Part shown: positions 1 through 57,427 of the stretch, piece after piece
Numbering within the stretch: position 1 is the first letter of the stretch
Layout of the letters: every line of letters begins with the position of its first letter
NCBI GenBank assembly: GCA_003151595.1
Contig: PLXW01000146.1
Span: 30,452 to 87,878 of the forward strand
Origin: Myxococcales bacterium
GTDB taxonomy: Bacteria; Myxococcota; Polyangia; Polyangiales; Polyangiaceae
Direction of reading: 5' to 3'
Length of the DNA: 57,427 nt
The notes under the pieces: generated by a model
The model's input: only the letters and a program-made list of their open reading frames with translations
Told to the model about the DNA's origin: nothing
Database searches by the model: none
Made by a program: the position numbers and the translations under genes

Positions 1-342
1 AACGCGATCATGATGATCGACTTCGCGATCGCCTCGGAGCGCGAAGAAGGGATGTCGCCGCTGGAGGCCGTGCACCACGCCTGCGTGCAGCGCTTCCGAC
101 CGATCACGATGACGACGATGGCCGCGATCCTGGGCGGCATCCCGCTGGCCGTCGGCGGCGGCACCGGCTCCGAGTTCCGGCAGCCGCTCGGGATCACGAT
201 CGTCGGCGGGCTGCTCTTCTCGCAGATGCTGACGCTCTACACGACGCCGGTGATCTACCTCGCCATGGATCGCTTCACGAAGGATGGGAAGAAAGCCCGG
301 CGCTCGCTCCCGGCTCCGCTGCGCCCGGCGCCCGCTTCCTGA
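1..342 (+). CDS. RND efflux pump inner-membrane subunit, C-terminal end (partial)
   Basis: The gene begins before the window; 113 residues remain. They match the extreme C-terminus of the AcrB/MdtB-type RND transporter superfamily, proton-driven trimeric pumps that export drugs or other solutes through a tripartite complex. Visible are the NAIMMIDFA helix, the family-typical turn [20 protein letters not shown] and the last transmembrane helix [20 protein letters not shown], followed by a short basic, proline-rich tail. The substrate class cannot be told from this piece. The next gene is convergent, with its stop codon only 5 bases away. Confidence 0.9.
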
Positions 343-346
343 ACGC

Positions 347-1915
347 TCACGCTCCGAGTCGGAAGACGCGCTCGTAGCCGAAGTCGAGATTGCGGATCGT
401 GATGGCCACGATGCCGTTCTCGTCGAGCGCGTACTCCTCTTCGACGCGCGGCCCTTCGCTCATGCGCTCGACCGCGACACGCGTGAGATCGGAGGCCTCA
501 CCGAGGCGCGCGTCGAACGGGAAGAGCACATCGCCAGTCATCGTCATGTCGCCGCGCGGGCGCCCCTCGCCGTCGACCGCGCTGCACTCGAAGAAGCGGT
601 AGTGACCGACGTTGTGCGCGGCGCGGTAGTCACGCTTGCATGTGATCCTCGCTTTCGCGCCGGGGATCGGAGTGTCGCTCGTGAAGATCGGATCGAACGT
701 GATCTCGCTCCCCGCGGCCCCTTCGCGGAAGACGCCGAACGTGCGCGCGTACTTGTCGGCCAGCTCGAACCCCGCATCTTCGTCGCACGCGATGGCGAGG
801 CCGATGGCGATGGCCGCGCTGGGATATGGAGAGCGATGAACGCGCCGCCCGAACCGCGCGCGAAGCGCACGGGCGACGATCGGGAGCTCGCTGGCGCCTC
901 CCACCACGTAGATGCCGGCGAGATCGTCGGCCAGGATCTCGTCGGCGACCATCTCTCCATCGTCGCGGTTCGCCCCTTCGAGCCGCGTCATCAGCGGTGC
1001 CATCGCCTCGATCGATCGCGCGACGAGCGGGCCGCACGCTTCGTAGAACTCGGCGACCGGCACGCTCACCGGGGCATGTCCCGAAAGGCCGAGCACGTGC
1101 TCGAGATCGATCGTGATCTTCCGCGAGCTCGGGTTCAACCGCTCCTTGGCGTCGCGGCACTGATCGAAGAGCCGATCATGCGCGGCGTGGGTGAGCTCCG
1201 TCATGGCGATCTTGGCTGCGTCGCAGACGAGCGCGGCGAGCACACCGTCGAAGTCGTCGCCGCCGAGCCGATTGATGCCCGCGGTGGCCAGGACTTCGTG
1301 CCGCCGCGCGCGCATGCGCACGAGCGACGCGTCGAAGGTGCCGCCTCCGAGATCGTAGACGACGACGTGATCGCGCTTCGCCGTCAGCGTGTCGCGATGC
1401 CGATGCGTGTACTCGAACCCCGCCGCCGATGGCTCGTTCAGCATCGCCGTCGGCGCGAACCCCGCGCGCCGAAAGGCGTCGAGCGTCACGAAGCGCTGCG
1501 CTCCGTGCGCGTTCGCGGGGACGGCGACGACGGATCGCAGCGTGTCCTTCGCTCGCGACGGCGCGCGCAGGTTCGATCGCGCTCGAATCGCCTCCTTCAA
1601 CGCGAGGAAGAAGCTCGTCATCAGCTCACCGATGGCGATGGACGATCCTCCTACGCGCACTTCCTTCCCGGGGACGGCGTGCGGGTCGGACAGGAATCGT
1701 TTGAACGATCGCAGCAGCATAACGTGCGGATCGCGCTCGGCCGCCGCCAGCGCATCGAAGCCGAAGAGGAGCTCCCCTCCCCGTTCGCCCACCACCGACG
1801 GAAACCAATCGTGCGCGTCGCCCGCACCGTCGAAGAAGCTGACGACCGGATAGTTCCCACGATCCGCGCATGCCACGACCGTTCGCGTCGTTCCGAAATC
1901 GACACCGAGCTTCAT
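347..1915 (-). CDS. DnaK/Hsp70-like ATPase with a short C-terminal domain
   Basis: A 522-residue Hsp70-family protein. The actin-like nucleotide-binding domain is intact: DFGTT near residues 6-10 (phosphate 1), [11 protein letters not shown] at 188-198 (phosphate 2) and VGGASELP at 338-345 (adenosine motif). Only about 170 residues follow, with beta-rich character, so the substrate-binding region is shorter than in DnaK (about 638 residues) and the helical lid seems to be missing. The start at 1915 ([10 protein letters not shown]) is preceded by a GGAGGG ribosome site; a longer upstream frame is Arg-rich and is not used. It is divergent from glycogen synthase with 35 bases between starts. It may be a specialised chaperone or an Hsp70-like scaffold; clients are unknown. 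Confidence 0.9.
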
Positions 1916-1950
1916 GTCACCCTCCCCGCCCACCCCGCTTGCGCGGGATA

Positions 1951-3441
1951 ATGACCCGTCCGTTCGACCGAATGCCGAAAGCCCCGTCCGTCCTCTTCGT
2001 TTCGTCCGAGTGTGCACCCTTCGTCAAGGCCGGGGGCCTGGGTGACGTCGTCGGCGCGCTGCCGATCGCCCTTCGAGCGCTGGGATGCGACGCGCGCGTG
2101 GTGATGCCGCGCTACGACGTGATTCCTATCGACCGCTTGGAGCGCCACGACGCGCCCCTCGGCGTGCCGTTCGGGAGCGGCGAAGCGTGGGCAGGCGTTG
2201 CCGAGTCTCGTCTTCCGAACAGCGACGTCCCCATCTACTTCCTCGACCACCTCGCGCTCTTCGGTCGCGGCTATCTCTACGACCCGCCCGGCTCCGTGGC
2301 GCACGACAACCTGATCCGCTTCGGCTTCCTGTGCCGAGGCGCGCTCCAGCTCTGCAAGCACCTCGGTTGGATACCGGACGTCATCCACGTTCACGATTGG
2401 CCCACGGCGCTCGTCCCCGTCTACTTGAACACGGTCGAAGCGATCGGACCGCTGGCCGCGACGGCCACCGTCCTCACGATTCACAACCTCGCACATCAAG
2501 CGAAGTTCCCGGCGAGCGATCTCGCGCTCTGTCACGTCCCTCCGAGCGAGCTCCGCCCCAATTCCCTCGAAGACATGGGGGGCGTGAACCCGCTGAAGGG
2601 GGGCCTCTATCACTCCACGAAGCTCACGACGGTGTCGCCGCGCTACGCCGAAGAGATCCGCACGCCGGCCGGCGGCAACGGACTCGACGGAGTCATCCGA
2701 TTTCGCGGCGGAGATCTCGTCGGCATCTTGAACGGCATCGACGACACGGCGTGGGACCCAGCGCGCGATCCGGCGATCGCGGCGCCGTACGACGCGCGCG
2801 GTCTCAGCGGAAAGGCCGCCTGCAAGCGCGCGCTCCAACGCGAGCTCGGTCTCGCCGAGCGAGCCGACGTTCCGCTCATCGGCGTCGTGTCGCGACTCAA
2901 TCAGCAAAAAGGGACCGACGTCATCCTCGCCGCGCTCTCGCGGATCCTCGATCTCGACACCCAGGTCGTGGTCCTTGGCTCGGGCGATCCCGCCGCGGAG
3001 GGCTACCTCAACGTTCGCTCGCACTACGGCGGCGATCGATTCCGCGCGTGGATCGGGTTCAGCGAGCAGCTCGCCCATCGCATCGAGGCCGGCGCCGATC
3101 TGTTTCTCATGCCGTCGCGCTTCGAGCCGTGCGGGCTCAATCAGATGTACTCGCAGCGCTACGGCACGCTGCCGATCGTTCGCGCCACTGGCGGCCTCGA
3201 CGACACGGTCGAGAATTACGATCCCGCGACCGGCACCGGCACCGGCTTCAAGCTGTGGGATCTGAGCGTCGACTCGCTCGTCGAGACCGCCCGCTGGGCC
3301 GTCGAGACGTACCGCGTGCGTCCCGCGCATTTCCGCGCGATGCAGGTCCGCTCGATGAACAAGAAGCTGGGATGGGACGTCGCCGCGCGAAAGTACCGCG
3401 ACCTCTACGAGTGGGCGATCACGCAGCGGCGCGGCGGGTGA
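1951..3441 (+). CDS. glgA: glycogen synthase (ADP-glucose, GT5)
   Basis: A 496-residue GT5 glycogen/starch synthase that transfers glucose from ADP-glucose to the non-reducing end of alpha-1,4-glucan in the cytoplasm. The N-terminal Rossmann domain opens with KAGGLGDVV (KxGGL at residues 26-30), the ADP-glucose-binding loop. The C-terminal GT-B domain carries [17 protein letters not shown] and [10 protein letters not shown], the catalytic E...GL signature. Length is close to the usual 475-490. I chose ATG 1951; ATG 1972, just before [13 protein letters not shown], is an alternative. It converges on a GH57 branching enzyme, so the two main enzymes of glycogen assembly sit tail to tail. Confidence 0.95.
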
Positions 3442-3460
3442 CTTCGCGGCGAGGGCGCCG

Positions 3461-5071
3461 TCAGCTCCCATAGACGCGGTAGTCGACGTCGGGGAACAGG
3501 TTGTCTCTTCGCTCCGTCTCGGCGAGAAACGAGGCGAAGGCGTCGTCCGTCTGGTGCGGACCGCTGCGCGGAGTCGCGAGCTGCTCGTAGATCCGGTTGA
3601 AGCGGGTCACGTGATCGACCGTACGCTTCGTGGCGTACTGCACCGTCGTCCCCGTTCGCATGATGAACGCCCAGTCACTCGCCTGCGCCAACATCACCTC
3701 GCGCGCCGCCTGGTTGAGCGCGCGCTTCTTCACGCCGTCGGCGTTCGGGAACATGCGCGCCAGCTCGTTCATCCGCTCGCCGATCTTGTGAAGATGCCGG
3801 TACACCCAAGCGTTCGACCCATCGCACCAGAACTCGGCGTACCCCTTCTCGCCCCACGACGACATCGAGGGCGACGCCACCTGATTCGTCGGGTACTCGC
3901 GCAAGTATCCGCTCGGCGTGATCGGCGCGACGACGTCCTGGTCCCACTGCATCTTGCGGAACAAGAGCTCGAGGAACATCGGCCCCTCGTACCACCAGTG
4001 CCCGAACAGCTCGGCATCGTACGGCGCGACGATTATCGGCTTGCGGCTCATCTGCGAGTGCAGATGCTCCACTTGCTTCTCGCGGTTGAAGAGAAAGTTC
4101 CCGGCGTGATCCGCCGCGCGCTCGTACGCCACGTGCGGGTCGTACGGCTTCTTGTCGTGAAGATTGGTGTGCGTGATGGCGTGGTACTTGTATCCGGTGA
4201 AGATGCGGATCCCGCCGCCGTGCACGTACGGGCCGATGTACTCGAGCGGCAGATCGAACCCGATATCGCGGTAGAAGTCGCGGTAGTTGGGGTCGCCGGG
4301 GTACCCCTCCTTCGCGCTCCACACTTGCTTCGAGCTCTCCATGTCGCGCCCGAACGCGGCCACGCCCGAGGGGCAGTGAATGGGCGCGTGCACGCCGAAC
4401 ACGGGGCGCGGATCGGCGAAGAGGACGCCGTGCGTGTCGACGAAGAAGAAGCGAACGCCTTCTTCGCGAAGGAGCTCGTCGACGCCGGGTGCGTAGCCGC
4501 ACTCGCCGAGCCACATCCCTTGCGTGCGCCGGCCGAAGAGGCGCTCGTAGAGATCGGCCGCGGTATGGATCTGCGCGCGGAACGCCGCCCAGTTGCGATC
4601 GAGCAGTGGAAAGAACGGGTGCGTGGCGACGCAGGTGATGATCTCGATCTTCCCTGCGTCCTGGATGGCGCGAAACGCGCGCACTAGGTCGCCACCGTGA
4701 CGACGCCAGCAGTCGCGGATCTCGACGAAGCGATGCCGATACGTCTTCGCCAGCTCGTGGTACGTGCGGTCTTCGCGCCACGTGCGATCGCACTCGCGGT
4801 CGCCGAGCTCGATGAGCAGATCGAGCTTTCGTGCGTAGCGATCCTTCAGCAGATCGTCTGTGAGCATCGCCAGGAGCGAGCCGCTGATCGACAGCGTGAG
4901 CCGGAAGTCGACGTCATCGGCCATCAGCCGCTCGAAGCCGATCAACAGCGGAATGTACGTCTCGGTGACGGCCTCGAAGAACCATTCCTCTTCGAGGAAG
5001 CCGGGTGCTTCAGGGTGACGAACGAACGGCAGGTGCGCGTGAAGAACGAGCGCGAGGTATCCGCGAGGCAT
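3461..5071 (-). CDS. GH57 family 1,4-alpha-glucan branching enzyme
   Basis: A 536-residue glycoside hydrolase family 57 protein of the DUF1957 branching-enzyme type, which forms alpha-1,6 branches in glycogen. Family signatures are present: HAHLPFVRHPE at residues 11-21, the predicted nucleophile Glu190 in MWLGECGYAPG, and the predicted acid/base Asp352 in APYDAELFGHWWYEG. The start at 5071 (MPRGYLALVL) lies 2 bases after the stop of the DUF4912 gene, so the two are co-transcribed and probably translationally coupled. Upstream in-frame sequence is Arg-rich shadow of the DUF4912 gene. Activity as an amylase or 4-alpha-glucanotransferase is possible, but the GlgA neighbour favours branching. 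Confidence 0.92.
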   Translation of the reverse strand: MPRGYLALVLHAHLPFVRHPEAPGFLEEEWFFEAVTETYIPLLIGFERLMADDVDFRLTLSISGSLLAMLTDDLLKDRYARKLDLLIELGDRECDRTWREDRTYHELAKTYRHRFVEIRDCWRRHGGDLVRAFRAIQDAGKIEIITCVATHPFFPLLDRNWAAFRAQIHTAADLYERLFGRRTQGMWLGECGYAPGVDELLREEGVRFFFVDTHGVLFADPRPVFGVHAPIHCPSGVAAFGRDMESSKQVWSAKEGYPGDPNYRDFYRDIGFDLPLEYIGPYVHGGGIRIFTGYKYHAITHTNLHDKKPYDPHVAYERAADHAGNFLFNREKQVEHLHSQMSRKPIIVAPYDAELFGHWWYEGPMFLELLFRKMQWDQDVVAPITPSGYLREYPTNQVASPSMSSWGEKGYAEFWCDGSNAWVYRHLHKIGERMNELARMFPNADGVKKRALNQAAREVMLAQASDWAFIMRTGTTVQYATKRTVDHVTRFNRIYEQLATPRSGPHQTDDAFASFLAETERRDNLFPDVDYRVYGS

Positions 5072-5073
5072 GG

Positions 5074-6378
5074 CTATCTCCACTCGTTCGGGGGCGAGGG
5101 TTGAGGGATGGAGAAATACGGTGAGCCGCTCGATCCGATCATCGCTTCGCTCGCGCCGCCGAAGATGACGCCGCTCGCGCCGCCCAGCGCGCGCTCCGAT
5201 GCGCCGAGCCACGCGAGTTCCGACGCTCCGAGCGCCAACCATTCGCTGGCACCGAGAGTCCAACGCTCGCTGGCGCCGAGCCGCCACATCTCGCTCGCAC
5301 CGCCTTCGGTGACGACGCGCGCCTCCGATCCGCCGCCGATCGTTCGCGTGCGCTCCCACGCGCTCACGCGCACGCGCTCGAACGCCGACCACCACGTCTC
5401 GACCGACGCCTTCTCGACGCGCACCCAGTGCACACGCCACGCGCCGATGGTGCGCCGCTGCTCGCGATCGAATCCTTTGATCGCGATCTCCCACGGTCCC
5501 ATGACTTGAAGCCCGCTCACGCGCTCCTCGAGCACGATCGGTCCGTCGCCGAGGAGGCGCACCTCGAAGCGCGAAGGATCGAGCATGTGCTCCGCGAACG
5601 GCCCGCGTATCCACGCCGCGTTCTCGAGCGCCATCGACGCGCGCCCTTCTTGTCCGCCGAACCGCGCGCCGAGCCACGCGAGACGCCACTCGGTCCGCCA
5701 CGACTCGGAGAGCCACGGCCCTTCCCAGCGCACTTCGAAATGCGCGGGGTGAGTCCAGGTCCACGTGCGCTCTTCGGTGTGCTCGTGGTGCGTCGCCTGC
5801 GGAGGCGCGCCCGCGTGATGCGCGTGAGCATGAGCGATCGATGGGCCGGGAGGCGGCGCGGGGCGCGGAACATACTTCGATCGGTACCGGATCGACGCGG
5901 GGTGGACGTCGTCGCTCGTCACCGTGAGCCAGTCCAGCGCATGATTCGACGACGGACCTTTGCGCGGAAGCTCCGCGCGCCCGGATCGCGCGATGGCCTG
6001 GAAGAAACCCTCGTGCGTCTTGATCCCGACTTCGATGTGGAATGCCGCCGTCGGCTTCCGGAGCTCGAAAAAGTAATCACGCGCGCCGCGATCGACCGTG
6101 ACGTCGAAGTAGCTGTTGGCGTTGGTGCCGTCGAACTCACGCGCGGTCGTGTCGTAGACGCGCAGGTTGCACCATCCGTGGGCGCCCGCCGGGCCGAGGT
6201 TCTTCTTCGCGCGCGCGATCGCGTCGTCGGTGATCTCCCAGTAGACGTAAAGGGAGTCGGGGCTGCGCACGAGCGCCGTGATGCGATCGTCGCCATAGCC
6301 CCAAGGGAGCTCGCCGGTTTCGTAGGGCGGAGGATCGACTGCGCCCGTCTCGAGCTTCGCTTTGAGCGTCATGTACAC
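5074..6378 (-). CDS. DUF4912 protein with a C-terminal GASE octapeptide repeat
   Basis: A 434-residue cytoplasmic-looking protein. The N-terminal half carries a DUF4912 domain (DDRITALVRSPDSLYVYWEI, roughly residues 30-170), a domain often found beside GH57 or glycogen enzymes and thought to be carbohydrate-associated. A His-rich linker follows near residues 185-205. Residues 360-415 are seven in-register copies of an 8-residue repeat, GASExxxL/G (for example GASEMWRL, GASERWTL, GASEWLAL). It is the first gene of a two-gene unit with the GH57 enzyme, 2 bases apart. The role is unknown; it could target or scaffold the branching enzyme on glycogen. Confidence 0.85.
   Translation of the reverse strand: MYMTLKAKLETGAVDPPPYETGELPWGYGDDRITALVRSPDSLYVYWEITDDAIARAKKNLGPAGAHGWCNLRVYDTTAREFDGTNANSYFDVTVDRGARDYFFELRKPTAAFHIEVGIKTHEGFFQAIARSGRAELPRKGPSSNHALDWLTVTSDDVHPASIRYRSKYVPRPAPPPGPSIAHAHAHHAGAPPQATHHEHTEERTWTWTHPAHFEVRWEGPWLSESWRTEWRLAWLGARFGGQEGRASMALENAAWIRGPFAEHMLDPSRFEVRLLGDGPIVLEERVSGLQVMGPWEIAIKGFDREQRRTIGAWRVHWVRVEKASVETWWSAFERVRVSAWERTRTIGGGSEARVVTEGGASEMWRLGASERWTLGASEWLALGASELAWLGASERALGGASGVIFGGASEAMIGSSGSPYFSIPQPSPPNEWR
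5134..5301 (-). repeat. seven coding tandem repeats of 24 bases (GASExxxL octapeptides)
   Basis: Seven consecutive 8-residue units encode residues 360-415 of the DUF4912 protein. Gly-Ala-Ser opens every unit, Glu is at position 4 in six of seven, and Leu or Gly closes each one. DNA units are similar but not identical, so the repeat is diverged and under protein-level constraint rather than a fresh microsatellite. Confidence 0.85.
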
Positions 6379-6426
6379 GCCATCGTTAGTCGCATCGCAG
6401 CGCGCGGCCCAGTGCGAATCAGCGTT

Positions 6427-6450
6427 CCGTAACTCATTTATGAGTTACGG
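6427..6450. promoter_or_regulatory. perfect 10-bp inverted repeat, operator-like
   Basis: CCGTAACTCA, a 4-base TTTA spacer, and TGAGTTACGG form a perfect palindrome 49 bases upstream of the DUF4912-GH57 unit. It is AT-richer than its surroundings. No T-tract follows on either strand, so an operator for that unit is likelier than a terminator for the methyltransferase gene, although the latter ends 46 bases away. Confidence 0.5.
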
Positions 6451-6495
6451 ATAACATGCTCCGGTAGAGATGCACGTCCGGGTTCGTTTTTCGCC

Positions 6496-7728
6496 TCAGG
6501 AGCCGTTCGAAACGACGCGCATGGCGCGAAAACCCGCGGCGGCGCCGATCCTGGGAGCGAGCGCGATCCCGGCCCGCCTCAAGCGCTCGCGCGTGATCTC
6601 CGGGAGCGTGGAGAGCCCGAGCGCACGGGCAGGTGCCGCTGCGGGAACGTCTTCGCGAATCTGCGCCAGGATGAATCGCCGTCGGCCACCGTCCTCCGCG
6701 TTTCGCAGCATCACGGCGTGCCCCGTCGTTCCGGAGCCCGCGAAGAAGTCGAGCACGACGTCGTCGTCGCGCACGTTCGCAATCTGAAGCAGGCCGCGGA
6801 CGAGCTCGAGCGGCTTTGGGTTGCTGAAGACGTTCTTCACACCGAAGAGCTTCGTCAGCTGCGCGTTCGCTCCCTGGTTGTGCCCGAACGATTCGGAGGG
6901 CCACCAGTTCGTCGCGCACTGCCCCTCGCGCTCGCGCTCCTCGCGAAAATATTTCTTTCGAGGTGAGCCGCGCCCGCCGTTCGGAAAGACGATGCGCCCG
7001 TCGGCGAGCAGCGCGCGGTAGGTCGACTCTTCGCCCATCCACGTCTCTTCGAGGACGGCCCCCGCGGGCGTCGCGATGGCGTAGCGCGTCCCCGACTGAT
7101 CGCTCCCGACCTTCCACGGCTTCGACGCCCATTCGCCGCGCGCGTCGCCGTCGGGGTTCGTGAAGGTGCCGGTGAGATCGAGCTTTCCCACGCCGCTCGC
7201 GCGGAGCGCACGTGCGTCGCGCGCGTAGGCCACGATGAACTCGGCGACGCGCGCGATCATCTTGGTCTTGTCGTTCGGCTGGTTGTAGCGCCGTCGCCAG
7301 CAGATGATCCCCTGGCGATTCGCGTCGCCGAAGATCTCGTCCATCACCACCAGCAATCGCCCCAGCTCGCTCTCGTCGATGCTCACGAAGATGACGCCGT
7401 CGTCACGAAGAAGCGGCTTCGCCAGCGCGAGGCGCGGGAAGATCATGTTGAGCCAGTGCGCGTGGCCGCGAAAGTCGTCTTCGTAGATGGCGTCGTTGCC
7501 GGTGTTGTAGGGCGGGTCGATGTAGATCGCCTTCACACCTTTGGCGTGGGTGGGCGCGAGGAGCTTCAAGGCGTCGAGAGCGTCGCCTTCGATGACGAGG
7601 TTCGCGGTCTCTTCCCACTGCACCGACGCCTTTTTCATCGCGCGCAGCGCGCACGACGGCGCGCGCTTGATCGACCGAAGCGCTTCGCGCTTTCCCGGCC
7701 ACACCAGCTCGAGGCGTAAGGCGGGCAC
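6496..7728 (-). CDS. site-specific N6-adenine DNA methyltransferase, type III Mod-like (solitary)
   Basis: A 410-residue beta-class amino-methyltransferase: the catalytic motif DPPYNTGND (residues 71-79) precedes the AdoMet motif FAGSGTTGHAV (from 329), the order seen in type III Mod proteins. The intervening target-recognition region is about 200 residues, so the protein is shorter than classical Mod (about 600). I chose GTG 7728 because the residues it adds (ALRLELVWPGKRE) match the usual Mod N-terminus; ATG 7638 is the alternative. The start is 5 bases after the dienelactone hydrolase stop. No Res helicase-nuclease lies nearby, so it is either an orphan methylase with a regulatory role or a restriction remnant. 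Confidence 0.9.
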   Translation of the reverse strand: MPALRLELVWPGKREALRSIKRAPSCALRAMKKASVQWEETANLVIEGDALDALKLLAPTHAKGVKAIYIDPPYNTGNDAIYEDDFRGHAHWLNMIFPRLALAKPLLRDDGVIFVSIDESELGRLLVVMDEIFGDANRQGIICWRRRYNQPNDKTKMIARVAEFIVAYARDARALRASGVGKLDLTGTFTNPDGDARGEWASKPWKVGSDQSGTRYAIATPAGAVLEETWMGEESTYRALLADGRIVFPNGGRGSPRKKYFREEREREGQCATNWWPSESFGHNQGANAQLTKLFGVKNVFSNPKPLELVRGLLQIANVRDDDVVLDFFAGSGTTGHAVMLRNAEDGGRRRFILAQIREDVPAAAPARALGLSTLPEITRERLRRAGIALAPRIGAAAGFRAMRVVSNGS

Positions 7729-7733
7729 GCGGC

Positions 7734-8549
7734 CTACGCGAGCACCGAGGCGAAGAACGTGCACGTGCGGGCGAACGAGTCGCGCGTCGCGTCGACGTTG
7801 AACACCGGGCGGGCGTCGTTGAAGAAGGCGTGCTCGGCTCCTTCGTAGACGTGGTGCTCGAAGCGCTTGCCCGCGCCCTTCATCTTCTCGACGAACGCCG
7901 GGAGCGTGCCCATCAGGCGCGCGTCTTTCGATCCGTAGAAGCCGACCACCGGGCAGCGAATGTGCTCGATGCGATCGTCGGGCGGCGGCGATCCGTAGAA
8001 GATGATCGCGCCCTTCAAGTCGGGATCGTGACTCGCGAGGAGCACCGAGAGACCGCCGCCCATGCAGAAGCCGACCGACGCGATCCCCTTGCCACGCGTC
8101 GGCGCGAACTCGGCTCGAAGGAACTTCGTGGTCGCGAGCAGCTGCGGCACGTACGACGCGAGGTTCAGGCCGCCCATGATGGCGGCGATCGACTCCTCTA
8201 TTCGCGTGCGGAACGCAGGCTCGCGCGTCGCCAGCGCTTCGGCGCGCTTCGGTGCATCGAACGCCGTCCCCACCGGCATCTCGTTCACGAACGCCGCGAG
8301 CTCGGTGAGGCGCTCGCGCGTCAGCGCTGCGGGGCGAACGCCGTCCTTGGCGAACATGTCGGGCGCGAAGGCGACGTAGCCGGCCTGCGCGAAGCGGCGC
8401 GTGACGTCTTCGATGTGCGCGTCGACGCCCCACGCTTCCTGGAACACGACCACTGCAGGCATGGGCGTGATGACACGTGGCTCGCGGGCGACGTACGCGG
8501 TGTACTCGCTGTTCAGCCCGTAGCGAACGGTCTCGGTGTGGAGGGTCAT
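7734..8549 (-). CDS. dienelactone hydrolase family protein
   Basis: A 271-residue alpha/beta hydrolase of the dienelactone hydrolase (carboxymethylenebutenolidase) family. The unusual Cys nucleophile is in GFCMGG (Cys162), with Asp209 in YGSKD and His240 in GAEHAFF completing the triad; Glu38 in FQEAWG corresponds to the conserved Glu that gates the cysteine. There is no signal peptide, so it is cytoplasmic. Many members act on broad ester or lactone substrates, so true chlorocatechol-pathway function should not be assumed, and no such pathway genes are nearby. It lies 5 bases upstream of the methyltransferase gene on the same strand. Confidence 0.92.
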   Translation of the reverse strand: MTLHTETVRYGLNSEYTAYVAREPRVITPMPAVVVFQEAWGVDAHIEDVTRRFAQAGYVAFAPDMFAKDGVRPAALTRERLTELAAFVNEMPVGTAFDAPKRAEALATREPAFRTRIEESIAAIMGGLNLASYVPQLLATTKFLRAEFAPTRGKGIASVGFCMGGGLSVLLASHDPDLKGAIIFYGSPPPDDRIEHIRCPVVGFYGSKDARLMGTLPAFVEKMKGAGKRFEHHVYEGAEHAFFNDARPVFNVDATRDSFARTCTFFASVLA

Positions 8550-8624
8550 GGCGCGCGAGAATACGCCATCCGTGCGGTCTCGTTCACCCGCGAGAGCCTC
8601 TCGCCGCCGCAGAGCCTCGACCGA

Positions 8625-9680
8625 TCAGTGAAGCGAGGCTTCGAGCTGCGCGCGCGCCAGATCGTTCGCGGCGTTCGCGGCGTCGAAGTCGGGATCGCTC
8701 GGCATCGCGACGCGCTTCTTGGTGGCCACGGCGGCGGGCTTCGGCGCGGCGGCCGCAGTCAAGGCGCGCGCGACACGCGGAGAGTCCGAGGCGGGCGCGG
8801 TCCACGGCGCGACCTTCGCGACGGCGAGCTTCGGCGCCTGCGGCTTCGGTATCTCGATCTTGGCGACCTTCTCGATCTTCTCGATCTTGGCGGCGACCGG
8901 CTCGCTCGCGATCGGGGCGGCAGCGACGGGCGCGGGCGCAGCGGCGACGGGCGCGATCGGCGCGTCCACCTTCGGCGCGGAAGCCGCAGCCGCGAACACG
9001 ATCGGCGCGCTCTGCTCGGCCGTTGTATCCGGCGCGGCCTTTCCGCGCAGCGACACCACGAGCCCGCACACGATGCCCAGCGTGAAGATCATCCCCAGCA
9101 TCCCGAAGCCGGCTGCTATGAGCAGCATCGGATCGCGGCGCGGACGCGGCGTCGCTCCCGAGTACGACGGCGACGACGGCAACGCATCGCGCACGAACAC
9201 GGAAGCCGACGGCGGCTCCGAGGGAATGTCCGAGCGACGCTCGACCATGTCGTGATGGAGCTTCGTCGCCGACGGAGGGGGCGGCGGGATCGTTCGCGGC
9301 GCGGCGACCATCGTCTTCGAATCGCGACCGGCTCGAACGAGCGGCATCGGCGGCGGCGTCGAGCGCGTGACCGGCATCGGACGGGGCGGCGTGGGCTTCG
9401 GCGAGTTGCCGAAGAGGAGCGTCGAGCGACCGAACGTCGGCTGCGGGGTCGAGAGCTTCGCCGACGACTTCGGGAACGTCTGGCCGATCGTGGTCCGCTC
9501 TTCGATCTGAGCGATCGGCGCGGGGCGCGAGGAGGACGGGCGCGGGACGTCGACCATCGTGCGCTCTTCGGAGGCTTCCGCAGCGCGGCGCTTCGGGAAC
9601 GGCAAGAGGCCGCGCGACATGACCGTCGTGCGGTCGTCATCCAGGGATTCCATCGGCTGCCGGTTCGCTACTGCGCGCAT
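8625..9680 (-). CDS. single-pass membrane protein with repeated RT[TM][VI] motifs
   Basis: A 351-residue low-complexity protein with one transmembrane helix at about residues 184-211 (PMLLIAAGFGMLGMIFTLGI onward). The N-terminal cytoplasmic part repeats an acidic-Arg-Thr motif: DDRTTV (15-20), EERTMV (38-43), EERTTI (60-65) and SKTMV (121-125), separated by Pro/Ser-rich linkers. The part after the helix is Ala/Pro/Lys-rich (AKIEKIEKVAKIEIPKPQ). The start at 9680 (MRAVANRQP) was preferred; 9653 (MESLDDD) is possible and 9791 adds unlikely Trp/Arg-rich sequence. The motifs look like phospho-Thr sites for FHA domains. No known family recognised. Confidence 0.7.
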   Translation of the reverse strand: MRAVANRQPMESLDDDRTTVMSRGLLPFPKRRAAEASEERTMVDVPRPSSSRPAPIAQIEERTTIGQTFPKSSAKLSTPQPTFGRSTLLFGNSPKPTPPRPMPVTRSTPPPMPLVRAGRDSKTMVAAPRTIPPPPPSATKLHHDMVERRSDIPSEPPSASVFVRDALPSSPSYSGATPRPRRDPMLLIAAGFGMLGMIFTLGIVCGLVVSLRGKAAPDTTAEQSAPIVFAAAASAPKVDAPIAPVAAAPAPVAAAPIASEPVAAKIEKIEKVAKIEIPKPQAPKLAVAKVAPWTAPASDSPRVARALTAAAAPKPAAVATKKRVAMPSDPDFDAANAANDLARAQLEASLH

Positions 9681-9809
9681 GGCGAACCTTAGAGCACGAT
9701 GTGCGCCAGCGATTGGCGCGCCAGTGCCCCACAAAAACAAGCGAATTTCGTCGCGCTGCCCGCCCCAAAAAGTGCGGCCTCTCGCACTCATGGGGGAAAC
9801 TTTGATCCA

Positions 9810-9833
9810 GTCAGCGTTGATGATTCCGCTGAC
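9810..9833. terminator. 7-bp inverted repeat in the gap after enoyl-CoA hydratase
   Basis: GTCAGCG and CGCTGAC flank a 10-base spacer, 18 bases beyond the stop of the enoyl-CoA hydratase gene (minus strand) and upstream of the membrane-protein gene. It could be a weak terminator or an operator. There is no clear T-tract, so the assignment is uncertain. Confidence 0.3.
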
Positions 9834-9851
9834 ATGGTTTGACGCGACCGC

Positions 9852-10646
9852 TCACTCTCCAGTGAACTTCGCGGCGCGGCGCTCCAGGAAAGACATGAGC
9901 CCCTCGCGCGCATCGTCGGTCGCCATGAGCCGTTGAATCTCGGGCAAGAGCGCGCGCGCCGCGGCCTCTTCGGTGAGCGATTTGCGCGCGGAGGCGATCG
10001 TCGAGCGGACTCCGATCGGCGCTTGAGAGGCGACGGTCTCGGCGATGGCGATCGCGCGCGCGAGCTCCTGGCCGCGATCGACGACCTCTTGAACGAGGCC
10101 GATGCGGTGCGCTTCGGTGGCGTCGAACTCGTCGCCGGTGAGCAGCCATCGCATCGCGTTCCCCCACCCCGCGGTCTGCACGAGCCGGAACGTCGCGCCG
10201 CCGAACGGGAAGATCCCGCGCTTGATTTCGATCTGCGCGAACTTCGTGTCGCGCGCCGCGACGACGATGTCCTGCGCGAGGCACAGCTCGATGCCGAGCG
10301 TGAGGCAACGCCCGTGAACGGCGACAACGACCGGCTTCGTTCGCTGCTTGCCGTGCACGCCCCACGGATCGATCGCTTCTCCTCCGAAGAGCGGCATCCC
10401 CTCGGCGACCTTCGGCGCCACGTCGGCGAGATCGAGCCCGGCGGTGAAGTGATCGCCGTGCGCGAAGACGACGGCACATCGCGCGTCGTCGTCCTTCTCG
10501 AACGACTCGAACGCGCCGGCGAACTCGCGGAGCATCGCGGTGTCGAAGGCGTTCATCTTCTTCGGGCGGTTGAGCCCGATGAGGAGCAGGTGTCCGCGCT
10601 TCTCGGTGGTGATTCGCGCGCCGGTCGCGTTCGTTTCCTGGGTCAT
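9852..10646 (-). CDS. enoyl-CoA hydratase/isomerase (crotonase) family protein
   Basis: A 264-residue crotonase-fold enzyme acting on CoA thioesters, usually hydrating trans-2-enoyl-CoA in fatty-acid beta-oxidation. Oxyanion-hole segments are HFTAGLDL and GRCLTLGIEL. Both catalytic glutamates of true hydratases appear retained: Glu120 (LGIEL) and Glu140 (FAQIEIKRG), 20 residues apart as in mitochondrial crotonase (Glu144/Glu164). The start at 10646 (MTQETN) was chosen over 10682, which adds an Arg/Cys-rich leader. It stands alone, divergent from a DUF2277 gene 50 bases away, so the physiological acyl chain is unknown. Confidence 0.92.
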   Translation of the reverse strand: MTQETNATGARITTEKRGHLLLIGLNRPKKMNAFDTAMLREFAGAFESFEKDDDARCAVVFAHGDHFTAGLDLADVAPKVAEGMPLFGGEAIDPWGVHGKQRTKPVVVAVHGRCLTLGIELCLAQDIVVAARDTKFAQIEIKRGIFPFGGATFRLVQTAGWGNAMRWLLTGDEFDATEAHRIGLVQEVVDRGQELARAIAIAETVASQAPIGVRSTIASARKSLTEEAAARALLPEIQRLMATDDAREGLMSFLERRAAKFTGE

Positions 10647-10696
10647 GGGCGCGCACGATACTCGACGCCGCGCGCCCTGCACCTCATGCTCGTAGG

Positions 10697-10993
10697 ATGT
10701 GCCGCAACATTCGCGTGCTCCACCATTTTCAGCCGCCGACCACGCCCGACGAGATCCGCGCCGCGGCGCTCCAGTACGTCCGCAAGGTGAGCGGCTTGAA
10801 CAAGGTGACCCCCGCCGACAACGTCGCGTTCAACCGCGCGATCGACGAGGTCACCCAGGCCACCGAGCGCCTGCTTGGGGCGATCTTGCCACGCGGTGAG
10901 GCACGCACGCGCGAGCGCGAGCGGGAGAAAGCGCGCGAGCGCTGGACCAAGCGCGAAGCCACCGCGCGTACGCGCCTCACCCGCGACGGCTGA
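10697..10993 (+). CDS. DUF2277 family protein
   Basis: A 98-residue protein with the full DUF2277 signature: MCRNIRVLHHFQPPTTPDEI at the N-terminus, ALQYVRKVSG in the middle and ATERLLGAIL closing the domain near residue 64. The remaining 34 residues are a charged Arg/Glu-rich helix that most family members lack or vary. Function is unknown for the family. It is divergent from the enoyl-CoA hydratase, sharing a 50-base intergenic region. Confidence 0.88.
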   Translation: MCRNIRVLHHFQPPTTPDEIRAAALQYVRKVSGLNKVTPADNVAFNRAIDEVTQATERLLGAILPRGEARTREREREKARERWTKREATARTRLTRDG

Positions 10994-11079
10994 TTCGCAC
11001 CACGCGCTGCGGCACGCGGAGTTGCGCCGTTTTCTTGCCGGCCGCGCGCGGAACGTGGATTGCTTATCCCCCGAGACAC

Positions 11080-11226
11080 ATGAGCACCAAGTCCTCGGAA
11101 GCCAAACCTCGCCCCACTGAAAAGCTCGCGCATGGGGCCCCGCCGGCGAAGCCGACGCACGAGGATCGCGAGGCGGAAGAGCGCGCCGAGAACGATCGCT
11201 GGTCGGACCTCCCCTGCACGGACTGA
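11080..11226 (+). CDS. small charged hypothetical protein
   Basis: A 48-residue frame, MSTKSSEAKPRPTEK to DRWSDLPCTD, rich in Lys, Glu, Pro and Asp and probably disordered. It lacks the Arg/Ala bias of shadow frames and sits in an otherwise empty stretch between DUF2277 and the convergent malic enzyme gene. No family is recognised. An upstream ATG at 11035 would add 15 residues. Confidence 0.4.
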   Translation: MSTKSSEAKPRPTEKLAHGAPPAKPTHEDREAEERAENDRWSDLPCTD

Positions 11227-11239
11227 GTCGCGGCGCAGC

Positions 11240-12892
11240 TCAGTCCGCCGCGGCTGAGTAATGCGGGTGCCAGAAGTTCTCGGCGACGAGCGCGTCGATC
11301 GCTTCTTTGGAGCGCGCTTCGATCCGGGCGACGCCGTCGACGAGGGCGCGCTGGATGACCCGTGACGCAACGCGGGCGGAGACGGCCTGGAGCTCGGCGA
11401 CCGGCGGATAGACCGAGTCGGCGTGCGTCTCGGCGGTGTACTCGGAGAGCGCGTACGACGCTTCGAGAACCATCGCATCCGTGATGGCCGAGACTTGCGC
11501 CAAGATCGCGCCGAGGCCGAGCCCCGGGAAGATGAAGGCGTTGTTCCCCTGGCCGATGGTGATCGATTTCCCATCGATGACGACGGGATCGAACGGGCTC
11601 CCGGTGGCGACGATCGCGCGGCCGCTGGTCCATTCGAGGACGTGCGCGGGCTCGACCTCGATCGAGCTCGTGGGGTTCGAGAGCGGGAAGACGATCGGGC
11701 GATCCGTGTTCGCCGCCATCGCGCGGATCGAAGCTTCGTCGAACGCGCCCGGCTGACCCGAGAGGCCGACGAGGACGGTCGCGCGCGCGCCGCGGATCGT
11801 CTCCAGGAGCGTCGCCGGCTTTCCGTTCGTGCCCGCGATGCGCGCCGGGTCTTGCGCGAAGGGGCGCTTGTACGGCTCGACGTCGCGATCACGCGTGATG
11901 AGACCGCGCGAATCGAGGACGAAGATCCGCGCGTGAGCCTCCTCGCGCGAGAGCCCCTCGCGTTCAATCCCGCTCCGGATCGCGGTGGCCACGCCGACGC
12001 CGCCCGCTCCGGCGCCGTGAACGACGACGACTTGATCGCGCAGCTTCTCGCCGCGCAAGCGACACGCATTGACCAGGCCCGAGAGCGCGACCGCGCCCGT
12101 CCCCTGGATGTCGTCGTTGAACGACGGGATCACCGACCGGTAGCGATCCATCACGGCGAACGCCGCGTCCTTCGCGAAGTCTTCCCACTGCACGACGGCG
12201 CGCGGCCATCGCGCGCGGACGGCGTCGACGAACGCGTCCATGAACGCGAGGTACGCGTCGCCGCGGAGTCGCGCGTGACGCTCGCCGAGGTACAGCGGGT
12301 CGGCGCGCAGATCGACGCGCTCGGTCCCGACGTCGAGCCCCACGGGGACGGAGTGGAACGGGCTGAGCCCGCCGCCCACGGTGTAGAGCGCCAGCTTGCC
12401 GATCGCGATGCCGATGCCACCATAGCCTTGATCCCCGATGCCCAGGATCGCCGAAGAGTCGGTGACGACCATCATCCGGACGTCGTCTTGCGGATGGTTG
12501 GCGACGATGGCGCGCGCCCGATCGATCGTGCCGAGGGCGAGCACTAGCCCGCGCGTCTCTTCGAACATGTGCGAGAAGCGCTGGACCGCTTCGCCCACCG
12601 TCGGCGTGTAGACGATGGGGAGCATCTCGGTGAGGTGCGCTTCGAGCAGCGCGAAGAAGAGGATCTCCTGGTGATCCTGGAGCGCTCGCAAATAGGCGTA
12701 CTTCGCGATCGGCGAGGCCTGCTCGGCGAACGTCGCGTACGCGCGCGTCACCTGCGTGGCCAGCGTCTCCACGGCCGGCGGCAGGAGCCCGTGAAGACCG
12801 AGCGACGTGCGCTCCTCTTCGCTGAAGGCGGTCCCTTTGTTGAGGAGCGGTGAGCGCAGCAGCGCGCTTCCACGCAAGTCCGACGGGTTCAT
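11240..12892 (-). CDS. NAD(P)-dependent malic enzyme, MaeA type
   Basis: A 550-residue malic enzyme, oxidatively decarboxylating L-malate to pyruvate. Signatures in order: [18 protein letters not shown] and [10 protein letters not shown] in the N-terminal domain, [20 protein letters not shown] around the active site, [19 protein letters not shown] for metal and substrate, then a Rossmann domain starting [14 protein letters not shown]. The length matches the large MaeA/eukaryotic type (about 540-565) rather than the MaeB phosphotransacetylase fusion. The nucleotide-fingerprint region does not settle NAD versus NADP. It is the last gene of a three-gene operon; its ATG overlaps the TGA of the epoxide hydrolase gene as ATGA. 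Confidence 0.95.
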
Positions 12893-13779
12893 CCACTCGT
12901 CGTAGCGCGGGTCTCGTCGCGGAGGAACTCGATCAGCGAAGCGTTCACATGCGCGGGACGCTCGTGCTGGATCCAGTGACTCGCGTCGGCGAAGAATTCG
13001 ATGCGCAAATCGGGGACCATCTTCGGATCAGGTGTCGCCAGATCTTTGTCGAAGTGCGGGTCTTGCTCGCCCCAGAGGATGAGCACGGGTGCTTCGATAC
13101 GCCGGATCTTGGCGCCGCCGCCACCGCGCATCATCGCGCGGTAGTAGTTCGTCATGGCGTGGAGCGCGCCGGGCTGCGCGTACGAGGCGGCGTACACGGC
13201 GAGATCGTCCTCGTCGAACGCGCCGGAAACGAGAGGCTCGTTTCGAAGAGGACCGAGGAGCATCGCGAAGCCGTTCGCGCGCATCATCGCCTCGGGGATC
13301 CACGGCAGCTGGAAGAAGAACATGTACCAGCTCTTCACGAGCTGCTTCGGACGGCGGAGACCGCGGAGCATCTTCAACGGGTGCGGGCTGTTCAGGATGG
13401 CGAGGCGCGCGAGACGCTCGGGGTAGAGCATGGCGAACATCCACGCGACTCCCCCGCCCCAGTCGTGGCCGACGACGTGCGCTCGTTCGCGGCCGCACGC
13501 GCGCACGAGGCCGTCGACGTCGCGGGCCAGGTGGCCGATGGAGTAGGCGCCGACGTGGCTCGGCTTGTCGGACAGGTTGTAGCCGCGCAGATCGGGCGCG
13601 ACGACGCGGAATCCGGCGTCGGCCAGCGCCATGATTTGCCGGCGCCAGGCGCACCAGAGCTCGGGAAACCCGTGCAGCAGCACGACCAGCGGCGCGCGTT
13701 CATCGCCGGCGAAGACGCAGTGCAAACGCACTTCGCCGACGTCGATCAGCTGGTGCGTGAGCCGCGTCTCGTCGATCAC
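12889..13779 (-). CDS. alpha/beta hydrolase, epoxide hydrolase or haloacid dehalogenase type
   Basis: A 296-residue alpha/beta hydrolase whose nucleophile is an aspartate (Asp106 in GHDWGG), the mark of epoxide hydrolases and fluoroacetate/haloalkane dehalogenases rather than esterases. The oxyanion motif is HGFPE, the acid is probably Asp240 in WGEQD and the base His268 in [13 protein letters not shown] 13779 overlaps the upstream stop as GTGA, which decides the start. The 4-bp overlaps on both sides place it in one translationally coupled unit with an unknown protein and malic enzyme; the metabolic link is not obvious. Confidence 0.88.
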
Positions 13780-14471
13780 GAAGGCGGAATACTCCTGCCC
13801 GTCGGATGACGCCACGCCCACTCGAGTCGCTCCTTGTTTTCGCGGAGCGCCTCGGCCGCGGCCGGGGTCCAGCGATCGGTGTCCATGGCGTCGGTCATGG
13901 AGAGGATCTCGTCCCCCTCCCACGTCACGGCCCATCCGACCGGCGCGATGAGCGGCACCAAGAGCGCGCGACGCACGCGCAGGATCTCCGTCGCGCGAAT
14001 CCACTCCGCGCGATCGTCGCCGAGGACGACCTCTTCGCTCTCGATCCCGATCGTCCACCCCGAGGCATCCCCCTCGGCCGCGGTGCGCCGCTTCATGACG
14101 ACGCGCTTCTCGGAGAGGCAGCCGCGCCAGATGAGAATGCTGTGATGGAACGATACCGGCTCGGGCTCGACGCCGAGCGCTTGAATCATCTCGTCGTGCG
14201 CGCCGAGCACCGCCAGCGACAGCGTCACGTCTTGATTCGATTGCGCGAACGGGTTCCCGTGAAACGCCGGCTCGCACACGACGACGCGGCCGGCCTGCGT
14301 GCGGAGCGAAAAGCGGGTCCACCCGATCTGGACGGTCATCCCCTCACGAAAGACGGTGGCCTCGAGGACCTTGGCCATCGTCCGCAGGAGCCACTCGGCT
14401 TGGGTCGTGAGTCGTGCGTCGCACCTGACGAGGAGCGTCGCTTCACCGACTGCACGCTCGAACTCGCGCAT
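13776..14471 (-). CDS. conserved-looking hypothetical protein, first gene of operon
   Basis: A 231-residue soluble protein of unknown function with mixed alpha/beta character and no signal peptide. Recognisable stretches are VQIGWTRFSLRTQAGRVVVC, EPAFHGNPFAQSNQDVT, DASGWTIGIE and GWAVTWEGDEI. The pattern of a SGW turn plus a C-terminal GWxVxWEGD strand vaguely recalls DUF2185/Imm33-like proteins, but I cannot confirm that. It leads a three-gene operon, overlapping the epoxide hydrolase start by 4 bases, and is divergent from an amidohydrolase lipoprotein across 144 bases. Confidence 0.65.
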   Translation of the reverse strand: MREFERAVGEATLLVRCDARLTTQAEWLLRTMAKVLEATVFREGMTVQIGWTRFSLRTQAGRVVVCEPAFHGNPFAQSNQDVTLSLAVLGAHDEMIQALGVEPEPVSFHHSILIWRGCLSEKRVVMKRRTAAEGDASGWTIGIESEEVVLGDDRAEWIRATEILRVRRALLVPLIAPVGWAVTWEGDEILSMTDAMDTDRWTPAAAEALRENKERLEWAWRHPTGRSIPPS

Positions 14472-14615
14472 CGAGTCAGACTACCGCTGATTCGCCGGCC
14501 GTGCGTGTGACGGTTCGTGCAGCCAGCGCAAAGTATTCCTTCCACACGGTCGAAATGAGCCGCTGATCCTCGGATGATCCTCGACCGGGGCCGTCGCCAG
14601 GGTACGAGGGCGACG

Positions 14616-16340
14616 ATGTCCCATTCCTTTGGCTCGCTCGGGTCGCTGGTCGCCTTGATGCTTCCGGTCGCGTTCGTCGCCTGCTCGTCGTCGAACCCCA
14701 GCGGAAGCGGAAACGGGAGCGACGGTGGTTCAGGCGATGACACGCTCCCCGACGGCGGCGTCGTCGCGGCCGACGGCGCGACTCCTCCCACGGGCGACGG
14801 CGCGGCCCCGGGCGACGGCCTCTGTTCGGTGACGAGCAAAGGGACGAGCGGCCTCGTGCTGAGCGGCACGTTGCTCCTCGGCGCCGGCCCGACCGTGGGT
14901 GAGCTCTTCATCGGGGCCGCCGGGACGATCACGTGCGCGGCAGCTTCGTGCTCGGCGACCACGGGGTACGCCGCAGCGACCAAGATCGCGTGCCCCAACG
15001 GCGTCATCTCGCCGTCGCTCGTGAACACGCACGACCACACGGAGTACGCGACGCGCGGTCCCGAGACCTTGCCGACGACGCGCTACCAGCACCGCAACGA
15101 CTGGCGCCTTGGCGACGACGGAGCGACCGCGCTGCCGCACGTGAACAGCACGACAGACGCGCCGACGATCGCGGCGCAGGAACTCCGTTTCGTGATGGGA
15201 GGCGCGACGTCGGTCATCGGATCGGGCGGCGTGGGCGGCTTGATGCGCAACCTCGCCGACTACTCGAACCAGGCGTTCCTCGAAGGGCTCACCGGCAAGG
15301 TCGTCCACTTCGACACGTTCCCGATGGGCGACAGCAGCCTGAAGACGCTCATCACCTCGGGCTGCGCGTTCCCGAAGATCACGCCGACGGCGACGGCGTT
15401 CGAGGACGGCGTGTATGCGCCGCACATCGCGGAGGGGATCAACCTCGGCGCCGAGAACGAGATGACGTGCGCCAGTCAAGCGACGAACCAGCTCCTCACG
15501 GCGAACACGTCGATCATCCACGGCGTCGGCACCAACGCGACCGACATCGGCAAGATCGCGACGGCCGGCGCGAAGCTGATCTGGGCGCCGCGCTCGAACG
15601 TCTCGCTCTACGGCGACACGGCGCCGGTCACCGAATACCAGGCGGCGGGCGTGACCATCGCGCTCGGCACCGACTGGCTCGCGTCCGGATCGATGAACAT
15701 GCTGCGCGAGCTCGCCTGCGCGGACTCGATGAACCAGAAATACTTCCACGCCGCGTTCAGCGATCAGGCGCTGTGGGAGATGGTGACGAAGAACGCGGGC
15801 ATCGCCTCCGGCTTCGGCGCGCAGATCGGAACGCTCGACGTGGGCAAGGTCGCCGACGTCGCGGTGTTCGACGGCACGAACAACAAGAGCTACCGCGCGG
15901 TCATCGCCGCGGGGACCGAAGACGTTCACCTCGTGCTCCGCGGCGGCAAGGTGCTGTACGGCGACGCGAACCTGGTGAGCGCGCTGTCGACGACGTGCAC
16001 CGCGCTCACGGTGTGCGGCATCGATCGCTCGGTGTGCGTGGACACGCCGTCGGTGACGCTGGCGCAGATTCAGGCGATCGGCACGAGCGTCTATCCGCTC
16101 TTCTTCTGCAAGGGGACCGCGCCGACGAGCGAGCCCTCGTGCGTCCCCTACCGCGACACGTATCCGGACGGCACCTCGGCGACGGACGGCGACGGTGACG
16201 GCGTTCCCGACGCGACCGACGACTGCCCGACGGTGTTCAACCCCGAGCGCCCGATGGACAATTCGAAGCAGTCCGATGTGGACGGCGACGGTGTGGGCGA
16301 CGCCTGCGACGCGAAGCCGCTCGACGATACGGCGCACTGA
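14616..16340 (+). CDS. amidohydrolase lipoprotein with thrombospondin type 3-like repeats
   Basis: A 574-residue lipoprotein: signal peptide with lipobox VAFVAC (Cys23), then a Ser/Gly/Asp-rich linker. The catalytic part resembles metal-dependent amidohydrolases: a beta-domain start (VLSGTLLLGAGPTVGELFIG), the metal HxH in NTHDHTEYATRG, later HGVGTN, APRSNVSLYG and ALGTDW, and the closing GTLDVGKVADVAVFDG strand. The C-terminus has Ca-binding DxDxDG repeats (DGDGDGVPDATDDCPTVFN, DVDGDGVGDACD). It is probably exposed on the outer membrane or secreted. The substrate is unknown; chlorohydrolase/cytosine deaminase relatives act on cyclic amidines. The start at 14616 gives a proper signal peptide. 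Confidence 0.85.
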   Translation: MSHSFGSLGSLVALMLPVAFVACSSSNPSGSGNGSDGGSGDDTLPDGGVVAADGATPPTGDGAAPGDGLCSVTSKGTSGLVLSGTLLLGAGPTVGELFIGAAGTITCAAASCSATTGYAAATKIACPNGVISPSLVNTHDHTEYATRGPETLPTTRYQHRNDWRLGDDGATALPHVNSTTDAPTIAAQELRFVMGGATSVIGSGGVGGLMRNLADYSNQAFLEGLTGKVVHFDTFPMGDSSLKTLITSGCAFPKITPTATAFEDGVYAPHIAEGINLGAENEMTCASQATNQLLTANTSIIHGVGTNATDIGKIATAGAKLIWAPRSNVSLYGDTAPVTEYQAAGVTIALGTDWLASGSMNMLRELACADSMNQKYFHAAFSDQALWEMVTKNAGIASGFGAQIGTLDVGKVADVAVFDGTNNKSYRAVIAAGTEDVHLVLRGGKVLYGDANLVSALSTTCTALTVCGIDRSVCVDTPSVTLAQIQAIGTSVYPLFFCKGTAPTSEPSCVPYRDTYPDGTSATDGDGDGVPDATDDCPTVFNPERPMDNSKQSDVDGDGVGDACDAKPLDDTAH

Positions 16341-16450
16341 CCGCCCCCTCTGTGCCAACGTCAGCGCCTCCGTTGTAGGTCTCGCTGCGACCGGAATGAC
16401 GTGCGTGCTTTGCGTGTCCTCGATCGACGCCGCAAGGTTGTCGATTCGTC

Positions 16451-18388
16451 ATGGCCGCCGTTCCTTCGCTTCGTACGTCGTCGAGCTCCGCGTCGGGCCC
16501 GTCACCGACGTCGAGCACGCGGGAGCGCCCGCGCGCGGGTGAGTACGATCTCCTCCGTCGCATCGGCAGCGGCGCGATGGGCGAGGTGTGGCTCGGCAAG
16601 CACCGCGTGAGCGGCGGCGTCTCCGCGGTGAAAATCCTCCATCCGACCGTCGCCGCGCGTGAGCGGGCGCAGCGCTTCTTCGCGCGCGAGCGACGCGCGA
16701 TTGCCAGGCTCGCGCACCCTCACATCGTTGCGCTCCACGATCTCGGCGACGGGTACATCGCGACGGCGTACATCGACGGCGCGGATCTCTCGCGCCGCAT
16801 GCAGACGCCGATCGATCCGCGCACGGCCGTGCGGTACGCGCTGCAGATCGCGTCCGCGCTCGAGCACGCGCACGGACGCGGCGTCGTCCATCGCGACGTG
16901 AAGCCGAGCAACATCCTGGTCGACCACCGAGGCAACGCCTACCTCACCGACTTCGGGCTCGCCGCGCTCATCGACGAAGACGTGTCGCAAGAGCGCGCGG
17001 GCACCCCCGCGTTCATGCCCCCCGAGCAGGCCGGCGGTCACGCAGGGCCTGCGGCGGATCAGTTCGCCCTCGCGAAGACGCTGGCCACCGTGCTGGCCGG
17101 CGTCTCGGTCTCCGGCGAGGGAGATCCCTTGGCGCTCCTCTCGTCGAAGCTCCCGCGCGCGATCGTCGACGTGCTTCGGCGCGCGACGTCGATCGATCCG
17201 GCGGCGCGCTTCCCCTCTGTGATCGACTTCGCGCACGCGCTCGCCCTCGCGGCCGTCGACCTCGGCGGCTCCGAAGTGCCGATGCGCCTGGCGCCGGAGA
17301 GCCGCGTGCGCGCCCCGTTCGCGTGGGCCACGGGGGCGCGGGCGACGCACGCGATCACGCACGAGATCCGCTGCGCCGACTACCGCATGAGCGATCTCGT
17401 TCGCGCCGGCCTCGTGACCCCCGAAGCCGAAGCGACCTTTCGCGAGAGCACCGGCTACGCCGAGCTCGCGTGGTCGGTCTACGCGCACGAAGGGCGCCTC
17501 GGCCCCATCGCCAGCGACGGCGCGCTCGCACGCGCGAGCGATCTCGTCGTCATCCTGCACGGGTTTCTCAGCAACCGAGGCGACTGGCACGACGCGGCGG
17601 TCGCCATCTGCCGCGACAACGCGCAGGCGGTCGTCCTCGTCCCCGATCTCTTCGGCGCGGGAGACTCGCTCTACCTCACGAAGAAGCACGCCGCTCCGCA
17701 CGCAACGCACGACGGGACGATGGCGTCGATCATGCGCTGGCTCGATCTGCTCAACGTCCGCGATCTGCCGACCGTCCTCGTCGGGCACTCGTTCTGCGGC
17801 TCGGCGCTCCTCTCCGCCAGCGACGACGAGCTCGGGGAGCGCGTCACGAGGGTCGCCGTCACGCCGGGGCTCACGGCCACGTTGAGCGCCACGGGGGTCG
17901 CGATGACCAAGACGCTGAGCGCGCTCTCTCAGGTCTCGGCGCTTCGCCCGGCGATCGCGAAGTTGATGCGGCGCGGGCGCGACTTCACGAAGCTCGATGA
18001 CGAGACGTGCGACCGCTTCGAGATGGAGTATCTCCGCGCGCCAGGGTGGTTGCTCGCGCAGGCGGCGCGGGAGCAGATGGCCTCTCGGCTCGCGCCCGCC
18101 GAGTCGCTCCGGCGCTGCGCCGTGCTGCTGAGCGAAGACGATGACTTCTACCCCGCTCACCTGCTCGAGCCGTACCTGATCGCGCACGGCATCCCGCGCG
18201 AGTTCATCCAGCGCCTCACCGAGTGCGGGCACTACCCGCAGCTGGAGAACCGGCATCATCCCGAGGCCAAGGCGCGCAACGTCGAGCAGATCACCCGCTG
18301 CGTCGACGCGATGCTCACGGCGTCGCGCGAGGGTGCGCCGCTGAGCACGATCATAGCGAGCACGGTGCTCGGCGAAGCGGCCGAGTGA
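16451..18388 (+). CDS. Ser/Thr protein kinase fused to an alpha/beta hydrolase
   Basis: A 645-residue two-domain protein. Residues 32-270 form a Hanks-type kinase: glycine loop GSGAMGEV (39-46), Lys61 in AVKIL, catalytic HRDVKPSN (147-154), DFG (167-169) and GTPAFMPPEQ in the P+1 region. Residues about 365-625 are an alpha/beta hydrolase: oxyanion HGFLSN, nucleophile Ser447 in VGHSFCGSA, probable acid in SEDDDFYP and base His594 in ECGHYPQLEN. No transmembrane helix or sensor domain is seen, so the protein is cytoplasmic. The hydrolase may be an effector switched by autophosphorylation. The two genes flanking it share no obvious function. Confidence 0.92.
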   Translation: MAAVPSLRTSSSSASGPSPTSSTRERPRAGEYDLLRRIGSGAMGEVWLGKHRVSGGVSAVKILHPTVAARERAQRFFARERRAIARLAHPHIVALHDLGDGYIATAYIDGADLSRRMQTPIDPRTAVRYALQIASALEHAHGRGVVHRDVKPSNILVDHRGNAYLTDFGLAALIDEDVSQERAGTPAFMPPEQAGGHAGPAADQFALAKTLATVLAGVSVSGEGDPLALLSSKLPRAIVDVLRRATSIDPAARFPSVIDFAHALALAAVDLGGSEVPMRLAPESRVRAPFAWATGARATHAITHEIRCADYRMSDLVRAGLVTPEAEATFRESTGYAELAWSVYAHEGRLGPIASDGALARASDLVVILHGFLSNRGDWHDAAVAICRDNAQAVVLVPDLFGAGDSLYLTKKHAAPHATHDGTMASIMRWLDLLNVRDLPTVLVGHSFCGSALLSASDDELGERVTRVAVTPGLTATLSATGVAMTKTLSALSQVSALRPAIAKLMRRGRDFTKLDDETCDRFEMEYLRAPGWLLAQAAREQMASRLAPAESLRRCAVLLSEDDDFYPAHLLEPYLIAHGIPREFIQRLTECGHYPQLENRHHPEAKARNVEQITRCVDAMLTASREGAPLSTIIASTVLGEAAE

Positions 18389-18397
18389 TCGCGTTCG

Positions 18398-19384
18398 CTA
18401 ACGACGCAGACGCACGGCGCCCGAGAGGCCGATGCCCACGCGAACGCTCGTCTCGGGGTTGTCGTAGTCGAGCAGCGTCTCGCCGTTCCCCGTGAACAGC
18501 TGACCGAAGAGATACGGAACGAAGCGCCAGCTCGTAGAGAGGTTCGAGTAGCCGGGGCGCCATCGCGCATCGACCTCGACGCTCCCCGCCTTCGCTGACG
18601 CGCGCCACCCTTTGCGTGCGGTCGCGCCGATCTCGGCGGAGCCGTACCAGGCGTCGCTGCTGGCGCCGAACGCGAACGAGAGCTCACCGGAGCCGAGGTA
18701 CTTGGCGATGTCCGGGTTGTCGCCGGCGGACAGAGGGACGCCCCACACCTTCAGCGCGAACACGATGTAGCTCGCCGCGCTGAGCTCGCACCCGCCGAGC
18801 CCCGACACGTACGCGCGGTTCCATGAGCGCGATTGCGTGCCTCCCAGACCGTCGGACTCGTGCTCCACGCCCGCGCGCAGGAACGACGGGCGGCAACCGA
18901 CGCGGGTCTCGCCGGAGGGGGTCTCGCCGGAGGGGACCGGCGGAGGAGATCCGTCGTCCGGTCGTTCGCGCTCCGGCGAGAGCGTCGACGGCTGCAGCGG
19001 CGAGCGATCGTGATCGCGAAAGGCGTACGTGTAGAAGAGCTCCGGGTTGTAGTTGCTCTCCACGAACGGCGCCGACGCCTGGTAGACGTTCCACAGAGAC
19101 TTCTGCGTGTACCCGAAGTGCACCGAGCTCGGCGACTCGTTGGGCCACAGGTTGTACTTCACGCTGAACTGGAACTTCGCCTCGACCGCCTCGGTGAAGC
19201 CGGTGATGAAGTAGTTCGGGCGGTGCGTGGAGAGGAGGTCGTAGCAAACGTACTTCTGCCCCGCGCACGCATCGTGGCGCGCGCCCCCCACGGTCTCGAA
19301 GTACAGGTCTTCCTCTTGAGCGATCGCCGCGCGATTGGACGCGAGCAGCGCGACGGCGAGGGCGGCGGGAGCGAAGCGCTTCAT
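18398..19384 (-). CDS. pldA: outer membrane phospholipase A (OMPLA) family protein
   Basis: A 328-residue precursor with a Sec signal peptide ending near AIAQ (residue 23). The barrel carries the OMPLA active site: His175 and Ser177 in VEHESDG and Asn189 in SRSWNR. The His-to-Asn distance of 14 equals that of the E. coli triad (His142, Ser144, Asn156). The following strand (RAYVSG) and the final aromatic strands fit a 12-strand barrel. An insertion at about residues 124-160 is Pro/Glu/Ser-rich and contains a PSGETPSGET duplication, probably a surface loop. It degrades outer-membrane phospholipids as a Ca-dependent dimer in known relatives. Confidence 0.9.
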   Translation of the reverse strand: MKRFAPAALAVALLASNRAAIAQEEDLYFETVGGARHDACAGQKYVCYDLLSTHRPNYFITGFTEAVEAKFQFSVKYNLWPNESPSSVHFGYTQKSLWNVYQASAPFVESNYNPELFYTYAFRDHDRSPLQPSTLSPERERPDDGSPPPVPSGETPSGETRVGCRPSFLRAGVEHESDGLGGTQSRSWNRAYVSGLGGCELSAASYIVFALKVWGVPLSAGDNPDIAKYLGSGELSFAFGASSDAWYGSAEIGATARKGWRASAKAGSVEVDARWRPGYSNLSTSWRFVPYLFGQLFTGNGETLLDYDNPETSVRVGIGLSGAVRLRR

Positions 19385-19455
19385 GCGGAAGAGTCGCGAT
19401 GCTCAGTGCGTCGCGATCGCCGGAAGCCTTACCACGTCGACGACCGACGCCATCG

Positions 19456-19939
19456 TCATCGCCACCACGTCGCCACGGCGGTCAGCGTTCCGTGCGCCGG
19501 ATCGAACCGAAACGGGACCACGTCGTTCGACGTCTCGTTCGCGGCGTAGAGAAGCGTGCCCGTGGGGTCGAGCGCGAAGTCGCGCGGGGATGCTCCTCCC
19601 GACGGCGAGCTTCCCGTTCGGATGGAACGCGAGGTGTCGCGGGCCGGCGCCGGCTGCGGTGACGACGTGCGGCGTCACGTTGGGCGTGAGCGCGCCGGTG
19701 GCGTCGTCGAAGACGAACTGCGCGACGTAGTCGGCCCCTTTGCAGGGGACGAAGACGAAGCGGTTCGACGGATCGGGGACGATCATGTGCGCTTCGGCGC
19801 CGACGGTGAGCGTCGAGAGCGGAGCGCCGAGCGTTCCACCGGCGCCAACGGGGAGCACGGAGACCGTGCCGTCGCCGTAGTTCGCGACGAAGACGTACTT
19901 GCCCGTGGCATCGACGCCCATGTCGTGCGAAGCACGATT
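19456..19939 (-). pseudogene. remnant of a lactonase/6-phosphogluconolactonase-type beta-propeller
   Basis: Two out-of-frame pieces of a 7-bladed propeller lactonase are visible. The 5' piece reads GVDATGKYVFVANYGDGTVS to GAGPRHLAFHPNGKLA (ending near 19605). The 3' piece continues in another frame as SPRDFALDPTGTLLYAANET and FRFDPAHGTLTAVATW before a stop at 19456-19458. The blades that should lie between them are missing, and the N-terminal half of the protein is absent: the remnant stops at a cluster of hairpins beginning near 19923. So both an internal deletion with frame change and a 5' truncation are seen; the gene is dead. Confidence 0.75.
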
Positions 19940-20053
19940 CGCCGAAGGCGAGGCAAGGGAGGCTCGGAAGCGAAGCTTCCGAGGGGGACGCAGTCCCCAC
20001 CAGAACGAACTAAACGCCGGCGTGCGCTTCGTGCGAGATCGCGCTCGGCGATC
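19923..20053. repeat. array of short hairpins (REP/MITE-like element)
   Basis: Consecutive inverted repeats occupy this stretch: 19923-19937 (TCGTGC-GAA-GCACGA), 19940-19950 (CGCC-GAA-GGCG), 19963-19983 (CTCGGAAGC-GAA-GCTTCCGAG), 19984-19998 (GGGGAC-GCA-GTCCCC) and 20037-20053 (GATCGC, 5 bases, GCGATC). Three share the same GAA loop. The array separates the lactonase remnant from the stop codon of the next gene and marks where the remnant's 5' half is lost. It may also act as a transcription terminator for the lipoprotein gene. Confidence 0.7.
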
Positions 20054-22119
20054 TAGTTCGGATAGCTCCCGACGTACGTGAATCCCGCTTGATTCGCCGA
20101 CGCGCAACCGCTCGCGGGCGGCGGGTTCATCGTGCCCGCGAGCGAACAGCTCGACGGCGTGACCGAGAGACGAATGCGACCGAGGCCTCCCGCTCCTCCG
20201 AGACCGCCCGAGGCGAACTCGCTCTGCGCGCCGCCCGCGCCGCCCGCCGCGGAGATCGTCCCTTCGGCGCCGAGCGTGATCGACGGAGCCGACAAGACGA
20301 TCACGCCTCCCGATCCGCCGCCGCCGCCAGCACCCGGTTGCGGATCGCATTTCGGACCGGGCGTGCCGATGACCGCGTCGCCGCCGATGCCGCCGTTGGC
20401 GAGGAGCTGTCCATGGATGGTGAGCGTCGCGGGCGTGGAGAGCGCGAGCGCACCACCGCCACCGGCGCCGCCCGACGTCCCGCCGAAGACGGGACGATTG
20501 AGGTAATCAGCGCTGCCGCCTCCGCCGCCGGAGCCGGTTTGGAACGTGGTCTTCACGGCGAGATCGGCGACCGCCAGCGCGCCGACGCTCCCGCCGCCGC
20601 CGCCTCCGACGAAGGCGTTCGTGAAGCCGTCGTAGCCGGCACACTCGGTCACTCCGAGAACCCCCGGCGAGCCGTCGTAAGGAGCGCCGCCGGCCGATCC
20701 GCCCGCGCCCGCGACCGCGCCGCCGCCGCCCGAGACGCCGTCGCAGTCGGTCTGACCCCACGTCGTGTTCGCAGGACCGAGCGCGCCCGGTGCTCCGCCG
20801 CCGGCGCCGCCCCCTCCGCTTCCGTACGCGCGGAAGCCGGAGAAGATGCCGGCGCCGCCGCCCGAGGACGCCACGGGCGCGGTGAAGACGGCGGTCGCGG
20901 GATCGGTGAGCACGCCGCACGTCGTCGTCGACCACACGACGCACGACCCGCTCGAGCCGCCGAGCGCGAAGCCGAGCGACCCGGCGTTGCCGGCGATGAA
21001 CTCGCACGCCGCGGACATCGTGGCCGAGGCGTACGGCTCGCCCGCGAACCCGCCGCTCCCCGCGCGCCCGGTGCGCGTGCTCTCGGAGGTGATCGTGTTC
21101 TGCGTTCCCGGTCCGCCGGAGAGATCGATCGTGCCGTCGATGAGGATCGCGCCGGTGGCGTGGAGATCGAGCGTGCCCGACGCGGGGCCCGCGCCGGCGA
21201 CGTAGACGGTGACGCCGGCGGGGACGGTGATGGTCGAGAACTGGTGAACGCCCGGAGGGAGGTACGTGGGGTTCACGATCGGATCGAACGCCCCTTCGCT
21301 GGCGACGCATTCGCTGTCGATGCATCCGGCGGTGGCGCCGCACTGGATCCCGCAGCCGCCGCAGTTGAACGGATCGGTCGTCGTGGGCGTGCATCCCGAC
21401 GCGCAGCACGACTGACCGAACGCGCACGCCGGGCCGCCGTTGCACGGACCCGAGCACACGCCGTTCGTGCACGAGAGCCCCGGCCCGCAGACGTTGTCGC
21501 ACTGGCCGCAGTTCGCCGAGTCGCTCGACGTGATCGCGCATCCGCTCGCGCAACACACCGCGCCCGCCGCGCAGGCGACCGCGTTGCACGTGACGTTGCA
21601 CACCGACGCCGTGCACGAGCCGCCGGCGCCGCACGAGTCGCCGCACGCGCCGCAGTTGTTCGGATCCTTCGTGGTGTCGACGCAGCCGCTCGCGCAGCAC
21701 GTCTCGCCGACGCCACAGTCGCACACGGGCTTGCCGCACACTTCGCCGCCGCCCGGTTGCGGTGTGCAGCACAGACCCGCGAGGCAGTGATCGGCGCCGG
21801 GAGAGCACGCGCCGCCGCACGCGCCGCAGTTCGCGAGATCGCTCTGCGTGTCGGTGCACGCGCCGCCGCAACACGACTGACCCGCGGAGCACTCGTGCCC
21901 GCACGCGCCGCAGTTCGACGGATCGCTCGAGGTGTCGGCCGCGCACCCGGGCGTGGTGGACGTCGGCTTCGTGCCGCTCGTGGGCGACGTCACGGGCGCG
22001 GAGCCAAGGAGATCCGCGTCGAGCGCGGAGCGACTGCACGCCGCGAGGACGACGACGATCGCCGCGAGGACGACCTTCACGATCCTGACCGCCGGCGCCG
22101 ACGCGCGCGTTCTCTTCAT
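20053..22119 (-). CDS. lipoprotein with Cys-rich NCGACG repeats and a Gly-rich C-terminal domain
   Basis: A 688-residue lipoprotein: signal helix IVKVVLAAIVVVLAAC with the lipid Cys, then about 250 residues of Cys-rich repeats. Five NCGxC units (for example DPSNCGACGHECSAGQSCC) alternate with CCxSGC turns, giving many probable disulfides. After a linker (YLPPGVHQFSTITVPAGVTV) comes a roughly 390-residue Gly/Ala/Ser-rich domain with runs such as SGGGGAGGGAPG and repeated strands (ILIDGTIDLSGG, LTIHGQLLANGG, ITLGAEGTISAAGG), suggesting a beta-helix/solenoid. ATG 22119 gives a good signal peptide. It is probably a surface adhesin or structural protein; this architecture is common in Polyangia. 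Confidence 0.85.
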   Translation of the reverse strand: MKRTRASAPAVRIVKVVLAAIVVVLAACSRSALDADLLGSAPVTSPTSGTKPTSTTPGCAADTSSDPSNCGACGHECSAGQSCCGGACTDTQSDLANCGACGGACSPGADHCLAGLCCTPQPGGGEVCGKPVCDCGVGETCCASGCVDTTKDPNNCGACGDSCGAGGSCTASVCNVTCNAVACAAGAVCCASGCAITSSDSANCGQCDNVCGPGLSCTNGVCSGPCNGGPACAFGQSCCASGCTPTTTDPFNCGGCGIQCGATAGCIDSECVASEGAFDPIVNPTYLPPGVHQFSTITVPAGVTVYVAGAGPASGTLDLHATGAILIDGTIDLSGGPGTQNTITSESTRTGRAGSGGFAGEPYASATMSAACEFIAGNAGSLGFALGGSSGSCVVWSTTTCGVLTDPATAVFTAPVASSGGGAGIFSGFRAYGSGGGGAGGGAPGALGPANTTWGQTDCDGVSGGGGAVAGAGGSAGGAPYDGSPGVLGVTECAGYDGFTNAFVGGGGGGSVGALAVADLAVKTTFQTGSGGGGGSADYLNRPVFGGTSGGAGGGGALALSTPATLTIHGQLLANGGIGGDAVIGTPGPKCDPQPGAGGGGGSGGVIVLSAPSITLGAEGTISAAGGAGGAQSEFASGGLGGAGGLGRIRLSVTPSSCSLAGTMNPPPASGCASANQAGFTYVGSYPN

Positions 22120-22657
22120 CAGGTCGCTTGGAGCAACTCCCGTTCCGCCTCCGGGATTACCGCGTTTCGGCGGGGAATGGCGCGACAACGACCCCGTGGC
22201 GTCACGAAACGCACGGGCGTGGGCCTCAGGCCCGTTCGCATCGGGTACGGATGAGGCGTTCGGTCGGTCGGAACGCGTCGTGCTCGTCGCTCCAAAGCAC
22301 TTCGGACTGAATCGATTCAGTGCCCCAGCTGATTCGATTCCACTTTCGACTGAATCGATTCAGTGCCCCGACTGATTCGATTCCACTTTCGACTGAATCG
22401 ATTCAGTGGCTCGTCCTAATCGATTCTGTGGTCGGTCTGAATCGATTCAGTGCCCCGTCTGATTCGATTCCACTTTCGACTGAATCGATTCAGTGGCTCG
22501 TCCTAATCGATTCAGTGGTCGGTCTGAATCGATTCAGTGGCTCGTCCTAATCGATTCAGTGGTCGGTCTGAATCGATTCAGTGGGGAGCATGATCGATCC
22601 CGGTTCGGCGCGCGTCTCGATGGGCTGCGGCAGAACAAGAGAATAGCGTGTAGTCCC
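22120..22657. other. 538-base intergenic region with a palindrome array
   Basis: This region lies between a lipoprotein and a peptidase transcribed away from each other. Bases 22120-22305 contain nothing I can name beyond the expected lipoprotein promoter. Bases 22306-22582 are the palindrome array, and 22583-22657 lead into the peptidase start. Short frames read through the array only reflect its repetition and are not genes. Confidence 0.6.
22306..22582. repeat. array of perfect CTGAATCGATTCAG palindromes in two unit types
   Basis: The 16-base palindrome ACTGAATCGATTCAGT occurs at 22306-22321, 22349-22364, 22392-22407 and 22479-22494; the 14-base core CTGAATCGATTCAG recurs at 22437-22450, 22524-22537 and 22568-22581. 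Degenerate copies (TAATCGATTCTG or TAATCGATTCAG) start near 22417, 22505 and 22549. Type A spacing is 43 bases and includes CTGATTCGATTCCACTTTCG; type B has GTGGCTCGTCCTAATCGATT then GTGGTCGGT, with 44 bases between its exact cores. The array is much more AT-rich than the surrounding DNA. Seven exact and three imperfect copies in under 280 bases imply a multimeric binding site or a young repeat expansion. Confidence 0.92.
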
Positions 22658-23662
22658 GTGCAGCTTTCCCGCAACACCAAGCGGCGCTTGGTTTTCTACG
22701 GCACGCTCGTCGGTCTGATCGCGTTTGCGGCCGTCTTCTGCACGGCGATGCCCGGTCGCAGCTTCCGCGGCCCGCTCGGCGCCCTCGACGCGCGCGAGCA
22801 ACGCTACGTGACCGAGCTCCGTGCCGACGTTCGGACGCTCGCCGAGACGATCGGTCGACGCGACACGACGCGGGCGGATTCATTGCACGCCGCGAGCGAC
22901 GCGCTCGTCGCTTCTCTGCGCGCGGCCGGCTACGACCCGAAGCGGCATCCGTACACGACCGACGCCGTCTCTTGCGACAACCTCGACGTCGAGATCCCCG
23001 GCGACGCGCGGCCGACCGAGATCGTCCTCATCGGGGCGCACTACGACGCGGTCGTCGGAGTCCCGGGCGCGGACGACAACGCGAGCGGCGCGGCGGCGAT
23101 CCTCGCGCTCGCGCGCGCGTTCCATGGGAAACACGTCGCTCGAACGCTGCGCTTCGCGCTCTTCACGAACGAGGAGCCACCACACTTCTGGAACGACGAC
23201 ATGGGGAGCCTCGTCTACGCGCGCGAGGTCAAGGCGCGCGGCGAGAACGTCGTCGCCATGCTGAGCCTCGAGAGCATCGCGTACTTCAGCGACGCGCCGG
23301 GCTCACAGCACTATCCGCCTCCCATCGGCCTGCTCTATCCGAGCCGCGGTGACTTCATCGCGTTCGTTGGAAACATCGCGTCGCGCTCGCTCACCCGCCA
23401 CGCCGTCGATCTCTTCCGAAAGACCGCGCACGTTCCGTCCGAGGGGGCCGCGCTGCCGGCGGCCATCCCGGGCATCGGATGGAGCGACCAGTGGGCGTTC
23501 TGGCAGGTCGGCTATCCCGGCGTGATGGTCACCGACACGGCGCCCTTCCGAAATCCGAACTACCACCGCGCGAGCGACGTCCCCGCCACGCTCGACTACG
23601 AACGGTTCGCGCGCGTCGTCGCGGGGATCGAGGACGTGGTGGCGGCGCTCGCCAACGAGTGA
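22658..23662 (+). CDS. M28 family zinc aminopeptidase, membrane-anchored
   Basis: A 334-residue M28-family metallopeptidase that removes N-terminal residues using two zinc ions. An N-terminal helix at residues 11-30 (LVFYGTLVGLIAFAAVFCTA) anchors or exports it. Zinc ligands and catalytic residues: His128 in GAHYDAV, Asp140 in GADDNASG, Glu172-Glu173 in FTNEEPPHF, and His in NYHRASD near the C-terminus. GTG 22658 (QLSRNTKRR) was chosen because the in-frame codons upstream read through the palindrome array. Expression could therefore be affected by whatever binds the array, which ends 76 bases before the start. Confidence 0.88.
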   Translation: MQLSRNTKRRLVFYGTLVGLIAFAAVFCTAMPGRSFRGPLGALDAREQRYVTELRADVRTLAETIGRRDTTRADSLHAASDALVASLRAAGYDPKRHPYTTDAVSCDNLDVEIPGDARPTEIVLIGAHYDAVVGVPGADDNASGAAAILALARAFHGKHVARTLRFALFTNEEPPHFWNDDMGSLVYAREVKARGENVVAMLSLESIAYFSDAPGSQHYPPPIGLLYPSRGDFIAFVGNIASRSLTRHAVDLFRKTAHVPSEGAALPAAIPGIGWSDQWAFWQVGYPGVMVTDTAPFRNPNYHRASDVPATLDYERFARVVAGIEDVVAALANE

Positions 23663-23692
23663 GCGGCATCGTCGTCGCCGCATGCGCTCACG

Positions 23693-24247
23693 TCACATCC
23701 GCTCGTACGTCCCGACCATCTCGCCCCAAGCGAGCACGTGACTCCGCATCCGGTCGAGCAGCGCGGTTCGCCCCGCACCGGGGGCGAGGTTCAGGGTGAC
23801 GTCGAGCGCGAAGACCTGGAAGTGATAGCGGTGCCGGCCGTGGCCGGGCGGCGGCGCAGCGGCAGCGAAGCCGATCTTGAGAGCGCTGTTCCTCCCTTGC
23901 ACGTACGTCTCGATCGGCGCGCCGGTGATATTGGCGGCCGTCGGGCCGATGCCGTAGACGAGCCAATGGACGAACGGCTTCGGAAACGGGGCGTCGGGAT
24001 CCTCCACGATGACGACGATCGACTTCGTGATCGGAGGAATGCCCTCCCACTCGATCGGCGGCACAAGACCTCCGCCGTCGGCCGTGGACGAGAGCGCCAG
24101 CCTCTCGCCGTCGTGGAAGACGAGGCTCGTCACGCGGATCGTGGGCTCGCCGAGCGCGAGCTTTCGCGAGGCGAGCTTGCCACGCCCGGCGTGAACGTGT
24201 GTCAGCGCGCGACCGATGGATGAAGCGACTTGGTGTGCAAACGTCAT
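23693..24247 (-). CDS. YbhB/YbcL family Raf kinase inhibitor-like (PEBP) protein
   Basis: A 184-residue phosphatidylethanolamine-binding-protein fold. Family features are the ligand-pocket motif IVEDPDAPFPKPFVHWLVYG, the GRNSALKIGF turn, and a GHGRHRYHFQVFALDV segment equivalent to the second pocket motif. The N-terminus reads MTFAHQVASSIGRALTHVHA, with no clear signal peptide, so it is cytoplasmic as in E. coli YbhB. The start at 24247 was chosen over longer Arg/Cys-rich leaders. The ligand and partner are unknown in bacteria. It converges on the M28 peptidase and is divergent from a small proline-rich frame. Confidence 0.92.
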   Translation of the reverse strand: MTFAHQVASSIGRALTHVHAGRGKLASRKLALGEPTIRVTSLVFHDGERLALSSTADGGGLVPPIEWEGIPPITKSIVVIVEDPDAPFPKPFVHWLVYGIGPTAANITGAPIETYVQGRNSALKIGFAAAAPPPGHGRHRYHFQVFALDVTLNLAPGAGRTALLDRMRSHVLAWGEMVGTYERM

Positions 24248-24333
24248 GGTGCCTCTGGGTGGCTCTCCAAAGCAGAAACCACACCAGCGACGGACTCCGA
24301 TTTGCATTCCGTGCATGCATGACCGGCGCATGC

Positions 24334-24585
24334 ATGACCCGAATCCAGGAGACCTCGAGCGGCGCGCGCGCGCAGCTGCCGATCCCGCCGCCACCCATAG
24401 AAGAGCCGATCTCTCTTCCGGTGATCCACGCACCCGTGAGCCCGCCACCGCCGGCCAAAGAGCCGCCGCCCGAGCCACCCACGAGGCGCGAGCCTCCGCT
24501 CGAGCGCACGCCCGGGCAGCCGCCGCCGTTCATTCAAACGCCGCTCGCCCCGGACGCGAACCCGATCGATCCTCGCGTCTTCTGA
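24334..24585 (+). CDS. small proline-rich hypothetical protein
   Basis: An 83-residue frame (MTRIQETSSGARAQLPIPPP to NPIDPRVF) with about one-third proline and scattered Glu and Arg, probably a disordered tail or linker protein. Codon use and the ordered PPxxEPP pattern argue that it is coding, but no family is recognised. ATG 24319 is an equally good start: the two lie in a direct repeat of GCATGCATGACC. It converges on the Sel1-repeat gene 22 bases away. Confidence 0.45.
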   Translation: MTRIQETSSGARAQLPIPPPPIEEPISLPVIHAPVSPPPPAKEPPPEPPTRREPPLERTPGQPPPFIQTPLAPDANPIDPRVF

Positions 24586-24607
24586 CGTCTTCTGACCCGC
24601 GCGCTCG

Positions 24608-25660
24608 CTACTGCGCGAGCTTCGCCTTCGTGCAGGCCCACTCGTTCTTCAGCGCGCACGACTGGTTGAGGAGCTCTTGCCCCTTCGGCTTGTCCTGCGC
24701 GATGCCGATCCCCTTGTAGAGATCCCAGCCGAGGTTGGCGCACCCGGCGACGTCGTGATGGCTGCACGCGCGCTGGAAGAGCGTCGTCGCCTGGGTCTCG
24801 TCTTTCGCGACGCCCTTTCCGCTGGCGTAGAGGGTGCCGAGGTTGTTGCAGCCGGACATCTCGCTGTGGTCGCACGCCTCCTGGTAGAGCGCGACGGCCT
24901 TGGCGAGATCCTTCGGGATGCCCCCCTTCCCCTTCTCGTACACGTAGCCGAGGTGCACGCAGCCCACGAGCGCGCGGTCCTTGCAGGCGTCCTGGTAGTA
25001 GGTGACGGCCTTCGTCTCGCTCTTGCCGACCCCTTTACCGTTCTCGTAGTGGAAGCCGAGGTTGGTACAGGCGACGCCGTCCTTCTTGTCGCAGGAGTCC
25101 TTGTAGAGCGTGATCGCCTTCGACTGATCCTTGGCGACGCCGCGGCCGGTGTCGTAGAGCCATCCGAGGTTGTTGCAGCCGAGCGCGTCGCCGCCGTCGC
25201 ACGCCTTCTGGTACGCGGCCGCGGCCTTCGCGTCGTCGATCGCCACGCCCTTGCCGAACTCGTAGATGACGCCGAGCCGCGCGCAGCCGTACGGGACGTT
25301 CTTGTCGCACGCCTTCTGGTAGTCGGTGAGCGCGCGCGCCTCGTCCTTCGAGACGCCGATGCCCCACTCGTAGAGGTACGCGAGATCGACGCAGCCGCGC
25401 GACGAGCCGGCGGTGCACGCCTTCTGGAGGTTGGCTTGCGCCTGCACCGGGTCCTTCGTCACGCCTTTGCCGACGACGTACATCCAGCCGAGCGCGGCGC
25501 AGCTGTTCGAGTCGTTGGCGGCGCACTTCGAGGTGCACCCGGCGGCGTCGCCCATCGTGCAGGAGCCGTCGGCCTCGGCGCTCGCGGGGGCGAGGAAGGT
25601 CGCCGCAGCGGCGGTGGCGAGGACGAACAGGGACTTCGTGAAGAGCGATGTAATTTTCAT
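24608..25660 (-). CDS. secreted Sel1-like repeat protein, Cys-rich
   Basis: A 350-residue exported protein: signal peptide with cleavage after APASAEA (about residue 30), then eight Sel1/TPR-like helical repeats of 35-37 residues. Each carries a G-C-x-x-L-G-x-x-Y turn (GCVDLAYLY, GCARLGVIY, GCNNLGWLY and so on), a GxGVxKD loop and a YQKACD helix end. Each repeat has two cysteines about seven residues apart across the helix boundary, as in Helicobacter Hcp proteins, where they form disulfides. It is expected in the periplasm as a protein-protein scaffold; the partner is unknown. Confidence 0.88.
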   Translation of the reverse strand: MKITSLFTKSLFVLATAAAATFLAPASAEADGSCTMGDAAGCTSKCAANDSNSCAALGWMYVVGKGVTKDPVQAQANLQKACTAGSSRGCVDLAYLYEWGIGVSKDEARALTDYQKACDKNVPYGCARLGVIYEFGKGVAIDDAKAAAAYQKACDGGDALGCNNLGWLYDTGRGVAKDQSKAITLYKDSCDKKDGVACTNLGFHYENGKGVGKSETKAVTYYQDACKDRALVGCVHLGYVYEKGKGGIPKDLAKAVALYQEACDHSEMSGCNNLGTLYASGKGVAKDETQATTLFQRACSHHDVAGCANLGWDLYKGIGIAQDKPKGQELLNQSCALKNEWACTKAKLAQ

Positions 25661-25840
25661 TTGGGCTCGATCGCAGGAGTGGACGGCGTTTGCGCTTCGT
25701 CAGGGATACGCGCCTAGATGAGGCGAGCTTCCTCGCGGAACGTACTGGATGAGGGCGCAGGTGTCTCCGGCCGTCGGGTGCGCGCGGCCCGTCGCGCGTG
25801 CACCGCGCGCCGCGATGTGCTCTTTTCTCGGGACGTAGCC

Positions 25841-26899
25841 ATGCTGGCGCACATCGCCGAAATCCTCGCAGCCGCGCGCATCGCCCCCTCGCGCGACAAC
25901 CTGCAGCCGTGGCGCTTCCTCGTGGACGGCGAGACCGTGTCGTTCGCGATCGACGCCGAGCGCGATCGATCGCCGCTGAACGCGGGCGACCGGATGGCGC
26001 GAATCGCCGTGGGCGCGGCGCTCGAGAGCGCATTGCTCCGCGCAGGCCGCATGGGGGCCACCATCAAGTTTCAAGAGCCGCGACCGGGAGCGCTGGTGAG
26101 CGTGACGTTCTCGGGCGCGAAGCGTGTGCCCGAGCTCGACAAAGGGCTGGCGCGCCGCGCGACGAATCGGAACGAGTACGACGGGCGCGCCGTCGACGAC
26201 GAGACCTTCACGGCGCTGCGCGACGCGACGCCGCCGCTGGAGACGGTCCGCGCGCACTGGTTCGGGCGCGAGCGGGTGCGCGCCTTCGGGCCCATCGTCG
26301 AGGACGCGGTCGCCCTCCTTCACGCGAACGCGGCGACGCGGGCGGCGACGATCGCCGCGGTGCGCTTCGACGTGCGCGATCGCGAAGAGGTGACGCACGG
26401 TCTGTCGATCGGCGCGCTGGATCTCTCCGGCCCCGAGCGCGTGACGCTCGTCGAGATGCAGCGCGCGAGCAGCGAGTTCCTCACGGCGACCGGCGCGCTG
26501 AAGAAGCTGGCCGCGCGCGAGCGCAGGCTCGTGGAGAGCGCGTCGGGGCTCTGCTTCGTCTCGGCGACGGGCGAAGAGCCGATCGTCGACGTGAACGTGG
26601 GGCGCACGCTCCAGCGCGCGTGGCTCACGCTCACGCGGCGCGGCCTCGTGGCGCAGCCGATCGCGGCGGTCGCGGGGCTCGAAGCGCTCCTCGCGCTCGA
26701 CGACCGCGCGACGCTGTCGGCGGCCGAGATCGATCGCGCGAACGCGGTGCGCGACGCACAACGCGCCGCGGTGCCGAGCATCGAGCGCGGCGCGCGCGTG
26801 GCGATCGTGCTCCGTTTCGGTTGGTCGACCCGAACGTCGGCGAAGGTCGGTCGCCGAACGTTAGAAGAGAGCGTGCACGAGAGCGTTCCTGGTAGTTGA
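25841..26899 (+). CDS. nitroreductase-family flavoprotein (Acg-like)
   Basis: A 352-residue member of the large nitroreductase/Acg-like group. The N-terminal FMN-binding motif is APSRDNLQPWRF at about residues 14-25; ATNRNEYDG marks the second conserved segment and RRGLVAQPIAAVAGLEALL the third. Large members (over 300 residues) are often not true nitroreductases and may sequester FMN. ATG 25841 was selected; a GTG at 25817 is possible. The stop codon lies inside a short 12-base tandem repeat. Confidence 0.8.
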   Translation: MLAHIAEILAAARIAPSRDNLQPWRFLVDGETVSFAIDAERDRSPLNAGDRMARIAVGAALESALLRAGRMGATIKFQEPRPGALVSVTFSGAKRVPELDKGLARRATNRNEYDGRAVDDETFTALRDATPPLETVRAHWFGRERVRAFGPIVEDAVALLHANAATRAATIAAVRFDVRDREEVTHGLSIGALDLSGPERVTLVEMQRASSEFLTATGALKKLAARERRLVESASGLCFVSATGEEPIVDVNVGRTLQRAWLTLTRRGLVAQPIAAVAGLEALLALDDRATLSAAEIDRANAVRDAQRAAVPSIERGARVAIVLRFGWSTRTSAKVGRRTLEESVHESVPGS

Positions 26900-26930
26900 T
26901 GGCGCAGTTGATGGCGCAGCTGATGGCGCG
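26895..26930. repeat. 12-base tandem repeat, about three copies
   Basis: GTTGATGGCGCA is repeated nearly three times (26895-26906, 26907-26918, then GCTGATGGCGC to 26930). The first TGA is the stop of the nitroreductase gene, so gain or loss of units would leave the protein unchanged. It lies just upstream of the GH5 lipoprotein gene. Confidence 0.7.
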
Positions 26931-26995
26931 AAGTGTCCATGGTCTGGCGTGCGGTGTCGTTGCCGCACGGCGAGCGCCAGGGTCACTGTTCGTGC

Positions 26996-28336
26996 ATGAA
27001 CGGCGCACGTCTGGCTCTGGTGTTCGTCGTCCCGCTTCTCGTCCTCGCGACGGCCGCTTCGTGCGCTAGCAACGAGAGCCGGTCCGCCGGGAGCGGCGAC
27101 GACGGCGGCTTTGCCTCGAACGGACAGGCCGACGGGCAAGCGCCGAACACGCTCACGCTCCCCGACGGCGCCGTCGTGATCGTCGAGTCCGACGGATCGC
27201 TCGTCACCGTCTCCTCGGACGGCGCGCCCGTGAACGTCGCCGCCGACGGCGCGCCGCTCAACGGCTCGCCCGACGGCTCCCCCGTCATCGGCGACTCGGC
27301 CCCCGGTGGCTCCACGGTCGATGCGCCCGTCGTCGTGGGCCCGCCCCCGATCTCGTACGTCCACGTCTCGGGGCGCGCCTTCGTGTTCCCCGGCGGCGCT
27401 CCGGGCGGCTTCATCGGCGTGAACAGCGCCGGCCTCTCGCACTACGGAACCCCGCTCCTCGCCTACTCGACGCAAGCGCAGATCGATCAACAGCTCGCCG
27501 CCATTCAATCGATCGGCGGGCGCGTCGTGCGCGTGTTCGCCGCCGGCAACGACGCCGCCGATTCGACGCAGGCCGCGCGCCTGGGAGCCGTGCTCGACGC
27601 CGCGAAGAACCGCGGCATCTACGTCATCGCCTGCCTCACCGATTTCTATTCCACCTCGTACCATCCGGTCGGCGACGACGGGTATTACGAGCCGGACTCC
27701 AACAACGTCGTCGACCTCACCGACACGTGGTTCCAGAGCGGCTACACGACGGACTATCGATCGTGGGTCGACAAGATCGTCTCCGCGCTCCGCAATCACC
27801 CAGCGCTCCTGGCGTGGGAGATCGGCAACGAGCTGAAGGACGTGGGCAATCCCGGCGCGTTTCTCACCTTCGCGACGACGATGGGGGCGCGCATTCGTGC
27901 GGCCGATCCGAATCACCTCATCACGACCGGGATCATCAGCACACGGAACGGGAACCTCCGCGCGGCCGGCGACCTTTCGACCTCGACGCTCGCCTACCAG
28001 CTCGTCAGCTCGTCGTCGTTCGATTTCCTGACCACGCACGACTACCGCGGCGACATGACCGAGGACGACACCGATCTGGCGGCGCTGGTCGGCAAGCCGC
28101 TCATCATCGAAGAGATGGGCTACGAGTCGGCGGACGGTGATCGCGGGGCGTTGACGCTCGCGAACGGCGGCGCGTGGAAGCAGCGCGGCGCGTCCGGCTA
28201 CATGCAGTGGGGCTTCCTCGCGACGGGCCAGGACAACGGAGACGGCGACAAGGACTTCGGGATGGACACGATCTTCCACACCGACTTCACCGCGCTCAGC
28301 ACGACGTGGACCACGCTCGCCGCGCAGTACCACTGA
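26996..28336 (+). CDS. GH5-like cellulase/mannanase-type lipoprotein
   Basis: A 446-residue lipoprotein: signal peptide MNGARLALVFVVPLLVLATA with Cys near residue 24, then a repetitive acidic linker built on DG units (LPDGAVVIVESDG, SSDGAPV, AADGAPL, SPDGSPV; about residues 50-100). The catalytic domain is a TIM-barrel of the GH5 type: GVNSAGL at the entrance, RVVRVFAAGND, the acid/base Glu in WEIGNELKD, THDYRGD, and the nucleophile Glu in LIIEEMGYES. YMQWGFLATG fits the last conserved Trp strand. It probably degrades beta-mannan or beta-glucan outside the cell. The AraC gene converges on it 11 bases away. Confidence 0.85.
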   Translation: MNGARLALVFVVPLLVLATAASCASNESRSAGSGDDGGFASNGQADGQAPNTLTLPDGAVVIVESDGSLVTVSSDGAPVNVAADGAPLNGSPDGSPVIGDSAPGGSTVDAPVVVGPPPISYVHVSGRAFVFPGGAPGGFIGVNSAGLSHYGTPLLAYSTQAQIDQQLAAIQSIGGRVVRVFAAGNDAADSTQAARLGAVLDAAKNRGIYVIACLTDFYSTSYHPVGDDGYYEPDSNNVVDLTDTWFQSGYTTDYRSWVDKIVSALRNHPALLAWEIGNELKDVGNPGAFLTFATTMGARIRAADPNHLITTGIISTRNGNLRAAGDLSTSTLAYQLVSSSSFDFLTTHDYRGDMTEDDTDLAALVGKPLIIEEMGYESADGDRGALTLANGGAWKQRGASGYMQWGFLATGQDNGDGDKDFGMDTIFHTDFTALSTTWTTLAAQYH

Positions 28337-28347
28337 CGACCGGCTGA

Positions 28348-29349
28348 CTACGGGGGCCCTCGCCGCGACGCGCCCGGCGTCTTGCCGCTCCAGCGCTTGT
28401 GCGCTCGGACGAAGGCGCGGAGGTCGGAGTAGCCGAGCAAGAACGCGACCTCGGTCAGCGGACGGCGGTGGTCTTCGAGGTACACGCGCGCGAGGGCGTA
28501 GCGTACGTCGTCGGTGAGCGCGCGGAACGTCGTGGCGGCGGTCGTGAGCTTTCGCTGGAGGCTGCGAACGCTCACGTTGAGCAGCACCGCCACGCGCTCG
28601 ATGCTCGGCTCGCCGCTCTGGAGCGAGATGCGGATCTTCTCGCGCACGATCCCGAGCTCGTCGGTCGGCGGGGCGGCCGCCACGCGCTCGCTCGCTTGCC
28701 GATCCAGGAACGAGTGCAGCGCCACGTCCGCCGCGGGGATCCGCGCGTCGAGCACGGCGCTGGCCAGCTCCGTGCCGAGCACCTCGGCGTCGAACGCGAT
28801 CTGCGAGGTGCCGAGGTAGCGTTCGAGCTCGTCGACGTTGGCCGGCGCAGGATGCGGAAAGAACACGCGCTCCGGCGCCCACGCCGTTCCGGCGATCTCG
28901 CGGCCGACCTTGAGGAAGATGGCCACGATGAACTCGTTCGCTTGCCGTCCGAGGCACAGCGGCTCCCCTTCGATGCGCGCGACGACCCGCGCCTTGCCGC
29001 CCGACTCGGTCACGGTGAACGTGAGCAGGTTGTTCATGAGCGGCACGTAGCGAACGAGCTGCGTGAGCGCGTCGCGGCACGTCGGAGCGGTGCGAAAGAC
29101 GAACTCCACGAGCCCGTACGTCCCTCGCGGCAGCGCTTCCGCCGTGTGGAGGCCGAGGAAGTCGTCGCCCACGCGCGCCGCGACGGCATCGCAGAGCGTT
29201 TGAAACGCGGCGAGCGGGATCGTGACCTCGGCCTCCGACTCGGGAGCCACACCGAGCTCGAGTCCCGGCACGAGATCCCCCGGCGCCAGCCCCGCCTCGC
29301 GAAGACGGGCGAGGAAGATCGGAAGGACCTGCGAGCGCATCTTCAACAT
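28348..29349 (-). CDS. AraC-family transcriptional regulator with an Arabinose_bd-type N-domain
   Basis: A 333-residue regulator. The N-terminal 200 residues resemble the Arabinose_bd (PF12625-type) ligand domain of OruR/ArgR2-like AraC proteins (IPLAAFQTLCDAVAARVGDD, PRGTYGLVEFVFRTAPT). The C-terminal 100 residues hold two helix-turn-helix units: PSIERVAVLLNVSVRSLQRK and PLTEVAFLLGYSDLRAFVRA, followed by the WSGKTPG tail. ATG 29349 or 29340 may be the start. Targets are unknown; the convergent GH5 gene is a neighbour but does not share its promoter. Confidence 0.92.
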   Translation of the reverse strand: MLKMRSQVLPIFLARLREAGLAPGDLVPGLELGVAPESEAEVTIPLAAFQTLCDAVAARVGDDFLGLHTAEALPRGTYGLVEFVFRTAPTCRDALTQLVRYVPLMNNLLTFTVTESGGKARVVARIEGEPLCLGRQANEFIVAIFLKVGREIAGTAWAPERVFFPHPAPANVDELERYLGTSQIAFDAEVLGTELASAVLDARIPAADVALHSFLDRQASERVAAAPPTDELGIVREKIRISLQSGEPSIERVAVLLNVSVRSLQRKLTTAATTFRALTDDVRYALARVYLEDHRRPLTEVAFLLGYSDLRAFVRAHKRWSGKTPGASRRGPP

Positions 29350-29380
29350 GGCGAGTCGCGACCCGGCGTTGCGAAGATCA

Positions 29381-30001
29381 TCACGGCGTTCCTGCGTCGC
29401 CGGATCCCGTCGCCTCGAAGAACAGCCCGTCGATTCGATCGCGATCCCGCGCCTCGAGTCGCGTCAGCACGGCGTCGCACGCCTTGCGATGCTCCTCGCG
29501 GTACTTGTCGTGAAGGCAGCTCTGAACGTTCTCCGGCAGCTTGCGGCACACGGCGACGAAGGCGCGTCGCGTGGGGAGCTCATCGAGTCGTTTGCCGTGC
29601 GCGCTGAGGCTCGCGAAGTAGTCCGCGAAGTCGGACGCCTGCCGATGCGCGAGCTCGCACATGCGCTCGTCCTCCGGTTTCTCGGCCGCGGGCGGAGAGG
29701 GTTCGTCGAGCAAGTCCGACTTGCAGCTGACGAGCAGGTTCGTGCTCGAGGAGATGGAGCCCGTGCCCTTGTAGGACGTGCCGGTGACGGTCCCTCCGCT
29801 CGTGCGGATCACATATCCCCCCGCACACAGCTCCGCGGCGCGCCGATAGCACTGGTCCGGATTCGAGCACGTGATCGAGTGCGCTCGCTCGCCATCGGGG
29901 CCGCGCACGTTCGTATCGTGGACGCACGCAGCCAGCATGGCCACGAGCGCGCACGCGAGAGTGAGCACGAGAATCCGTTCACGAGTCGCGGTAATTCGCA
30001 T
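29381..30001 (-). CDS. hypothetical lipoprotein with conserved cysteines
   Basis: A lipoprotein of 206 residues from ATG 30001 (213 from 30022). The signal peptide ILVLTLACALVAMLAAC ends in a good lipobox. The mature part has paired cysteines (ITCSNPDQCYRRAAELCAGG), a Ser/Thr/Gly strand region (SGGTVTGTSYKGTGSISSS), and an alpha-helical C-terminal half with CELAHRQ, VCRKLPENVQSCLHDKYR and KACDAVL. The repeated C-x(n)-C helix pairs suggest disulfide-linked helices. No family recognised. It is upstream of, and on the same strand as, the AraC gene (31 bases). Confidence 0.75.
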   Translation of the reverse strand: MRITATRERILVLTLACALVAMLAACVHDTNVRGPDGERAHSITCSNPDQCYRRAAELCAGGYVIRTSGGTVTGTSYKGTGSISSSTNLLVSCKSDLLDEPSPPAAEKPEDERMCELAHRQASDFADYFASLSAHGKRLDELPTRRAFVAVCRKLPENVQSCLHDKYREEHRKACDAVLTRLEARDRDRIDGLFFEATGSGDAGTP

Positions 30002-30106
30002 CGGCGACCTCACCTTAGCCATCCGGAGCGACGGGTGCAGCCGCGGAGTGATGCGCGCCGGTTCCAGCAGATAAGTGGCGCGCGGATCCGCTATCTAAGA
30101 TCGCGC

Positions 30107-30631
30107 ATGTCCTTTCAACCCACGCACGCTCTCGTCGCCGTCACCCTCGCCCTGGCGCTCACAGGCTGCGCTCGCACGACGCCCGACGAGCAGGCGCACG
30201 ACGCCGCTCCGCCGCCGCATGTCGCGCCCGCGAGCGGAGAGACGTGGAACGCGGCGCAGGTCGACTGGCAGCCGTACGAGAGCGGTCTGCAGCAGGCGAA
30301 GGACGCGAACAAGCCCGTGTGCCTCGTCTTCTACACGACGTGGTGCCCGCACTGCCGGAACTACAGTCACGTGTTCGACGACCCGCGCGTCGTCGAGCGC
30401 GCGCGCGACTTCGTCATGGTCCGGCTGGATGCCGACGCCGAAGCGACCATCGCGGCGAAGTACCAGGTCGACGGCGGGTACATCCCGCGCACGTACTTCC
30501 TCGCCCCCGACGGCACGCTCGACCGGACGATTCACGCCCCGCGCCCGCGAGCCCAGTACTTCTACGATGAGCGCGATCCCGGCTCGCTGCTGGCGGGCAT
30601 GAGCACGGCGCTGCAGAAGCTCGTTCACTAG
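30107..30631 (+). CDS. thioredoxin-fold lipoprotein
   Basis: A 174-residue lipoprotein with lipobox LALTGC at about residues 16-21, then a thioredoxin-like domain: CLVFYTTWCPHCRNYS carries the redox CxxC (WCPHC), FVMVRLDADAE is the beta-alpha-beta core, and YIPRTYFLAPDG supplies the cis-proline. This resembles the thioredoxin_7/DsbD-gamma-like group that reduces or isomerises periplasmic disulfides. In a region dense with Cys-rich secreted proteins, a redox role is plausible but inferred. ATG 30107 is the only start giving a signal peptide. Confidence 0.87.
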   Translation: MSFQPTHALVAVTLALALTGCARTTPDEQAHDAAPPPHVAPASGETWNAAQVDWQPYESGLQQAKDANKPVCLVFYTTWCPHCRNYSHVFDDPRVVERARDFVMVRLDADAEATIAAKYQVDGGYIPRTYFLAPDGTLDRTIHAPRPRAQYFYDERDPGSLLAGMSTALQKLVH

Positions 30632-30661
30632 GCACCGGCGCGCGACCCACGCCGGCGCCTA
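30629..30661 (+). terminator. 12-bp stem hairpin overlapping the thioredoxin stop codon
   Basis: TAGGCACCGGCG and CGCCGGCGCCTA can pair over 12 positions with one mismatch around a 9-base loop. The left arm begins with the TAG stop codon itself. No T-tract follows, so it may work as a factor-assisted terminator or protect the 3' end. The remaining bases to 30796 show only a small CTCGAG-based palindrome. Confidence 0.45.
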
Positions 30662-30796
30662 GATCTCGAGCCTCGAGGTCAGTAGACGTTCTCGACGCGC
30701 CGCGCGCCGAAGACCTTTCTTTCCCGAGCGATCGCGACGTCGACGCGGCGTCTCAGGGCGTGTCGCATCTTGGATGAGACGCCTTGCGCAGCCTCG

Positions 30797-31171
30797 CTAG
30801 CTCGCCGCGCACCACACGAGAGCCAGCCCGATCGCCGCCGGGACCGCCTGCACCACGAAGATCCGCTTCGACACCGTCGCTCCTCCCACGATGCCTGCGA
30901 CCACCACGCATCCGAGAAAGAACGTCGCCAGCGGTCGCGCGAGCGCAGCGTCCGCGATCAGCGCCCACGCGAGGCCTGCGACGAGGAACCCGTTGTAGAG
31001 CCCCTGGTTCATCGCCAGCACGCGCGTCGTCTCCGCCCTCGAAGGCGTCATGGCGAAGACGCGCCTCCCGTACGGCGTCGTCCACAAGAACATCTCGAGC
31101 ACGAGGAAGTAGAGATGAAGCGCGGCCGTGATCCCGATCACGATCTTCGCGGCGAGCGCCATCCCACCCAT
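30797..31171 (-). CDS. DUF1304 family integral membrane protein
   Basis: A 124-residue protein with four predicted helices: KIVIGITAALHLYFLVLEMF, then LAMNQGLYNGFLVAGLAWAL, ATFFLGCVVVAGIVGGATV and IFVVQAVPAAIGLALVW. The WTTPYGRRVFAM loop and NQGLYNGFL are typical of DUF1304 small membrane proteins. Function is unknown. ATG 31171 overlaps the TAA of the upstream RCC1 gene as TAATG, suggesting coupled translation; ATG 31162 is an alternative. Confidence 0.9.
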   Translation of the reverse strand: MGGMALAAKIVIGITAALHLYFLVLEMFLWTTPYGRRVFAMTPSRAETTRVLAMNQGLYNGFLVAGLAWALIADAALARPLATFFLGCVVVAGIVGGATVSKRIFVVQAVPAAIGLALVWCAAS

Positions 31172-32817
31172 TACGGACACACCTGCGCCGCAATCTGGTT
31201 CCCGTACACGTAGACGCCTGACGTCGTGATGTAGCGGAGCTGGGTATTGAACCCGTCGCCGTACGCCGAGAGCGAGGTGACGGGTCCGGAGGGGACGCCG
31301 CTGCCGGCTTGAGGGTTCACGAACGGGATGGCCTCGGCGATGAGCTGCGGCGTGCCGGTGGCGGCGCCCCAGCAGTGAATGTTCTGACTGGTGTCGACCA
31401 CGCACGCGAAGTCGTCACCCATCGCCAGCGCCGTCGCGTTGGCGAGGGGCGTGTGCGTCAAGCCGCCGTCGGCGAGCGCGGCCAGCACCGGGACGGGGAG
31501 CGGCTTGCAGTAGTTCGAGTTGCAGATGCCCGCGTCGACGAAGGGATCGCCTTCGGAGTTGTACGTGTCGGCGCCCCAGCAATAGACGTTGCCGCCCGCC
31601 AGCACGCACGTCTGATCGGCGCCCGCTCCGACGAGATCGATCGTCGCCGGAAGGTTCGCCGTGATCTTGAACGGGTACGGGTGATCCGTCGTCTCGCCCG
31701 TGCCGAGCTCGCCCGACGTGTTGTTGCCCCAGCAGTACACGCCGTCGGATTTGAGGAAGCACATGTGCCGGCCACCGGCGCTGACTTGCAGGACGCCCGA
31801 GAGCGGAGCGCCTGCCTCGGTGTCGGCGATCTGCGTCGCGAACGCGAGATCGGCGCTCGTGCCGATCGTCCCTTGCCACAAGTGACCCTGCGTCGCGGAA
31901 CCCCAGCACCACAGCGTCTGGTCGGATCGAATCGCGCAGATCCCCGGCTCGGCGCTCCCCGGCGCGCCGATCGAAGATCCCGTCGGCAGCGAGGTGACCT
32001 GATCGAGGTACACCGGCGCGCCGCCGTCGGGATGGGAGATCTCGACTTGAGTCGCGCGGAAAAATTTCGACGAGTCGGTCACCTCGGTGAACGTTCCGTT
32101 GCCCAGCTGCCCGTTGGTGTTGTTCCCGTTGTCGAACGTCGGCCAGCACCACACGGTGGCGTCGTTGCGTCGCGCGCACGCGGCGTACTGGAAGCTGAAG
32201 ACCTGTGTGACGCCGGTGAGCGGAGCGCTCGTGGTGTCGATGAGGACCTCGGTGCTCGTGCCGTTGTAGAAGACGATCGTTCCGCTCGCGCGCAGGTAGT
32301 AGTTGCTGAAGACCTCGGTCGCGCACTGCGGCGGGCCGGCGTCGACGTCGATCCCGGTGTCGACGACGTCGGGCCCGGCATCGACCACGTCGGGTCCCGC
32401 GTCGAAGACGTCCGGTCCGGAGTCGAACGCATCGGGGCCAGAGTCGAAGGCGTCGGTTCCGGCATCGAAGACGTCGGGTCCCGCGTCGTGCGCGTCAGTC
32501 CCCGTATCGATGGAGGCTTCGCTCGCGTCGATCTCGCTGGTGTCGGGTTGGTTCGCGTCGGGCTGAGAGGAGTCGGGCTGCGCGGCGTCCGGGATCGTGG
32601 CGTCGATGCCCGCGTCGGCCGGAGGCACCGTCGCATCGAGGCACGCGAGCCCCGTCGAGGAGATGCAGCCAGGCGGAATCGCGACTCCGGTGTCGGGAAA
32701 GTCGAACCCTGCGTCATCGCCCGGAGCGAGGGGCCCCCCCGTGTCGGCGACGCAGGCCACGAGCGTCGGCACGGCGAGAACGCATACCGCGGCGAGAAAA
32801 CGAGCGCGCTTGTTCAC
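31171..32817 (-). CDS. RCC1-repeat lipoprotein with an Asp-rich stalk
   Basis: A 548-residue lipoprotein: lipobox VPTLVAC near residue 22, an acidic stalk (about 30-165) with many AGPDVFDAG/SGPDAFD units, then an RCC1-type beta-propeller. At least five blades end in C-x-x-x-x-x-x-x-CWG (for example CAIRSDQTLWCWG, CFLKSDGVYCWG, CVLAGGNVYCWG), each probably stapled by a disulfide, with loops such as NGQLGNGT and SGELGTGE. The protein should sit on the cell surface with the propeller held away by the stalk. The role is unknown; adhesion or ligand binding is likely. It is first in a unit with DUF1304. Confidence 0.9.
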   Translation of the reverse strand: MNKRARFLAAVCVLAVPTLVACVADTGGPLAPGDDAGFDFPDTGVAIPPGCISSTGLACLDATVPPADAGIDATIPDAAQPDSSQPDANQPDTSEIDASEASIDTGTDAHDAGPDVFDAGTDAFDSGPDAFDSGPDVFDAGPDVVDAGPDVVDTGIDVDAGPPQCATEVFSNYYLRASGTIVFYNGTSTEVLIDTTSAPLTGVTQVFSFQYAACARRNDATVWCWPTFDNGNNTNGQLGNGTFTEVTDSSKFFRATQVEISHPDGGAPVYLDQVTSLPTGSSIGAPGSAEPGICAIRSDQTLWCWGSATQGHLWQGTIGTSADLAFATQIADTEAGAPLSGVLQVSAGGRHMCFLKSDGVYCWGNNTSGELGTGETTDHPYPFKITANLPATIDLVGAGADQTCVLAGGNVYCWGADTYNSEGDPFVDAGICNSNYCKPLPVPVLAALADGGLTHTPLANATALAMGDDFACVVDTSQNIHCWGAATGTPQLIAEAIPFVNPQAGSGVPSGPVTSLSAYGDGFNTQLRYITTSGVYVYGNQIAAQVCP

Positions 32818-32983
32818 GGTTGCCTCTCTTCTGGTCGCCTCTGGATCGGTGATGGTAGCGCCTCAGCTCGCTCGTCTCCAAGCCTCGTCCGCCCTCGGCG
32901 CGAAGTTCGAGTCGGACGAGTCTAGACACTGATTCGTCACTTTCGGCCGGGCGGACCACGGCCCCGCCGGGCATCATCGATGG

Positions 32984-33781
32984 ATGCTTGGAGTGTCACG
33001 TCGAAGTGGCTCGTTCGCCGGGGTGTTTGCGTTTGGCGTCGCGGCCTCGGGGTTGCTCCTGGGATGCGGAAGCAGCACGACCACCAACGGCGCTTCGGCC
33101 GACGCCGGCGCCTCTGACGACGCGCAAGCGGCACCTCCCACCGGCAACGACGGCTCCGCGGTCGACGCGAACGTCGACGGAAACGGCACGTCGAACGACT
33201 CCGGGCCGTCGACCCCCGACAGCGGCGAAGCCGACGCCGCGCCGAGGAACGCCGCCTGCACGCCTCTGTCAGCGCAGACCGGCACGATCGTCAACACGAC
33301 GCACGGACGCCTCGACGGGACGTTGGTCTACGTGGTCCCCCTCGGCGGCCCCGGCAAGTGCAACGGCGACGACAGTCACGTGCATCTTCAAATCGAAGTG
33401 AGCGGTCTGGTCTACGACGTCGCGGTCGACATCGGCGCCGCCGGTGACGAGGTGGGGATGCTCCAGGACTCCATCGCCGTCCCGGGAGGAGCGTGGGCGG
33501 AGGGGTGGCATGGGACCGACGCGCTGACCTACTCGACGCTGGGCGTGAAGTCGTCGGCGCTCACGCCGGCCGCTCCCGCCACGATCGCGGCCCAGGTGGA
33601 GGCGCTGCTTCAGAGCACGTCGAAGATCTCGGTCTTCTGCGTCGGCTACACGCCGGGCGACAACGGCTGCCACGACGTCCACTACGAGAACGGCAACGGC
33701 GAAGACGGCGCGATCGTCCTCGACCCGACGTCCGCGACCTCACCGATCTTGTTTTTCCGGTTCCAGGGGCAGAGCTTCTGA
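32984..33781 (+). CDS. hypothetical lipoprotein
   Basis: A 265-residue lipoprotein with lipobox SGLLLGC (Cys near 28), an Asp/Ala/Gly-rich linker to about residue 90, and a globular domain containing TIVNTTHGRLDGTLVYVVPL, GDDSHVHLQIEVSGLVYDVA, and a Cys-bridged end (VFCVGYTPGDNGCHDVHYEN). The sandwich-like strand pattern and His-rich turns are suggestive, but no family is recognised. It is divergent from the RCC1 lipoprotein across 166 bases and is followed after 3 bases by a small gene. Confidence 0.8.
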   Translation: MLGVSRRSGSFAGVFAFGVAASGLLLGCGSSTTTNGASADAGASDDAQAAPPTGNDGSAVDANVDGNGTSNDSGPSTPDSGEADAAPRNAACTPLSAQTGTIVNTTHGRLDGTLVYVVPLGGPGKCNGDDSHVHLQIEVSGLVYDVAVDIGAAGDEVGMLQDSIAVPGGAWAEGWHGTDALTYSTLGVKSSALTPAAPATIAAQVEALLQSTSKISVFCVGYTPGDNGCHDVHYENGNGEDGAIVLDPTSATSPILFFRFQGQSF

Positions 33782-33784
33782 TCC

Positions 33785-33997
33785 ATGCACTGGGCGAAGG
33801 ACGGCGCGGGTTGGATCTGTCGCGTCGCACCCGACGCGGTCTTCACGATGAAGGTCCAGCCGAAGGGGGACGGTCGCTGGAACTGGGAGGTCTACCCGCG
33901 CGACGGTGACCGGACGATCGCCGGCGGCGTCGTCAACTCGCTCGGCGCGGCCAAGACGATCACGGAGAACTTCGCGAATCGCTCCGGAAAGATCTGA
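33785..33997 (+). CDS. small hypothetical protein
   Basis: A 70-residue frame (MHWAKDGAGWICRVAPDAVF to TITENFANRSGKI) starting 3 bases after the lipoprotein stop, so probably in the same transcript. It is Trp- and Lys-containing (DGRWNWEVYPRDGD) and unlike the Arg/Ala-rich shadow frames. There is no signal peptide. No family recognised; it resembles a small beta-rich domain. Confidence 0.6.
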   Translation: MHWAKDGAGWICRVAPDAVFTMKVQPKGDGRWNWEVYPRDGDRTIAGGVVNSLGAAKTITENFANRSGKI

Positions 33998-34020
33998 CCG
34001 CCGCCGGCTCACGCGTATTC

Positions 34021-34647
34021 TCACGCCCATTGAAGGCGAAAGCCGAGCGTCGTGTCCGACGTCATCGACGGCACCTCGGTCACGTACGCCTTGGCGCAGA
34101 ACAACTCGACGAGCCCGTGCACCACGGCGGGCATCGTGTAGCGGACGTACGGGATGCCGGCCGCACTCCACTGAATCACTTCGAGGACGGCCTCTTTCGG
34201 TCCGCGCTTGTGGACCGCGACCCCTCCGCCGCGCCAAACGCGCTCCCACATCCGCGGGAACTGCGTGAGGATCGACCATGGGGTGACTCCCGCTTGCTTC
34301 GCCAATCGGAACGCGAGCGCGAGCGACGTCCCGTGCACCCTGCGCGTCACCTCGACGCCGATCTCCCAGCCTTCGTGCTTGCCCAGATCGAGCGCGTCGC
34401 ACGCGCGGTAGTGCGCGAGGCACACGTCGATGGGGAGCCACACACCGGCGACGCTCTCGAGGATCGTCGATCGATCGGCGGGCGAGAGATGCGTGAGGTA
34501 GCGATCGAAATGATTCCGCTCGCGGAGCGCGTTCAGTGACGAGTTCAGCCACGTGCTGCGGAAATGACTCGCGGCAGCCACGCGCGCGCGTGGGACCGGG
34601 AAGGGGACGAACGGCTCTTCCGAAGTCAGCGTCGATGACACGATCAT
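34021..34647 (-). CDS. TIGR02265/DUF2378-like hypothetical protein
   Basis: A 208-residue protein of mostly helical character ending in a beta-hairpin (CAKAYVTEVP, TLGFRLQWA). The helix order (HFRSTWLNSSLNALRER, VWLPIDVCLAHYRACDALD, RLAKQAGVTPWSILTQFPRM) and final Arg-x-x-Trp strand recall the TIGR02265 (DUF2378) paralogous family expanded in myxobacteria, distantly like heme-NO-binding domains. I cannot confirm the family here. The last 26 residues match those of the 88-residue protein at 55683 at about 12 positions. The start at 34647 was preferred; longer upstream sequence is Arg/Pro-rich. Confidence 0.65.
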   Translation of the reverse strand: MIVSSTLTSEEPFVPFPVPRARVAAASHFRSTWLNSSLNALRERNHFDRYLTHLSPADRSTILESVAGVWLPIDVCLAHYRACDALDLGKHEGWEIGVEVTRRVHGTSLALAFRLAKQAGVTPWSILTQFPRMWERVWRGGGVAVHKRGPKEAVLEVIQWSAAGIPYVRYTMPAVVHGLVELFCAKAYVTEVPSMTSDTTLGFRLQWA

Positions 34648-34658
34648 GGTCCCAATCC

Positions 34659-34680
34659 CCCTCCCCACCCGAGGGGAGGG
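34659..34680. promoter_or_regulatory. GC hairpin upstream of the TIGR02265-like gene
   Basis: CCCTCCCC and GGGGAGGG form an 8-bp stem around ACCCGA, 12 bases upstream of the start at 34647. In the transcript it would lie over the ribosome-binding region. The rest of 34681-34900 shows no gene or clear motif. Confidence 0.4.
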
Positions 34681-34900
34681 CCTTGCACTTCGGGGACCAG
34701 GAGGGACGGAGAGCACCGCGAGGGGCGAGGAACGACGATCCACGACGAGCGAACCGATCACGACGCGAGTCGAAGCGAAGTCGGGCGCACTGACGCAAGG
34801 GGTCGCTGAACGATGATGCACGCAGACCTGCACGGCGAGAGCAGCCGCCTCGTTCGCTCCAACCCTCAGCTGGGCGAGAAGCGACCCTCCGTCCGCCGCG

Positions 34901-35821
34901 TCAGCTCGCGGGGTCTGCTGCTTCGGCGGTCGGCTCGGGCTCCGGCGCGGAAGCCGTGCTCTTTCCGCGCGTGATGAGGACGACCGCCGCCAAGATGATG
35001 ACCGCGCCGACCGCGCTCGCGCGCTCGATTCGCTCGCCGGCGAGCGCGACGCCGAGCGCCAGCGCGATCACGGGGTTCACGAAGGCGTAGCTCGTGGCGA
35101 CGGACGTGCGCGTGTTGCGGAGCAAGTAGACGTAGGCCGTGAAGCCGACGAGCGATCCGAAGACGACGAGGTACGCCATCGCGGCGACGGCGCGGGCCGA
35201 CGGAACTTGATCGACCGGCTCACGAAGCACGCGGCTCACGACCGCCAGCGCCACGCCGCCGCAGAGCATCTGCGCCGCGGTGCACATCGGCCCTTTCGGA
35301 AGCGGGAGTCGCTTGCTCACGATCGACGCCGAGGCCCACCCCATCGGCGCCACGAGCGCGCAGATCGCGCCGCCGCCGCTCGCGCGGAGATCGCCGCCGA
35401 GGTTCAGCACGACGACGCCGGTGAGACCGAGCGCGATCCCGATCCACTCCAGCCGCCCGATGCGCGCGCCGGTGAAGCGCTCGAAGAGCGTGGCCCACAA
35501 AGGCATCGTGGCCACGAGCACCGCGACGAGACCGGACGACACCGACTTCTCGGCGACGATGACGAGCCCGTTGCCGATGACGAAGTACAGGGCGCCCGTG
35601 AGCGCCGCCGAGCGCCACTCCGCGGCCGTCGGCGCCGCCACGCCGCGCACGCGAAGGACTCCGTAGAGGATCGCGCCGGCGATGAGGAACCGGACAGCGC
35701 CGCCGGAGAAGGGCGGGAAGCCTTCGAGCGCCACGCGGATCCCGAGGTACGTCGAGCCCCAGATCACGCAGACGGCGACGAACGCGAGGATGATTAGAGA
35801 TCGCGTGGAGCGAGAAGCCAT
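34901..35821 (-). CDS. EamA/DMT family transporter
   Basis: A 306-residue inner-membrane exporter with ten predicted helices in two EamA halves. The first half opens with FVAVCVIWGSTYLGIRVALE, a near-universal start for the RhaT/YdcZ/EamA group, and contains SSGLVAVLVATMPLWATLFE; the second has YLVVFGSLVGFTAYVYLLRN and SYAFVNPVIALALGVALAGE. Relatives export amino acids and metabolites. It is divergent from a MocR-type regulator across 120 bases, a classical pairing in which the regulator controls the transporter. The C-terminal tail is Glu/Pro/Ala-rich. Confidence 0.93.
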   Translation of the reverse strand: MASRSTRSLIILAFVAVCVIWGSTYLGIRVALEGFPPFSGGAVRFLIAGAILYGVLRVRGVAAPTAAEWRSAALTGALYFVIGNGLVIVAEKSVSSGLVAVLVATMPLWATLFERFTGARIGRLEWIGIALGLTGVVVLNLGGDLRASGGGAICALVAPMGWASASIVSKRLPLPKGPMCTAAQMLCGGVALAVVSRVLREPVDQVPSARAVAAMAYLVVFGSLVGFTAYVYLLRNTRTSVATSYAFVNPVIALALGVALAGERIERASAVGAVIILAAVVLITRGKSTASAPEPEPTAEAADPAS

Positions 35822-35882
35822 GCCGGAGAAACATGACACGCGGCGGCGAACCAAACAGATGCAGCCCGCGCAAACTGAGACC

Positions 35883-35912
35883 AGCACAGTTTCGAACGGT
35901 GACGACTGTGCT
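35883..35912. promoter_or_regulatory. 8-bp inverted repeat, probable MocR operator
   Basis: AGCACAGT and ACTGTGCT are perfect inverted arms separated by 14 bases within the shared EamA/MocR promoter region. It lies 30 bases from the MocR start and 62 bases from the EamA start. MocR proteins bind such sites as dimers, so this is a plausible common operator. Confidence 0.55.
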
Positions 35913-35941
35913 CTCGAGGGCTCCGCGCTAGGCTCGATCGG

Positions 35942-37372
35942 GTGAGCACACTCCTCGACCCGTCGTATCTGTACGAAGACCTCGCCGGCGACCTCACGCG
36001 GCTCGTGGCCAAGGGGACGCTCCGGCCCGGCGATCGGCTCCCGTCGGTGCGGCAGCTCAGTCAGCAGCGGAGGGTCAGCGTGTCGACCGTGCTGCAGGCG
36101 TATCTGCTGCTCGAGAACCGCGGGCTCGTGGAGACGCGACCGCAGTCGGGTCACTACGTGCGCGTACCGCGCGGGTCGGTGGTCCCCGAGCCGCGGCCGC
36201 CGCGCGTGTCGTCGCAAGCGACGCGCGTGACGGTGAGCGATCTCGTGGCGCACGTGTACCGAGCGGCGCGCGATCCGAAGATGGTGCAGCTCGGCGCGGC
36301 GATGCTGAGCCCCGCGCTCCTGCCGACGGAGAACTTGAACAAGCGAATGAGCGCGGTCGCGCGCGCGGCCGGCGGAGCGGGCGTCACGTACGACACGCCG
36401 CCAGGGTGCCTCGCGTTGCGAAGGCAGATCGCGAAGCGCGCGGCCGACTGGGGAGTCGCGCTGCGGCCCGACGAGATCGTGACGACGGTGGGCGCGATGG
36501 AAGCGCTGCACTTGTGCCTGCGCGCCGGGGCGCGCGCTGGAGACACGATCGTCGTGGAGTCGCCGGGGTACTACGGCCTCCTGCAGCTCATCGAAGGGCT
36601 CGGCATGCGCGCGCTCGAGATCCCGGCGAACGCCGGCACCGGTCTCGATCTCGATCTGCTCGAGAGCGCGTTGAAGAAGCACCGCGTGAAGGCGTGCCTC
36701 GTGGTCACGAACTTCTCGAATCCGGTCGGCGCGCTCATGCCCGACGACTCGAAGCGGACGCTCGTGCAGATGCTCGCCAAGCGCGAGATCCCGCTCATCG
36801 AGGACGACATCTACGGCGACCTCCACTTCGGCGACGTGCGCCCTCGCCCCGCGCGCGCGTTCGATCGCGAGGGGCTCGTGCTCCTGTGCTCGTCGGTGTC
36901 GAAGACGATCGCGCCGGGGTATCGCGTCGGATTCGTCGCGCCGGGTCGTTTTCAAGAGCAGGTCGAGCGGCTCAAGTTCGCGCAGACGATCGCCACGGCG
37001 ACGTTGCCGCAGATGGCCGTCGCCGACTTCCTGGAGAACGGCGGATACGAACGTCACCTGCGCCGCCTGCGCCGAAGCCTCGCCGATCAGGTGTCGCGCA
37101 TGAGCGCCGCCATCGCCTCGCACTTCCCGCCCGGGACGCGGATTTCAAGGCCACAAGGGGGGTTCGTTCTGTGGGTCGAGCTCCCGGCCGGCAAGAGCGC
37201 TCTCGAGCTCCACGCGCGCGCCTTGGCGCAAGGGATCAGCATCGCGCCCGGACCGATCTTCTCGCCGAAGCAGCGCTTCGCGAGCTTCATTCGCGTGAGC
37301 TGCGGCTACCCGTGGTCCGACGTGCTCGAACGGAGCATCACGACGCTCGGGCGCATCGCGGCGGAGGTCTGA
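35942..37372 (+). CDS. MocR/PdxR-type GntR regulator with aminotransferase domain
   Basis: A 476-residue regulator with an N-terminal winged helix-turn-helix (LRPGDRLPSVRQLSQQRRVS, TVLQAYLLLENRGLVETRP) and a fold-type I aminotransferase domain. PLP-site features: FSNPVGALMPDD, EDDIYGDLHFGD and the Schiff-base Lys321 in SSVSKTIAPGYRVG. The start is GTG 35942. MocR proteins sense amino-acid or vitamin B6-related ligands via PLP. The divergent EamA transporter is the obvious target. PdxR itself (B6 synthesis control) is less likely, as no pdxST genes are seen. Confidence 0.93.
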   Translation: MSTLLDPSYLYEDLAGDLTRLVAKGTLRPGDRLPSVRQLSQQRRVSVSTVLQAYLLLENRGLVETRPQSGHYVRVPRGSVVPEPRPPRVSSQATRVTVSDLVAHVYRAARDPKMVQLGAAMLSPALLPTENLNKRMSAVARAAGGAGVTYDTPPGCLALRRQIAKRAADWGVALRPDEIVTTVGAMEALHLCLRAGARAGDTIVVESPGYYGLLQLIEGLGMRALEIPANAGTGLDLDLLESALKKHRVKACLVVTNFSNPVGALMPDDSKRTLVQMLAKREIPLIEDDIYGDLHFGDVRPRPARAFDREGLVLLCSSVSKTIAPGYRVGFVAPGRFQEQVERLKFAQTIATATLPQMAVADFLENGGYERHLRRLRRSLADQVSRMSAAIASHFPPGTRISRPQGGFVLWVELPAGKSALELHARALAQGISIAPGPIFSPKQRFASFIRVSCGYPWSDVLERSITTLGRIAAEV

Positions 37373-37378
37373 CGCGCG

Positions 37379-38422
37379 TCACTCGTCGATCGAGTCGGCC
37401 GCGCTCTTCATCGTGGCGAACGCTCCTCGCGGGAGGCGCTTCGCGTCGTGGAAGATCCCCTTGTCGTCCATCGCCAACCAGATGGGCGGGTTCTTCTGCC
37501 GCGCTTCGAAATAGAGGACGAGCGTCTGCTGCTTCCCCTTCTTTTCGCGCCACAGATCGAACGCGAACGTCTCGTCCGATTTGTAGAACGCTTCGAGCGT
37601 GGTGCGCGCGGTGTCGAGCGGGAGCGACTCCACCTTGCCGTCGGAGTCGACGTCGTCGCGTTCCTTCGGGAGCGCCTTCCACGCCGCGGTGAGCGCCTTC
37701 GTCTGCACCTCTTGCGACGCGCGCGCGTTCGCTTTCGTTCGAAGGCGCACCCGCTCGCGCGTCGCCAGCGACACCACCGGATCACGCGCGCGCTCGAGGC
37801 GCTCGATGGCGAAGCCCGACGACACGATCCCCGCGATCAAGATCGCCGCGAGCCGGCCGCGCGCGTGCGCCACATGGTAATGCACGACGCTCGTGAAGAT
37901 CGGCATCAGGAAGACGAGGACCACGATCGTCTCCACGCCGAACGTCTTGGCGGCGATCGGCCAGAATTGCCGGAGCCCGAGCTCGGGTGGAAAGAAGCGC
38001 ACGTACTGGACACCGAGCGAGACGACGAGGATCGCAAAGCTCGCCAGCGTGTACCCCTTGAAGAGGAGGAACTCGCGACGCGCCTCTTTCTGCGTGAGCC
38101 AGTACGGGAAAAGAAGCGGATAGAAGACGTAGTAGAGGAACGCGCGCGGCGGATGCGCTCGGTAGTACGCCTCGAACTGGAGCTGGCTCGAGAGCACGAG
38201 ATTTGCGAGCTTCGAGCGTGAAGAGAGCTCGCGCGCGGCTTCCGCGAGCACGAAGACGAAGAGCGCGACGCCGATCTGGATGACCGCGCCGCTCACGGGA
38301 TAGAGCGCGGCGACGAGCACCAACAGACGCGGCGCTACGGCGAAGAACGCCAATCGCGTGACGAAATCGAGCGTGGCCTTCGCCTGCACGTGCGTGATCC
38401 GAATGGTACTCGATGCACCCAC
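37379..38422 (-). CDS. hypothetical multi-pass membrane protein
   Basis: A 347-residue protein with about five hydrophobic segments: LAFFAVAPRLLVLVAALYPV, QIGVALFVFVLAEA, FLYYVFYPLLFPYWLT, LFKGYTLASFAILVVSLGVQ and VETIVVLVFLMPIFTSVVHY. A roughly 130-residue soluble C-terminal domain follows (ETFAFDLWREKKGKQQTLVL, IFHDAKRLPRGAF) with mixed strands. HYHVAHARGRLAAI near the last helix could bind metal. No family recognised. It converges on the MocR gene with 6 bases between stops. Confidence 0.75.
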   Translation of the reverse strand: MGASSTIRITHVQAKATLDFVTRLAFFAVAPRLLVLVAALYPVSGAVIQIGVALFVFVLAEAARELSSRSKLANLVLSSQLQFEAYYRAHPPRAFLYYVFYPLLFPYWLTQKEARREFLLFKGYTLASFAILVVSLGVQYVRFFPPELGLRQFWPIAAKTFGVETIVVLVFLMPIFTSVVHYHVAHARGRLAAILIAGIVSSGFAIERLERARDPVVSLATRERVRLRTKANARASQEVQTKALTAAWKALPKERDDVDSDGKVESLPLDTARTTLEAFYKSDETFAFDLWREKKGKQQTLVLYFEARQKNPPIWLAMDDKGIFHDAKRLPRGAFATMKSAADSIDE

Positions 38423-38529
38423 ACGATCGAAATGGCTCGAAATGCGTTGGGGACGAGCTTCGAGCGATGGCCTAATGGCAATGGGAACAGCGAACGACGA
38501 GCGACGAACGAGAGGAACAGATCAACTCA

Positions 38530-40809
38530 ATGAGTGGACACTTCGCTGACTGGCCGAAGGCCGGGCCCATCGATCTCGCGGTTCACGATCTTCCTCACGC
38601 TTCGTCGACCACCGAGTGGTGGTACGTGAACGCGCACGTCGAGACGGGAGACGGAAGGCCGCTGTCGCTCTTCGCCGCGTTCTTCCGGTTGCGGAAAGTT
38701 GCGAAGAAGCCGACCGACCCTCCCGAGTGGGCGTACTCGCTCACGTGGGCCGTCAGCGATCCGAGCGCGCGCGCCTACTACCCGGACTCGCGCGTCGATG
38801 CGAGCGCACCGGAAGTGGGGCTCGAGCGGATCAAGAGCGGGCGCGGATCGAAAGACGAGCGACTCAATCGCGCGATGCGCGAGGTGCTCGAGCGCGGCGT
38901 GGTGCCGGAGCCCGATCGCGTGTTCGAGCAAGTCCCGTTCGTGGCGTCCGGAAAGTTGGAGCTCGACTTCGCGGGGTCGCGGTTCGAGAAGCTCGAAGAC
39001 GGGACGTACCGGTTGCGCCTGCAGAACGATCGGCATCAGTGCGGGTGCGATCTCGTCTTCACGTTGAAGAAGCCGCCGATCCGCCACGGCGAAGACGGCG
39101 TCGTGAAGGGGCACGGCGGCGAAGACATGTTTTATTACTTCGTCCCGCGCTGCGACGTGCGTGGCGAGGTCACGTTGCGCGGAACGACGAGCACGGTGAA
39201 GTGCGGCTCGGGTTGGTATGACCACGAGTTCGGCGGATACGTCGCGCCCAAGAAAGATGTGAACGCACCGAAGAGCGAGGAGAAGGTCGACGAGAAGAAG
39301 ATCCTCGAGTCCCAGCACATCGACGTGGCGTGGAACTGGGTCGGCCTTCAGCTCGACGACGGCACCGACCTGAGCGCGTATTCGCTCGTGCGCCTCGATA
39401 CGGGTGAATCACGCTGGCAGCGCGCGGTCCTGATCGACGCGAAGGGGAATCGGACGTCGCACGGCGAGATCAAGCTCACGCCAGGACCATCGTGGCGAAG
39501 CACGCGCACGTTCCACGACTACCCGACGACGTGGAAGCTCGAAGTGCCGGAGGCGCATCTGTCGCTCGACCTCACGGCGAGCTTCGACGATCAAGAGTTC
39601 ATCACCGTCATCTCCAAGCCCGCGTTCTGGGAAGGGCGCGTGGAAGTGAGCGGGACGATCGACGGGCGCGCCGTGAAGGGGACCGGGTACCTGGAACGGA
39701 GCGGGTTCGAGCCGATCAAGAACCTCGACGACTACTTCAGCGCCGTCGGTGAGGAGGTTCGGAAGTCGGTCGCGGCCGTGTTGCCGCTCGACCCGACGTA
39801 CGAAGAGGCGCGGCAGCTCATCGCCTCGAAAGAGCGCGACCACTACATGGAAGGGGTCAGCCTGAAGCAGATGTCGCGCGCGCTCATCGCGCCGATTCGC
39901 GAGATCACCGATCGCGGAGGGAAGTCGTGGCGCTCGTACGCCGCGCTGGCGTGCTGCGACGTCGTGAAGGGGGACTCGCGAAAATTCGTTCAATGGCTGG
40001 CGATGCCCGAGCTCCTTCACGTGGGGTCGCTCATCGTCGACGACGTGCAAGACAAGTCGGTCGTCAGGCGCGGCAAGCCCACGGCGCACGTCGTCTACGG
40101 CGAGCCGATCGCGATCAACGCCGGCACCGCGGCGTACTTCCTCGCGCAGAAGGTCATGTTCTCGAAGGACATGTCCGACGCAAAGAAGCTCCGACTCTAC
40201 GATCTGTATTTCGAAGCGATGCGCGCCGGGCACGCAGGGCAAGCCGCGGATCTCGACGGACCCGCCGACCTGATGCCGGCTGCCGTGGCGAGCGGCGACT
40301 CGAAGGCGCTCGAGCTTCGCATCCTGGCGACGCATCGCTTGAAGACGGCGTCGCCCGCGGGGGCGCTCGCTCGGATGGGCGCCGTCGCCGGCGGCGGAAC
40401 GGAAGCGCAGATCGAAGCGGTGGGGCGCTTCTTCGAGTCGCTGGGGCTCGCGTTTCAGCTCGTCGATGACGTGCTCAATCTGCGCGGCTTCAAGGGCGAG
40501 CTGAAGGCGACGGGCGAAGACATCGCGAACGGGACGATTACGCTGCCGGTGGCCAAGGCCATGTCGCGACTCTCGGAGCCGGACCGCGCGTGGGTGTGGC
40601 GAACCTTGTCGTCGAAGCCGAAGGACCAGAAGGTCGTGAACGAAGTGGTGCAGAAGCTCGAGGCGTGCGGCGCGATCGAAGCCGTGGCGACGGAGGCGCG
40701 CGACCTGGTGGAAGAGGCGTGGACGCGGGCGTCGCCGTTGCTCGACGACTCGATCTCGAAGGTGATGCTCCGCGCGTTCGGCTGGTACGTCCTCGAACGG
40801 CACTACTGA
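38530..40809 (+). CDS. CrtC/AttH-like lipocalin domain fused to polyprenyl diphosphate synthase
   Basis: A 759-residue two-domain protein. Residues 1 to about 395 resemble the AttH/CrtC (carotenoid 1,2-hydratase-like) lipocalin fold: HASSTTEWWYVNAHVET at the start, FYYFVPRCDVRGEV, CGSGWYDHEFGGY, WNWVGLQLDDGTDLSAY and GTGYLERSGF. Residues about 430-745 are an E-type polyprenyl synthase: LLHVGSLIVDDVQDKS holds the first Asp motif (DDVQD, 504-508) followed by RRGKPTAH; the second motif is DDVLN (646-650) in FQLVDDVLNLRG. Asn replaces the last Asp, as in eukaryotic GGPP synthases. The product chain length and hydratase/cyclase substrate are unknown. A glycosyltransferase follows at 13 bases. Confidence 0.9.
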   Translation: MSGHFADWPKAGPIDLAVHDLPHASSTTEWWYVNAHVETGDGRPLSLFAAFFRLRKVAKKPTDPPEWAYSLTWAVSDPSARAYYPDSRVDASAPEVGLERIKSGRGSKDERLNRAMREVLERGVVPEPDRVFEQVPFVASGKLELDFAGSRFEKLEDGTYRLRLQNDRHQCGCDLVFTLKKPPIRHGEDGVVKGHGGEDMFYYFVPRCDVRGEVTLRGTTSTVKCGSGWYDHEFGGYVAPKKDVNAPKSEEKVDEKKILESQHIDVAWNWVGLQLDDGTDLSAYSLVRLDTGESRWQRAVLIDAKGNRTSHGEIKLTPGPSWRSTRTFHDYPTTWKLEVPEAHLSLDLTASFDDQEFITVISKPAFWEGRVEVSGTIDGRAVKGTGYLERSGFEPIKNLDDYFSAVGEEVRKSVAAVLPLDPTYEEARQLIASKERDHYMEGVSLKQMSRALIAPIREITDRGGKSWRSYAALACCDVVKGDSRKFVQWLAMPELLHVGSLIVDDVQDKSVVRRGKPTAHVVYGEPIAINAGTAAYFLAQKVMFSKDMSDAKKLRLYDLYFEAMRAGHAGQAADLDGPADLMPAAVASGDSKALELRILATHRLKTASPAGALARMGAVAGGGTEAQIEAVGRFFESLGLAFQLVDDVLNLRGFKGELKATGEDIANGTITLPVAKAMSRLSEPDRAWVWRTLSSKPKDQKVVNEVVQKLEACGAIEAVATEARDLVEEAWTRASPLLDDSISKVMLRAFGWYVLERHY

Positions 40810-40822
40810 GAGGACGCGCCGC

Positions 40823-42106
40823 GTGCACGCGATCCTGATCGGATTCGGCAGCGCCGGAGACGTACTCCCGCTCGTGGGGATCGGACGCACGCTGACGTCG
40901 CGCGGGCATCGCGTGAGCGTGGTGGCGAACGAGCACTTCGGAGCGGCGGTGGCGCGCGCGAAGCTCGAGTTCATTCAGTTCGGATCGGAGGAGCTGTACC
41001 AGCGGGGTGCCTCCGATCCGAGCGGCACGCATCCCATCAAAGGCTTCCAGTCGCTGATGGCCGTCGTCGCCGGCGCGACCCGCCCGCTCTACGATCTGCT
41101 CGCCGAGCGATTCGTCCCTGGCGACACCGTGGCGGTGGCGACGTCGCTCGCGTTCGGCGCGCGCCTCGCGCAGGACAAGCTCGGGCTGCCGCTGATTACC
41201 GCGCACCTTTGCCCGCTCGCGTTTCGCAGCGACTACGATCACATCGTGGTGCCGGCGCTCCCCGAAGTGCGGTGGGCGCCGCGATGGGTGAAGAGCTTCG
41301 TCGGGTGGGCGGGCGACACGTTCGTGCTCGATCCGCCGATGCAGAAGGAGCTCGACGCGGTCTGCGCCGATCTCGGGCTGCCAGCGGTGCACCGCCCTTG
41401 CCATCGCTGGTGGAACTCGCCGGCGCAGGTGATGGGGCTCTTTCCGAGCTGGTTCGGCGCGCCGCAACCCGACTGGCCCGAGCCCACGCGGCTCGTCGGG
41501 TTCATTCGCGATCCGATCGAGGAGGAGTCGGCGCTGTCGCAGGAGGTCGAAGCGTTCCTCGCAGCGGGCGACGCGCCGGTCATCTTCACGCCGGGGTCGG
41601 CGAGCGGGCACGGGAAGGCGTTCTTCGAGACGGCGGCGGCCGTATGCGCGACGTTGAAGGTGCGAGCGATCTTCGTCACGCAGTTCGCCGATCAGATCCC
41701 GGCGAGCCTTCCGCGCGAGATCCTTCACGTGCGTTACGCGCCGTTCGCGCGACTCGTGCCGCGCGCGTCGGCGCTGGTGCATCACGGTGGGATCGGCACC
41801 GCCGTGCAGGCCATGGCCGCGGGCGTTCCGCAGCTCGTGGTCCCCGTGAGCTACGATCAGCCCGACAACGCGGCGCGCCTCGAGCGCCTCGGCATCGCGC
41901 GCACGCTGCTCCCTCGTCGCTTCCGGCACGACGCGGTGGCGCGTGACCTCGGCGTGCTGCTCGAGTCTCCCGACGTGCGCCGCGCATGCGACGCCGTCGC
42001 CGCTCACTTCCGCGACGAGACCGCGCGCGACGACGCCTGCGCGCTCATCGAGGGGATGCTGGCGCGGCCGGCGGCGTCCGCGCAAAGAGCCACAGCGCGA
42101 GGGTGA
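40823..42106 (+). CDS. GT1 (MGT-like) glycosyltransferase
   Basis: A 427-residue GT-B glycosyltransferase of the UDP-glycosyltransferase/macroside type. The acceptor domain starts HAILIGFGSAGDVLPLVGIG; the donor domain has PVIFTPGSASGHGKAFFETA, RYAPFARLVPRASALVHHGG and the signature HHGGIGT at 320-326, then VPQLVVPVSYDQPDNAARLE. Such enzymes glycosylate small lipophilic acceptors, including sterols, carotenoids and macrolides. The start is GTG 40823, 13 bases after the lipocalin-prenyl synthase gene, so they form an operon; the likely acceptor is that pathway's product. Its 3' end overlaps the convergent MFS gene by 62 bases. Confidence 0.92.
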   Translation: MHAILIGFGSAGDVLPLVGIGRTLTSRGHRVSVVANEHFGAAVARAKLEFIQFGSEELYQRGASDPSGTHPIKGFQSLMAVVAGATRPLYDLLAERFVPGDTVAVATSLAFGARLAQDKLGLPLITAHLCPLAFRSDYDHIVVPALPEVRWAPRWVKSFVGWAGDTFVLDPPMQKELDAVCADLGLPAVHRPCHRWWNSPAQVMGLFPSWFGAPQPDWPEPTRLVGFIRDPIEEESALSQEVEAFLAAGDAPVIFTPGSASGHGKAFFETAAAVCATLKVRAIFVTQFADQIPASLPREILHVRYAPFARLVPRASALVHHGGIGTAVQAMAAGVPQLVVPVSYDQPDNAARLERLGIARTLLPRRFRHDAVARDLGVLLESPDVRRACDAVAAHFRDETARDDACALIEGMLARPAASAQRATARG

Positions 42107-43280
42107 ACGCGCCGGCGTTGAGGAGCGCCGCTGCCACGAATGGAGCGCCGGGGAAATGCGGGAGCGCCCCCTCCGACGCGAACCGCGCGAAGAGTCGCGT
42201 GCCGAGGATTGGACCGGCGATCGCGGTCAGGCTGTTCAAGCTCGCGAGCGATCCCTGAAGCTCGCCCTGCGACGACGGACCCACTTCGCGCGTGAGGAGC
42301 GCCTGCGTCGGCGGGCCGGCGATGCCGCCGAGCGAGAGCGGCGCGATGAGCGCGTACATCATCCAGCCGCGGCTCGCGAGCGCGAAGGCCACGAACCCCA
42401 GCGCGCCGACCGAGAGCCCCACGAGCAGCGAGCGTCGCTCACCGAGGCGCGGGACGATCACCCCCACGAGCCCCCCTTGCACGATCGCCCCTCCGACTCC
42501 GACGAGCGTGAGCGAGACGCCGACGTCGATCGGGTGCCAATCGAATCGCTCCTGCGTGTAGAGCGCCCACACGTTGATGACGATCTGCTGCGCGAGGAAC
42601 GCGAGGAAGAGCGTGCCGGTGAGCCCGAGGAGCGTCCGCGTCTGCCCCAGCGCCTTCAGCGCGCCGAACGGGTTGGCGCGTCCGAAGGCGATCGGTCGTC
42701 GGTGCTCGCGCGACAGCGACTCGGGGAGAACGACGGCGCCGTACGCGAGGTTCAGGAGGTTCAACCCGGCCGCGACGAGGAACGGCGCGCGCAGGTGCAC
42801 GTCGCCGACGAGCCCGCCGATCGCCGGACCGCAGATGAACCCGAGCGCCAGCGCCGCCCCCGCGCGCCCGAGCGCTTTCGCGCGCTCTTCGACCGGCGTG
42901 ACGTCGATGATGTATGCGGTGGCCGCAGAGAAGCTCGCGCCGGTGATCCCCGCGAGCACGCGACCGACGAAGAGCCACGCCAGGCTCGGCGCGAAGGCGA
43001 GGAGCACGTAGTCGAGCCCCGCGCCGACGAGCGACGTGAGGATCACCGGCCGACGACCGAAGCGATCGCTGAGCGCGCCCATCATCGGCGCGAAGAGGAG
43101 CTGCATCGCCGCGTAGACGGCGCCGAACCAGCCGAACCAGCGCGACCCGTCGGCGAGATCGCCGTGAACGAAGCTGGCGATGAGGCGCGGCAGCACCGGG
43201 AGGACGACGCCGATCCCGAGCGTGTCGAGGAAGAGCACGACGAGGATGAACGGCACGGCGGCAGCGCGCGATCGCGTCAT
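42045..43280 (-). CDS. MFS transporter, TetA/multidrug type
   Basis: A 411-residue, 12-helix major facilitator protein. Loop 2-3 carries the family motif MGALSDRFGRRPVIL, and TM5 the drug-antiporter motif C region (GRAGAALALGFICGPAIGG). It resembles TetA(class)/YfmO proton-drug antiporters. Its ATG overlaps the stop of the beta-helix gene as ATGA (43277-43280), so the two are coupled. The 3' end overlaps the convergent glycosyltransferase gene by 62 bases. Next to a possible terpenoid glycoside pathway it could be the exporter, an inference from position only. Confidence 0.92.
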   Translation of the reverse strand: MTRSRAAAVPFILVVLFLDTLGIGVVLPVLPRLIASFVHGDLADGSRWFGWFGAVYAAMQLLFAPMMGALSDRFGRRPVILTSLVGAGLDYVLLAFAPSLAWLFVGRVLAGITGASFSAATAYIIDVTPVEERAKALGRAGAALALGFICGPAIGGLVGDVHLRAPFLVAAGLNLLNLAYGAVVLPESLSREHRRPIAFGRANPFGALKALGQTRTLLGLTGTLFLAFLAQQIVINVWALYTQERFDWHPIDVGVSLTLVGVGGAIVQGGLVGVIVPRLGERRSLLVGLSVGALGFVAFALASRGWMMYALIAPLSLGGIAGPPTQALLTREVGPSSQGELQGSLASLNSLTAIAGPILGTRLFARFASEGALPHFPGAPFVAAALLNAGAFTLALWLFARTPPAAPASPR

Positions 43281-44554
43281 TGGCTCCGCGGGTTCGCCAG
43301 AGGCACGACGACACCGTCGCGAACGACGTGCGGCTCGCCCGCGGGGAGCGCGCCGATGCGCGACGCGATCTCGGACGGCGGCTTCACCAGCACCGCGCCG
43401 CGCGGGATCTCGCGACCGCTCGCGACCCAGACGCCGGCCGCGACGCGCGCTTCGGGCCCCACGCACACGCCGAGGAACTGCGAGCCGGAGTCGACGATCT
43501 GCCCGCGGTGCGCGACGCGAACGGTCCGCGAGAAGTTGAGATCGTAGAAGCCGGAGTTGCTGAACGCGCACGCTTCGCGCCCGAGCAACGAGACCTGCAT
43601 GAGGAACTGCGCGGCGAGCGCGCCGGGGTACACGAGCGAGCCGACGACGACCGAGTTGCGCCCGACCCACGCGCCGGGTCCGATGATCGAGCCGTAGACC
43701 TGCGCGCCGTCGCCGACGTTCGCCCCTTCGCAGATGACGGAGCTGTCGACGTTGGCGAACGCGCCGATGGTCGCGCCGCGACGCACGATCGAGAGCCCGA
43801 CGCGCGCGGAGTGGTGGACCTTCGCCTTCCAGCTCACGGCGCGGAGGCCGTCTTGAAGTCGACCGCCGGCCCACGGAAAGCCACACAGCGCGCGCCACGC
43901 GTACCAGGCGACGCCGCCGACGTACGCGCCGCTCCGCAAGCGTTCGAGCCACCACGCCGGGATCTGCGCGAGATTGATCCGGAGGACGTGAACCCAGTGG
44001 CTCACGTTGCAGAGGTAGCTCTCGGAGATGGCGAACTGCTCCTCGCGCTTGCCATCGATGACCGGCGGAAACGGAACCTTCGAGACGCTCTCCTTGTAAG
44101 CGAGGACGAGTGGCGTCGCCGACGCGAGCGAGGCCGTGCCGCGGATGAAGTGGAACGGCGCGGTCCACACGTGCCCGGCGGCGCCTTGCTTCGTGGTGCC
44201 CGGCGCTTCGCGCGGATCGAGGCCGTCGATGTAGCCGAGGTTGTCGATGGCGACGCCGCGCGGGAGCGCGCAGGTGTACGCGCCGGCGGGAGCGCGTCGC
44301 GCCGCGGCCATGAAGCGCTGCAGAACGCGACGCGAACAAGCCACCGAATCGAGCAACACGAACGCGCCGTGGGGCTCGCGCTGCGCGCGTTCGGCCCCTT
44401 CTTCGAGCGATCCCGTCCGTTCGACCGACAAGCCCGCGGCGGCCAGCTCACGCGCCATCGCGTCGCCCAGCGTGCTCTCGAAGAGCCACGCCTCGCGCGC
44501 CGGGGCGTCGAGCGGGGGGATCCGCGCATCGGCCGGGGCCACGAAGACACGCAT
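43277..44554 (-). CDS. left-handed beta-helix (hexapeptide-repeat) protein, possible acyl- or nucleotidyltransferase
   Basis: A 425-residue protein. The C-terminal 190 residues are left-handed beta-helix coils: RVGLSIVRRGATIGAFANV, VICEGANVGDGAQVYGSIIG, GAWVGRNSVVVGSLVYPGAL and later CVGPEARVAAGVWVASGREI. Between coils is a hydrophobic/aromatic insert (EACAFSNSGFYDLNFSR). The N-terminal half (FVLLDSVACSRRVLQRFM, FHFIRGT) is weakly nucleotidyltransferase-like but lacks a clear GxGTR loop. A middle segment (VHVLRINLAQIPAWWLERLR) may touch the membrane. The start at 44554 (MRVFVAPADARIP) is preferred. It heads the unit with the MFS transporter. Confidence 0.72.
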   Translation of the reverse strand: MRVFVAPADARIPPLDAPAREAWLFESTLGDAMARELAAAGLSVERTGSLEEGAERAQREPHGAFVLLDSVACSRRVLQRFMAAARRAPAGAYTCALPRGVAIDNLGYIDGLDPREAPGTTKQGAAGHVWTAPFHFIRGTASLASATPLVLAYKESVSKVPFPPVIDGKREEQFAISESYLCNVSHWVHVLRINLAQIPAWWLERLRSGAYVGGVAWYAWRALCGFPWAGGRLQDGLRAVSWKAKVHHSARVGLSIVRRGATIGAFANVDSSVICEGANVGDGAQVYGSIIGPGAWVGRNSVVVGSLVYPGALAAQFLMQVSLLGREACAFSNSGFYDLNFSRTVRVAHRGQIVDSGSQFLGVCVGPEARVAAGVWVASGREIPRGAVLVKPPSEIASRIGALPAGEPHVVRDGVVVPLANPRSQ

Positions 44555-44644
44555 CGCCACCAGCGACACCTATCGCGCTCGGCCGGTGCGCGCCAAGTAT
44601 GGCTGGCGACGACAAACCAGCGCTCGCGGGTTTAGGCTGTCCTC

Positions 44645-46168
44645 ATGGCAAAGAAGGTCGCGCTGTTCTGGCCGGGCGACGCCCGTGCGAAGCCGAACGA
44701 GCTCGCGAAGCCGAGCATCCTCGAAGCGACCGCGCAGATGGAGCGCGCGCTGAAGAAGCTCGGACGCGATCCGTACCTGGTCGAAGGGTTTCTATCGAAG
44801 CCGCACGAGTCGATCGAGAAGCTCGGACCGATTCACGATCCGATGATCGGCGTCTGCGTGCACTGGTTCTACGGGCCGCACACGTGCGACGGCGTCGTCG
44901 GCAAGGACAACCCGCTGCTCCTGGCGAGCAACTTCTCCGGTCGATGGCCCGGCCTCGTCGGCCTCCTCAACACCGGCGCGTGCCTGGAGATGCTCGATCG
45001 GCCGTTCGCGCGCGCGTGGACCGACGCGGCCGACTGGACGAAGGACGCCGTCTTCATGGAGCGCCTCGACGAGTGGTGCAGCGGCGGATCGATCGCCTAC
45101 GCCGAAGACGAGATCGCGTACCACGCGCCCATCACGAAGGCCGAGTCGGCGCTGGCGCGCAAGGTCGCCGACGAGATCCACGCGCGCAAGATCCTCATCC
45201 TGATGCTCGGCGATACGTCGATGGGGATGATCAACGGCTACTTCGGGCCGCGCCTCCTCCATCCGCGCGGCTTCACCGAGCACAAGGTCGACCAGGCGTG
45301 GATCATCGATCGCGGGCGGCGCATCGAGCAAAAGCGCATCGACGACGCGTTCGCGTTCGTGAAGAGCAAAGGGGTCACGTTCCACTGGAAGGAACGCGGC
45401 GCCGACGACTTCGACGAGAGCGCCACCAAGGAGCAGCTCCGCGATTACCTGGTCGCGCTCGATCTCCTGCACGAGTTCAAAGCCGACTGCCTCGGCTGGC
45501 AATACCAGCTCGGCCTCATCCCGCTTCGCGCGCCGTCCGACTTCGCCGAGGGGCTCTTCAACTCGACGTGCCGCCCCGAATCGAACGGCGACACGATCGC
45601 GACGGCGACCGAGGCCGACCAGGGGAACGTCGTGCCGATGGAGATGCTGAAGCGTCTCTTGAAGGCCAAGGGGCTCCACCAGGCGGTGATGTTCCACGAC
45701 GTGCGGTGGGGCGCGGAGCACGACGGGCGATTCTTGTGGGTGCTCCTCAACTCGGGATCGTGCGGCGCGTACGCCTTCAACCACGATCCCGACACGCTGA
45801 AAGGCGTGCACTCGTATCGACAGCCGTCGCTCTACTTCCCGACCCCGGGCGGGACGTTCGCCGGCGAGAGCTTGCCGGGCGCGATGACGTGGGCCCGCGC
45901 GTACATCAAGAACGGCGAGCTCTGGATGGACATCGGTCGCGGCGAGGTCGTCAAGCTCCCGCCCGACGTGCGCGACTCGTGGTGGGAGGGGACGACGCGC
46001 GAATGGCCGTTCATGGCGGCCGACATGGGGATCTCGCGCGACACGCTGATGGCGCACTACCTGTCGAACCACGTCGCGGTCGCGTACGGCGACGTGTTCG
46101 GCGAGATGATCGCACTCTCGCAGGAGCTCGGCTTCCGCGTGCGCGTGCTCGGGCGTCGCGATGCCTGA
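44645..46168 (+). CDS. L-fucose/L-arabinose isomerase family protein
   Basis: A 507-residue aldose-ketose isomerase of the FucI/AraA superfamily. The N-terminal domains contain [20 protein letters not shown] and [20 protein letters not shown]; the central part has [20 protein letters not shown], and the C-terminal domain [20 protein letters not shown] with likely Mn-binding His, Asp and Glu. Members interconvert L-fucose/L-fuculose, L-arabinose/L-ribulose or D-arabinose/D-ribulose. It is the first gene of a five-gene operon and overlaps the kinase gene by 8 bases. The D-ribulokinase-like partner suggests D-arabinose isomerase activity. Confidence 0.88.
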
Positions 46169-47816
46169 CGCGCGCTTCTTCTTGGGGATCGACGTCGGCA
46201 CGGCGAGCGTGCGCGCGGGGCTCTTCGACGGCGAAGGGAAGATGCACGGCGCTGGGGTCGAAGCGATCCGAGTGAACCGACCGCGCGAGGACTTCGTCGA
46301 GCAGTCGTCGGACGACATCTGGCGCGCGGCCGGAGTGGCGACGCGCGCCGCGCTCTCGATGGCGAACGCGAAGCCCGAGTCGGTGCTGGGGATCGGGTTC
46401 GACGCCACGTGCTCATTGGTGGTGCTCGACGATCGCGACGCACCGGTGAGCGTGAGCCCGTCGAACGACGACGCCTGGAACGTCATCGTGTGGATGGATC
46501 ACCGCGCGACCGAGCGGGCCGAGCGAATCAACGCCACGAAGCACGAAGTACTTCGGTATGTCGGCGGCGTCGTCTCGCCGGAGATGGAGACGCCGAAGCT
46601 CCTGTGGCTGAAAGAGGAGATGCCCGGTACGTGGGCGCGGGCCAAGCGGTTCCTCGATCTGCCGGATTTTCTCGTGTATCGCGCGACGGGCAACGACGTG
46701 CGATCGACGTGCACGACGGTCTGCAAGTGGACCTACCTCGCGCACGCGCCGGCCGGGCAACGATGGGACGCGAGCTACTTCCGCGCCATCGGCCTCGGCG
46801 ATCTCGCCGACGAAGGGTTCGCGCGGATCGGGACCGACGTGCGGCCGATGGGCGAGAGGGCCGGCGTGCTCAGCGAGCGATCGGCGCGGGAGCTCGGGCT
46901 CGTCGCGGGGATTCCCGTCGGCGTCGCGATCATCGACGCGCACGCCGGAGGGATCGGCCTGCTCGGCGCGAGCGTTCCCGGATCGGGCGACGACCTCGGC
47001 GAGCGACTCGCGCTCATCGGAGGTACCTCGAGCTGCCACATGGCGATCTCGCGCGAGCCTCGGTTCATCCCGGGGATCTGGGGGCCGTACTCGTCGGCGA
47101 TGGTCCCGGGGTGGTGGCTCACCGAGGGGGGTCAGTCGGCGACCGGCGCGCTCCTCGACTATGTGATCGGAACGCACGCCGAGGCGGTATCGCTGGCGCG
47201 CGAAGCGAAGGCGAACGGCACCCACGCCGCGGCGATCTTGAACGCACGCCTCGAGGTGCTCGCCAACGACGCGAAGCTCCCCTCGCCCGCGCTGCTCACG
47301 CGCGACCTTCACGTGCTCCCCGATCACCACGGGAACCGATCGCCGCGCGCCGATCCGTCACTGCGCGGGATGGTCTCGGGGCTCAAGCTGACCGAAGGAC
47401 GTGACGCCCTCGCGCTCCTCTACCTGGCGACGGTGCAGGCGCTGGCGCTCGGCACGCGTCACATCCTGGAGACGATGCGCCAGCACGGGTATCGCGTGAC
47501 GACGATCATAGCGACCGGCGGCGACACCAAGAACCCGCTCTTCCTCCAGGCACACGCCGACGCGACCGGGTGCCGCGTCGTGTTGCCGCGCGAGCCCGAA
47601 GCGGTGCTTCTCGGAGCGGCGATGCTCGGCGCGGTCGCGAGCGGAACGCGCGCGTCGATCGAGGAGGCGATGCGCACGATGAGCGCTGCCGACCGCGTGA
47701 TCGAGCCGGGCCCGCGCGATGGCCGCGAGGCGTCTTTCTTCGACGCGAAGTACGCCGTCTTCCTCCGAATGCACGATGATCAGCTCGCGTACCGCGCCCT
47801 CATGCGCGGCGCGTGA
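46161..47816 (+). CDS. FGGY-family pentulose kinase, D-ribulokinase type
   Basis: A 551-residue FGGY kinase. The phosphate loop is [20 protein letters not shown]; substrate-binding features include [15 protein letters not shown] and [29 protein letters not shown] sequence ([20 protein letters not shown]) marks the C-terminal ATP site. Residues 83-87 read TCSLV within [13 protein letters not shown], a signature described for D-ribulokinases (yeast YDR109C, human FGGY) and absent from L-ribulokinases. So D-ribulose to D-ribulose 5-phosphate is the best guess. It overlaps the isomerase by 8 bases and precedes the importer genes by 13 bases. Confidence 0.92.
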
Positions 47817-47829
47817 AGGAGCAGCGGGG

Positions 47830-48840
47830 ATGCGAAGGCGAACGTGGCTGTGGTCGGTCGTGGCGATCGCGTTCGCGATCGCGTGCAACAAGAGCACTGC
47901 CCAGACGACGAGCGACGGAGCGACGATCGCCGCGAAGCCGCGCATCGCCGTGATCCCCAAGGGCACGACGCACGAGTTCTGGAAGTCGGTGCACGCCGGC
48001 GCCGTGAAGGCGTCGCAGGACGCGAACGTCGACATAGTCTGGAAGGGGCCGCTCAAGGAAGACGATCTCAAGTCGCAGATCGATCTCGTCGACAGCTTCG
48101 TGGCCCAGGGGGTCACCGGGATCGTTCTCGCGCCGCTCAGCGACACGGCGATGCGCGGATCGGTGAAGGCCGCGAAGGGGGCGAAGATCCCGGTCGTGAT
48201 CTTCGATTCGGATCTTCAAGGCGACGATCACGCCAGCTTCGTCGCCACGGACAACGACGCCGCCGGGAAGATGGCCGGCGAGGAGATGGCGCGGTTGCTC
48301 GGCGAGAAAGGGAACGTCGTCGTCCTCCGCTACCAGGAAGGATCGGCGAGCACGTCGCACCGCGAGCAGGGTTTCCTGGACGCGATCAAGACGCACGCCG
48401 GCATCACGGTCGTGAGCGCAAACCAGTACGCCGGCGCGACGACCGAGAGCGCGTTCGCGACGAGCGAGAGCTTGCTGGCAGCGCAGAAGGCGGCGTCGGG
48501 CGGCGTCGCGGGGGTGTTCGCGCCGAACGAGTCGACCACGTTCGGGATGTTGCTCGCGCTGCGCAAAGCGGGGCTCTCCGCGAAGGTGCACCTCGTCGGG
48601 TTCGATGCGTCGAGCAAGTTGGTCGACGCGCTCGGGACGGGCGAGATCGACGCGCTGGTGGTGCAGGATCCCTTTCGCATCGGTGAGCTCGCGGTCAAGA
48701 CGATGGCGCAGGTGCTGCGCGGCGAAGCGGTCGAGAAGCGAATCGACACCGGCGCGAAGCTCGTGAACAAGGCGAACCTCGCGCAGCCCGAGATCGCGAC
48801 GCTGCTCCATCCCGATTTGAAGAAGTGGCTCGGCGAGTGA
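47830..48840 (+). CDS. sugar ABC transporter substrate-binding protein, RbsB-like
   Basis: A 336-residue periplasmic sugar-binding protein (Peripla_BP_4 type) with an export signal ending at a lipobox-like FAIAC (Cys near 19). Mature features: RIAVIPKGTTHEFWKSVHAG, DSFVAQGVTGIVLAPLSDTA, VVIFDSDLQGDDHASFVATD and VAGVFAPNESTTFGML, with VHLVGFDASSKLVDAL in the C-lobe. RbsB-like proteins bind ribose, allose, xylose or related monosaccharides. It directly follows the pentulose kinase and precedes the ATPase gene by 1 base. Confidence 0.93.
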   Translation: MRRRTWLWSVVAIAFAIACNKSTAQTTSDGATIAAKPRIAVIPKGTTHEFWKSVHAGAVKASQDANVDIVWKGPLKEDDLKSQIDLVDSFVAQGVTGIVLAPLSDTAMRGSVKAAKGAKIPVVIFDSDLQGDDHASFVATDNDAAGKMAGEEMARLLGEKGNVVVLRYQEGSASTSHREQGFLDAIKTHAGITVVSANQYAGATTESAFATSESLLAAQKAASGGVAGVFAPNESTTFGMLLALRKAGLSAKVHLVGFDASSKLVDALGTGEIDALVVQDPFRIGELAVKTMAQVLRGEAVEKRIDTGAKLVNKANLAQPEIATLLHPDLKKWLGE

Positions 48841-48841
48841 G

Positions 48842-50350
48842 ATGAGCGAAGGCGCGGCGCGTCTCTCGATCCGCGGCGTAGCGCGCGCGTTCGGCGCGAC
48901 CAAAGCGCTGGTGTCGGTCGACCTCGAGGCGTGCGCGGGAGAGGTGCACGCCGTCGTCGGCGAGAACGGCGCGGGCAAGAGCACGCTGATGAAGATCCTC
49001 GCCGGCGCGATCACGCCCGACGCGGGGGAGATGGCGCTCGACGGCGCTGCGTTTCGTCCGCGCTCTCCGCTCGAGGCGCGCGCGGCCGGCGTCGCCATCG
49101 TGAGTCAGGAGCTCGCGCTGTGCGCGCACATGACGGTGGCCGAGAACGTGACGCTGGGGCGCGAGCCGTCGCGGTTCGGCGTCATCGATCGCGCGGAGGT
49201 GACGCGAATCGCACGCGCCGCGCTGGCCGACGTGGGGCGGGCGGATCTACCGCTCGATGCGCGCGTGGGGGATCTCCCGATCGCCGAGCAACAGCTCGTC
49301 GAGATCGCGCGCGCGCTGGCCGGCGAGTGCCGCGTGCTCATCCTCGACGAACCGACGAGCAGCCTCGGTCGCGGCGACGTGGAGCGCCTCTTCGATCGCG
49401 TGCGCCGGCTGAAGGAACGCGGCGCGACGATCCTCTACATCTCGCACTTCCTTGAAGAAGTCCGCGCCATCGGCGATCGTTTCACGGTCCTCCGCGACGG
49501 CGCGACGAGCGCCACGGGGAACGTCGCCGACGTGACCGACGCCGACATCGTGCGCGCCATGGCCGGGCGCCCGGCGTCCGCGCTGTTCGTTCGCGGTGAA
49601 CGCACGCGCGGCGAAGCGATCCTCACGCTGAGCGATCTGGCCGGCGTCGCCAAGCCTTCGCGCGCCAGCCTCGTACTCCATCGCGGCGAGGTGCTCGGGA
49701 TCGCGGGACTCGTCGGCGCGGGGCGCACGGAGATGCTTCGCGCGATCTTCGGGCTCGACGCCGTCACGCGCGGGACCATTCGCGTGAAGTCGTGGAGCGG
49801 CGCCGCGCGTCCGCCGCTTCGCCTGGCACAAGGGGTCGGGCTCCTCAGCGAAGATCGCAAGGCCGAAGGGCTCGCGCTCTCCATGTCGATCGCGGACAAC
49901 GTGACCCTGTCGCATCTCGACGGGCTCGGACCGTGGCGCTTCGTCCTCCCTTCGCGCCAAGATGCCGCGGCCTCGAAGTGGATGGGCGAGCTGGCGATCA
50001 AGGCGCGCGACGCGTCGCAGGCCGTGATCGATCTGTCGGGGGGGAACCAGCAGAAGGTCGCGCTGGCGCGGCTGCTCCATCACGACGTCGACGTCGCGCT
50101 GCTCGACGAGCCGACGCGAGGGATCGACGTCGCCAGCAAGCAGCAGATCTACACGCTCATCTCGCGCCTCGCGTCGGACGGAAAGGCCATTCTCTTCGTG
50201 TCGAGCTATCTCCCAGAGCTGCTCGGCGTATGCGACCGTATCGCCGTGATGTGCCGCGGCGTCCTCGGTGAAGCGAAGCCCGCGAGCGAATGGACCGAGC
50301 ACGCGCTGCTCGAAGAAGCGACCGGCCTCGCGCGGGAGCGTGCATCGTGA
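48842..50350 (+). CDS. sugar ABC transporter ATP-binding protein, RbsA/MglA-like
   Basis: A 502-residue tandem ATPase. The N-terminal half has a normal Walker A GENGAGKST and Walker B VLILDEPTSSL, but a weak signature (IAEQQLVEIARAL). The C-terminal half has a degenerate P-loop (GLVGAGRTEML) and a strong signature LSGGNQQKVALARLL with VALLDEPTRGIDV. This asymmetry is typical for RbsA/MglA/XylG carbohydrate importers, where the single chain makes both ATPase sites. It starts 1 base after the binding protein and overlaps the permease start by 4 bases. Confidence 0.96.
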   Translation: MSEGAARLSIRGVARAFGATKALVSVDLEACAGEVHAVVGENGAGKSTLMKILAGAITPDAGEMALDGAAFRPRSPLEARAAGVAIVSQELALCAHMTVAENVTLGREPSRFGVIDRAEVTRIARAALADVGRADLPLDARVGDLPIAEQQLVEIARALAGECRVLILDEPTSSLGRGDVERLFDRVRRLKERGATILYISHFLEEVRAIGDRFTVLRDGATSATGNVADVTDADIVRAMAGRPASALFVRGERTRGEAILTLSDLAGVAKPSRASLVLHRGEVLGIAGLVGAGRTEMLRAIFGLDAVTRGTIRVKSWSGAARPPLRLAQGVGLLSEDRKAEGLALSMSIADNVTLSHLDGLGPWRFVLPSRQDAAASKWMGELAIKARDASQAVIDLSGGNQQKVALARLLHHDVDVALLDEPTRGIDVASKQQIYTLISRLASDGKAILFVSSYLPELLGVCDRIAVMCRGVLGEAKPASEWTEHALLEEATGLARERAS

Positions 50351-51306
50351 ACGCCTTGAAACGCGTGACGGGCCTCACACGGCGCGCGTGGTTCGGACCG
50401 CTGGTCGCGCTCGTTTGCGTGTACGCGCTCTTTGCGATCTTGAAGCCCGACACGTTCGCGCGCGCGTCGAACCTCACGACGATGGCGCGACAGACGGTGG
50501 TCGTCGCCATCGCGGCGGTCGGCGCGACGCTCGTCATCGTGCACGGCGGGATCGATCTCTCGGTCGGCTCGGGCGTCGCGCTGGCCACGGTCGTCATCGC
50601 GTCGCTCCTCAAGTCGGGCCACGGCCCCATCGCCTCTTCGCTCGCCGGGATCGCCGTGCTCGGCGCGGCGGGGCTGGCCACGGGCGCCATCGTCACGCGG
50701 ATGAAGATCGCGCCCTTCATCGTCACGCTGGGCTCGATGAGCATCCTGCGCGGCGTGGCCAAGGGGGTCGCCGACGAACAGAAGATCGACGTCGACCCGC
50801 ACGGGCTCGACGCGCTCCTCGCCGTCCCCGAGCACGGCCCGTTCCCGATGGGTGTGTGGATCGCCATCGCCATCGCCGTCTTCTTCGCCGCCGTCCTCCG
50901 CTACACGCGCTTCGGTCGTCACGTCTTCGCGGTCGGAAGCAACGAGGCGACCGCGCGCTTGTGCGGCGTCGAGGTCGACCGCGTGCGGATCGCCGTCTAC
51001 GCGATCGCAGGGCTCCTCGCCGGCATCGCGGGGGTCATGGAGTTCTCGACGCTGACCGTCGGCGATCCGACTGACTCGATCGGACTCGAGCTCGAGGTGA
51101 TCGCCGCGGTCGTGATCGGCGGCGCGTCGCTCTCCGGCGGCGAAGGGACGATCGCCGGATCGATGATCGGCGCGCTCCTGATGACGGTCATCAAGACCGG
51201 CGGCACGCACCTCGGCTTGCCGAACTGGGTGCAGGAGATCGTCACGGGCGCGATCATCCTGGCGGCCGTCGCGATCGATCGCGCGCGCAAATCACGCACG
51301 CGCTGA
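50347..51306 (+). CDS. sugar ABC transporter permease, RbsC-like
   Basis: A 319-residue BPD_transp_2 permease with 8-10 helices. Family signatures: GATLVIVHGGIDLSVGSGVA near residue 60, FIVTLGSMSILRGVAKG near 120, and GVEVDRVRIAVYAIAGLLAG, then EVIAAVVIGGASLSGGEGTI for the EAA-like loop contacting the ATPase. GTG 50347 overlaps the ATPase stop as GTGA, which decides the start. It forms a homodimer with one RbsA-type chain. It is last in the operon. Confidence 0.95.
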   Translation: MNALKRVTGLTRRAWFGPLVALVCVYALFAILKPDTFARASNLTTMARQTVVVAIAAVGATLVIVHGGIDLSVGSGVALATVVIASLLKSGHGPIASSLAGIAVLGAAGLATGAIVTRMKIAPFIVTLGSMSILRGVAKGVADEQKIDVDPHGLDALLAVPEHGPFPMGVWIAIAIAVFFAAVLRYTRFGRHVFAVGSNEATARLCGVEVDRVRIAVYAIAGLLAGIAGVMEFSTLTVGDPTDSIGLELEVIAAVVIGGASLSGGEGTIAGSMIGALLMTVIKTGGTHLGLPNWVQEIVTGAIILAAVAIDRARKSRTR

Positions 51307-51315
51307 GCGCCTCGC

Positions 51316-51825
51316 TCAGTCCTGTCCCGCGTCGCCCGCGTCGCCGGAGTCGCTCCCTGAATCGACGCTGACGTCGTTGGCGGCGTCGACGCTCCCGTCG
51401 CTCGCGTCACTCGCGTGGCCCGCGTCGCCCGCATCGCCTGCGTCGTTCGCCGGCGGGTTCGCATCGACCCCCGGCCCGGCATCCACCACGACCGGGACGC
51501 ACGACTGATCGCCCGTCACCGCCTGTCCGGCGTGGACGCCGTCGTCGCACTCGCTGAACGCCGGGCCGCCACCGCACGGACACTGCGTCCGCACGACGCA
51601 GCTCGATTGCGCGATGCACACGCCGGCCGTCGCCGTGCACGCCTTCGCGATCGCGTACCCGCACGTGCCGCTCTGGCACTGCACCCCCTGCGTGCATTCG
51701 CCGCCGTTGGCGACGTTGCGGAGACCCGTGACTTCGGGAGTCGAGCTGTCGTCCGACGAGCAACCGCCGGTCGCCAGTGCCGCGGCGAAGGTCAGAGACG
51801 TGATCGCCGCCAGGAAAGTTCTCAT
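51316..51825 (-). CDS. small Cys-rich lipoprotein with an Asp/Ala-rich tail
   Basis: A 169-residue lipoprotein: lipobox ALATGGC (Cys near 22), a compact Cys-rich region (GECTQGVQCQSGTCGYAIA, CVVRTQCPCGGGPAFSEC) of about 80 residues, then a low-complexity tail of DAG/DASD units (DAGDAGDAGHASDASDGSVD). The tail is the reverse of the usual stalk position: it follows the Cys-rich domain. Start 51825 gives a clean signal peptide. No family recognised. It converges on the permease gene with 9 bases between. Confidence 0.8.
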   Translation of the reverse strand: MRTFLAAITSLTFAAALATGGCSSDDSSTPEVTGLRNVANGGECTQGVQCQSGTCGYAIAKACTATAGVCIAQSSCVVRTQCPCGGGPAFSECDDGVHAGQAVTGDQSCVPVVVDAGPGVDANPPANDAGDAGDAGHASDASDGSVDAANDVSVDSGSDSGDAGDAGQD

Positions 51826-51929
51826 CGGCGCGGACCGTAGCAAAGGACGGCCGATGTTCGACATGCATTTGACACGAACGACTCCCCCGCCAATGCTCAC
51901 GCGCGGAGCGGCGGGAAGTGGCCAACGCG

Positions 51930-53123
51930 ATGACGACACCGCACGGACGAATCGCGGCGATGGCGTTCGGCGCGCTGGTCCTCGGGGGCTTCGCTGTCGC
52001 CGTCGCGCGAGGCGAGCATCGAGGCCTCGCCGCGCCGAGCGCGCCGGCGACGGTCGCGGCACTGACCTCGGCGGTCATCGCGACGCCGAGCGCCGAGCCG
52101 GCGACCGACGCGACCCAGCTGGACGGCCGCGCTTTTCCCGACGGCGTGCTCGCGCTCACGTGGGACGACGGGCCCGACGCCACGACGCTGGCGCTCGCCG
52201 AATACCTCGCTCAGAACCACGTCGCGGGGACGTTCTTCGTCGTCAACGAGTGGGTGGCGAATCTGTCATCCGACCCTGGACGAGGACACGGCGTCTTCGA
52301 GACCGGATACCAGTCGATCCCGATCCTCGGCCACCTGGTGAAGCTCGGTCATCGCCTCGGCAATCACACGCTGAACCACGTGCTCCTCGCCGGCGCCGAT
52401 CCGAAGATGGTCGACCTCGAGGTTCGCGCCAACCAGGAGCAGATCGATCCGTTTCTCACCAACGAGCTTCGAATGTTTCGCGTGCCCGGCGGCGCGTGGA
52501 GCGCGGACGCGGCGAAGGTCGTGGCCGCCGACCCGTCGCTGCGCGGGATGGTCGGGCCCATTCGATGGGACGTCGATCGCAAGGACTGGGACAACTCCGT
52601 CGGCTGCAACTCGAACGACGCTGCGACCGAGTGCGAGCGGACCGCGAAGGGGGCGTCGCGCGTGAAGGCGAGCGTGACCGCGCTGCGCTACCTCGCGTCG
52701 ATCGACGAAGCGAAGCACGGGATCGTGCTCTTTCACGATCGCGTCGGAGACGTCGGCTCGGACTACGCGTTGCAGATCGCGCGCTTGATCGTGCCGCGAC
52801 TGAAGGAGCGCGGGTACGTCTTCGCCGCGCCCGTCCTGGCGTTCTCGCCGCTGAAGACGCGCGCGGGGGTGAAGCCGCCGCGCGCCGGCGCCGGCACGCT
52901 CTCTGGTGACTTGAACGGCGATGGTCTGGCCGACGAGTGCCAGGTCGTGAACTCGAACGACGTCGCGTGCGCGCTCGCGTCGAGCCATGGCTTCACGCAG
53001 GACGCCGTCTGGATGCGTGGGGTCTCGGCGTCGCACGCGTGGCTGGCGGACGTCAGCGGCGACGGGCGCGCGGATCTCTGCGTCGAAGCCGGCGACGGCG
53101 TAGCGTGTGGGCTCGCCCCATGA
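51930..53123 (+). CDS. polysaccharide deacetylase (NodB/CE4) with FG-GAP/VCBS-like C-terminus
   Basis: An exported protein of 397 residues from ATG 51930 (GTG 51918 possible). An N-terminal hydrophobic segment (MAFGALVLGGFAVAVA) exports or anchors it. All five NodB motifs are present: TWDDGPD, HTLNH, RVPGGAW, DVDRKDW and VLFHDR, so it should be an active metal-dependent N- or O-deacetylase of a glycan. The last 75 residues carry two Ca-binding FG-GAP-like loops (DLNGDGLAD, DVSGDGRAD). It overlaps the GT2 gene by 4 bases, indicating a role in surface-polysaccharide metabolism. Confidence 0.92.
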   Translation: MTTPHGRIAAMAFGALVLGGFAVAVARGEHRGLAAPSAPATVAALTSAVIATPSAEPATDATQLDGRAFPDGVLALTWDDGPDATTLALAEYLAQNHVAGTFFVVNEWVANLSSDPGRGHGVFETGYQSIPILGHLVKLGHRLGNHTLNHVLLAGADPKMVDLEVRANQEQIDPFLTNELRMFRVPGGAWSADAAKVVAADPSLRGMVGPIRWDVDRKDWDNSVGCNSNDAATECERTAKGASRVKASVTALRYLASIDEAKHGIVLFHDRVGDVGSDYALQIARLIVPRLKERGYVFAAPVLAFSPLKTRAGVKPPRAGAGTLSGDLNGDGLADECQVVNSNDVACALASSHGFTQDAVWMRGVSASHAWLADVSGDGRADLCVEAGDGVACGLAP

Positions 53124-53836
53124 GACTCGCCGTCCTCATCCCCGCGTACAACGACGTCGCGCCGCTCGCTCGCGCCCTTCGCGCGCTCGGCGAAGCGGCC
53201 AAAGGGACGCACGGCGTGACGGTCTTCCTGGTCGACGACGGGAGCGAGCCGCCGATCGAGCCGAGCCTGGAGCTCGGCGTGCCTCCGCACGCGAACCTTC
53301 GCGTCGTGATCGCGCGCCATCCGGTGAACCTGGGCCAAGGCGCGGCGCTCGAGACCGCGCGCCAGCTCGCGCTCCGCGAAGAGGCCTTCGATGCCTACGT
53401 CACGATGGACGCCGACGGACAGCATCGCGTCCAGGACGTGCTCGCGCTCGCGCTCGCGATCCGCGACGGAGCCGACGTGGCCTTCGGCAATCGCTTCCTC
53501 GGCGACTCGAACGTCCCGCGCATGCGCGCCGCGATCCTTCGCGCCGCGCGCATCTTCGAGTGGGCCATCACCGGGCTCCGCCTGGCCGACGCGCATAACG
53601 GGCTGCGCGCCTTCAGCGCGCGAGCACTCGCGCGAATCGCGATTCACCAGAACCGGATGGCGCACGCCACCGAGATCAAGCAGCAGGTGTCGCGCGCGGG
53701 GCCGCTCGTGGTCGTCGAGGTGCCGGTGACGGTGCGCTACACGCGCGAGTCGCTGGCGAAGGGGCAGAGGTCGCTCGGCGCCGTCGTGATCCTACGCGAC
53801 CTGCTCCTCCAGTATCTGTTCGGAGAGCATCCATGA
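53120..53836 (+). CDS. GT2 family glycosyltransferase, DPM1-like
   Basis: A 238-residue GT-A enzyme. Nucleotide-sugar motifs are LIPAYNDV at the start, VFLVDDGSEPP, and the DxD-type MDADGQH; NLGQGAALETAR, FGNRFLGDSNVP and LADAHNGLRAFS are typical of DPM1/GtrB-type transferases that move a sugar onto polyprenyl phosphate. No C-terminal membrane helices are present, but the next gene (DUF2304) encodes two and may anchor it. ATG 53120 overlaps the deacetylase stop as ATGA. Confidence 0.93.
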   Translation: MRLAVLIPAYNDVAPLARALRALGEAAKGTHGVTVFLVDDGSEPPIEPSLELGVPPHANLRVVIARHPVNLGQGAALETARQLALREEAFDAYVTMDADGQHRVQDVLALALAIRDGADVAFGNRFLGDSNVPRMRAAILRAARIFEWAITGLRLADAHNGLRAFSARALARIAIHQNRMAHATEIKQQVSRAGPLVVVEVPVTVRYTRESLAKGQRSLGAVVILRDLLLQYLFGEHP

Positions 53837-54222
53837 ACCTCGCCGCCGTCGCGCTGCTGCTCCTTGTCTTCGGACTCGTTGTGTTCGATTGGATCACGCT
53901 CCGTGGGAAGAACCGGCGCGCGCTTCTCCTCGAATCGGCGGCGTTCGTCGGAGGCGCGTTCTTCATCGCGTTTCCGAACCGGGCCACGGCGCTGGCGCAC
54001 GTCGTCGGCATCGGGCGAGGCGTGGACTTCCTGCTCTACCCGATCGTGATCTGGCTGGTGCGCGAGTCGCTGCTCACGCGCCGCCGTCGGCAGGAAGACG
54101 GAGAGAAGCTCACGCAACTGGCGCGCGCGATCGCCATCGCCGAAGCGCGCACGTTCTCCGACTACTCGAGCAAACGCGCGCCGTCGCAGTCTTCGGACTG
54201 CGAAGCTTCGACGACGACGTAG
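53833..54222 (+). CDS. DUF2304 family small membrane protein
   Basis: A 129-residue protein with two or three helices (AAVALLLLVFGLVVFDWITL, LLESAAFVGGAFFIAFPNRA, GVDFLLYPIVIWLVRESLLT) and a charged C-terminal helix, matching DUF2304. This family is regularly encoded directly after GT2 genes and is thought to assist lipid-linked sugar transfer. Start 53833 overlaps the GT2 stop as ATGA. Its last 61 bases overlap the 3' end of the convergent membrane glycosyltransferase-like gene. Confidence 0.9.
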   Translation: MNLAAVALLLLVFGLVVFDWITLRGKNRRALLLESAAFVGGAFFIAFPNRATALAHVVGIGRGVDFLLYPIVIWLVRESLLTRRRRQEDGEKLTQLARAIAIAEARTFSDYSSKRAPSQSSDCEASTTT

Positions 54223-55586
54223 CGCTTCGGCGCGTGGAACGGCGCGGCCCACAGGAGGTTCCACGGCTCGCGCACCACGCAGACGCGCTCGCCGTCGCGG
54301 ATGGCGTCGATGAGACGCGCGTCGACCTTCCTGGCGAGGAGCGCTTCGAGGCGCGAACCGGTCGGCGTCACGTAGGCCGCGCGCGTCGACAAGAGGACGA
54401 TCGCCATCGCGACGAACGCGACCGCGCCGAAGACCCGCGGCGCGTGCTCGCGCGCGCGGCACGCCAGCCAAAGGTTGATCGCGACGAGCACGATCATCCA
54501 GCACATGTAGTACCGGAGCTCGTGCGACTGCGGCATGCAGGCGACGACGATGGTCGTGACCGCGAACCCGGCGCACGCCACGCGCGCCTCACGCGATCGA
54601 TCGCGCCACGCGCGCCACGCGAGCAGGCCCAGGTTCGCGAGCACGTACGCGCCGAAGAATCCCCCCATGCGGTTGCCGCCCGTCTCGTCCGGCATCCACT
54701 GATCGACTGTCCACCTGCGCTCGTCGCTCATCGGGCGGATCCGCAGCTCGGCCAGCGAGCAAGCGAAGCGCACGGGGCGAGCCACGTGCTCGAGCCATGG
54801 GGGGGACGAGTCGTACGCCGCCTCGACTCCCGGGAGCGCGTGACCCGCGATCGAGAGGCGCACGGGGTAATACGGGTTGCCGTGCGTGGCCAGGTTGGCG
54901 AGGGGCGTCGCGAAGACGATGGGGAGCACGATCGCGATCGCGATCAGCGTCCGCCACGCGCGCACCGCGAGCACGCGCGCAGCCAGGACCACGATCGCCA
55001 ATGCCACGATCGGATGAAGCAGCGCCTTCATGTTCGCCGCGATGGCCGCCGCGAAGAGGGCCAGCGCGATCGTGCGCGCGGTCGGAGCCGCACGCGACGC
55101 GACGCTCTCGATGGCGAGCAAGATGACGACGCTCGCCGCCGCGTTCGCCGGCAGATCGACGTACGCGCATGTGGAGTGCGCCTGCACGAGCGGTACGGCG
55201 AAGAGCGCGAGCACCGTCAGGTACCAGGGCACTGCGAACCGCGCGCGCAGGAACCACGCGAGGAGCGGCACGGCCGCGAACGCGACGAGGTTCGCGCACT
55301 CCGGTCGCCCCGTGATTCGCCACACGAGCCCCTGCAGCCGCTCACCGAGCAGCGGAAACCCCGCGAAGCGCGCCTCGTTTGCCGTATGGAAGACGAACGA
55401 CTCGCGCGGCAAGATGCCCGCGAGCCGCGCCGCGAACGGCAAGTGGTAGTAGCCCACGTCCCACGCTTGCGACATGTCGTGAACGGCTGCCGCGAGCGCC
55501 GACGCGAAGACGATCGCGGCGACGCCGAGCAGCGCGCGATCGATCGCCGCGCCGCGCGTCCACTTCGCCTTCCCATCTCGGTCCAC
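54162..55586 (-). CDS. multi-spanning membrane protein, GT39/ArnT-like glycosyltransferase
   Basis: A protein of about 474 residues with 10-12 hydrophobic helices. After the first helix (LLGVAAIVFASALAAAVHDM) comes a periplasmic loop with WDVGYYHLPFAARLAG, where the Asp is placed like the catalytic Asp of GT-C enzymes using polyprenyl-linked sugars. Another loop holds HGNPYYPVRLSIAG. The soluble C-terminal segment is short. GTG 55586 was chosen; GTG 55646 adds an Arg-rich leader and no start has a strong ribosome site. It converges on and overlaps DUF2304, and together with the GT2 gene it may add sugars to a surface glycan. Confidence 0.75.
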   Translation of the reverse strand: MDRDGKAKWTRGAAIDRALLGVAAIVFASALAAAVHDMSQAWDVGYYHLPFAARLAGILPRESFVFHTANEARFAGFPLLGERLQGLVWRITGRPECANLVAFAAVPLLAWFLRARFAVPWYLTVLALFAVPLVQAHSTCAYVDLPANAAASVVILLAIESVASRAAPTARTIALALFAAAIAANMKALLHPIVALAIVVLAARVLAVRAWRTLIAIAIVLPIVFATPLANLATHGNPYYPVRLSIAGHALPGVEAAYDSSPPWLEHVARPVRFACSLAELRIRPMSDERRWTVDQWMPDETGGNRMGGFFGAYVLANLGLLAWRAWRDRSREARVACAGFAVTTIVVACMPQSHELRYYMCWMIVLVAINLWLACRAREHAPRVFGAVAFVAMAIVLLSTRAAYVTPTGSRLEALLARKVDARLIDAIRDGERVCVVREPWNLLWAAPFHAPKRYVVVEASQSEDCDGARLLE

Positions 55587-55682
55587 GTTCGGTCGCTCGT
55601 GGCTACGGATACGGCGGCTGCGCGTCAACCGCCCCGCACGCGCCACCTGCGTTTTCGGGATGCTAGGATTCGCGCGGTTCGA

Positions 55683-55949
55683 ATGAGCGAAGAAGTCGTC
55701 GTCCCTTTTCGCCCCACGCGCGCGACCGTTCCCCCGCTCGTCGGCGTACGGAGCACGCTCATCACGTCGTCTCTCTTGTCGCTCCGCGCCAACGGCCTCG
55801 AGGCGCGCTACGTCGAAGGGCTCGATCCCATCGGGCTCCGTGGGCTCCTCACCTCGGTGAGCGAGCCGTTCGCGCAGAAGGTGTACGTGCGCGAGATCGC
55901 GACCTCGACCACCGAAACATCGTGCGGATTTCGAATCTCGTGGGCGTGA
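55683..55949 (+). CDS. small TIGR02265-like protein or fragment
   Basis: An 88-residue protein (MSEEVVVPFRPTRAT at the start). Its last 26 residues (FAQKVYVREI to GFRISWA) match the C-terminus of the TIGR02265-like protein at 34021-34647 at about 12 positions, including YV, E, GFR and WA. It is about 120 residues shorter, lacking the helical N-terminal domain, so it is either a compact family member or a truncated paralog that was kept. It ends immediately before the alpha/beta hydrolase start and is probably co-transcribed with it. Confidence 0.65.
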   Translation: MSEEVVVPFRPTRATVPPLVGVRSTLITSSLLSLRANGLEARYVEGLDPIGLRGLLTSVSEPFAQKVYVREIATSTTETSCGFRISWA

Positions 55950-55951
55950 CG

Positions 55952-56830
55952 ATGTACGACGTCACCGCGCGCGATGGAACGCGCATCGCGTGGCGCGCGC
56001 TCGAAGCGCGAGGCGAAGAAGGCGCGTCGATCGTCCTGACGAACGGCCTCAGCACGACGGACGAGTTCTGGCGCCCGCTGAAGGCGGGGCTGACGGGAGC
56101 GCATCGCGTCGTCGATTGGTGGTACCGCGGGCATGGCGAGAGCGAGTCGTCGCGGTCGAACGACTACGCGATCGCGACGCACGTCGACGATCTCCGGCGC
56201 GTCACCGAAGCGGCGCGCGACTCGGGCGACGGCGCGCGCCCTCCGGTTCACATCGCGTTCTCGATGGGGGTCACGGTGCTGCTCGAGCTTTATCGCGCGC
56301 GACCGGATCTCGTGCAGGCCATGGTGCTCATCGCCGGCGGTGCGGATCACCCGTACGCCTCGAGCCCGCTCTTCCGCGTCCCCTTCGCGCGCGCCGCGAT
56401 CCGTCGTGGCCTGCGCGCCGCTGCGCCGATCGTCCCCGCGCTCTCTCCTCTCGCGCGCCGTGTGACGAAGGCGAAGGCGCTCTTTCCGATCGCACAATCG
56501 CTCGGCGCGATCGGCCGCGACGCGCCGCGCGAGGAGGTGGAGCGGTTCTTCCGCACCGTGGGCGCGATGGATCTCCGCGCGTACTGGGGAACGCTCGAGT
56601 CGCTGATGGGCGCTCGCGCGTCCGACGTCCTGCCGCGCGTGCGGGTGCCGGTCCTCGTCGTGGCCCCCGACCGCGACGTGATGGCGTTACGCGGAGACCT
56701 CGAAGCGCTTCGCGACGCGATCCCCGGCGCCCAATGGATGCACATCCCGCACTCGAGCCACGCCGTGCTCCTCGAAGCGGGCGACGCCATCGCAGCGCGC
56801 GTGCGCGATTTCACGGCCGCGCTCTACTAG
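55952..56830 (+). CDS. alpha/beta hydrolase family protein
   Basis: A 292-residue alpha/beta hydrolase without signal peptide. Oxyanion region: IVLTNGLSTTDEFWRPL (an unusual TNGLS in place of HG). The nucleophile is the Ser in HIAFSMGVTVLLEL, acid Asp in VVAPDRDVMAL, base His in IPHSSHAVLLEAGD. WWYRGHGESE matches the DxRGxGxS loop of esterase/perhydrolase-like members. ATG 55952 was chosen; GTG 55946 overlaps the upstream stop as GTGA and is equally possible. The substrate is unknown; the upstream gene is a TIGR02265-like small protein. Confidence 0.9.
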   Translation: MYDVTARDGTRIAWRALEARGEEGASIVLTNGLSTTDEFWRPLKAGLTGAHRVVDWWYRGHGESESSRSNDYAIATHVDDLRRVTEAARDSGDGARPPVHIAFSMGVTVLLELYRARPDLVQAMVLIAGGADHPYASSPLFRVPFARAAIRRGLRAAAPIVPALSPLARRVTKAKALFPIAQSLGAIGRDAPREEVERFFRTVGAMDLRAYWGTLESLMGARASDVLPRVRVPVLVVAPDRDVMALRGDLEALRDAIPGAQWMHIPHSSHAVLLEAGDAIAARVRDFTAALY

Positions 56831-56852
56831 CGATGCGAACCGAGAACGAGCT

Positions 56853-57269
56853 TCAGACCGACGCGACCCACTTCATCAGCGTGCCGCACAACGGCGACTG
56901 CGGATTGCGCGCGCGCTCGAGATCGAGCCCCTTCTGAAACGCGACGCGTGCCGACGCTTCATCGCCGACGCGAACGTGGCAGAGGCCGAGCAGCTCGTAG
57001 TCGGCCGGCTCGTTGTGCGCAGTGAGGAGCACCTGCAGCGGCGCGATCGCTTTCTTGTGCGCGGCGGCGATCGCCGGACCGGGGAACGTCGGGATCCCCT
57101 TCGCGTGAATCATCAGCTTCAGCGCCTGGCGCTGATCCGCTTCGGGGTACGACTGGAAGGCCGGGCTCGAGAAGAGCTGGGCGTACCCGGCGTACGACTC
57201 ATCCATCTTCCCGGCCTTCGCGTGGCCGATGATGACTTTGACCGCAGCGACGAGCTCTTCGTTCGGCAT
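56853..57269 (-). CDS. hypothetical helical (TPR-like) protein
   Basis: A 138-residue, wholly helical, cytoplasmic protein (MPNEELVAAVKVIIGHAKAG, YAGYAQLFSSPAFQSYPEAD, DYELLGLCHVRVGDEASARV). The final helix pair has the spacing of a single TPR: EPADYELLGLCHVRVGDEAS, then AFQKGLDLER. No family recognised. It converges on the alpha/beta hydrolase 22 bases away. Confidence 0.75.
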   Translation of the reverse strand: MPNEELVAAVKVIIGHAKAGKMDESYAGYAQLFSSPAFQSYPEADQRQALKLMIHAKGIPTFPGPAIAAAHKKAIAPLQVLLTAHNEPADYELLGLCHVRVGDEASARVAFQKGLDLERARNPQSPLCGTLMKWVASV

Positions 57270-57322
57270 GCGACAGAGACTAGCGCGCGTTGTCGTGTGA
57301 GGTCGACGCGCGCCGTGCGCAA

Positions 57323-57427
57323 TCAGCCGCCGGTGCCACCACCGCCGCCTGTCCCGCCGCCGCCATTGCCACCACCGCCGCCGGTCCCACCGCCACCGCC
57401 ACCGCCGCCGCCAAAGCCACCACAGCC
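57323..57427 (-). CDS. C-terminal end of a Gly-rich protein (partial)
   Basis: The last 34 residues of a gene that runs out of the window. They are almost pure glycine with periodic Thr or Asn (GGGGGTGGGGGN pattern) and one Cys and Phe at the window edge. The frame is supported by the regular 6-residue period and the TGA stop at 57323-57325. Gly-rich tails of this kind occur on secreted or RNA-associated proteins; nothing more can be said. Confidence 0.5.
   Translation of the reverse strand, partial: GCGGFGGGGGGGGGTGGGGGNGGGGTGGGGGTGG

Follow-up and report, generated by a model that had tools for sequence, protein, structure and literature searches.

A recurrent bacterial fusion of an AttH/CrtC-like lipocalin double barrel with a type-III-like geranylgeranyl diphosphate synthase

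What does a prenyl diphosphate synthase do with a lipocalin-like barrel in the same polypeptide? The question arises from one gene in a 57,427-nucleotide stretch of a Myxococcales contig, here called the window (Table 1). A sequence-only reading of it had proposed that a CrtC/AttH-like lipocalin and a polyprenyl diphosphate synthase share one chain, and so they do: a single open reading frame carries three Pfam domains, all above their curated cut-offs, and the arrangement recurs elsewhere. The match to the lipocalin-hydratase family, set beforehand as the test of that proposal, is present with an E value of 5e-21. An AlphaFold2 model built with 43 fusions as input has a mean pLDDT of 90.7 and a pTM of 0.88, with residues 242-262 below a pLDDT of 50; the chain is mostly beta to residue ∼395, and a helical synthase extends from ∼400-420 to the C-terminus. 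The fusion is confirmed as an AttH/CrtC-type double barrel followed by a complete trans-prenyl diphosphate synthase. Seventeen NCBIfam families match it and none reaches its curated cut-off, the best scores being 138.8/450 bits for f2_encap_cargo4 and 135.9/468 for IdsA, so that it has no named equivalog. Divergent from the fusion, and upstream of it, is a gene for a 347-residue protein with apparent membrane segments and without a Pfam or NCBIfam match (window 37379-38422, minus strand).

Table 1. Positions of the fusion, its parts, the adjacent glycosyltransferase gene and the four-domain relatives (window coordinates unless a locus is named)
Feature	Position	Residues	Strand	Remark
Fusion gene, AttH/CrtC-like lipocalin double barrel + type-III-like GGPP synthase	38530..40809	759 aa	+	ATG at 38530
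CrtC N-terminal lipocalin barrel	38611..39234	28-235	+	PF07143, E 5e-21
Motif WYDHEFG, presumed proton donor Asp231	39214..39234	229-235	+	on WYDRQWG of 7a0q, profile alignment
Lipocalin_9, second barrel	39322..39705	265-392	+	PF17186, E 2e-26
WNW, presumed Trp-x-Trp pair of prenyl hydratases	39331..39339	268-270	+	on WTW of 7a0q
Interdomain stretch including helix 399-417	39706..39789	393-420	+	AlphaFold2 secondary structure
Polyprenyl_synt domain	39883..40656	452-709	+	PF00348, E 3e-47
First Asp motif (FARM), DDVQD	40039..40053	504-508	+	D504, D505 and D508 in 85/85 fusions
Second Asp motif, DDVLN	40465..40479	646-650	+	N650 in 82/84 readable rows, D in 2, one gap
UDP-sugar-type glycosyltransferase, EryCIII/MGT-like	40823..42106		+	PF06722 (E 2e-15), PF00201, PF03033
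Sulfotransferase-glycosyltransferase-lipocalin-prenyl synthase	L001:9646-14175	1509 aa		Tolypothrix plasmid
Sulfotransferase-glycosyltransferase-lipocalin-prenyl synthase	L104:5593-10104	1503 aa		genome of the myxobacterial phylum

How widespread is this join? The best 120 of 1464 protein matches (E ≤ 0.001, the window protein included) all have the three Pfam domains, at 59-100% identity, and the presence of such relatives in many records shows that the fusion is not an assembly artefact. Relatives are encoded at 147 contig loci, and the 80 that were kept are mostly labelled Myxococcales or Deltaproteobacteria, the other labels including Spirosoma, Telluribacter, Saprospiraceae, Chitinophagales, Cyanosarcina and Vicinamibacterales. 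By phylum, the records beyond the myxobacterial ones are labelled Bacteroidota, Cyanobacteriota, Acidobacteriota and Actinomycetota. Of 188 genomes sampled from the myxobacterial phylum (that of a Kofleriaceae genome), 26 have matches at E ≤ 1e-60, with one match truncated at its N side and another divided between two contigs. In the phylum of Spirosoma the figure is 4 of 247, two of the four being weaker and partial. Plasmid records with at least 80% query coverage come from Tolypothrix (two) and Streptomyces canus (one), at 33% and 32% identity. The fusion also occurs on contigs labelled Klebsiella pneumoniae (L031), Caldiserica (L077) and Thermoplasmata (L078), which are probably mislabelled or mis-binned MAG contigs.

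When the halves were searched separately, two-part proteins again came near the top, together with many one-part rows, mostly from short contigs; three pairs of the latter with equal contig sizes (P0144/P0270, P0178/P0268, P0191/P0282) possibly represent a split or frameshifted gene. Two other proteins, P0285 and P0321, combine a PX domain with the same double barrel and have no synthase match in Pfam; the PX domain suggests carriers that we presume to be eukaryotic (protist). Residue counts below refer to 85 aligned fusions, that is, 83 loci plus L104 and L105, with L001 and L104 cut to their lipocalin-synthase part. Left out of the 83 were L004, which has the synthase domain only, and L003, which lacks a lipocalin Pfam match: on this Nitrosomonas stercoris plasmid a prenyl synthase is preceded by an N-terminal part of ∼340 residues without a Pfam match (L003:7362-9311), and an FMO-like gene comes after it. 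Across 3570 pairs of the 85, the identities of the two halves covary (r 0.83, or r 0.77 for the 3465 pairs with lipocalin identity below 70%), as expected of one unit and equally of plain shared descent. A tree of 42 of the 85 rows, in which bootstrap values are unsettled and S. canus, Tolypothrix and L105 sit on very long branches, was used solely for the pairing of the window with L005.

Is the synthase half intact, and what would it make? The essential Lys and Arg, whose loss would have spoken against the sequence-only reading, are in place (Lys465 and Arg468), and so is the rest of the active site: the FARM, the RR after it, the IPP-site residues Lys465, Arg468 and His497, and Lys605 are kept in 84-85 of the 85 fusions, as in a trans-polyprenyl diphosphate synthase (PF00348). 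The half also has the residue set of type-III GGPP synthases, with small residues at positions -4 and -5 of the FARM (G499 and S500, each in 84/85) and with Tyr536, Phe537 and His568 falling on Tyr107, Phe108 and His139 of the yeast enzyme (query 30-113 against 2dh4 68-151). According to the yeast study, changing these residues lengthens the product, and the alignment offset of 5 also fits Ser71 (PMC9729869). Because the residues that stop the chain at C20 in yeast are matched, a C20 product is predicted for the fusion, and the unusual chain length suggested earlier finds no backing.

A eukaryote-like GGPP synthase had been proposed as well, and here the outcome is divided. The likeness stands for the residues that flank the FARM and set chain length, and for the Asn that ends the second motif (Table 1), which is found in 0 of 19 readable stand-alone synthases of fusion-bearing genomes, as is the type-III residue set. 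(The stand-alone set comprised 20 of the 30 non-fusion matches, from 10 of 12 genomes, and became 19 when L131, read in a wrong frame, was dropped.) A eukaryotic origin does not follow from this: the surroundings of the FARM match plant, human, yeast and fungal chimeric synthases alike, but when the entire protein is compared, the human and yeast enzymes are outscored by a plant GGPP synthase and by bacterial ones; by fold, an archaeal GGPP synthase ranks first among the matches listed. Besides the fusion, two or more synthase matches were found in every one of 12 fusion genomes, which makes the synthase of the fusion look additional and specialised.

As for the lipocalin half, it consists of two orthogonal lipocalin-like barrels, as in AttH, and its predicted fold resembles AttH and kievitone hydratase. 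The presumed proton donor Asp231 is kept in 84 of the 85 fusions (Glu in the other), and Trp268 and Trp270 in all of them; Trp30 and Trp31, candidates for the counterpart of CrtC Trp110, occur in 77 and 79, with six gaps each. Does this make the half a CrtC? Its family membership is upheld by the PF07143 and PF17186 matches, whereas identity with CrtC proper is not, since replacements occur at three of the four positions initially described as essential. The register was deduced, in place of a sequence alignment, from a Pro-to-Asp spacing of 25 in the mutagenic primers of two CrtCs (PMC4717167), which equals P206-D231 and is followed by WxW. In this register CrtC Asp268, Trp283 and Trp285 correspond to Asp231, Trp268 and Trp270, and His239, Trp241 and Tyr266, which are among those first reported essential (PMC4717167), to Tyr202, Phe204 and Trp229. 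We class the protein as a GGPP-synthase-type enzyme with a hydratase-like partner rather than as a CrtC. Asp and WxW are also kept in A. fabrum AttH, a protein without an assigned activity, so that the site may mark the fold and not hydration. Structural matches to 25-phosphosteroid lyase were considered and set aside as too loose (best Foldseek E 3e-10, TM to target ∼0.5, rmsd ∼9-10 Å).

Which reaction, then, would the whole chain perform? Our preferred reading, at a probability of roughly 0.46, is a cytosolic bifunctional enzyme, GGPP synthase and terminal prenyl hydratase, whose product goes on to glycosylation. The C-terminal half would extend an allylic diphosphate with IPP, giving all-trans GGPP (C20), and the double barrel would take up the terminal isoprene of the chain, either as the diphosphate or, after dephosphorylation, as the alcohol. 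Asp231 would protonate the terminal double bond, the Trp residues would hold the carbocation, and water would capture it to give a tertiary alcohol, which the UGT-like glycosyltransferase encoded by the next gene of the window may glycosylate. The logic of making a chain and then protonating it, part of the sequence-only reading, is plausible because the Asp and the two Trp residues on which prenyl hydratases rely are kept (PMC12402844). Channelling of the chain from one site to the other, which the same reading put forward, is conjectural. Computed support comes from the fusion, the predicted folds, the conservation and the gene neighbourhood; from these we infer the C20 length, hydration over other outcomes of protonation, the form of the substrate, the glycosylation and the cytosolic location. 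Against hydration counts that the hydratase literature examined yielded no report of a prenyl diphosphate as substrate, and so do the inconstant neighbours, the replaced CrtC residues, the menaquinone-type context of L005 and the FtsX pairs described below.

Protonation need not end in hydration. If the lipocalin half were a class-II-like GGPP cyclase, Asp231 would deliver the proton in the same first step and ring closure would quench the cation, for which the conserved aromatic-rich site (Tyr202, Phe204, Trp229, Trp268, Trp270) appears suitable. The P450 and FkbM methyltransferase genes found near the fusion in Telluribacter, with relatives in Spirosoma, would likewise suit a terpenoid scaffold. 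However, a D.DD search of the 759 residues found no DxDD motif of class II terpene cyclases, the matches listed for the lipocalin half include no cyclase, and the nearest solved enzyme of known reaction, kievitone hydratase, adds water; we regard cyclisation as quite unlikely. Also unlikely, if somewhat less so, and a serious competitor of hydration, is a role without catalysis, in which the half, as an AttH-like lipid carrier, receives the prenyl product and passes it on to membrane enzymes or transporters. Five of the 85 loci (L010, L016, L027, L031, L034) do have the AttH context, with genes for an ABC ATPase and an FtsX-type permease at a distance of 2-8 genes. Yet ABC ATPase relatives are present in just 13 of the 85, a number that includes the window's own sugar importer, and no FtsX protein is found among the window genes examined (34.9-51.3 kb), where the ABC genes (47.8-51.3 kb) belong to the sugar-importer type. 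By hydropathy alone (Kyte-Doolittle, 15-residue window), none of 83 fusions exceeds 1.8 at the N-terminus, compared with 2.23 for the hydrophobic N-terminus of A. fabrum AttH, and the nearly invariant Asp/Trp site also speaks against a carrier.

The closest relative, L005, raises the further question of whether the fusion is chiefly a menaquinone polyprenyl synthase, its lipocalin part helping to deliver the side chain. There it follows genes for a TPP-enzyme, ECH, UbiA, a MenC-type and an AMP-binding protein, all in one direction (L005:27-9876), much like a men operon. This run, however, is headed by a synthase gene of its own (L005:27-1103, PF00348 E 1e-54), and the other synthases of all 12 fusion genomes, the C20-type floor residues and the lack of menaquinone-type genes among the window genes examined make this role very improbable.

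Another intriguing question is which genes work with the fusion. The glycosyltransferase gene of the window begins 13 bp after its stop codon, on the same strand, and is probably its partner. Relatives of this glycosyltransferase were found by tblastn at 4 of 85 loci (L001, L019, L074 and the window), to which clustering adds L067; a UGT-type gene lies at +1 or +2 of the fusion in 4 of 83, besides being fused in L001, and PF06722 also matches 8 of the 14 genomes used as controls. No constant operon partner emerged when the neighbours were clustered across the fusion loci. In 49 of 83 loci no same-strand gene call follows within 150 bp (at 4 of the 83 the sequence ends after less than 300 bp), the gene calls being rough; they come from a codon-scored caller, used in place of longest ORFs because antisense ORFs abound at ∼68% GC. 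A role in carotenoid biosynthesis was considered, but the window genes examined give no sign of it. Also in the window, a fucose-isomerase-like protein, an FGGY kinase and the sugar ABC importer follow in a row (44645-51306, plus strand), suggesting sugar utilisation, with no visible tie to the fusion. Elsewhere, a family of ∼200 residues occupies position +1 or -1 in 21 loci (e.g., L010:3604-4221; the members tried had no Pfam or NCBIfam match), and a membrane protein of ∼580 residues, which has a GT-C-like predicted fold and, towards the N-terminus, an invariant ADD motif, is encoded near the fusion at L020:12324-14060 and 19 other loci.

Two relatives go further and include a sulfotransferase and a glycosyltransferase in the same chain (Table 1), the latter from the same Pfam families as the glycosyltransferase downstream in the window. 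Among 244 genomes of the cyanobacterial phylum no such four-domain protein was found; only G010 matched, with the lipocalin-synthase part. Close to the four-domain gene of L104 are a cis-prenyltransferase (UppS family; L104:11926-12654) and a sulfatase gene (L104:4053-5216). Tentatively, and with the balance on the doubtful side, these proteins suggest a new class of terpenoid assembly line, in which a single protein synthesises GGPP and then uses its lipocalin barrel to hydrate or cyclise the distal end, and in some lineages also glycosylates and sulfates the product. If so, a four-step route to a sulfated terpene glycoside would reside on one polypeptide.

A literature search over titles and the starts of abstracts of open-licence papers, which is weak evidence of absence, returned no description of the fusion and no biochemistry for any member. 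The database name "geranylgeranyl pyrophosphate synthase/predicted secreted hydrolase" indicates that automatic annotation already sees both parts. The parts are known; their join is unusual and recurrent, with well-kept active sites. Were the preferred reading true, it would reveal a recurrent route to terpenoids whose prenyl synthase comes with a hydratase-like domain of its own for modifying the chain end, offer a handle for probing function in the AttH/lipocalin family, and point to terminal hydration of C20 chains without a cofactor, which is of synthetic interest (PMC12402844).

How does the fusion compare with systems already described? CrtC of Rubrivivax gelatinosus shares PF07143 and, by the deduced register, the catalytic Asp and the Trp pair, and it modifies a prenyl chain at the terminal isoprene, as is proposed for the lipocalin half; unlike the fusion, it is membrane-associated and described without a synthase. 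Kievitone hydratase of Nectria haematococca (7a0q, 16% identity) adds water to a prenyl group, but it is fungal, acts on prenylated isoflavonoids and has no synthase half. AttH has no activity assigned (NE1406, 2ich), and that of A. fabrum differs in its hydrophobic N-terminus and ABC/FtsX neighbourhood. On the synthase side, the type-III GGPP synthases of yeast and human share the DDxxD with its small -4/-5 residues, the Tyr-Phe floor and the His of the C20 stop, but they are stand-alone eukaryotic enzymes, in contrast to the bacterial synthase with its attached lipocalin half. Fungal chimeric terpene synthases, such as the variediene and copalyl diphosphate synthase chains, match the fusion around the FARM; in them, too, a terpene-modifying domain is followed C-terminally by a type-III-like prenyltransferase, but there the partner is a helical cyclase and not a lipocalin barrel.
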